Below, in pieces: positions 1 through 32,290 of a DNA stretch of 32,290 bases. The stretch comes from Hahella sp. (GTDB lineage Bacteria; Pseudomonadota; Gammaproteobacteria; Pseudomonadales; Oleiphilaceae), in assembly GCA_028280065.1 (NCBI GenBank), contig JANQMN010000063.1, positions 1 to 32,290 on the forward strand, given 5' to 3'. The notes beneath the pieces were generated by a model. That model saw nothing but the letters and a program-made list of their open reading frames with translations, ran no database searches and had not been told where the DNA came from. The stretch's first letter is position 1, and the number at the start of each line of letters is the position of its first letter. The position numbers were made by a program, and so were the translations under genes.

Positions 1-20
1 GTATCCCCCAGCGGCGCGCC

Positions 21-48
21 ATTCTACATCCTCATAACTTCCTGTCAA
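21..48 (-). promoter_or_regulatory. Stable-RNA-type promoter P2 pointing out of the window
   Basis: On the minus strand a perfect -35 TTGACA (43-48) is followed after 16 bases by TAGAAT (21-26) and a GC-rich discriminator (11-20). This is the build of an rRNA promoter. It lies just downstream of tyrS and no gene remains inside the window for it to drive, so its target, probably a 16S rRNA gene, is inferred to lie to the left. Confidence 0.6.
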
Positions 49-134
49 CCGCTTTTTACTTCATCCGAAAACTCCGTAAAAAAACCGCGCCTCTACGACC
101 TCAATCCCTGACTTGTCGTCCAAAAGAGGTGCGC

Positions 135-162
135 ATTATACGCACCGTTTAAGAAACTGCAA
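135..162 (-). promoter_or_regulatory. Stable-RNA-type promoter P1, upstream of P2
   Basis: The minus strand shows TTGCAG (157-162), a 16-base spacer and a consensus TATAAT (135-140) followed by a GC-rich stretch. GC-rich discriminators are typical of stringently controlled rRNA and tRNA promoters. It starts 13 bases past the tyrS stop and lies about 115 bases upstream of P2, forming a tandem pair. Confidence 0.55.
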
Positions 163-175
163 CAAGTTCTTTGAA

Positions 176-1381
176 CTATTTTATGGTGACCCTGGCGATC
201 TTCTTTTTCCCGGCTTGAATAACCCTGGTATCACCCTTGGCGAGCTTAAATCCAGGCGCTACTTTTTGACCATCCACATAAACCGCGCCACGCCCCAGAA
301 CATCTTTAGCAGCCGCGCCGTTTTTTACCAAACCAGACAATCTCAAGACAGCACTAATCGGCAGCTCTTCACTCCCTTCCGGATCAATAGTCACCTCAGG
401 TACGTTTTCTGGTATGTCGCCTAGCTTGGTGACGTTACCTGCGGATTTATGAGCACTTAAAGCTGCTTCTTTACCGTGGAACCGTTCGACCAGTTCCTCG
501 GCCAGCAAGCGTTTTACCTCTTGCGGATTGGCTCCGGCAGCAATTTCGTCCATCAAACTTGCAATTTCTTCCATGCTCCGAAAGCTCAATAGCTCAAAGT
601 AGCGTCCAATTAACTGGTCCGGAATAGATAGCACCTTACTAAACATTTCTCCGGGTAAATCATTTACGCCGATGTAATTGCCTAAAGACTTGGACATCTT
701 CTGCACGCCATCCAGCCCTTCCAAAATAGGCAAGGTAATAATGACCTGAGGCTCCTGGTTCTCATTTTTTTGCAGCATCCGCCCCATCAGCAGGTTAAAT
801 TTCTGGTCAGTTCCCCCTAGTTCAACGTCTGCTTTCAGGGCAACACTGTCATACCCCTGAACCAAAGGGTAGAGAAATTCGTGAATCGAAATCGATTGCT
901 CATTGCTATAGCGTTTTTGAAAATCATCACGCTCCAACATTCGGGCAACGGTGTATTGGCCGGCAAGGCGAATCATATCCGCCGCGTGCAGTTTATCCAT
1001 CCATTCACTATTGAACCGAACCTCTGTCCGTTCCGGGTCAAGGATCTTGAACACCTGCTGTTTGTATGTTTCGGCATTGCGCTCTACATCTTCCCTCGTC
1101 AAAGGCGGGCGGGTAGCACTCTTACCTGAAGGGTCACCGATCATCCCGGTAAAGTCCCCAATCAAAAAGATAACTTGATGCCCGAGCTCCTGAAATTGGC
1201 GGAGCTTATTGATCAGCACTGTATGCCCCAAATGCAGGTCCGGCGCCGTGGGATCAAAACCTGCTTTAATACGTAGCGGCACTCCGCGCTCTAGTTTCTC
1301 TTTCAGGATATCTTCCTGAATAATTTCCTCGGCGCCTCTTTTTATCAACGCAAGGGCTTGTTCTATAGATACTGATCCCAT
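176..1381 (-). CDS. tyrS: Tyrosyl-tRNA synthetase (TyrZ-like class)
   Basis: This class I aminoacyl-tRNA synthetase charges tRNA-Tyr with tyrosine in the cytoplasm. The 401-residue protein has the HLGH version of the HIGH motif at residues 50-53 and KMSKS at 228-232, both needed for adenylate formation. An S4-type RNA-binding domain occupies about the last 65 residues. The length fits the family (about 400). The ATG at 1381 is chosen over a TTG 21 bases upstream because an AGGGA-type ribosome site precedes it and homologues start near there. It is transcribed away from the M23 peptidase gene and toward the two stable-RNA promoters at the left edge. The arrangement resembles the tyrZ-16S junction of Pseudomonas (recalled). 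Confidence 0.97.
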
Positions 1382-1498
1382 TGATGGATATCCCTGTTGC
1401 AACTTTTCACTGAATTAACGTTCGGTAACCTCATTACCGAACCGTCATCACACATCGTAGCTGGAAAAAATGGTTCACTACTGTGACTCGGGCGCGCT

Positions 1499-1526
1499 AG
1501 TATAGCAGCATTTTTTCGCCTTCAAA
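1499..1526 (-). promoter_or_regulatory. Probable sigma-70 promoter of tyrS
   Basis: On the minus strand TTTGAA (1521-1526) and TATACT (1499-1504) are 16 bases apart, followed by a GC-rich discriminator. It lies about 118 bases upstream of the tyrS ATG in the divergent intergenic region. No convincing -35/-10 pair was found for the divergent peptidase gene. Confidence 0.4.
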
Positions 1527-1627
1527 TGCCTCACTACGTGCATTGTCTGAAAATGTTGATATACTGCTTATTTAATGTTTTTTGCGAAAAACTCCTTCTA
1601 ACTACCTATAGTTAAAGTAAAAGTTTG

Positions 1628-3058
1628 ATGTCTAAACAAGAACATTCTCGATCTCGCCTCCCCCATCTGCATGTTGCCGCAGTGTTAGGAGCTAGTTTTC
1701 TCATCGGCTGCGCCTTCATGCTAAGTCCCAGCCAGCCAGTAGAAGCCAATAAAATCACTCACAACCTCGATCTTGCCAGTCAGGAGTTTGACGAATCAGC
1801 CAATCAGAATTCCTTGCTCAAGCCCAGCGTTGCGTTGCTTGATGCTAAAGCTAATTCGGAACAGGATTCAATCAACATCGGCGATGCGCAACTAGTTGCT
1901 GCCGAGGTTGTCGAGAGCGCCCCTGAACCGACAATAGAATGGAAAAGCTTTAAGGTAAAAAGTGGGGACAGCCTGTATAAGATTTTTCGTCGCGCTGGCC
2001 TTAGCCCTCAGCAGTTAGCGTCCGTCACCAATGACATAAAAGATAAGTCATGGGCACAACTATACCCAGGAGAGCACTTAGAGTTCGGATTTCAGGAGTC
2101 AGATTTTACAGCCTTGAAGATTCACCGTAGCCAACTGGAAAAGTGGCACATTCAGCGTACAGATGGAGGCAATTTCGCCATAGAAAAAGAGCTTATCGCA
2201 CCGGAAGTTTTGCATGCCTATGCGGAAGGCAGTATTGAATCCTCATTATTTCTTGATGGCAAAAGAGCCGGAATGTCCGACACCATGATTATGGAACTGG
2301 CTAATATTTTTGGTTGGGATATTGATTTCATTCTGGATATTCGCAAAGGAGACAGTTTTCGACTGGTCTATGAAGAAAAATTCTTGGATGGCGAGAAAAT
2401 TGGCGACGGCGCAATCTTAAGCGCTCAGTTTGTTAATCAAGGGAAGACATTCACTGCAGTCCGTTATGAGGATTCAACAGGCCGTGTCAACTATTACACG
2501 CCCGAAGGCGACAGCATGAAAAAAGCTTTTCGCCGCTCTCCCCTGGATTTCGCCCGAATCTCTTCCCATTTCAACCTGAAACGTAAACACCCGGTTTTAC
2601 ATAAAATCCGAGCCCATCGCGGTACCGACTATGCTGCGAGAACTGGCACACCGATTAAGGCGACAGGAGATGGCAAGGTAATCTTTGCAGGTCGCAAAGG
2701 GGGATACGGCAAGGTAGTCATCATTCAGCACGGACAATCAATTTCCACCCTGTACGCACACATGAATAGTTACCGAAAAGGTATTCGGACCGGAAAACGT
2801 GTTTCCCAGGGACAGGTGATCGGGTATGTAGGAAGTACCGGTATGGCAACAGGACCCCATTTGCATTACGAATTTCGAGTAAACGGCATCCACAAGAACC
2901 CGGTAACGGTTTCCCTTCCAAAAGCACAACCGGTCGCCAAAAAAGAGCTGAAACGTTTTAAAACGCATGCGACCTTAGCTGTCTCGCAGCTAGAAACGTT
3001 TGCCTCTGGAATACAGGTTGCACAATCCGAGAGTGCAACCAGTAACCGGCGCATGTAA
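1628..3058 (+). CDS. M23 family murein endopeptidase, MepM-like
   Basis: This is a predicted inner-membrane-anchored, periplasmic zinc peptidase that cuts peptidoglycan cross-links. The 476 residues begin with a hydrophobic signal/anchor (about 16-35). An OapA/LysM-like domain follows (about 105-155), then a mixed linker and an M23 domain (about 325-430). The LytM zinc and catalytic motifs are intact: HxxxD at His330/Asp334 and HLH at His411/His413. An ATG at 1628 is preferred to the TTG directly before it, and the ribosome site is weak. The stop lies 8 bases before anmK, so the two are probably cotranscribed. That links peptidoglycan cleavage to recovery of anhydroMurNAc. Confidence 0.9.
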   Translation: MSKQEHSRSRLPHLHVAAVLGASFLIGCAFMLSPSQPVEANKITHNLDLASQEFDESANQNSLLKPSVALLDAKANSEQDSINIGDAQLVAAEVVESAPEPTIEWKSFKVKSGDSLYKIFRRAGLSPQQLASVTNDIKDKSWAQLYPGEHLEFGFQESDFTALKIHRSQLEKWHIQRTDGGNFAIEKELIAPEVLHAYAEGSIESSLFLDGKRAGMSDTMIMELANIFGWDIDFILDIRKGDSFRLVYEEKFLDGEKIGDGAILSAQFVNQGKTFTAVRYEDSTGRVNYYTPEGDSMKKAFRRSPLDFARISSHFNLKRKHPVLHKIRAHRGTDYAARTGTPIKATGDGKVIFAGRKGGYGKVVIIQHGQSISTLYAHMNSYRKGIRTGKRVSQGQVIGYVGSTGMATGPHLHYEFRVNGIHKNPVTVSLPKAQPVAKKELKRFKTHATLAVSQLETFASGIQVAQSESATSNRRM

Positions 3059-3066
3059 TCTCCGGG

Positions 3067-4176
3067 ATGCATGTCGAAGAGGCCGAGAATTTATTTGTAG
3101 GGTTAATGTCCGGCACCAGTCTGGATGGGGTCGACGCGGTTGTCATTGCGCTGGAGGATTCGGAAATTCAGTGCCATGGCAGTATCTTTGTTCCATTTTC
3201 GAATGATCTCAGAAGTTCTCTTAAATCGCTTGCATCAGCATCTACTTGGGTAGCTGATGAACTTTTTGCCACCGAATATCGCCTCACGGAATTTTATGCA
3301 GAAGTCGTTGCTTCATTGCTCAAGCAAGTAAACTTATCCAGTCATCAGATTAAAGCCATAGGCTGCCACGGCCAAACGGTTCGCCACATCCCGGATCTAT
3401 CCACTCCTTATACCGTGCAAATTGTAAATGGGGCACTACTGGCGGAACTCTCGGGCGCCACAGTTGTCTGTGATTTTCGCAGCCGTGACATGGCTGCAGG
3501 TGGCCAGGGTGCGCCACTGGCTCCTGGTTTCCACTACCACGTGTTACGTCATCAATATCCTACCTGTGGCGTAATCAATATTGGCGGTATAGGGAATATA
3601 ACCTACTGGGACGATCAACAAATCATCGGCTTCGATACCGGTCCGGGCAATATTCTTTTGGACCATTGGGTGCAAACTCACTTTGACAGAGACTTCGACG
3701 CAAATGGAGAACTAGCTGGAAAGGGTCAACCCATAGCCGACTTACTGGATAAGATGCTGCAAGACCATTATTTTCAAAAGAGTTATCCAAAAAGCACGGG
3801 AAGAGAATATTTTAATGCCGAATGGTTAAATTCTTTTGCCGACATCTACGGTAATCAGCCACCAATAGACGTTCTGTCTACTTTGGCAGAACTATCTGCA
3901 AAAACTATTGCAGACCAGTTAAATAGAACCGGCTGCGAACAAGCTTTCGTTTGCGGCGGCGGTGTACATAATCGCTATTTAATGCAACGTTTAAAGGAAA
4001 TGTGTACAGACAAGATAATCACATCGTCACAGGAAGCGGGAATAGATCCTGATTTTATGGAGGCAACCGCTTTTGCCTGGTTCGCAAGCCAAACTATAAA
4101 TGGAAAGCCAGCCAACGTGCCCGCTGTTACAGACGCAAAAGGCGAAAGGATTTTGGGCGCAATTTATCCTGCTTAA
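3067..4176 (+). CDS. anmK: Anhydro-N-acetylmuramic acid kinase
   Basis: AnmK opens the 1,6-anhydro ring of anhydroMurNAc and phosphorylates it to MurNAc-6-phosphate, a step of cell-wall recycling. The 369-residue protein has the expected length. It carries the N-terminal phosphate-binding motif GLMSGTSLDGVD (residues 12-23). The central NIGGIGN and FDTGPGN motifs surround the active site, and CGGGVHN lies near the C-terminus. It follows the M23 peptidase by 8 bases. Its stop directly abuts the stop of the convergent DsrE-like gene, with no bases between. Confidence 0.96.
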   Translation: MHVEEAENLFVGLMSGTSLDGVDAVVIALEDSEIQCHGSIFVPFSNDLRSSLKSLASASTWVADELFATEYRLTEFYAEVVASLLKQVNLSSHQIKAIGCHGQTVRHIPDLSTPYTVQIVNGALLAELSGATVVCDFRSRDMAAGGQGAPLAPGFHYHVLRHQYPTCGVINIGGIGNITYWDDQQIIGFDTGPGNILLDHWVQTHFDRDFDANGELAGKGQPIADLLDKMLQDHYFQKSYPKSTGREYFNAEWLNSFADIYGNQPPIDVLSTLAELSAKTIADQLNRTGCEQAFVCGGGVHNRYLMQRLKEMCTDKIITSSQEAGIDPDFMEATAFAWFASQTINGKPANVPAVTDAKGERILGAIYPA

Positions 4177-4671
4177 CTAAAAATCCACATAGCCTCTGGA
4201 ACGCAACCTTTGCTCTTCTTCCGGGCCAAAAGGTACTACATCGACAAATGGGGGCAGGCTATCCGGGCTGATATTGTTAATCCTTAGATAGGTTGAACAG
4301 ACACGTACATCGATCAGTTGAAAGGCGTCCAGTTGCGCCGCTTTATCGACAATGCTTTTGTACTGTCCATAATTCATACTGGCAAAGAATTCGACCTCAG
4401 GACCGTGTAAGACAAATGCGATGGGAGAACCTTGGGAGAAATCCGAAGTGGAATCCAGAAGCTGTTCGGCACGGGAAAACAGATCTGCGATCTCTTCTTC
4501 CGTGTGTAACTGAATACGGGCTACATAATTAATGTCACCCTGTTGCGCTATTGCCGGGGTGGATGTCGGCGTATCGGCCCAAGCCTGACTAGTTAAACCC
4601 GCAACCATAACCATAAAGCCAACGAAAAGAGATGGTTTAAGTTTGACCAAGCCCTCCACTACCTGCAGCAT
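4177..4671 (-). CDS. Exported DsrE/DsrF-like protein
   Basis: This 164-residue protein has a likely signal peptide (hydrophobic about 14-30, cleavage near AWA at 30-32). The mature part resembles the DsrE/F fold: an IAFVLHGPEV strand-turn near residue 84, a VRVCSTYLR segment with a single Cys125, and a final VVPFGPEEEQRLRSRGY. Family members relay sulfur or are redox proteins, and Cys125 sits where an active cysteine would. Its substrate is unknown. A GGAGA-type ribosome site precedes the ATG. It is 27 bases downstream of erpA on the same strand, so cotranscription with the Fe-S carrier is likely. A direct role in Fe-S assembly is doubtful if the protein is really periplasmic. Confidence 0.7.
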   Translation of the reverse strand: MLQVVEGLVKLKPSLFVGFMVMVAGLTSQAWADTPTSTPAIAQQGDINYVARIQLHTEEEIADLFSRAEQLLDSTSDFSQGSPIAFVLHGPEVEFFASMNYGQYKSIVDKAAQLDAFQLIDVRVCSTYLRINNISPDSLPPFVDVVPFGPEEEQRLRSRGYVDF

Positions 4672-4698
4672 CAGACTTTCTCCAAGCCACTTGACAAT

Positions 4699-5052
4699 TT
4701 AAATAGAAAAGGAACTGCCGCAACCACAAGTAGTTTCTGCGTTTGGATTATTAATAACAAACCGCGCCCCTTCCAGTCCTTCCTGATAGTCTACTTGCGA
4801 GCCAACCAGATACTGGTAGCTGAGCGAATCCACCAGCAACTTTACGCCGCCCTTTTCCACGACCGTGTCGTCATCCGCAATGGCTTCATCAAATGAAAAT
4901 CCGTATTGAAAGCCTGAACAGCCGCCTCCAGTGACGAATACCCGCAAGCAAAGCTCATCATTTCCTTCTTCGACAATCAGCGCTTTTACCTTATCGGCGG
5001 CACTGTCCGACAGGTAAAGGGGACTGGGTTCAAACGTTAGCGCTTCACTCAT
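4699..5052 (-). CDS. erpA: Iron-sulfur cluster insertion protein ErpA
   Basis: This A-type carrier delivers Fe-S clusters to apo-proteins, including isoprenoid-pathway enzymes in E. coli. The 117-residue protein matches the family length. It has all three cluster ligands: Cys45 in GGGCSG, and Cys109 and Cys111 in the C-terminal CGCG. The ATG at 5052 is chosen over the GTG at 5070 because an AGGT-type ribosome site lies just ahead of it. It sits between the bactofilin gene and the DsrE-like gene on the same strand. Confidence 0.95.
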
Positions 5053-5111
5053 ATAAGCTACCTCGGACACAACTAGAATACGGATATTATCAATTTATCC
5101 GACTATAAAGG

Positions 5112-5633
5112 TCAACTATTCGCGCTGATGGAAGCTTCCGGGGGAAGTTCAGGCGTGCGAGAAGCCTTGCTCTTTCCTTTCGGATTTTCCTGATCGTTGG
5201 TTTTATTCGCAGACGCTTTTGGTGGCTCCTGCGTAGCTTTAGTCAACGGCGTCACACCGGCTGGCAATGCCTCTTTATCATGCACCAGACTGCCATTGAC
5301 TTCGGCCCCCATCGCCATTTCGATCAGGTTATAGTAGACATTACCTGTTATGGAGGCTTTCGCGGCAAGTTCAATATGCTCCGATGAATAAACATCGCCA
5401 TGAACTTTGCCATTGATAATAACGTGCGGTGCGATAATATCGCCTTCCACCTCTCCGACTTCACTTAAACGCACGACCGCATTTTTATTTTCCGGCTGGG
5501 CAGTGATACGCCCGACTATCTTGCCGTCAATATGCAATCCGCCTGATGCCACGATATTGCCGTTAATCTCTGTGCCCTTGGCAATCAGCGTATCGAAATG
5601 ATTCGAACTCGGCTTTTTACTCCCCCCAAACAT
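5112..5633 (-). CDS. Bactofilin (polymer-forming cytoskeletal protein)
   Basis: Bactofilins assemble into membrane-associated filaments that place cell-wall enzymes. The 173 residues contain the typical right-handed beta-helix core (about 12-120) of repeated short strands rich in I-x-G-x-I/V. The core is followed by a disordered, Lys/Pro/Ser-rich tail (about 125-173). No membrane segment is seen. It begins 3 bases past the stop of the DUF6776-like gene, so the two are translationally close and probably one operon. Several M23 peptidases are known partners of bactofilins elsewhere, and an M23 gene lies 2 kb away. A functional link here is inference. Confidence 0.9.
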   Translation of the reverse strand: MFGGSKKPSSNHFDTLIAKGTEINGNIVASGGLHIDGKIVGRITAQPENKNAVVRLSEVGEVEGDIIAPHVIINGKVHGDVYSSEHIELAAKASITGNVYYNLIEMAMGAEVNGSLVHDKEALPAGVTPLTKATQEPPKASANKTNDQENPKGKSKASRTPELPPEASISANS

Positions 5634-5636
5634 CTC

Positions 5637-6365
5637 TTACCCCTCTACTTTCCAATCAAATATTCGTTCTATTTTGGTGGCTTTTTTGCCTGTTGCCTGC
5701 GCCACTACCTGAACTTGTGATGCGGTGAAGTCTTCCGGCAACACCAACTCTCCTTCGATATCCTGAAAATACCGAAATCGGAATTTCATCCCGAGATCAT
5801 CCGCGCCAGCCACATCCCGCAGTGCCAGGACTTCGGCCGCTTCCCCGCGAGAGCCGATGAGGTTTACCGCCACCAAACCGCTGATATAACTGCTATTGTC
5901 AGCTACTTGCGTCAGCACCAGCTTATATTGGAACTTCCTGGGTTCCTTAGATGCGGCAAGCTCCAGTTTTTGAATTTTCAACCCTTTATCGTCTTTGGAA
6001 GAGGGGGCCATGATGGTTTTATAAAAGGCCACATCTTTACTGAGTTGCTGAATTTCCTCTTCCAGATCCTGGATCGTTTGCTGCACTTCCTTGTTGGCTG
6101 CGTCATCAATAGCCCGCCCTCGTTGCAGTGTTGCAATTTGCTGCTGTAATTGCACCGCTTGCTGCTGAGCTACCGCTAACTGTTGGGACAGTTGGGAGTT
6201 CTCCTTACTAAGCTGGCGCCCGTGGTCGCTTCCTAAATACCAGCCGATAGCCACGCCTCCGGCAATGCCAATCAGTATTGCCAACCAGACGAACAGTCGG
6301 CGCTTGATTCCATAGCCCGGTTGATAGGGAACGATTATCAACCGCTCTTCTGCCGTTGAACCCAT
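5637..6365 (-). CDS. Membrane-anchored coiled-coil protein, DUF6776-like
   Basis: The 242-residue protein has a short cytoplasmic N-terminus and one membrane helix (about 25-45). A long Gln-rich coiled coil (about 50-120) follows, then a C-terminal beta-rich domain (about 130-240). This layout fits the conserved gammaproteobacterial family now called DUF6776. The function is unknown. It sits 3 bases upstream of the bactofilin gene and downstream of argC, all on the minus strand. One possible role is a membrane partner of the bactofilin, but only the neighbourhood suggests it. Confidence 0.75.
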   Translation of the reverse strand: MGSTAEERLIIVPYQPGYGIKRRLFVWLAILIGIAGGVAIGWYLGSDHGRQLSKENSQLSQQLAVAQQQAVQLQQQIATLQRGRAIDDAANKEVQQTIQDLEEEIQQLSKDVAFYKTIMAPSSKDDKGLKIQKLELAASKEPRKFQYKLVLTQVADNSSYISGLVAVNLIGSRGEAAEVLALRDVAGADDLGMKFRFRYFQDIEGELVLPEDFTASQVQVVAQATGKKATKIERIFDWKVEG

Positions 6366-6462
6366 TCGTACCTTCGCTCCGAATATGAGTAGTTGATGGC
6401 TCTCGAGACGTCATTAGAACTCTTGAGCCGAGATCACACTAGTATTCTAAGTGTAGGTTATT

Positions 6463-7497
6463 TTAAGCCGGAAGCAGCGCTAACTGATTTAACCCGCGTT
6501 GCTCTTCCAACCCCAGCATCAGGTTCATATTTTGCACCGCTTGACCCGCCGCACCTTTCACCAAATTATCAATGACGGATACCACAATGACCTGATCACT
6601 TCCCGGCTGACTATGCAACGCGAGCCGGCACAAATTCGTCCCGCGAACGGTTCTTGTCTCGGGCAGGCTTCCCGCCGGCAAAACATCCACAAATGGTTCA
6701 TCCGCATAGATCTTTTCGTATATAGCCTGCAACTCTGAAAATTCACCCTGCAGACTGGCGTAAAGCGTGGCCTCGATGCCACGAATCATAGGTACCAGGT
6801 GCGGCACAAAGGTCAGGCCGACCTCCGTCCCGGCAACTTGGCCGAGACCCTGACGGATTTCCGGTAAATGTCGATGACCTGAAGCGCCATAGGCTTTGAA
6901 ACTTTCCGAAGCCTCACAGAGTAATGTTCCTACTTGTGCGCCTCTGCCGGCACCACTCACACCGGACTTGGCATCGGCGATAAGACGGCCAGTATCCACA
7001 AGCTGGTTTCGCAACAATGGAAAAAAACCAAGCTGCACGGCCGTTGGGTAACAACCGGGATTGGCTACGAGCCTGGCCGAGCGAATTTTGTCTCGATGAA
7101 GTTCCGGCAATCCATATACCGCCTCTTCGAGCAGTTCCGGGCAGGCATGGGGTTTTCCGTACCATTCCTGCCAAACTACGGCATCGCGCAAGCGAAAATC
7201 CGCCGCCAAGTCCACCACTCGCGCACCCTGTTCCAGCAACTCCGGCACCATCTGCATCGCGACGCCATTCGGGGTGGCGAAAAACACCATATCGCAAGCC
7301 GCCAACTGTTTAACGTCCGGCTCAGTGAATACTAGATCCGTATGGCCGCGAAGATTAGGAAACATTTCAGCGACCGCCGTTCCTGCCTCTCCGCGGGAGG
7401 TGATCATTTGCACTTCTACATCCGGATGCAAGACTAGCAAACGCATGAGCTCTACGCCGGTATAACCGGTGCCGCCTACTATTCCTATCTTTGCCAC
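6463..7497 (-). CDS. argC: N-acetyl-gamma-glutamyl-phosphate reductase
   Basis: ArgC reduces N-acetylglutamyl phosphate to the semialdehyde with NADPH, the third step of arginine synthesis. The 344-residue protein starts with a Rossmann [10 protein letters not shown] motif (residues 5-14). It has the catalytic cysteine in NPGCYPTA (Cys149), and HRHLPEI near residue 210 is also conserved. It is the first gene of the minus-strand run argC, DUF6776-like, bactofilin, erpA, DsrE-like. A 97-base gap separates it from the next gene. Confidence 0.97.
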
Positions 7498-7583
7498 ACT
7501 ACACCTACCTTTACCACATTATCTCCTTTGCTTTACAGAATTCGACCGGATACCGGATTTTCCTCGATATCCTGCGGAGCTTA

Positions 7584-7611
7584 AGTATACTAGCGCCTAT
7601 GGTTGTGTCAT
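7584..7611 (-). promoter_or_regulatory. Probable sigma-70 promoter of argC
   Basis: On the minus strand ATGACA (7606-7611) and TATACT (7584-7589) are separated by 16 bases, about 85 bases upstream of the argC start. It shares a 253-base divergent region with the chloride-channel gene. An ARG-box-like operator was not recognised. Confidence 0.45.
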
Positions 7612-7750
7612 AAAACCTAATCTAAACAAATAATAACGATTACACTCGGTTGGTAATTAGCGATACCACTACCTACTTCGCCTGGTTTAGCCAATTCATG
7701 CTTAACAGCAGAACCGAAACGCACTTACCTTAGCCTGCTTGATTCGAGGA

Positions 7751-9565
7751 ATGAACAAGTCACCAAAATTTTTTCGCACACTTGGGAAGCGCTGGCAGCG
7801 CACCGAGTTACGCAAGCGTCTGGAAGTGGCCAAACACCAGTTCCGGCGCAAAGTTGCCAGCTATGATGCACTGCCGCAGCTGTCTTTGCTCGGGATTATT
7901 GCCGGACTGCTGACGGGTCTGGTCATACTGTTGTTTCGCGCTGCCATAGAGTGGCCCTTGAGCTTTTTTTTGCCTGAAGGCTCTTCTGAAAACTTCGAAG
8001 GTTTGGCTACCTTTATCCGCCTGCTTCTTCCGCTGTTCGGCGCACTTCTTATCGCCTTTGTGTTGCTTCGGATCGGTGTGCAAAACCGCAAGGTCGGCGT
8101 CGCCTTTGTTATGGAGCGTCTTGGCTACCATCAAGGCTACCTGTCTTTTAAAAGCGGGCTGTTACAGTTCTTCTGTGGCGTCGTCACGGTCATTACCGGT
8201 CAGTCTGCCGGTCGTGAAGGCCCTGCCGTGCATTTGGGAGCCACGGCTTCAAGCTTGCTCGGGCAAAAAATGCGGTTGCCCCATAACACCATTCGAATGC
8301 TGATCGGCTGCGGCACGGCAGCGGCAATTTCCGCCTCTTTCAATACGCCGATCGCCGGCGTCATATTTGCGATGGAAGTGGTCATGCTGGAATACACCAT
8401 TAACGGCTTTACTCCGATCATACTGGCAGCCGTTATGGGGGCGGTGGTCTCTCAAACAGTATATGGAAATGACCCGGCGTTTATCGTCCCAACCTTTTCA
8501 TTGCATTCACTGGCGGAACTGCCCTATATCGTTGCCTGCGCAATTCTGATCAGCATGTTTTCCGCACTTTTTGTCTACATCTTACGCAGTACGATGGAAA
8601 AGACCAAAACTGATCTTGCCGTGCGGTTGGTGGCTGCCGGACTCCTAACAGGTATTGCGGCACTAATATTTCCCCAGGTCATGGGCATCGGTTATGACAC
8701 CGTTAATCAGGCAATTGCCGGGACACTGCCATTTCTTATTCTATTAGCACTGGCGGTGGTTAAGTTGTTAGTGACATCGGTCAGCATCGGACTGGGCATG
8801 CCGAGCGGTATTATCGGCCCAACGCTTTTTATTGGCGCGGCACTGGGAGGCGCTTTAGGGGTCTTGGCCCAAAGCCTGATGCCGACTATTGCCTCCGACC
8901 CCGGTTTTTACGCAATTCTCGGCATGGGGGCGATGATGGGATCGGTATTACAGGCTCCGCTTGCCGCCATCATGGCGGTAATTGAGCTGACCCGTAATCC
9001 GCATATCTTCCTCCCGGCGATGCTGATTATCATCACCTCCTCTTTGATCGCCTCCCATTACTTCAAGCAGAGTTCAGTGTTTGTCACCATGTTAAGAGCC
9101 CAAGGTCTGGATTATAGGGCGGAACCTTTGACCATGGCTCTCCGCAGAGTTTCCGTTGGGGCAATTATGGAGCGCAGTATCGTCCGCTCCGACCCCCAAC
9201 TGCGCTGGAAAGAAGCCCAGGAAATTTTGCACCAAGCACCCAAATGGATTGTAATCAACGGTCCCGAGCGACCCGTGGCGGTTATGCCTGGCGCTGAACT
9301 GGCGCGATATATGGAGGAGACCGAAGCGAAACCCGAGTTCGATGCGGAAACCGAAGCCATCGATCTGATAAAAATCCCCGCGCAACGCAAAGACCTGGCT
9401 TCGTTGCATATCCAAGCCACCCTGGAAGAATCCCTACAGCGCTTTAATGAAAAAGGGGTTGAAGCGCTTTATATCGAACGAACTACCGCGCCGATGATAA
9501 AACCTATTATCGGCATCGTCCTGCGGGCCGATATTGAAAGTTTCTACCAATACAAAGCGCGATGA
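7751..9565 (+). CDS. CLC-family chloride channel/transporter with C-terminal CBS-like region
   Basis: This is an integral membrane anion transporter of the CLC family. About 604 residues form 10 or more hydrophobic segments (about 40-440). They include the anion-pore motif GREGPAV with gating Glu156, which is typical of H+/Cl- exchangers. GMPSGIIGPTLFIGAALG (about 345-365) is the second pore motif. A cytosolic C-terminal part (about 465-604) resembles a pair of CBS domains, which may bind nucleotides. The canonical GSGIP motif is not clear. The start is uncertain: the ATG at 7751 directly abuts GAGGA, and a TTG at 7739 is the alternative. Confidence 0.88.
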   Translation: MNKSPKFFRTLGKRWQRTELRKRLEVAKHQFRRKVASYDALPQLSLLGIIAGLLTGLVILLFRAAIEWPLSFFLPEGSSENFEGLATFIRLLLPLFGALLIAFVLLRIGVQNRKVGVAFVMERLGYHQGYLSFKSGLLQFFCGVVTVITGQSAGREGPAVHLGATASSLLGQKMRLPHNTIRMLIGCGTAAAISASFNTPIAGVIFAMEVVMLEYTINGFTPIILAAVMGAVVSQTVYGNDPAFIVPTFSLHSLAELPYIVACAILISMFSALFVYILRSTMEKTKTDLAVRLVAAGLLTGIAALIFPQVMGIGYDTVNQAIAGTLPFLILLALAVVKLLVTSVSIGLGMPSGIIGPTLFIGAALGGALGVLAQSLMPTIASDPGFYAILGMGAMMGSVLQAPLAAIMAVIELTRNPHIFLPAMLIIITSSLIASHYFKQSSVFVTMLRAQGLDYRAEPLTMALRRVSVGAIMERSIVRSDPQLRWKEAQEILHQAPKWIVINGPERPVAVMPGAELARYMEETEAKPEFDAETEAIDLIKIPAQRKDLASLHIQATLEESLQRFNEKGVEALYIERTTAPMIKPIIGIVLRADIESFYQYKAR

Positions 9566-9605
9566 CCCTTACCCTGTCCGAGCCCATCACCGGAGACCGA
9601 CCACT

Positions 9606-10028
9606 ATGTTATGGGTGAAAGCATTTCATTTAATCGCGATGGTCTGCTGGTTCGCAGCCATCTTTTATTTGCCGCGATTGTTTGTTTACCACGCCATGAG
9701 CGAGGACGAGATCAGCTGCGAGCGCTTCAAAGTAATGGAGCGAAAGCTCTACCGCGGCATAATGACTCCATCGATGATTGCCACAATGGTCTTTGGGTTC
9801 TGGCTGCTTTCCTACAACTGGGCCGGCTACTTATCGCTCGGCTGGATGCATGCTAAATTGCTGCTTCTGGTGATGTTAGTGGCCTACCATTTTTATTGCG
9901 GATACTTGCTCCGAATATTTCGCGAAGACAGCAACACACGTTCCCATGTTTTTTACCGCTGGTTCAATGAAGTCCCGGTATTCTTGTTAATCGGAATTAT
10001 TATACTAGCGGTTGTTAAACCGTTTTAA
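9606..10028 (+). CDS. hemJ: Protoporphyrinogen IX oxidase, HemJ type
   Basis: HemJ oxidises protoporphyrinogen IX to protoporphyrin IX, the penultimate step of haem synthesis, in the inner membrane. The 140 residues form four hydrophobic helices. They carry the family's conserved His8 in the first helix and Lys84 in the third (HAKL). The ATG at 9606 follows a GGAGA site and gives the usual family length. It lies 40 bases after the CLC gene and 19 bases before hemL, so haem-pathway genes are grouped. Confidence 0.92.
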
Positions 10029-10047
10029 CCTAATCGAAGGAATCCCA

Positions 10048-11328
10048 ATGCGCCAATCCGAAGCCCTATTTAACCGTGCCCAAGAACATATCCCCGGCGG
10101 AGTTAATTCTCCGGTTCGCGCTTTTAAGGGCGTCGGTGGATCGCCGGTATTTTTTACCCGCGGCGAAGGCGCTTACCTGTTCGACGAAGATGACAATAAG
10201 TACATCGATTATGTCGGCTCCTGGGGTCCGATGATTCTCGGACACAATAATCCGAAAGTACGGGCGGCCATCGCCGCGCAATTAGAACAAGGAGTCGGGT
10301 TTGGCGCTCCCACCCGCATCGAAGTGGAAATGGCGGAAAAAGTCTGCGAACTGATGCCCTCCCTGGAACTGGTTCGCATGGTCAACTCCGGTACCGAGGC
10401 CACGATGAGCGCCATCCGCCTAGCCCGGGGTTACACAGGAAGGGATAAAATCATTAAATTCGAAGGTTGTTACCATGGCCACGTCGACAGTCTTTTGGTA
10501 AAGGCAGGATCAGGAGCTTTGACTCTCGGCGTCCCCAGTTCGCCGGGGATTCCAGCCAGTGTCGCCGAACATACCATCACCCTGACTTTTAATGATATCG
10601 AACAGGTTAAACACTGCTTTCGCGAAGTCGGAGGGCAAATCGCCGCAGTCATTGTCGAGCCGGTTGCGGGCAATATGAACTGTATTCCCCCGATCCCCGG
10701 CTTTCTGGAAACCTTGCGGGAAGAGTGCGATGTGCATGGCGCAATCTTAGTATTCGATGAGGTAATGACCGGGTTTCGCGTGGCCTTGGGTGGCGCCCAG
10801 GGGTTCTATAACGTCAAGCCTGACCTGACGGCTTTCGGCAAGGTCATCGGCGGTGGATTGCCAGTCGGCGCGTTTGGCGGACGCAAGGATATCATGTCGC
10901 ATATCGCGCCGCTTGGGCCGGTATACCAAGCCGGCACGCTTTCCGGCAATCCGTTGGCGATGGTCAGCGGTTTGACACTATTAAATGAAATCAGCCAACC
11001 GGACTTTTTCAGCGAGTTAAACAAAAAGACCGCCCAACTCACCGATGGGTTAAAAGCGGCAGCCAGTAACCAGGGCATTCCTTTGGTCACCAATCAGGTG
11101 GGGGGCATGTTTGGCTTCTTCTTTACCGAGGATTCCAAGGTAACACGCTTTTCCCAAGTCATGAATTGCGACATCGAACGCTTTAAAAAGTTCTTTCATG
11201 GCATGCTGGAAAAGGGCGTCTATTTAGCGCCTTCGGCATTTGAGGCAGGCTTTATGTCCATGGCCCATAGCCAGGAAGATGTTGCAGCGACGATTGCGGC
11301 TTGCGACCAGGTTTTCGCAACACTCTAA
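10048..11328 (+). CDS. hemL: Glutamate-1-semialdehyde 2,1-aminomutase
   Basis: HemL converts glutamate-1-semialdehyde to 5-aminolevulinate, the precursor of all tetrapyrroles. The 426-residue protein is a class III PLP aminotransferase. The PLP lysine is Lys265 in [10 protein letters not shown], with the cofactor-binding DEVMTGFR just upstream and NSGTEA near residue 113. The ATG at 10048 has an AAGGA site. The longer frame upstream overlaps the end of hemJ and lacks such a site. Likely cotranscribed with hemJ. Confidence 0.97.
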
Positions 11329-11365
11329 GTGGGGCAACATTCCAACTAATAGGTTGATGAACTAA

Positions 11366-11390
11366 GACCACCCGCAAAGCACAGGTGGTC
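11366..11390 (+). terminator. Stem-loop downstream of hemL
   Basis: A perfect 7-bp stem GACCACC/GGTGGTC encloses an 11-base loop, 38 bases after the hemL stop. There is no T-run after it, so it is only a weak candidate terminator or a 3'-end protecting hairpin. The stretch from here to the efflux gene holds little else, apart from a 10-base palindrome GCTACGTAGC at 11533-11542. Confidence 0.35.
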
Positions 11391-11598
11391 ATTAGCAATG
11401 CAAAGCAGGTGACGCTCTAGGCCATCTGTCACTCAATCAACACAACTCCCTAATTAAGTTTTATCCATAACACGCAATCCAGCCAAGCAAATCTCCTTGA
11501 TAAAGGTTTTCCCAGGATCTGATGTTCTATAAGCTACGTAGCATATAACTGCATTTCAGACTGGCTTTCCAGCCATGGTTAACTTTCAGGTCATACCC

Positions 11599-12693
11599 AT
11601 GTTCTTCCCGGCTCAATCCAATTATCTCAAGGTCTTGATTACCACGGTGGCCTTGTTGTTCAACGCCGACACGATTGCCCGGGAACGTCCGCCAACCGGT
11701 GTGATCGCGGCACCGGTGAAGATAATGGCACTGTCTGACAAGGTTGAAGCACTGGGCACGGTCATCGCCAATGAGGCGGTCACGGTGAGCCCCAAAATTA
11801 CCGAAAAGATTGTCAGCATTCACTTCGTGGATGGCCAACGGGTTCAGCGGGGCGACTTGCTGGTCCAACTCGATGATCGCGAAGAACAGGCCAACCTGCG
11901 TTCCGAGCAGGCGGTCCTGGATGAACGACGCAGTGCGTATAAACGCGCCAGAGAACTGTTTGATCGAAAGGTCGGCAGCGAAGCAGATCTCGATGCCGCC
12001 CAAGCGCGGGTAAGGCAAACCGAATCGGATATCGAAGCCATTCGTACCCGCATTTCCGCCCACCAGATTCACGCGCCGTTTGCCGGTATCGTCGGCTTGC
12101 GCCAAGTGAGCGAAGGAGCGCTGGTGGAATCCGACGATGTGCTGACAACGCTGGACGACCTGAACCAGGTGAAAGTGGATTTTTCCGTGCCTGTGGTGTA
12201 CTTGAGCCAACTCAGCCCCGGCTTGGTGGTGGAAGGCAATACCAGCGCTTACCCGAAGCAAACCTTCAGCGGAAAACTCCAGAGTCTTTCTTCGCGGGTC
12301 GATCCGGTCACTCGAACGGTCACAGCCCGCGCCAAGTTCGACAATCAGGATAACCGGCTGCTACCGGGCATGCTGCTGCAGCTAAACCTGCAAACCCGTC
12401 CCCGCCAGGCATTGGTCGTGCCGGAAAGCGCCGTCTTTGCAGTGGGTAGAACCCATTATCTGTATCGCATTGGCGAGGATCAAAAAGTTTCAAGACAAGA
12501 AGTATTGGTCGGCACCAGACATCAGGGCATGACGGAGATACTCGATGGCGCAGAGGTCGATGCGCTGGTTGTGAGCCATGGGGTCTTAAAAGTGCGTGAT
12601 GGGGCCGCTGTCAACGTTATCGCGGTCGATCAGGGTGATCTCGATGTCGCCCAGCTGTTAAGGCAATCAACCGAAGCGGAAGCCACACCATGA
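11599..12693 (+). CDS. RND efflux periplasmic adaptor (membrane fusion protein)
   Basis: This protein links an inner-membrane RND pump to an outer-membrane channel. From the ATG at 11599 it has 364 residues: a signal-like hydrophobic stretch (about 8-25), a biotinyl-lipoyl half-motif (GTVIANEAVTVSP), an alpha-hairpin (about 95-150) and HAPFAGIVGLRQVSEGALV closing the lipoyl domain. Beta-barrel and membrane-proximal domains follow. An ATG at 11575 is an alternative with no better ribosome site. The stop overlaps the pump's start in an ATGA, a sign of coupled translation. No outer-membrane factor gene is nearby. Confidence 0.9.
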   Translation: MFFPAQSNYLKVLITTVALLFNADTIARERPPTGVIAAPVKIMALSDKVEALGTVIANEAVTVSPKITEKIVSIHFVDGQRVQRGDLLVQLDDREEQANLRSEQAVLDERRSAYKRARELFDRKVGSEADLDAAQARVRQTESDIEAIRTRISAHQIHAPFAGIVGLRQVSEGALVESDDVLTTLDDLNQVKVDFSVPVVYLSQLSPGLVVEGNTSAYPKQTFSGKLQSLSSRVDPVTRTVTARAKFDNQDNRLLPGMLLQLNLQTRPRQALVVPESAVFAVGRTHYLYRIGEDQKVSRQEVLVGTRHQGMTEILDGAEVDALVVSHGVLKVRDGAAVNVIAVDQGDLDVAQLLRQSTEAEATP

Positions 12694-15600
12694 TTCTCTC
12701 TGACCTATCCGTAAAACGCCCGGTATTCGCCTCGGTTATCGGCTTGTTGCTGATCGCCTTCGGCTATTTGAGTTTCGAGCGTCTGCCGCTACGGGAATAT
12801 CCTGCCATCGACCCGCCGGTGGTCAGCATCACCACCGACTATCCCGGTGCCGCCGCCAATATCGTGGAAACCCGCATCACCCAGGTGATAGAAGAACGGA
12901 TTTCCGGCGTCGAGGGCATCCGGACAATCTCCTCCCAATCCAGCAACGGCAGATCCAGGATCACTGTCGAATTCGGCATAGGACGTGACATTGACGCGGC
13001 CACCAACGATATCCGGGACCGGGTGTCGCGCATCGTCGATAACCTCCCGGCGGAAGCCGACCCTCCGGACATTGCCAAAGAAGACAGCAGCGACGACGTG
13101 GTGCTTTGGCTCAACCTGTCTTCGGACCGGATGAATGTCCCTGAGTTAACCGACTATGCCCGGCGCTACTTGGTGGATCGTTTTTCGGTGCTGGACGGCG
13201 TTGCCAGAGTCAGAGTCGGCGGCGGCAAAGTGTACGCAATGCGGATTTGGCTGGATCGCAATGCCCTCGCGGCCCGTGGCTTCACCGTGGCGGATATCGA
13301 ACAGGCGTTACGCGCGGAAAACCTGGAAACCCCGGCGGGAAGTATCGAATCACAGGACGTCCAATTCACCGTTCGGACTGAACGTAATTTCCACACGGCG
13401 GAGGATTTCCGGCAGTTGGTAATCGGTGCCGGCAGCGACGGTTATCTGGTGCGGCTTGGTGACGTGGCCCGCGTTGAACTGGGCTCTACGGAAGACCGGG
13501 GCTTTTTCCGGGGCAATGGCGAAAGCATGGTCGGTATCGGGATTACCAAGCAATCCACGGCCAATGTACTTGACGTCGCGAAAGCCGCTAAGAAACAAGC
13601 GCTGCGCTTAAATCCCACGCTGCCCGAAGGAATGAGATTGAATGAGAGTTACGACTCCTCGGTGTTTGTCGAAGGCGCGATTAATGAAGTGGTGAAAACC
13701 CTGTTTATCGCCATTTGCCTGGTCATTTTGGTAATCCTGGTATTCCTGCGGAGCATTCGGGCAACGCTGGTTCCGGCAGTCACGGTTCCCATCTCGCTGA
13801 TCGCCTCTTTTTGTGCCATCTACGCATTTGGTTTCACCATTAACATGTTTACCCTGTTGGCCTTGGTGTTGGCGATCGGTTTAGTCGTGGACGACGCGAT
13901 TGTGGTACTGGAGAATATCGACCGCAGGATGCACGAGCACGGCGAAACCCGCCTGGTGGCAGCATTTCGGGGCAGCCGGCAAATTGCTTTTGCGGTGGTG
14001 GCCACCACCATGGTATTAGTCGCCGTGTTTGTACCCATTGCTTTCTTGCAAGGCGATATCGGCCGTCTGTTTTCAGAGTTCGCTTTAACATTGGCCGCAG
14101 CCGTGTCAATCTCCAGCCTCGTCGCATTAACCGTTTCGCCGGCGTTGGCGTCGAAAATTCTGCCGCCTGTAAAGCGCTCCTCGCAGTCCGTGGAAACCAG
14201 CCATTTCTTCCAGGGAATGCAAAACATCTATGGCAAGATTTTGCAGTCGTGTCTCAAAGTACGCTGGTTATTCCTCTTGCTGCTAGTCGGCATCGCCGTC
14301 GGCGCTGCCTGGCTTTATCAGGAACTACCCCAGGAATACGCGCCGAAAGAAGACCGCGGCGCTTTTTTCGTCATCATCAAGGGACCGGAGGGCGCGACTT
14401 ACAACTACATGCTGGATTACATGAACGAAATCGAGCAGCGCCTGCTGACCCTGGTAGACAGTGGCGATGCCCGCCGGGTACTGGTTCGTGCGCCTAGAGG
14501 TTGGGGAAATATCGAGGATTTTAACGGCGGCTTTGCCATTATTGTATTGAATCCCTGGGAAACCCGGCGCAGCGCTTTTGAAATCATGGGGCAGGTGCGT
14601 TCCTCCCTGGCAGATCTGCCCGGCGTCAGAGCTTTCCCGGTAATGCGCCAGGGTTTCGGTGGCGGTATCCAGAAACCGGTGCAATATGTCCTGGGCGGAG
14701 GCACTTATCAGGAGCTGGCCGAATGGCGGGATATCCTGCAACGTGAAATTGCCGAGAACAATCCGGGCCTGGAAGGAATCGATTTCGACTATGAAGAAAC
14801 CCGTCCCTTCTTATCCATCCGAACTGATTATAACCGAGCTGCGGATTTAGGCGTCCGTGTCGCCGATATCGGCCGCACGCTGGAAACCATGCTGGGTTCC
14901 AGAATCGTGACGACCTACCTGGACGAAGGCCAGGAATACGATGTGATTTTGGAAGGGGAGCGGGATTTCCAGCGGACGCCCGCCAGTATTGAAAATATCT
15001 ATGTGCGTTCTGACCGAACCGGCCAGCTGATTCCACTCTCCAATCTGGTGACCATTACCGAGTATGCCGACTCCGCTTCCTTGAACCGCTTCAACCGTTT
15101 GCGTTCCATTACCCTGGAAGCGAACCTGGCGGAAGGGCTCGACCTTGGTGATGCACTCGCCTACCTGAATGACCTGGTCGATCAACATCTGCCGGAATAT
15201 GCGCAAGTGGATTATAAAGGCCAGTCCGCGGACTTCCTGGAGGCAGGTACTGCGGTGCAGGTTACCCTGTTGCTGGGCATATTAATCGTCTTTCTGGTTC
15301 TGGCGGCACAGTTTGAAAGTTATGTACACCCACTGGTCATTATGCTGACCGTGCCGCTGGCAGTGGCGGGCGGCATGCTGGGGCTATATCTGACCGACCA
15401 ATCCTTGAACCTTTATACCCAAATCGGCCTGATTATGCTGGTCGGACTGGCGGCAAAGAACGGCATTTTAATTGTCGAATTCAGCAACCAATTGCGAGAT
15501 CAGGGCCTGACGTTCGACAATGCCCTGGTCGAAGCATCCGTGGCACGCCTACGCCCGATATTGATGACCGCCGTCACTACGGTTGCCGGGGCGGTTCCGT

Positions 15601-15818
15601 TGATGTTATCCGACGGTCCGGGGTCGGAAACACGCTCCGTCATAGCCATTGTGATATTGTGGGGCGTCTCGGCGGCGACACTCTTCACCATCTTCGTAGT
15701 ACCCGTCGCGTACAGTCTGCTGGCAAGAAAAACCAGTTCGCCTAAAGCCGTCAGCCAAAAATTGGAAAATGAATTATTACTTCATGAAGACCGGGCTCTG
15801 GAACATCGCGCCGGGTAG
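12690..15818 (+). CDS. RND multidrug efflux pump, HAE1 family
   Basis: This is a proton-driven inner-membrane transporter of 1042 residues, the usual size of AcrB/MexF relatives, with 12 expected membrane helices and two large periplasmic loops. The proton-relay residues are present: the Asp-Asp pair in AIGLVVDDAIVVLENIDR (helix 4) and the lysine in GLAAKNGILIVEF (helix 10). It overlaps the adaptor gene by 4 bases. Substrates cannot be told from sequence. No TetR or LysR regulator is adjacent. Confidence 0.94.
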   Translation: MILSDLSVKRPVFASVIGLLLIAFGYLSFERLPLREYPAIDPPVVSITTDYPGAAANIVETRITQVIEERISGVEGIRTISSQSSNGRSRITVEFGIGRDIDAATNDIRDRVSRIVDNLPAEADPPDIAKEDSSDDVVLWLNLSSDRMNVPELTDYARRYLVDRFSVLDGVARVRVGGGKVYAMRIWLDRNALAARGFTVADIEQALRAENLETPAGSIESQDVQFTVRTERNFHTAEDFRQLVIGAGSDGYLVRLGDVARVELGSTEDRGFFRGNGESMVGIGITKQSTANVLDVAKAAKKQALRLNPTLPEGMRLNESYDSSVFVEGAINEVVKTLFIAICLVILVILVFLRSIRATLVPAVTVPISLIASFCAIYAFGFTINMFTLLALVLAIGLVVDDAIVVLENIDRRMHEHGETRLVAAFRGSRQIAFAVVATTMVLVAVFVPIAFLQGDIGRLFSEFALTLAAAVSISSLVALTVSPALASKILPPVKRSSQSVETSHFFQGMQNIYGKILQSCLKVRWLFLLLLVGIAVGAAWLYQELPQEYAPKEDRGAFFVIIKGPEGATYNYMLDYMNEIEQRLLTLVDSGDARRVLVRAPRGWGNIEDFNGGFAIIVLNPWETRRSAFEIMGQVRSSLADLPGVRAFPVMRQGFGGGIQKPVQYVLGGGTYQELAEWRDILQREIAENNPGLEGIDFDYEETRPFLSIRTDYNRAADLGVRVADIGRTLETMLGSRIVTTYLDEGQEYDVILEGERDFQRTPASIENIYVRSDRTGQLIPLSNLVTITEYADSASLNRFNRLRSITLEANLAEGLDLGDALAYLNDLVDQHLPEYAQVDYKGQSADFLEAGTAVQVTLLLGILIVFLVLAAQFESYVHPLVIMLTVPLAVAGGMLGLYLTDQSLNLYTQIGLIMLVGLAAKNGILIVEFSNQLRDQGLTFDNALVEASVARLRPILMTAVTTVAGAVPLMLSDGPGSETRSVIAIVILWGVSAATLFTIFVVPVAYSLLARKTSSPKAVSQKLENELLLHEDRALEHRAG

Positions 15819-16002
15819 GAAATTGCCATATCTATAATTTGGAAGTTCTTAGTTCCGATTTGAGCAATAGTAAAAAAGGGATAAACCTTTTCATCTATAG
15901 TTTGAGACCTATCCGACATTCAGAAAGGTGCAATATTGTTTTTTTAAGTAACTGCCCATAAGCTTCGGACCTCTGCTCACTATCCGGTACTACGAGGCCC
16001 GT

Positions 16003-16497
16003 ATGCAAATAAGAGGTCGGCACGCATTTCCTTTCTCCGCACAAACGGTGTTCTCCACCTATGGCGACCCGAAACACCTGCAAGCGAAACACCAGTTTCT
16101 AGGTGCACGCAATATAGAACTCGCTGAATGCGCGTTAACCGATACCAGCCTCGATACCCGGTTGTTACGAGAAATGCCGGTCGAAGCCCCGGCGATGCTA
16201 AAAAAATTCATTGCCGATTGGAACCAAATAACCCAAGTCGAACACTGGACCGGCGATTCCACATCTGGCTACCGTGGCACCTTAGAAGTCGTGATCGACT
16301 CCGTACCGGTGTCCATCGAAGGCACCATCTCTCTGCAACCCGAAGACGACGGCTGCATTCAGGAGTCGGTCTTGAACTTCTCCTGTAAGATTCCCCTGGT
16401 CGGGAAAAAACTGGCCGAGTTCGTCGCCGGAAAATCCAAAGAATCCATGGATAGTGATTTTGCTTTTACCTTGGATTATTTGAAAGGGTCAGTTTGA
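16003..16497 (+). CDS. DUF2505-like protein (START/SRPBCC-type fold expected)
   Basis: The 164-residue soluble protein begins with MQIRGRHAFPFSAQTVFSTYGDPKHLQAK, the pattern seen at the start of SRPBCC-like lipid-binding domains and the DUF2505 family. It alternates strands with a long C-terminal helix (AEFVAGKSKESMDSDFAFTLDYL). No signal peptide or membrane segment is seen. A GAGG site stands 5 bases ahead of the ATG. It is 184 bases after the RND gene and not obviously in its operon. Function unknown; binding of a hydrophobic ligand is only a family expectation. Confidence 0.7.
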   Translation: MQIRGRHAFPFSAQTVFSTYGDPKHLQAKHQFLGARNIELAECALTDTSLDTRLLREMPVEAPAMLKKFIADWNQITQVEHWTGDSTSGYRGTLEVVIDSVPVSIEGTISLQPEDDGCIQESVLNFSCKIPLVGKKLAEFVAGKSKESMDSDFAFTLDYLKGSV

Positions 16498-16670
16498 TTT
16501 GCCATGTTCTAATGATAGATACAATTTTTAAGTATTCTTCATCTATGGCCGACAGTTTGCCTATACTCATGTCGTTACTCTTCAGAAAGGCGAAGTTTTC
16601 ATGCTGTCTCACTTCGACCTTTCACAGCTATTCCTGAAACAACAAGAATCCTTGATGTTTATGCCGACCC

Positions 16671-17852
16671 ATGATTAAAACAAAACCAAAACTCTTTATT
16701 AATCAACCATCTGTAACAAAGACTGGCGAAGAAGAGTCGGAGATCGAAAAATGGGCCGAACGCCATTTGGTGGAAATACTCTATTCAAGTGCGCATCAAG
16801 TCCTCTTAGGCTCCATTCTGACATTGCTTATCGTTGCTTCAATTCTTTCTACAAAATATTCTCTGATCGGAATTTCACTTTTATTTTCGGTCGGGATCGG
16901 TGTTGCGATATGTCGCTATACCTTAAGTTACACTTTCGAACTTGCACCAGAAAAGTATTCTTCCAGAACATGGCTTAACTTATGGCGCGCCACTACCTTC
17001 GTGTCGGGATTGGTGTATGCCGGGTATGTATTCTTCTATTTGGATAGCGATCCAACTTTTCAAATACTAATTATCTGCGCGGTTGTAGGTACTATGGCAG
17101 CAACGACCTCTGCCTATGCCAGCGATCTGCTTACGTGCAGGCTGTTTATGTATCCTCCTGCGACTATCATGCTAGCGCATTTCATCTCAGCTGAAGGGAG
17201 TTCTTATCTAGCTATGAGCTCACTTTTCACATTTTTTTTGGTGATATTTCTTCACTCATCTTGGCAAATAAACCGGGTTATTGTCGAAAATATTAAGCTC
17301 ACCTACTCCCTGCAATATCGAGCAACACACGATTCTCTCGTGGGAATGTTGAATAGAGACGAATTTGAAAAGATCTTCAAGCAAAGGCAAGCCTTAGGAC
17401 GCCAATCCCATGCGCTGGTATTTATTGATTTGGATAATTTCAAGTCTTTAAACGATACTCTGGGACATCAGAAAGGCGACGAAATGTTGAAACAGGTAGG
17501 ACAAATTATCAAAAGGTCTGTTCGCAAAGAAGATGCAGCTGCTCGATTGGGTGGAGATGAGTTCGTAGTGTTGCTATCCCCATGCACAAAAAGCGACAGC
17601 TTACGCGTTGCGAATCACATCCTCGATAGTCTTCAAAAAAGTCAACTATCTCTAGCTGAAGGAGTACCTCGTGTCGGTGCAAGCATAGGAATAAGTTATA
17701 GCGAAAGCGGTTTGGAACACTTTGAAGAACTAATGCGGGCAGCTGATCAAGCTTGTTATGAAGCAAAACGTACTGGGAAAGGTAGAATTTGTGTTCGAGA
17801 TGCCGGTGTAGCTGTGGAAAGCTCTAATGTACTCACTTCTATTCGCAGTTAG
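16671..17852 (+). CDS. Membrane diguanylate cyclase (GGDEF)
   Basis: The 393-residue protein has about six membrane helices (residues 35-205) followed by a GGDEF domain (about 215-380). The active-site GGDEF is intact in AARLGGDEFVVL. An RxxD inhibitory site (RKED) lies five residues ahead of it, so synthesis of cyclic di-GMP is expected to be product-inhibited. No EAL domain is present. The membrane part is not a recognised MASE class, so its signal is unknown. The ribosome site is poor. It stands alone, followed by a 520-base gene-poor stretch. Confidence 0.92.
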   Translation: MIKTKPKLFINQPSVTKTGEEESEIEKWAERHLVEILYSSAHQVLLGSILTLLIVASILSTKYSLIGISLLFSVGIGVAICRYTLSYTFELAPEKYSSRTWLNLWRATTFVSGLVYAGYVFFYLDSDPTFQILIICAVVGTMAATTSAYASDLLTCRLFMYPPATIMLAHFISAEGSSYLAMSSLFTFFLVIFLHSSWQINRVIVENIKLTYSLQYRATHDSLVGMLNRDEFEKIFKQRQALGRQSHALVFIDLDNFKSLNDTLGHQKGDEMLKQVGQIIKRSVRKEDAAARLGGDEFVVLLSPCTKSDSLRVANHILDSLQKSQLSLAEGVPRVGASIGISYSESGLEHFEELMRAADQACYEAKRTGKGRICVRDAGVAVESSNVLTSIRS

Positions 17853-17891
17853 TTTGTTCAGAGCAAGGTGAACAAAAATGATACATAACGA

Positions 17892-18044
17892 ATGGATTCG
17901 TAATCTACTGAAGAAGCAGCCCGTAAGCATCGGGCAGACCTAAAGAATCCTCCTTTCACTTCAGATGCTTACCTGGACTGCCTTCTCAAACAACAATTAC
18001 CCCAATGCGCATCACGATTACGTGAACTGAAGTATTTGATTTAA
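17892..18044 (+). pseudogene. Possible small broken reading frame
   Basis: Read from the ATG at 17892, the frame gives a protein-like 50-codon sequence (ending LRELKYLI) but codon 4 is a TAA stop. Past that stop the frame stays open for 46 codons with plausible composition (STEEAARKHRADLKNPPF and onward). It could be a decayed small gene, or a short protein starting inside. I do not recognise the family, and chance cannot be excluded. Confidence 0.25.
18012..18025. promoter_or_regulatory. Palindrome, candidate activator site
   Basis: TCACG-N4-CGTGA is a perfect 5+4+5 palindrome about 200 bases upstream of the -24/-12 promoter. That is the usual distance for an enhancer-binding activator of sigma-54. 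The binding protein is unknown. Confidence 0.3.
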
Positions 18045-18152
18045 CTGGTTACGATCACTGATTCATAATGCCTCACGCTTACAGGCTTATCAACCTAGAT
18101 CCAACCTGATCAAATAGGATATTCCTAATTTATGAAACAAACCGCCAAACCA

Positions 18153-18165
18153 AATCAAAAACGTA
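18153..18165 (+). promoter_or_regulatory. IHF-like site
   Basis: AATCAAAAACGTA matches the consensus WATCAANNNNTTR at all but one defined position. It lies between the candidate activator palindrome and the sigma-54 promoter, where IHF would bend DNA. Such matches occur by chance in AT-rich DNA. Confidence 0.3.
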
Positions 18166-18219
18166 ATTAACTCCAATTAAATTAATAGCATAGCTGAGTT
18201 TTCAACATATCCCCCAGCC

Positions 18220-18235
18220 TGGCACACCCCATGCA
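18220..18235 (+). promoter_or_regulatory. Sigma-54 (-24/-12) promoter of the Ro60-like gene
   Basis: TGGCACACCCCATGCA has the invariant GG (18221-18222) and GC (18233-18234) exactly 10 bases apart. TGGCAC is perfect, and the -12 box ATGCA differs from TTGCW by one base. Transcription would start near 18246, leaving a leader of about 128 bases before the GTG start. Sigma-54 promoters need an AAA+ activator, and none is encoded in this window. Confidence 0.65.
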
Positions 18236-18259
18236 ATATCGCCCTCAATGAACGTGGCG

Positions 18260-18343
18260 CGGGACTTCAGAGCAATTTCCGCATTTGTCTTCGAAACAAA
18301 AGAGCCTTATTGCTCTCCTCTTTCCCCGGTACGTTCAGTCCCG
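18260..18343 (+). ncRNA. Predicted structured leader RNA, possibly Y-RNA-like
   Basis: Three nested helices can form: CGGGACT (18260-18266) with AGTCCCG (18337-18343), AGAGCAAT (18269-18276) with ATTGCTCT (18309-18316), and TTTGT (18284-18288) with ACAAA (18296-18300). The outer two are perfect at 7 and 8 bp. The 5' strands of the outer helices are only 2 bases apart, while the 3' strands are separated by 20, an asymmetric internal loop. It begins about 14 bases after the expected sigma-54 start and ends 30 bases before the Ro60-like gene. Ro60 proteins bind Y RNAs with long end-pairing stems, so this could be the ligand or a control element. No tRNA-like T-loop is seen. Confidence 0.4.
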
Positions 18344-18373
18344 ATAAATTTGCGTTAACACTGAGAGGCTGAA

Positions 18374-19807
18374 GTGCGTCGGCAATCCATTCAAACAAAC
18401 ACTCTACAATTCATCGAAAAAGAAGATTTGATGCTGTTTGTGAATGCCTGTTTTACCTGTACGCAACAACAAGAGTTCTATGAAAGCAATCAAAGCCAGA
18501 GATTGTCTATCGAATTTCTCCACGACTATATCCTAGGTAACTATCGGCAGTTGTATGCGCTAACACTGGCCGCAGGCATTAATCACTTTAATCAGAGCCT
18601 GATTGTTCTGAAATTATTAGCTGCCGGTGCGCCTGAAGCATCTGATTGGAAAATTGAAGAAGGAGATTTAATCAGAAATGCTTTGAAGGGTCTTCCTGTG
18701 AACCGGGTGTTCAAGTTATTCGGGCAATTGAAGAAGCTTCGCGTAAATAATCGTCGCACTCGGGCTGTGATAAAGGAATATCTGGTAAGCCGAACAGACC
18801 CGGCGTTTGATGCGGTGAAGTATCGCGCCAAAGTAAAGGATGCGATCACGCATACGCACATGAATGCGATGGGTGAACTCGGACGATTTCTGTTTGGCGT
18901 AAAACCCGGAGCCCCCTTCCAGACACCTTTGTTCGAGACCTATCGAAAAGCCGAGTACAGCCAGAAGGCCATGTACGCGTTGCCTTTTACGGTGGCAGAA
19001 GGATTTGCGGTGAAACATGGAATCTCACGCGCGCAGTTTCTGAAGAATATTCAATCAAATATGACACAGGCAGAGCGTCTGCGCTTGCAATCCAGTGCTT
19101 CAAGAGAAAGAAATACTTCGATTGAAGTGGATTTCAAAAAGACGGGGCTGACCAAACTATCTCTGTACTGGTTGTCTCTGGATGAGAAAATGCGTGCGGC
19201 TCATCGAACCAAGATGGAACAGGGGTTGGATCATCAGGTGACTCGACTTCTGCAGGGAATGGATCTGGGAACGAGGAAGATTGCGCTGGTTGCTGATCGT
19301 AGCTACTCCATGTGGGGAAGTTACGAGAAAAAGCAACGTCCTCTTGCGGTGGTATTTGGCATTCATCAGTTATTGCAGCGCGCGAATCAACAGGGACTGT
19401 GTGATTGGTATAAAGCTTTTTGGTCGGTTAAACCGAAGGATGCCATGGCTTTAACACCTTATGGACAAACCAGCATCTCCGAGCCCTTCGTTAAGGCGCT
19501 GTCTGCTCGTCCGGACTTGATATTAATTGTGTCTGATGGAGCGGAAAATGATCCGCCAGGTGTAACGGATCAGGTATTCCGGGCATGGAAGCAAAATTTT
19601 GCTGAGTCGGACAACACCCGAGTAATACACCTGAACCCGGTGTATAACGCGGATAGCTTTACAGTGAAACCGCTAAGCGGCGAAATGTTAACGCTTGGTA
19701 TCCGCGACGCCGAAGACCTCCCTTTTTTACTGAATTATGGAAAATTTGTAGAGGAGCACTCCTGTTTGGCCGACTTCACGGAATATCTGAGAGGCAAATT
19801 AAAATAG
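18374..19807 (+). CDS. Ro60/TROVE-like protein with C-terminal vWA domain
   Basis: The 477-residue protein has an all-helical N-terminal part (about 15-295) that resembles the HEAT-like ring of Ro60/TROVE proteins. A von Willebrand A domain follows (about 300-470). The metal site is complete: DRSYS (Asp308, Ser310, Ser312), Thr366 in YGQTS and Asp388 in IVSDGAEND. Ro60 relatives bind misfolded and Y RNAs and help RNA turnover or repair. Size and domain order fit bacterial Rsr (about 500-540). The GTG start has an AGAGG site 5-6 bases ahead. It lies behind a sigma-54-type promoter and a foldable leader. TROVE assignment rests on architecture, not on a database match; a different helical-repeat vWA family remains possible. 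Confidence 0.7.
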   Translation: MRRQSIQTNTLQFIEKEDLMLFVNACFTCTQQQEFYESNQSQRLSIEFLHDYILGNYRQLYALTLAAGINHFNQSLIVLKLLAAGAPEASDWKIEEGDLIRNALKGLPVNRVFKLFGQLKKLRVNNRRTRAVIKEYLVSRTDPAFDAVKYRAKVKDAITHTHMNAMGELGRFLFGVKPGAPFQTPLFETYRKAEYSQKAMYALPFTVAEGFAVKHGISRAQFLKNIQSNMTQAERLRLQSSASRERNTSIEVDFKKTGLTKLSLYWLSLDEKMRAAHRTKMEQGLDHQVTRLLQGMDLGTRKIALVADRSYSMWGSYEKKQRPLAVVFGIHQLLQRANQQGLCDWYKAFWSVKPKDAMALTPYGQTSISEPFVKALSARPDLILIVSDGAENDPPGVTDQVFRAWKQNFAESDNTRVIHLNPVYNADSFTVKPLSGEMLTLGIRDAEDLPFLLNYGKFVEEHSCLADFTEYLRGKLK

Positions 19808-19845
19808 GCCGTTGGATGCGGCCTCATATGAAAAACGACCGCATC
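19807..19845 (+). promoter_or_regulatory. Alternative hairpins between the Ro60-like and ARPP-1-like genes
   Basis: GGCCG (19807-19811) can pair with CGGCC (19819-19823). Alternatively GATGCGG (19815-19821) can pair with CCGCATC (19839-19845). The two share bases and exclude each other. They fill the short gap before the next gene, and no T-run follows. They might tune expression of the second gene or stabilise the first message; this is only a structural observation. Confidence 0.3.
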
Positions 19846-19865
19846 ACCCACTAGCACTGACTAAA

Positions 19866-21080
19866 ATGAAAGCCATGAGCCAAAGTAAATACGTACTGAC
19901 ACATCTTGACCTTAACCAGTTCACCCTAGCGCCTTCTCAGGTATGGGGTAATATCCGGCTGGTTCCTGTCATAAGGAAACCTGATTCTGCTGCTCCGGAA
20001 GAGAAAGCAAAGTTGCGATTGGGATTGCGTTCTTACGACGAACCTTATTCCATTGTCGCACTGGATGGTAAGCCCTCGCTACAAGACACCAGTACTTGCT
20101 ATTACAGTTACATTCCCCATGCCATGGTGGCAACTTGGTCCAACGACGGGCAGCCACATGCGGCGCAAGGGTGTTACCTGAAGCAAAGCAAGAAAAAGCA
20201 GTCGGATAATATGGTGCGTTTGGAATACCGAATGGCCAAAAGGGAAGGGCTGAACCAATACCGGTTCCTACCTTTACACCTGGCCATGGAGGGTTTTCTG
20301 TCGATTTGCTTTAACGGTCCCAATGTCGCCTGGGGCGAATACACGGATTCCGCATTACGTTTCGGTCTACAGCAGCGGTCCGAACGATCTGTTAACGGGC
20401 GCTGTATCGATGGGCTCGAAGAAGCGCTGCGCGTTTTTGAGATTCACCCCAATCAGATCGGAATGGTTGTCTTCGTTGCCGATTCCCTGGCGTCCATATT
20501 TATTGTCTCACACCCTTTGGATTACCGGGTTATGCATCAAAGTTTGCTGGAAGATTTCTATGGAGAAATTCTGTTTTACTATGGAGCAACCGACTATACC
20601 GCGCCGGATCTTCTGGACGCGATAAATAACGACTTGGCGGAAGATCTTGAGATACAGAAGGTCGAGGACCTCCATAAAATCGTCGATACCGCCCGGCAAT
20701 CCTGGCAAAAGGAACAAACGGGATTGATGCAGGAGATCATCGGCCGGCAGATTGAGTCGAAAGTCGTTAATCGCCTCGGCCCTTTTAGGTTGCAGCGTTT
20801 CACCACGGATTTTGATCCGGCCAAAACCAACTATATCGGTGAGGCACTAGTGCGAAAGGACGGTTCGATCGAATATCTGAAGACTTTTAATCTATCCCGT
20901 GCACAGACAAATCGGGTTCGGCTGTTAAAAACTCTGGCCGATCACGACTGGCATTTGGAACAAACAGCGAAAACCTTGGAATGCACGAAAGGAGATTTAC
21001 TAAAACGATTGGATCACGCTGGGTTCGGGTATTTGATAAAACAACACTTAATGAATCCCTCGGCACATCGAAAGAACTGA
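19866..21080 (+). CDS. ARPP-1-like protein with C-terminal Fis-type helix-turn-helix
   Basis: The 404-residue protein has an N-terminal to central region that resembles the ARPP-1 domain, a family linked by genome context to NAD/ADP-ribose enzymes. The matching patterns are VWGNIRLVPVIR near the start and the segment NQIGMVVFVADSLASIFIVSHPLDY followed by a helical LLEDFYGEILFYYG. A helical linker follows. The last 55 residues (about 350-390) read as a Fis/HTH_8 motif (NRVRLLKTLADHDWHLEQTAKTLECTKGDLLKRL), like the DNA-binding end of NtrC-type activators, but there is no AAA+ domain. The start is uncertain: ATG at 19866 or 19875; an upstream TTG at 19812 is less likely. It is 58 bases after the Ro60-like gene and probably cotranscribed. 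No enzymatic role is claimed. Confidence 0.55.
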   Translation: MKAMSQSKYVLTHLDLNQFTLAPSQVWGNIRLVPVIRKPDSAAPEEKAKLRLGLRSYDEPYSIVALDGKPSLQDTSTCYYSYIPHAMVATWSNDGQPHAAQGCYLKQSKKKQSDNMVRLEYRMAKREGLNQYRFLPLHLAMEGFLSICFNGPNVAWGEYTDSALRFGLQQRSERSVNGRCIDGLEEALRVFEIHPNQIGMVVFVADSLASIFIVSHPLDYRVMHQSLLEDFYGEILFYYGATDYTAPDLLDAINNDLAEDLEIQKVEDLHKIVDTARQSWQKEQTGLMQEIIGRQIESKVVNRLGPFRLQRFTTDFDPAKTNYIGEALVRKDGSIEYLKTFNLSRAQTNRVRLLKTLADHDWHLEQTAKTLECTKGDLLKRLDHAGFGYLIKQHLMNPSAHRKN

Positions 21081-21159
21081 CGTAACCCTTCTGATCCACA
21101 AAACTAACATTGGTAGCACCCAACACTCAATCTAAAAAAACAAAAACGAGGAAGAAAAG

Positions 21160-21438
21160 ATGACACCGGATAAACTGAGTAAAACCTGGTTTGAAAACGT
21201 CTGGAATAAGAAACGCGAATCCTTTATTCACAAACATATGCACAAGAACTGTATCGTTCATGGCTTAACTGAATCAGCTCCTTCAGGCCCGAATGCATTT
21301 GCCGAATTCCAAAAAGTTTTGCTGTCCACAATCAAGGATATGAAGGTGACTGTGATGGATAGCTTGGAATGTGGTAATAAAGCGATGGGTATTTGCCGGG
21401 TAAATGGTCGTTATTACCGCAACGACCAGATAATCTAA
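21160..21438 (+). pseudogene. Truncated SnoaL-like/NTF2-fold protein
   Basis: A good ribosome site (GAGGAAG) precedes an ATG. The 92 residues begin like a SnoaL-type ester-cyclase/NTF2 protein, with an early TWFENVWNKKRESFIHKHMHKNCIVHG, then a helix (NAFAEFQKVLLSTIKDMKV) and strands. The family normally runs to about 130-150 residues. This copy stops right after NGRYYRNDQII, where the last strands should follow. Downstream sequence belongs to a different family in another frame, so the gene looks cut at about 21430. It could still be expressed as a short protein. Confidence 0.5.
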
Positions 21439-21850
21439 GCCAGAAACGTCGTGGATTTTCTGGCGTAACCCAACCAAAGGCAAACCTGATCCCGGTTCCG
21501 CCTCCGGTTTTGTATCCAGTATGGATGCCAACAGTTTGATCGAAGGCGCAAAGCGGGATGGCATGGTCTATGCCGCCAACGCCGGACCTGACAATGCCCC
21601 TGACTTCCTTGCCGGCTTTTACTGTGTTGCCTTATATCTATCAGCAACGGATCACCACTGGTATCGCAGAGATCCGAAGACTGGATTTTGGACCCATAAG
21701 CCCGGTCCGCAGGGAGTTCGCAATTTCGGGCCGAACTTTGCCATTTTGCCCAAGGAACTCTACCAGGCTAATCACGACTACGGATCCAGTGCCACAAACT
21801 ATAATTTCGTGGCTTACTTCTATGTCCCTGAAGAGGGAATCCAGGTTTAG
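21434..21850 (+). pseudogene. Fragment of a conserved 'DHHWYRRD...HKPG' family protein
   Basis: The open frame runs from just after a stop at 21431-21433. Sequence resembling the family begins near NPTKGKPDPGSASG (about 21467), well upstream of the first ATG at 21521. The conserved core is GFYCVALYLSATDHHWYRRD and FWTHKPGPQGVRNF, then NYNFVAYFYVPEEG at the end. I recall a widespread uncharacterised bacterial family with D-x-HWYRQD and WSHKPG motifs and a final FCGYF-like strand, usually with extra sequence upstream. No start with a ribosome site precedes the conserved part, so this appears to be a 5'-truncated remnant. Function unknown. Confidence 0.5.
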
Positions 21851-21954
21851 AAATAGGTTACAAACCAAGCAATTTCCGAACCGCCGCCCATGCAGTAACC
21901 CTGTACTTCAGTTCAGCTTATTATTAGCATCATTTATAAAATAATATCATGATT

Positions 21955-21973
21955 ATTCATTACAATAATGAAT
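21955..21973. promoter_or_regulatory. Palindrome in the promoter region of the acyl-CoA dehydrogenase gene
   Basis: ATTCATTA-CAA-TAATGAAT is a perfect 8+3+8 inverted repeat in a very AT-rich stretch, about 50 bases upstream of the gene. A second palindrome, CTCAA-GT-TTGAG, lies at 21993-22004. Either could be a repressor site; the regulator is unknown. Confidence 0.4.
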
Positions 21974-22025
21974 CGACAACTTCTATACTCCTCTCAAGTT
22001 TGAGTGGGTGATGTTTGGAGTGACT

Positions 22026-23264
22026 ATGAATTTTGAATATTCAGAAAAAGTAATGCGTTTACGAAACGAAATTGAAGATTTTCTTGAAGAGCATTTATTG
22101 CCATACGAGCATGAAATCGCTGAGTCCATCGAAACCGCAGAAGATCGCTGGAAAACCCCGGATCGAGTTGAACAACTCAAAGCATTGGCGAAATCCAAGG
22201 GTCTTTGGAACTTCTTTTTACCCGACAGCAAATATGGTTACGGGCTAAACAATCTGGAATATGCGCCACTTGCGGAGTTGATGGGGCGCAGCCGGTTCGC
22301 CTCGGAGATCTTTAATTGCAGCGCTCCCGATACCGGAAATATGGAAGTGCTGGTGCGCTATGGTACTGAAGAACAAAAGGAGCGCTGGTTGAACCCGCTG
22401 CTCGCCGGTGAAATTCGCTCCGGCTTTGCGATGACCGAGCCGAATGTCGCTTCCTCCGATGCCACCAATATCGAAACCCGGATCGACAGCGATGGCGACA
22501 ACTATGTCATCAATGGCCGCAAGTGGTATATCTCCGGTGCGTGCGATCCCCGGTGTAAAATTTTAATCGTCATGGGCAAGACCGATCCGGACAATCCCAA
22601 TCGCCACCTTCAGCAATCGCAAATTCTTGTGCCGATGGATACGCCAGGGGTACAGGTTGTCCGTGCGATGAAAGTATTCGGTAATGATGACGCGCCCGAA
22701 GGTCATGCAGAGATCGTCTTTAAAAATGTTCGAGTGCCGAAAGAGAACATTATTCTCGGTGAAGGACGGGGATTTGAAATCGCCCAGGGCAGGCTTGGAC
22801 CGGGACGCATACATCATTGCATGCGACTGGTAGGCGCGGCGCAACGCGCACTGGAAATGATGTGCGTGCGAGCGGAGCAGCGCGTAGCTTTTGGCAAACC
22901 TCTGAGCAAACAAGGCTCGGTCAGGGAGGATATTGCGAAGTCTTATTGTGAGATAGAGCAGGCCAGACTATTAACGCTTAAAGCCGCCGATAAGATGGAT
23001 CGCTATGGCAACAAGGCTGCAAAAGATCTCATTTCGATGATTAAAATCGTAGCGCCGCAAATGGCTTGTACAGTTCTAGATCGAGCGATGCAGTTACATG
23101 GTGCGGCTGGTCTAAGCCAGGACTTGCCTTTAGCGGAAGCCTATCAAATGGCTCGCGCCATTCGTTTGGCCGATGGTCCGGATCAAGTACACATGATGCA
23201 GCTGGGACGTGGCTTAGCGAAAGGTTACTCCGCCATGGTATTGCAAAAAATGCGGCGCCGATAA
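22026..23264 (+). CDS. Acyl-CoA dehydrogenase (ACAD10/11-like)
   Basis: This flavoenzyme oxidises acyl-CoA to trans-2-enoyl-CoA. The 412-residue protein has the full N-terminal helical, middle beta and C-terminal helical domains. Family motifs are [15 protein letters not shown] (FAD/substrate region), [14 protein letters not shown], and the C-terminal [15 protein letters not shown] with [13 protein letters not shown]. The ending resembles the ACAD10/11 group rather than short-chain FadE enzymes. The ATG at 22026 has a GGAG site 5 bases ahead; ATG 22011 and GTG 22008 are alternatives. It appears intact, standing between gene fragments on both sides. Confidence 0.92.
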
Positions 23265-23357
23265 TAACCGCCGGGCACAGGCAGTTCACCAGCTTCCTAT
23301 TAAGACTTACCAAGGAACAGATCGAGTTCGATTACCTGTGCCAGCCTTTGCAGGAAG

Positions 23358-23675
23358 AATACCGACAATTGGGTCACCAAAGTGTCTAACGTGGAAATCA
23401 AACATATGGACCTGGACGAGCAAATGATTCGCGCCATCGCCAAACAGGCCGAAGCGGAACGGATACGACGCGCCAAGGTGATCCGCGCCAACGGTGAAAT
23501 GGAAGGTTCGGAAAAACTCATGGAAGCCGCCAAAGTGTTATCAGGTCAACCCCAGGCATTGCAATTACGCTACCTGCAAACCCTGACTGCAATCGCCAGC
23601 GACCGCACCTACATGGTGGTATTTCCATTACCTATTGATTTGGTGACGCCCTTTAGCAAATACGGCAGCTATTAG
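23358..23675 (+). pseudogene. C-terminal remnant of a slipin (SPFH/band 7) protein
   Basis: The last ~105 codons of a slipin are present: NTDNWVTKVSNVEIKHMDLDEQ, then the SPFH helix with RAIAKQAEAERIRRAKVI, the EGSEKLMEAAKVLSG segment and the ending LRYLQTLTAIASDRTYMVVFPLPIDL. Full slipins have about 250 residues with an N-terminal membrane hairpin and the rest of the SPFH domain, all missing here. Upstream bases carry a partly open frame in another register (LTKEQIEFDYLCQPLQEE), which may be further slipin sequence after a frameshift. A GTG at 23382 could start a 97-residue product but no clear ribosome site is seen. Confidence 0.75.
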
Positions 23676-23764
23676 ATAGGGTAGCTTGTAGAAATCAAGA
23701 TAACGAGCATCCATGAGTTTTAATCCTATGTCTGCCGTTAGTTTTTCTGTTTGGCTCATCTAAC

Positions 23765-23797
23765 CACTATAATGATAGTGCCACCTTTGTAACAAAG
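23765..23797 (+). promoter_or_regulatory. PTS promoter region with two palindromes
   Basis: A consensus -10 TATAAT (23768-23773) is embedded in a perfect palindrome CACTAT-AATG-ATAGTG (23765-23780). A second one, CTTTGT-A-ACAAAG, follows at 23785-23797. The -35 is poor (TTCTGT, 23745-23750), as expected for an activated or repressed promoter. A further hairpin TTGCCG/CGGCAA is at 23821-23838. The palindromes could be operators of a sugar-responsive repressor, which is not encoded here. Confidence 0.4.
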
Positions 23798-23911
23798 TCC
23801 TGCATCCTCAAGACAGAATGTTGCCGTTTCTGCGGCAAATCCCCCAATGTATCCGTACTGCTAAGGGTGCGTAGGTATTCGTTACCCTTTGACGCCCGAT
23901 GCAAGCAAGTC

Positions 23912-23944
23912 CTTCTCTACAATGTTTCGCACAATGTAGAGGAG
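23912..23944 (+). promoter_or_regulatory. Hairpin sequestering the ribosome site of the PTS fusion gene
   Basis: CTTCTCTACA (23912-23921) can pair with TGTAGAGGAG (23935-23944), ten base pairs with one T-G wobble. An A-A mismatch and a further TGT/ACA helix continue inside. The 3' arm is the Shine-Dalgarno sequence of the gene starting at 23951, so this fold would block translation. Confidence 0.45.
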
Positions 23945-23950
23945 ATTCAT

Positions 23951-26515
23951 ATGGCGACTGAAAACAACAACAGCAGTAGTTCTTCCTTGGTAACAATTTA
24001 CGCGCCTCTGGCCGGTGCGATCATTCCCCTTGAACAGGTTCCCGACCCCGTCTTCGCCCAAAAAATGGTGGGCGATGGTGTTTCCATCGATCCCGTTGAA
24101 TCGATACTGCGCGCCCCTTTTGATGGCGAGATTATTCAATTAACCGGTACTTCTCATGCAGTGACTTTGCGCAGTTCTGAAGGTCTGGAAGTACTGATTC
24201 ATATCGGCATTGATACCGTGTTGCTCAAAGGGCAAGGTTTCACCGCTTTGGTTAAGCAAGGCGATATGGTGAAGAAAGGCCAGCCTTTGATTGAATTCGA
24301 TGCCGATAAAGTGGCCAGAAAAGCCAAGAGCTTGATGACGGAAGTGATACTGACCAACGGCGATGGTCTGGTGAGTCGGTTAAATACAATCCCCTCGAGT
24401 TCCGTTGCGGCTCAGTCCCCCTTGCTTGAAGTCACCCTGGGCGAGATCACCTCCGGTCCTGCTAGTGGAACTGGTGAATGGCAAGCGGGTGCCCCGGTGT
24501 TAATTCCCAACCCAACCGGTATGCATGCGCGACCTGCAGCGACCTTGGTCAAAATGGCTAAGGAATATACCTCTGAAATTGAGCTGGAATGTCATCAGCA
24601 GCGAGCCAATGCACGCAGTTTGGTCAGCATCATGAATCTCAATATCCAACTGGGTGATAGTGTTCGGGTTTTTGCTCGGGGTGAAGATGCAACGGAAGCG
24701 CTTAATGTTCTGAGTGAAGCGTTGCGTTCCGGACTGGGCGAAGAAGGAGTGTCTGCCGATGGTGCCGTTGTTGCGTCCGGTTTGGACAACGAAGCTTCAC
24801 TACTGTTTCCGCCCAGTGATGACGACAATCGGCTGAGTGGTGTCACCGCATCGCCCGGACTAGCTTACGGCGTGCTATATCAGCTTCAGGAAGAGCGCTT
24901 TGATTTTGCCGAAACCTCCCATAACGTCCCTAAAGAGTTCGTCGCTCTGGATGGAGCCATTTTTCAGGCAAATCGGGAACTTTCTCAGTTACGGGATAAG
25001 CTGACCAATGCAAAACAAGCCGAAAAAGCCAAAATCTTCGAAGCCCACCAGGAACTCTTGGGAGATCCTGAGCTTTATGACCGTGCTGCGGACCTGGTCA
25101 AACAGAGTCACACCGCTGCCTATGCCTGGAGTAATGCCGTCTCGGCGCAGGTAGATCAGCTCAAAAAGCTCAACAACGCAATTCTGGCAGAACGTGCCAG
25201 TGACTTGAAAGACGTAGGTAAGCGGGTGTTGAGACATATTCTAGGGCAACCGGAATCCAGTATCGAACTGCCCGAGAATACCATTCTGATCGCTCAGGAC
25301 TTGACGCCTTCCGATACTGCAAATATCGATACCAGTAAAGTTGTTGGTTTTTGCACCGCCGCCGGTGGCGCTACCTCACACAGTGCCATTCTGGCCCGTT
25401 CAATGAATATTCCGGCTTTAGCCGGGATGGGCGAAACCTTATTGAGACTGGAAAACGGCACTCCCGCCATCCTGAATGGTGATGCCAGTCAGTTGGAACT
25501 CAATCCTTCTGCAACGGCCATGGATGAGATCAATGCTGAGCGGGAGAAACGTGAAAGCATTCGCCAGCAGAACCTGCAGGGTGCCCATCAACCGGCCCAA
25601 ACTTCGGATAGCAAGACTATTGAGGTGGTTGCCAATATCGGCAATGTGAAGGACGCCGAAGAGGCGGCCAGACTTGGTGGAGACGGTGTCGGCCTGTTGC
25701 GTTCCGAGTTCCTGTTTTTAAACCGTGCGGCAGCGCCGAGCGAAGAAGATCAATACCAGACGTATCGTCAAGCGACCGAAGCACTGGGACCGGAAAAACC
25801 ACTTATCGTGCGCACCCTTGATGTTGGTGGCGATAAGCCGCTGCCATATCTGCCCTTGCCGGAAGAGGAGAATCCTTTCCTGGGCGAAAGAGGCATCCGT
25901 ATCGGCCTGGATAAGCCAGCCATTCTCAGACAGCAGCTACGAGCCCTGTTACGCGCATCCGAGCATGGCAACATCCATATCATGTTCCCCATGATCAGCG
26001 ATCTTCACGAACTCAGACTTGCCAAAAAGGTCCTGGAAGAAGAACGCATTGCATTAGGGGTTAAGCCGGTTCCGGTAGGCATTATGATCGAAGTGCCTTC
26101 CGCGGCCGTGATGGCTGATGTGTTCGCCCCGGAGGTGGATTTCTTTTCGGTCGGTACCAACGATCTGACTCAGTACACCCTGGCAATGGATCGGGGGCAC
26201 CCCAAACTCGCTGCACTGGCAGACGCATTACATCCTTCGGTATTACGACTTATTTTGCAAACCGTTAAGGCTGCCAATCAGCATGGGAAATGGGTTGGCG
26301 TTTGTGGCGGCGTTGCCGGAGATCCGTTGGCCGTGCCGCTACTGATCGGCCTCGGTGTCAAAGAACTTTCTGTCAGCGTCCCGGTACTGCCCGATGTGAA
26401 GGCCGCAGTACGAGCTTCCGACAGTGCAAAATGCCGCGAACTGGCCAAGCAAGCCTTGCAGTTTGCCAGTGCCAGTGAAGTACGCGAATACCTGGAAACA
26501 ACCATCACTGGTTGA
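23951..26515 (+). CDS. PTS multiphosphoryl transfer protein: EIIA(Glc)-HPr-EI fusion
   Basis: This 854-residue cytoplasmic protein takes phosphate from phosphoenolpyruvate and passes it down the sugar phosphotransferase chain. EIIA-Glc (about 14-150) has phospho-His84 in LIHIGIDT and His69 nearby. HPr (about 182-265) has phospho-His192 in GMHARPAA. EI (about 295-850) has phospho-His477 in GGATSHSAILAR, a PEP-binding core with VGTNDLTQYTLAMDRGH, and catalytic Cys785 in CGGVAGD (often CGEMAGD). The order is that of Pseudomonas NagF. The ATG at 23951 follows AGAGGAG; a frame 28 codons longer lacks support. It lies 113 bases upstream of ptsG, which supplies EIICB, so together they form a complete uptake system. 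Confidence 0.95.
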   Translation: MATENNNSSSSSLVTIYAPLAGAIIPLEQVPDPVFAQKMVGDGVSIDPVESILRAPFDGEIIQLTGTSHAVTLRSSEGLEVLIHIGIDTVLLKGQGFTALVKQGDMVKKGQPLIEFDADKVARKAKSLMTEVILTNGDGLVSRLNTIPSSSVAAQSPLLEVTLGEITSGPASGTGEWQAGAPVLIPNPTGMHARPAATLVKMAKEYTSEIELECHQQRANARSLVSIMNLNIQLGDSVRVFARGEDATEALNVLSEALRSGLGEEGVSADGAVVASGLDNEASLLFPPSDDDNRLSGVTASPGLAYGVLYQLQEERFDFAETSHNVPKEFVALDGAIFQANRELSQLRDKLTNAKQAEKAKIFEAHQELLGDPELYDRAADLVKQSHTAAYAWSNAVSAQVDQLKKLNNAILAERASDLKDVGKRVLRHILGQPESSIELPENTILIAQDLTPSDTANIDTSKVVGFCTAAGGATSHSAILARSMNIPALAGMGETLLRLENGTPAILNGDASQLELNPSATAMDEINAEREKRESIRQQNLQGAHQPAQTSDSKTIEVVANIGNVKDAEEAARLGGDGVGLLRSEFLFLNRAAAPSEEDQYQTYRQATEALGPEKPLIVRTLDVGGDKPLPYLPLPEEENPFLGERGIRIGLDKPAILRQQLRALLRASEHGNIHIMFPMISDLHELRLAKKVLEEERIALGVKPVPVGIMIEVPSAAVMADVFAPEVDFFSVGTNDLTQYTLAMDRGHPKLAALADALHPSVLRLILQTVKAANQHGKWVGVCGGVAGDPLAVPLLIGLGVKELSVSVPVLPDVKAAVRASDSAKCRELAKQALQFASASEVREYLETTITG

Positions 26516-26628
26516 TCCCATCTTAAATTCAAATAGGCAGTATTCAAATATCACCTGGCTTCTGTACCCGGTTCTCAAGCAAAACAAACCGAAATGCAGA
26601 AGCCAGAATCAAAACAGGAGCAATCATT

Positions 26629-28389
26629 ATGAGCGTTGGTAAACAAATGTTCGCCGCCCTGCAAAAGGTCGGGAAATCTCTGATGCTGCCGGTGTCGGTA
26701 TTACCGGTAGCGGGTATCTTACTAGGCGTGGGTGCGGCTAAGTTCGGTTGGCTGCCCGAAGTCGTATCGCAAATTCTGGAACAGGCCGGAGGCGCGGTAT
26801 TCGGCAATATGGGATTGTTGTTTGCGATCGGTGTTGCCCTGGGTTTCACCAAAAATGATGGTGTAGCTGCCCTGGCTGCCGGTGTCGGCTACTTTATCAT
26901 GCTGAAAACCCTGGCGGTTCTCGCGCCGGGCACCGATGTCGGTATTCTTGGCGGAATCCTGGTGGGCGGAGTTGCAGCCTGGGCCTTTAACCGTTTCTTC
27001 AAACTCGAACTGCCGGCTTATCTTGGATTCTTCGCCGGTAAGCGTTCGGTACCGATCATTACCGGCTTCAGTGCCATTGCGCTGGCAGCGGTATTATCAA
27101 TGATCTGGCCGCCGATTGGGTCTGGCATTAAAGCATTCTCCATGTGGGCTGCTTATCAAAACCCTGAATTGGCCTTTGGTATCTATGGTGTGATCGAACG
27201 TGCGCTTATTCCTCTTGGCCTGCACCACATCTGGAATGCGCCTTTCTTCTTCGAAGCGGGCTCTTGTGTTAACTCTTCCGGTGAAGCACTTAACGGTGTA
27301 TTGACTTGCTACCTTTCTGCCGACGAAGCCACTCGCGCCGCAGGTAACGGTTTCGGTCAGTTAGCAGGTGGTTACATGTTCAAGATGTTCGGCCTGCCTG
27401 CTGCGGCTATCGCAATCTGGCAAACTGCCAAGCCTGAGAATCGCGCCAAAGTAGGCGGTATTATGCTCTCCGCAGCTTTCACATCTTTCCTGACAGGGAT
27501 CACCGAGCCAATCGAATTCTCATTCCTGTTCGTGGCCCCTATTTTGTACGTTATCCATGCGTTGTTGGCCGGTTCTGCCTTTGTCCTGACCAATATGTTC
27601 GGTCTGGTACACGGTACTTCTTTCTCCCACGGCTTCATTGATTATGTAGTGCTGTTTGCCAACTCCGAGAAAGGCCTGATGATCCCTGTATTCGGATTGG
27701 CATATGCCGCCATCTACTACACAGTATTCCGCGCAGTGATCATCAAACTCGACCTCAAAACACCTGGACGTGAAGTAGACGTTGAAGAAGGTGTAGATAT
27801 TCCTGCAGAAACCGATGATCGTGTCCGGGAAATTGTCATGGCATTCGGTGGTGGTGACAACATCGAAACATTGGATAACTGCATTACCCGACTGCGTATT
27901 GAAGTTAAAGATGTTGCCTTAGTCAATGAACCGATGATTAAAGCCATGGGGGCTTCTGCGGTAATCGTGATGGGCAATGGCGTACAGGCAATCTTCGGGT
28001 TGGAAGCGGATACCTTGAGGACTGCGATGGAAGAATTCCTGGCCAGTGGCGAGAAAGTCTCTGCAGTTCCTGCACGGTCAGCGCCTGCCACCGCGCAGCC
28101 AGTCAGTGCCGCTGCCGCTGGCACAGTTGAAACTGTCACCGCCGCCCAGAACGAACTGGCCCAGACGCTGCTCGAACTGCTCGGGGGTAAAGACAATATC
28201 AAGGACAGCATGGTGTGTGCAGACAGCCGCCTTCGGATCGAACTGAAGCAGCAAGTCAAGCTGGATGAAAATGCTCTGCAAGAAGCCGGTGTGAAGAACT
28301 TCATGCCCATCAATGAGCGGATAATGCATCTATTGCTGGGTGAGGGTGCCATGGGAACTGGGATGGCGTTGAAAAAACTTCTGGCTTAG
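26629..28389 (+). CDS. ptsG: PTS glucose transporter EIICB with an extra degenerate EIIB domain
   Basis: This inner-membrane permease imports and phosphorylates glucose. The 586 residues hold a PtsG-type EIIC domain (about 10-385) with [20 protein letters not shown] and [10 protein letters not shown], very close to E. coli PtsG. An EIIB domain (about 397-472) has phospho-Cys418 in LDNCITRLR. An Ala/Pro linker follows, then a second EIIB-like domain (about 508-586). In the second, Cys530 is one residue too early (C-ADS-RLR instead of C-IT-RLR), so the catalytic position is Ala531. The substrate is probably glucose from EIIC similarity; N-acetylglucosamine is possible, since NagF-NagE pairs look alike and no nag enzyme genes are here to decide. 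Confidence 0.9.
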
Positions 28390-28417
28390 ATGCATAACAG
28401 TGCATTGATCAACAGAA

Positions 28418-28450
28418 CCCGCCTCCTAAACAGATATGTTAGGGGGCGGG
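28418..28450 (+). terminator. Strong GC-rich stem-loop between ptsG and glgC
   Basis: CCCGCCTCCTAA pairs with TTAGGGGGCGGG over 12 bp with one T-G wobble and a 9-base loop, 28 bases after the ptsG stop. No T-run follows, so it is not a textbook terminator. It may terminate partially, protect the pts message, or separate pts from glg expression. Confidence 0.45.
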
Positions 28451-28537
28451 ACTGCCCACCCGATCCACCAGGAACCAGAACATCAGGTGATAGAAATTCA
28501 CTTGTTTTTAAAGAATAAAGAATTGCCGGAGCAAACT

Positions 28538-29806
28538 ATGAATGACCAAAATCCACGTTATGTCAGTCGTCTGACCAAAGACACACTGGCCCTTGTCCTT
28601 GCCGGCGGCCGCGGCTCGAGATTGCATGAACTGACCGATTGGCGAGCCAAGCCGGCCCTTTACTTCGGCGGAAAATACCGGATTATCGACTTTCCGCTAT
28701 CCAACTGCATTAACTCCGGTATTCGCCGGGTTGGGGTTTTAACTCAGTACAAGGCGCACTCACTGGTGCGCCACCTGGTCTCCGGTTGGAGTCATTTCAA
28801 AAAGGAGTTGGGAGAATATGTCGAAATTTTACCGGCGTCCCAACGCTACTCGGAAGACTGGTACCTGGGGACTGCCGACGCTATTTTCCAGAATCTTGAT
28901 ATCATTCGCGCTGAGATGCCCAAGTATGTTCTGGTATTGTCCGGTGACCATATCTACAAAATGGACTATGGCGCAATGCTCGTGGCGCATGTAGAGAGCG
29001 GCGCCGAGATGACCGTGTCTTGCCTGGAGGTTCCCGTGGAAGAAGCTGCCGGTGCGTTTGGGGTGATGAAAGTGGATGCGGATAGCAGGGTGATGGCATT
29101 TGAAGAAAAGCCAGCCAATCCATCGCCTATTCCCGGTCAGGAAGAATTGACCCTGGCGTCCATGGGGAATTACATATTCAACACAGACTTCCTATTTGAT
29201 CAGTTGCAAAAAGATGCTGCCAGAGAAAACTCTTCTCACGATTTTGGCCATGATATCATTCCGGCTGTGGTCGATGAACATCATGTTCTTGCCTATCCTT
29301 TCAGGGATTTGGAAACCGGCGAGCGAGCCTACTGGCGTGATGTCGGAACTTTGGATTCCTTTTGGGAAGCCAACATGGAACTGGTTTCCACCAGTCCGGC
29401 GTTGAACATTTATGATAAAGATTGGCCTGTGTGGACTTATCAGGCCCAACTGCCACCGGCTAAATTTGTTTTTGATGACAGTGACCGTCGGGGTATGGCG
29501 GTTGATTCGATGGTGTCCGGCGGTTGCATCATCTCAGGTTCAAAAATCAAAGGTTCCTTGCTGTTTTCTGATGTTGTGGTCAACTCCTATTCGAGCATTG
29601 AGGAATCGGTAGTACTGCCGAACGCGACAATAGGCCGGAACTGTAAAATTCGTAAAGCCATTATTGATAGAAGTTGCCACGTGCCGGAAGGCAGTGTTAT
29701 CGGCTATGATGCCGAACAGGATAAAGCCAACGGATTCAGAGTGACGAATAAAGGAGTGGTGTTAGTCACCCGTGGGATGCTCGGTCAAGCAGAGGGATAT
29801 GTTTAA
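28538..29806 (+). CDS. glgC: Glucose-1-phosphate adenylyltransferase
   Basis: GlgC makes ADP-glucose from glucose-1-phosphate and ATP, the committed step of bacterial glycogen synthesis. The 422-residue protein has the nucleotide-binding [11 protein letters not shown] near residue 20, [20 protein letters not shown] with the allosteric and substrate lysines, and [10 protein letters not shown]. The FEEKP sugar-phosphate site follows, and a C-terminal left-handed beta-helix completes it. Length fits the family (about 420-430). The ATG at 28538 has a GGAG-like site; the longer frame upstream runs through the intergenic stem-loop. It precedes glgA by 88 bases. Confidence 0.97.
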
Positions 29807-29894
29807 CCTTTTACCTAGAAACTGCAATTCACTTGGGATTCGGCCTAAACTCAGCCGGCACTACTTCTCATAAGTTGAAAATCAGGCGCAGATA

Positions 29895-31370
29895 ATGAAT
29901 ATAGTTTGGGCAACAAGTGAAGCCGCTCCCTTTGCGAAAACCGGCGGCTTGGCCGATGTATCCTACTCACTCCCCTATGCTCTGGCAGAGAATGGGCATC
30001 ATGTTTCGGTGTTCATGCCCTATTACCCGCAGATTATGGGGGATAGGTGCAATGATACGGAGTCTATCTATGATCTTCTGCGCGTGTCTTTCGGTGAAGG
30101 AAATGAGGAAAATGCGAGCATAAGGCGACATAAGATCAACGGTAATCTCACTTTTTACTTTATTGAGTACAACCGGTTCTTCGATCGCCCCAAACTATAC
30201 GACTGGGAAGGCAACGCCTACTCCGATAATGCCGAACGCTTCATTTTTCTGAGCCGGGCAATTATGCAGGCAGTACTTGCACTCGACCTTGACGTCGATG
30301 TCTTTCACAGTAATGACTGGCATACCGCTTTATGCAGTGTTTACCTAAAAAGCGCCCTATACAACTCACAAAGTAATTTTCGTCAGACAAAGTCGGTCAT
30401 CACGATTCATAACATTGGTTATCAGGGTGTCTTCCAAAAACCCAATCTTTATTGGACCGGGTTAGGTTGGGAGTACTTCAATGTTAATTGCCTGGAGTTC
30501 TACGATCAGATCAACTTCCTCAAAGCGGGTGTGCTGACTTCAGATATGGTGACCACTGTTAGCCCGACCTATGCCGAAGAAATATTGTCACCGGAGTTCG
30601 GGTTCGGCTTGGAGCGCGCCCTTCAGCACCGGGCCGTAAAAGGTAAACTGCGTGGCATTTTAAATGGAATCAATGTCCAGGAGTGGAATCCGGAAACAGA
30701 TAAGCTGATCCCTCACAACTATTCTGCCAAAGACCTGCAGGGAAAGTCGCGCTGCAAATATGCACTTCAAAAGGAGTTTGGTCTGCCAGCCCGACCCGAA
30801 GTGCCGCTTTATGGCGTCGTATCAAGACTGGCACACCAGAAGGGGCTTGATGTATTCATTGAGGCGATTGATGAAATGCTCAAGGAGGACGATGCTCAAT
30901 TCGTTGTTGTCGGTTCCGGAGAACTCTGGCAGGAAAACGCCATCGTTCAGTATGCTAAAGAATACCCGGAAAAGTTCGGCGGTTTTATTGGTTACAACAA
31001 CAAGCTCGCTCATATGATTGAAGCAGGCTCCGATCTATTTGTAATGCCATCAAGGTACGAGCCCTGTGGCCTCAACCAGATGTACAGTATGGCTTATGGC
31101 ACCATTCCCATTGTAAGCTCGACAGGTGGCCTTGAAGATACTGTAAAGAACTACTCCGCGCAGCGTATCGACACCGCCACCGGATTCAAAATGTACGATC
31201 TATACCCGGCAGCACTCAGAGAAACCATGCGATGGGCAGCATCGGTGTATCGAAATGATAAACCGGCGTTCAATAAGATGGTCAAAAACGGCATGGCGCT
31301 AGACTTCTCATGGCACCACACGGCAGTGGAATACGAGGAGTTATATCAATACGCAACCGCAAGATTTTAA
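29895..31370 (+). CDS. glgA: Glycogen synthase (ADP-glucose type, GT5)
   Basis: GlgA transfers glucose from ADP-glucose to growing alpha-1,4-glucan. The 491-residue protein has the GT5 signature KTGGLADV (about 16-23), HSNDWHTAL, the NGIN motif and the GT-B C-terminal VSRLAHQKGLD. SRYEPCGLNQMYSMAYGTIPIVSSTGGLEDTV contains the catalytic region. Branching enzyme (glgB), glgX and glgP are not in the window, so the rest of the glycogen set lies elsewhere. Confidence 0.97.
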   Translation: MNIVWATSEAAPFAKTGGLADVSYSLPYALAENGHHVSVFMPYYPQIMGDRCNDTESIYDLLRVSFGEGNEENASIRRHKINGNLTFYFIEYNRFFDRPKLYDWEGNAYSDNAERFIFLSRAIMQAVLALDLDVDVFHSNDWHTALCSVYLKSALYNSQSNFRQTKSVITIHNIGYQGVFQKPNLYWTGLGWEYFNVNCLEFYDQINFLKAGVLTSDMVTTVSPTYAEEILSPEFGFGLERALQHRAVKGKLRGILNGINVQEWNPETDKLIPHNYSAKDLQGKSRCKYALQKEFGLPARPEVPLYGVVSRLAHQKGLDVFIEAIDEMLKEDDAQFVVVGSGELWQENAIVQYAKEYPEKFGGFIGYNNKLAHMIEAGSDLFVMPSRYEPCGLNQMYSMAYGTIPIVSSTGGLEDTVKNYSAQRIDTATGFKMYDLYPAALRETMRWAASVYRNDKPAFNKMVKNGMALDFSWHHTAVEYEELYQYATARF

Positions 31371-31511
31371 TACAGATTTCCGGAAGCATCAGTCGAAGAT
31401 CTTCGCTTTAAATTCCAGAATCGCCTTCGGCAAGTCCTGACCAATCTGGTCGACAGCGCTGTCAAGTTTACTAAAGAAGGGCGCGGTCGATTATTGGACC
31501 AAACCTTTTAG
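31371..31511 (+). pseudogene. Histidine-kinase remnant (N-box region)
   Basis: Directly after the glgA stop, 46 open codons include LRQVLTNLVDSAVKFTKEG (about 31425-31484), which is the N-box of a sensor kinase ATPase domain. The second N-box asparagine is replaced by serine (VDSAVKF instead of xNAxKF), and no G1/G2 boxes follow before the TAG at 31509. There is no start codon or dimerisation domain. It is best read as a decayed piece of a larger kinase gene. Confidence 0.6.
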
Positions 31512-31708
31512 CTTTGCCATATCTCTCCGAATAAGACCATTGACTGTCACTACAGAACAACCAAACTCCTTAAGCACTATTGCAACGTAAAACTACTCTC
31601 ACTAAATACTGGAGCTCACACATCTCTGGTACAAATAGTCATTTAAGGTGCAACTCCGTACAACTTTCCTTACTATTTTAAAACGAAATAAGCGAACAGG
31701 CGGCTAAC
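31512..31708 (+). other. Intergenic stretch before the acyl-AMP ligase gene
   Basis: With the kinase remnant, this fills the 338 bases between glgA and the last gene. No convincing reading frame, terminator or consensus promoter is seen. An AT-rich part near 31660-31690 may contain the downstream gene's promoter. Confidence 0.3.
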
Positions 31709-32290
31709 ATGGAACAGCAGAAGGATCAGGAAAACATAACGCAATCGGAATCGGAAGCTAATTCAGATCCATCTGCTATTGTTCTTCAGATTGTCCGCGA
31801 TCATCTGCACGTCAATACAGGCGAGAATGGTTTGGAATCACAGGATAAACCTGATGAGCCAGATCCAGCACTGCAAAGGCAGTTCCAGAGGGTTAACCTC
31901 GACAGTGCCCTGGAAAGGGATTTAGGCTTTGATAGCCTGGCGCGTGCCGAAGTCATCAGGGTTATCGAGCAGACCTTTTCAATCACCATGCCAGAGCGGG
32001 CACTTCAAGACTCGGTAACTCCCAGAGACCTGCTCAAGCACCTGGCAGGTGCCAAGAAATCCTTGGGCCAAACCGACTTTTTAAGTCAGTCTGTAAAACC
32101 ACAAAGTTGGTCAGACAATGATATGGTTGAGGTTGAGCCTCTAGCTGCGCAAACACTCATTGATGTATTGGAATGGCACTATCGCCTGCATCCCAATCGC
32201 ACCCACATTTACTTCTACGATGAAAATAACCAATGTAATGAGATTCGGTATTCAGACTTGGTGTTAGCAGCAAAAAAATATGCGGCCGGA
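31709..32290 (+). CDS. Acyl carrier domain fused to an AMP-dependent ligase, 5' part only
   Basis: The frame opens at an ATG preceded by AGGCGG and is still open at the right edge (194 codons). An acidic N-terminus is followed by a phosphopantetheine carrier domain (about 22-120), with the attachment serine Ser76 in DLGFDSLARAEV. The segment after residue 150 (AAQTLIDVLEWHYRLHPNRTHIYFY, then EIRYSDL) is the typical start of a fatty-acyl-AMP ligase or other ANL enzyme. Such proteins activate an acid and load it on their own carrier. A multi-domain lipid or polyketide-type enzyme is expected beyond the edge; its product cannot be told. Confidence 0.8.
   Translation, partial: MEQQKDQENITQSESEANSDPSAIVLQIVRDHLHVNTGENGLESQDKPDEPDPALQRQFQRVNLDSALERDLGFDSLARAEVIRVIEQTFSITMPERALQDSVTPRDLLKHLAGAKKSLGQTDFLSQSVKPQSWSDNDMVEVEPLAAQTLIDVLEWHYRLHPNRTHIYFYDENNQCNEIRYSDLVLAAKKYAAG

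Follow-up and report, generated by a model that had tools for sequence, protein, structure and literature searches.

A probable three-part cassette of Hahella sp. joining a divergent Ro60-type ring protein with ARPP-2 and a Y-RNA-like small RNA

The closest described counterparts of the locus analysed here are Ro60, in humans a ring of RNA surveillance, and its bacterial form Rsr (TROVE, PF05731), together with their Y RNAs. The bulged C9 of Y RNAs is the main contact of Ro60 and is kept in bacterial Y RNAs, according to the cited part of PMC4030889. As stated in the cited part of PMC7790460, bacterial Ro60 is linked with RtcB and RtcA or with the tethering of PNPase, Ro60 and Y RNAs are found in some rtcBA operons, a tRNA-like domain has been described for YrlA, and as of 2020 functional work on bacterial Ro60 and Y RNAs was confined to Deinococcus radiodurans.

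The window, i.e. the whole stretch of 32,290 nt that was analysed, originates from Hahella sp. (GCA_028280065.1, contig JANQMN010000063.1, positions 1-32,290, forward strand) and carries the locus summarised in Table 1 downstream of a gene assigned to a GGDEF protein by the profile scan. Similar to Ro60/Rsr, the ring protein of the locus combines a predicted ring-plus-vWA fold with MIDAS residues and is adjoined by a small-RNA gene whose product has a 5'/3' stem with a bulged pyrimidine. In contrast to Ro60/Rsr it lacks a TROVE profile match, and its partner is ARPP-2 instead of the RtcB/RtcA or PNPase tethering described in the cited part of PMC7790460. The combination of a Ro60 relative with a small RNA, possibly under sigma-54 control in Hahella sp., also resembles the rsr-yrlBA-rtcBA operon of Salmonella. 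However, ligase, cyclase and RtcR were not found among the scanned neighbours of the Hahella cassette: rtcB, the absence of which had already been pointed out in the preliminary description, rtcA and rtcR were not detected among the scanned window genes (those from 10012 onwards, apart from the frames at 21160 and 21558).

Table 1. Coordinates of the features of the Hahella sp. locus within the window.
Feature	Position	Strand	Basis and remarks
Sigma-54-like -24/-12 element	18220-18235	+	GG-N10-GC, 1 mismatch to consensus
Y-RNA-like structured RNA	18250-18336	+	Covariance-model match, covariation, fold z-score
Bulged C of the RNA closing stem, 5' strand	18260	+	Alignment column 16
Ring protein gene	18374-19807	+	GTG start, 477 aa; ORF list
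MIDAS DxSxS motif of the ring protein	19295-19309	+	Residues 308-312
ARPP-2 open frame	19812-21080	+	TTG start, 422 aa; ORF list
ARPP-2 gene, likelier extent	19875-21080	+	ATG 19875; PF22549 and conserved neighbour

The ring protein had been described as a Ro60-like protein of helical repeats and a vWA domain with an intact MIDAS, and structure prediction bears this out. Its model (pLDDT 87.1, pTM 0.87) consists of helices up to residue 293 followed by an alpha/beta, vWA-like domain, and all eight PDB matches obtained with Foldseek at E <= 1e-3 are Ro60 structures (E 1.1e-5 to 1.1e-4, TMq up to 0.62; sequence identity within the matches 10-13%). The MIDAS residues D308, S310, S312 and D388 are invariant across the alignment of 53 ring sequences. 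Judging from the model, the protein has the Ro60 fold, in which a vWA domain closes a ring of helical repeats. The profile scan assigned the ring protein of the window to no Pfam or NCBIfam family; the TROVE profile PF05731 was absent from the hits of 54 ring-family members at E <= 1 and had no match anywhere in the Hahella genome, and the Ro60 vWA model PF25045 touched two of the 54 members (best E 0.11). Comparison of the ring family with two TROVE-matching proteins by hhalign yielded E values of 1e-4 and 1.6e-4 with probabilities of 58% and 50%. On the basis of the modelled fold we read the ring family as a divergent Ro60 branch outside the TROVE profiles.

Upstream of the ring gene the preliminary description noted a foldable leader. 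Folding was confirmed for 18250-18339 (z = -3.9, equalled by none of 200 shuffles), while the longer stretch 18246-18372 reached only z = -1.66, equalled by 10 of 200 shuffles. However, the element appears to be no mere leader but a conserved RNA with the anatomy of a Y RNA, and a Y-RNA-like component thus seems to be present after all. The RNA of about 90 nt comprises a closing stem that pairs its 5' and 3' ends, a bulged C, an internal loop, an upper stem and an apical hairpin, with a single G-G mismatch within the closing stem of the Hahella copy. The latter matches the RNA family model with 59.4 bits (E 5.3e-11) and is its only match at E <= 1 in the 6.68-Mb Hahella genome. Covariation was strong, with 14 of the 20 pairs changed on both sides, including 8 of the 13 pairs of helix 1. 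The proportion of paired cells was 96.2% compared to 83.5% in shuffles, which ignore kinship and of which none of 500 reached this value, and dropped to 40-49% when the partners were slid. The bulge in the closing stem occurs in 57 of 57 copies as C (45) or U (12). From the aligned copies the anatomy is that of a Y RNA. A tRNA-like domain such as that of YrlA (PMC7790460, in the part cited) was not seen in the fold. Unlike the Y RNAs of Ro60/Rsr, the cassette RNA had no relevant counterpart in Rfam 15 across the window and the eight loci scanned, which is why the RNA family may be new. A run of at least four T follows the RNA in only 6 of 88 copies, the Hahella copy not being among them.

The protein encoded downstream was initially compared to ARPP-1. 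This assignment had to be replaced, since the protein matches ARPP-2 (PF22549) with E 2.2e-93 and 312.8 bits against a curated cut-off of 27, while the match to ARPP-1 is sub-threshold (E 0.013). As the homologues begin at about 19875, the ATG at this position is the likelier start. The structure model is of middling quality (pLDDT 69.6), and the fold search returned no match to a solved fold (best E 0.094). With respect to the helix-turn-helix motif previously proposed for the partner, three confidently modelled helices were found at the C-terminus (residues 363-402), but no Pfam HTH model matches this stretch; a C-terminal HTH is plausible from the model. The tie to NAD/ADP-ribose signalling suggested in the preliminary description derives from the family name and is not supported. 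Literature searches for ARPP-2, for ARPP-1 together with ADP-ribosylglycohydrolase, and for DUF6569, PF20208 and PF22549 retrieved no paper.

The neighbourhood survey showed that the pairing of the two genes recurs: of 80 relatives fetched, 76 have ARPP-2 after the ring gene. ARPP-2 was not detected in the loci L014, L048 and L056. The RNA was located close to the ring gene in 78 of the 80 relatives, many of the counted copies having been used to build the model. The order RNA, ring gene, ARPP-2 recurs across several bacterial phyla, in genera including Nostoc, Streptomyces and Myxococcus. Among 145 genomes of a cyanobacterial family the RNA and the ring gene occur in exactly the same 48 (kinship ignored), and in 47 of these the RNA is found no more than 1 kb upstream of the ring gene and on its strand. 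The 200 genomes of a Streptomyces family, in which ring matches with E < 1e-50 were counted, include 48 with both components, three with the RNA only, one with the protein only and 148 with neither, again ignoring kinship. Apart from the ring gene and ARPP-2, no neighbour cluster was found in more than 14 of 85 loci, a low count because some frames escaped the crude gene caller; the four cluster representatives scanned were EAD4-NACHT, a histidine kinase, a VanZ-like protein and one of no family. Viral contigs searched with single proteins yielded no confirmed case, and nine pattern matches of the RNA in such contigs were taken as chance since the best E value of the RNA model was only 0.031. 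The RNA-ring-ARPP-2 module appeared in no title or abstract opening among the literature matches listed (7 to 20 of up to 4,921 papers), subscription papers being mostly outside the searched set.

The near-consensus -24/-12 site with GG-N10-GC spacing reported earlier is present as TGGCACACCCCATGCA, with one mismatch to TGGCACN5TTGCW in the pattern scan. On its own this is weak, since the window contains two such sites and shuffles contain 1.29 on average, 39 of 100 reaching two, and only its placement speaks for it: the spacing rule presumably puts the transcription start near 18246, just 5' of the RNA. Sigma-54 control as a general and defining feature of the system had to be abandoned, as the pattern used located such a site at the 5' end of the RNA in only 2 of 79 RNA loci, namely in Hahella and Pleionea (L007). 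A -10-like box (TANNNT) precedes the RNA stem by 3-10 nt in 63 of 88 copies compared to a mean of 15.9 and a maximum of 28 in base shuffles.

With its predicted Ro60 fold, its covarying RNA with a bulged pyrimidine, its recurrent gene order and the near-perfect co-occurrence of RNA and ring gene in two families, the locus is probably a three-part cassette, in which a divergent ring protein of the Ro60 type is combined with ARPP-2 and a small Y-RNA-like RNA. We read the cassette as encoding a divergent particle of the Ro60/Y-RNA kind, to which ARPP-2 is the dedicated partner, and presume a role in RNA surveillance. The ring would bind the closing stem of the RNA at the bulge, in the manner of Ro60 on a Y RNA. 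The RNA would gate or tether the ring, and the ring cavity would accept the single-stranded ends of RNA that is misfolded or damaged. ARPP-2 would then act on, or report, the captured RNA, a step which is a guess given the middling model without a solved-fold match. In Hahella sp. a sigma-54 activator may turn on RNA and operon jointly; many other loci carry a -10-like box in this place.

Alternatively, the RNA might be a cis leader, either a riboswitch or an autoregulatory protein-binding element, that controls the ring-ARPP-2 mRNA, with the ring possibly regulating itself. This would agree with the position of the window RNA, which follows the putative transcription start and precedes the GTG codon of the ring gene. 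It would also agree with the 70 of 79 loci in which no more than 150 nt separate the nearest RNA copy from the coding match. However, RNA and ring gene are located on different contigs in two genomes (G532 and that of L021, with the ring gene on a 236,315-base and the RNA on a 137,807-base contig), and the RNA is therefore probably not merely a cis leader. Taking furthermore into account that 9 of 79 loci contain two tandem RNA copies and G528 three, and that the RNA lies 533-589 nt away from the coding match in L015, L017 and L039, a cis leader seems unlikely. The sigma-54-like site of Hahella and the occurrence of Ro60 and Y RNAs in some rtcBA operons (PMC7790460, in the part cited) could also suggest a member of an RtcR/sigma-54-controlled RNA-repair operon that lost rtcBA, which is highly improbable considering the rarity of the site among the RNA loci, the absence of rtcB, rtcA and rtcR from the scanned neighbours and the position of the ring family outside the TROVE profiles.

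A role in anti-phage defence or another conflict, with ARPP-2 as the harmful output of a ring-RNA particle that detects RNA damaged by phages, would be compatible with the Ro60/Y-RNA particle. It is in line with the patchy distribution (48 of 145 cyanobacterial genomes; ARPP-2 in 1 of 369 genomes of the class, the Hahella genome itself), with the presence of the cassette on three Nostoc plasmids, two of them typed conjugative, with a phage record of 462 kb that carries a related ring-ARPP-1 pair, and with genes clustering with the EAD4-NACHT gene near the cassette in 10 loci, one representative of which was scanned. Since seven system proteins match no PADLOC model at E <= 0.1 and the ARPP-2 model resembles no solved fold, we consider an anti-phage role rather doubtful, if less so than the cis leader. 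Returning to the Ro60/Y-RNA particle, we tentatively propose, at somewhat less than even chance, that it represents a second, undescribed class of Y-RNA particles, i.e. a non-TROVE branch of the Ro60 fold with its own RNA family and an ARPP effector by which captured RNA would be read or destroyed; related pairs occur on plasmids and in a large phage. Such a class would serve bacteria as a sensor of RNA damage whose built-in output takes the place of repair by RtcB. As a compact and defined set of one RNA, one ring and one partner, the module allows the action of a Y RNA and a Ro60 ring to be tested where no RNA ligase is linked to them, and gives a handle on the uncharacterised ARPP proteins. 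The genera carrying the cassette include Nostoc, Streptomyces and Myxococcus, and some of them are tractable.

Loci combining a ring gene with ARPP-1 (PF20208) were detected in genomes of the Streptomyces family and of the Nostocaceae family, on an Alkaliphilus plasmid and in the large phage. They resemble the cassette in encoding a homologous ring (hhalign E 4e-36 to L097 and 2.3e-14 to L101) followed by an ARPP protein, and differ from it in carrying ARPP-1 and in the lack of a match to the cassette RNA at E <= 0.1. An upstream hit of the RNA model in L098 was weak (16.2 bits, E 0.14) and does not suffice to unite the two RNA classes. Upstream of the ring genes in L097 and L098 two other RNA-like stretches were noticed, one of which resembles, by eye, the D and T arms of a tRNA.

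The two genes of the window are co-directional, with 4 nt between the stop codon of the first gene and the 422-aa frame of the second. Scans of Pfam and NCBIfam assigned no family to the 477-aa product of the first gene, here termed the ring protein. Its AlphaFold2 model, computed from an alignment of 53 ring sequences (A4; pLDDT 87.1, pTM 0.87), predicts approximately 290 helical residues followed by an alpha/beta domain. A Foldseek comparison of the model with the PDB returned 8 chains at E <= 1e-3, 8/8 of them Ro60, including Ro60-RNA complexes and the Ro60 of a Thermus phage, at an identity of 10-13%. The MIDAS residues D308, S310, S312 and D388 are invariant in the 53 sequences, and the predicted fold agrees with the Ro60-like protein with a MIDAS proposed in the preliminary description. 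TROVE (PF05731) was absent from the matches of 54 ring members at E <= 1, the Ro60 vWA model made weak contact with 2/54 (best E 0.11), and hhalign of the ring protein against two TROVE-matching proteins gave probabilities of 58% and 50%. Given the fold matches and the lack of a TROVE match, the ring protein is predicted to have the fold of Ro60, while its sequence family falls beyond the curated one.

Coordinates of the RNA and the two genes in the window
Feature	Position	Strand	Remarks
Structured RNA	18250-18336	+	
Ring gene	18374-19807	+	open frame, 477 aa
ARPP-2 gene	19812-21080	+	open frame, 422 aa; homologues begin near ATG 19875; PF22549, E 2.2e-93

The partner had been described as resembling ARPP-1, which it matched under the cut-off (E 0.013), and is assigned to ARPP-2 instead. 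Further downstream (23867-31370) genes for a PTS enzyme I/HPr/IIA fusion, a PTS IIBC, a nucleotidyl-transferase and a starch-synthase-type protein form what seems to be a common type of gene cluster for the uptake and storage of sugar.

The pair recurs among the ring relatives in genome contigs, the best 80 of 221 being kept: an ARPP-2 frame follows the ring gene in 76/80 of these loci and was not detected in three (L014, L048, L056); in L037 the contig edge cuts off the locus. Judging from the record titles, the loci belong to cyanobacteria, Myxococcota, actinomycetes, planctomycetes and gammaproteobacteria. The pair is present on three Nostoc plasmids, interrupted by XisH and XisI genes on two (L003:7472-8211, L005:7493-8232); the ring gene of L005 is also broken. 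Since the ring protein was found in 1/101 genomes of the Hahella family and ARPP-2 in 1/369 of the class, each time in the window's own genome only, the cassette is rare there and was probably acquired. In ten loci (L036:4030-6939 and nine others) the RNA is preceded upstream by genes that fall into one cluster with an EAD4-NACHT (STAND NTPase) gene, a label based on L036 as the one scanned representative.

The leader ahead of the ring gene had been noted as foldable, and comparison with that of the Pleionea locus L007, the closest of the 80 relatives, revealed compensating changes. A text pattern for the motif matched 72/80 loci of the best 80 of 221, and a covariance model (R1) built on 57 aligned non-redundant copies detected the RNA in 78/80. 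The latter count is partly circular as many of these copies built R1, so that the genome searches described below are the better test. One of the loci lacking a match starts too close to the gene (L020); in the other (L021) R1 found no RNA at the locus itself. The RNA consists of a closing stem of 9 pairs with one bulged base on the 5' strand (C in 45 and U in 12 of the 57 copies), four near-invariant pairs of GGGA with UCCC, an internal loop and a 7-pair upper stem; the window copy has a single G-G mismatch in the closing stem. Both sides change in 14/20 pairs, and 96.2% of the alignment cells pair, compared with 83.5% in shuffles that do not keep relatedness (0/500 reaching the observed value) and 40-49% for slid partners. 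The leader is therefore not only foldable, but a conserved, covarying RNA. In L053 (titled Comamonas sp. KCTC 72670) the RNA is almost the same as in the Myxococcus locus L049, and the record name may therefore be wrong.

Among 145 genomes from the family of Nostoc parmelioides (the genome of L026), R1 and the ring profile each matched 48/145, the identical 48, with 97 lacking both; ARPP-2 occurred in the same 48 and two further genomes, and the RNA was located upstream on the same strand within 1 kb of the ring gene in 47/48. Among 200 genomes from the family of Streptomyces monashensis (the genome of L069) the RNA was detected in 51/200 and a ring match in 52/200; omitting weak paralogue-only matches (G621, G638) and an 84-residue fragment (G665) left 49 rings, 48/49 with the RNA, and G658 with a ring protein and no convincing RNA. 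Remains of the cassette survive in the three genomes that have the RNA alone: G665 has a ring fragment together with ARPP-2, and G638 and G783 retain remnants of ARPP-2. Fisher values, which ignore shared ancestry, were 1.5e-39 (145 genomes) and 2.1e-41 (200 genomes). In decayed cassettes of the Streptomyces family (L103, L104, L108, L109) the RNA is still present next to what is left of the ring or ARPP-2 gene, or next to broken frames. Within the window's own genome R1 matched the window copy as the only hit at E <= 1.

The RNA may be either a separate small RNA or the 5' end of the operon mRNA after processing. It lies on another contig than the ring gene in G532 and in the genome of L021 (in the latter, RNA on a contig of 137,807 bases and ring gene on one of 236,315), occurs in two copies in 9/79 loci and in three single-copy loci precedes the coding match by 533-589 nt. 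A -10-like TANNNT is located 3-10 nt before the stem in 63/88 copies (mean of 15.9 and maximum of 28 in 200 rounds of base shuffling). Separate contigs, tandem or distant copies and -10-like boxes on balance favour a separate small RNA, while in the window and many other loci it could also be a processed mRNA end. At the 3' side the stem passes into a T-run in L031, and at least four T follow in 6/88 copies only. As to the proposed sigma-54 control, the near-consensus site of the window occupies the position at which a -10-like box is frequent in other loci; with its GC at 18233-18234 the start would fall near 18246, 4 nt before the stem, which is suggestive, although no proof, of a sigma-54 start just ahead of the RNA. 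A similar site of lower quality (GT in place of GC) precedes the stem of the L007 RNA by 41 nt instead of 31 nt, and the pattern was found in none of the 79 loci other than these two.

According to the literature considered, Ro60 contacts Y RNAs mainly at a bulged cytosine in their stem, a base that bacterial Y RNAs retain (PMC4030889); some rtcBA operons include Ro60 and Y RNAs, and Rsr of Deinococcus is tethered to PNPase by a Y RNA (PMC7790460). An account of the Ro60 MIDAS and cavity is given in PMC11277228. The cassette RNA likewise has a bulged pyrimidine on the 5' strand of its stem. In the most likely mechanism, by analogy to Ro60, the RNA would be co-produced with the ring protein and bind its outer face by the bulged stem, determining what the ring admits or which partners it encounters; the MIDAS domain and the cavity would handle single-stranded ends of faulty RNA, and ARPP-2 would supply the output. 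The relevant parts of these papers and of a jumbo-phage survey, in which the TROVE proteins of a few phages are mentioned as a platform for RNA repair (PMC7824862), describe neither this RNA nor the ARPP pairing, although either may have been described elsewhere.

Ring paralogues of the Streptomyces family (L097-L099) also match A4. In L097 and L099, which are similar, the paralogue is followed by an ARPP-1 gene, and the frame scanned in L098 gave no ARPP-1. Two other tandem RNA-like stretches (fold z-scores -1.6 to -3.4) precede the paralogue in L097 and L098, one of which resembles the D and T arms of a tRNA in sequence when read by eye; ARAGORN called no tRNA in them. A second ring subfamily with ARPP-1 (L100-L102, from G606, G580 and G559), giving no R1 match, occurs in genomes that also have the ARPP-2 type. 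On an Alkaliphilus plasmid a ring gene is accompanied by one for an ARPP-1 protein. R1 gave no match in the 462-kb uncultured phage LR756500.1, in which a ring homologue is directly followed by an ARPP-1 protein (L122:3402-6013).
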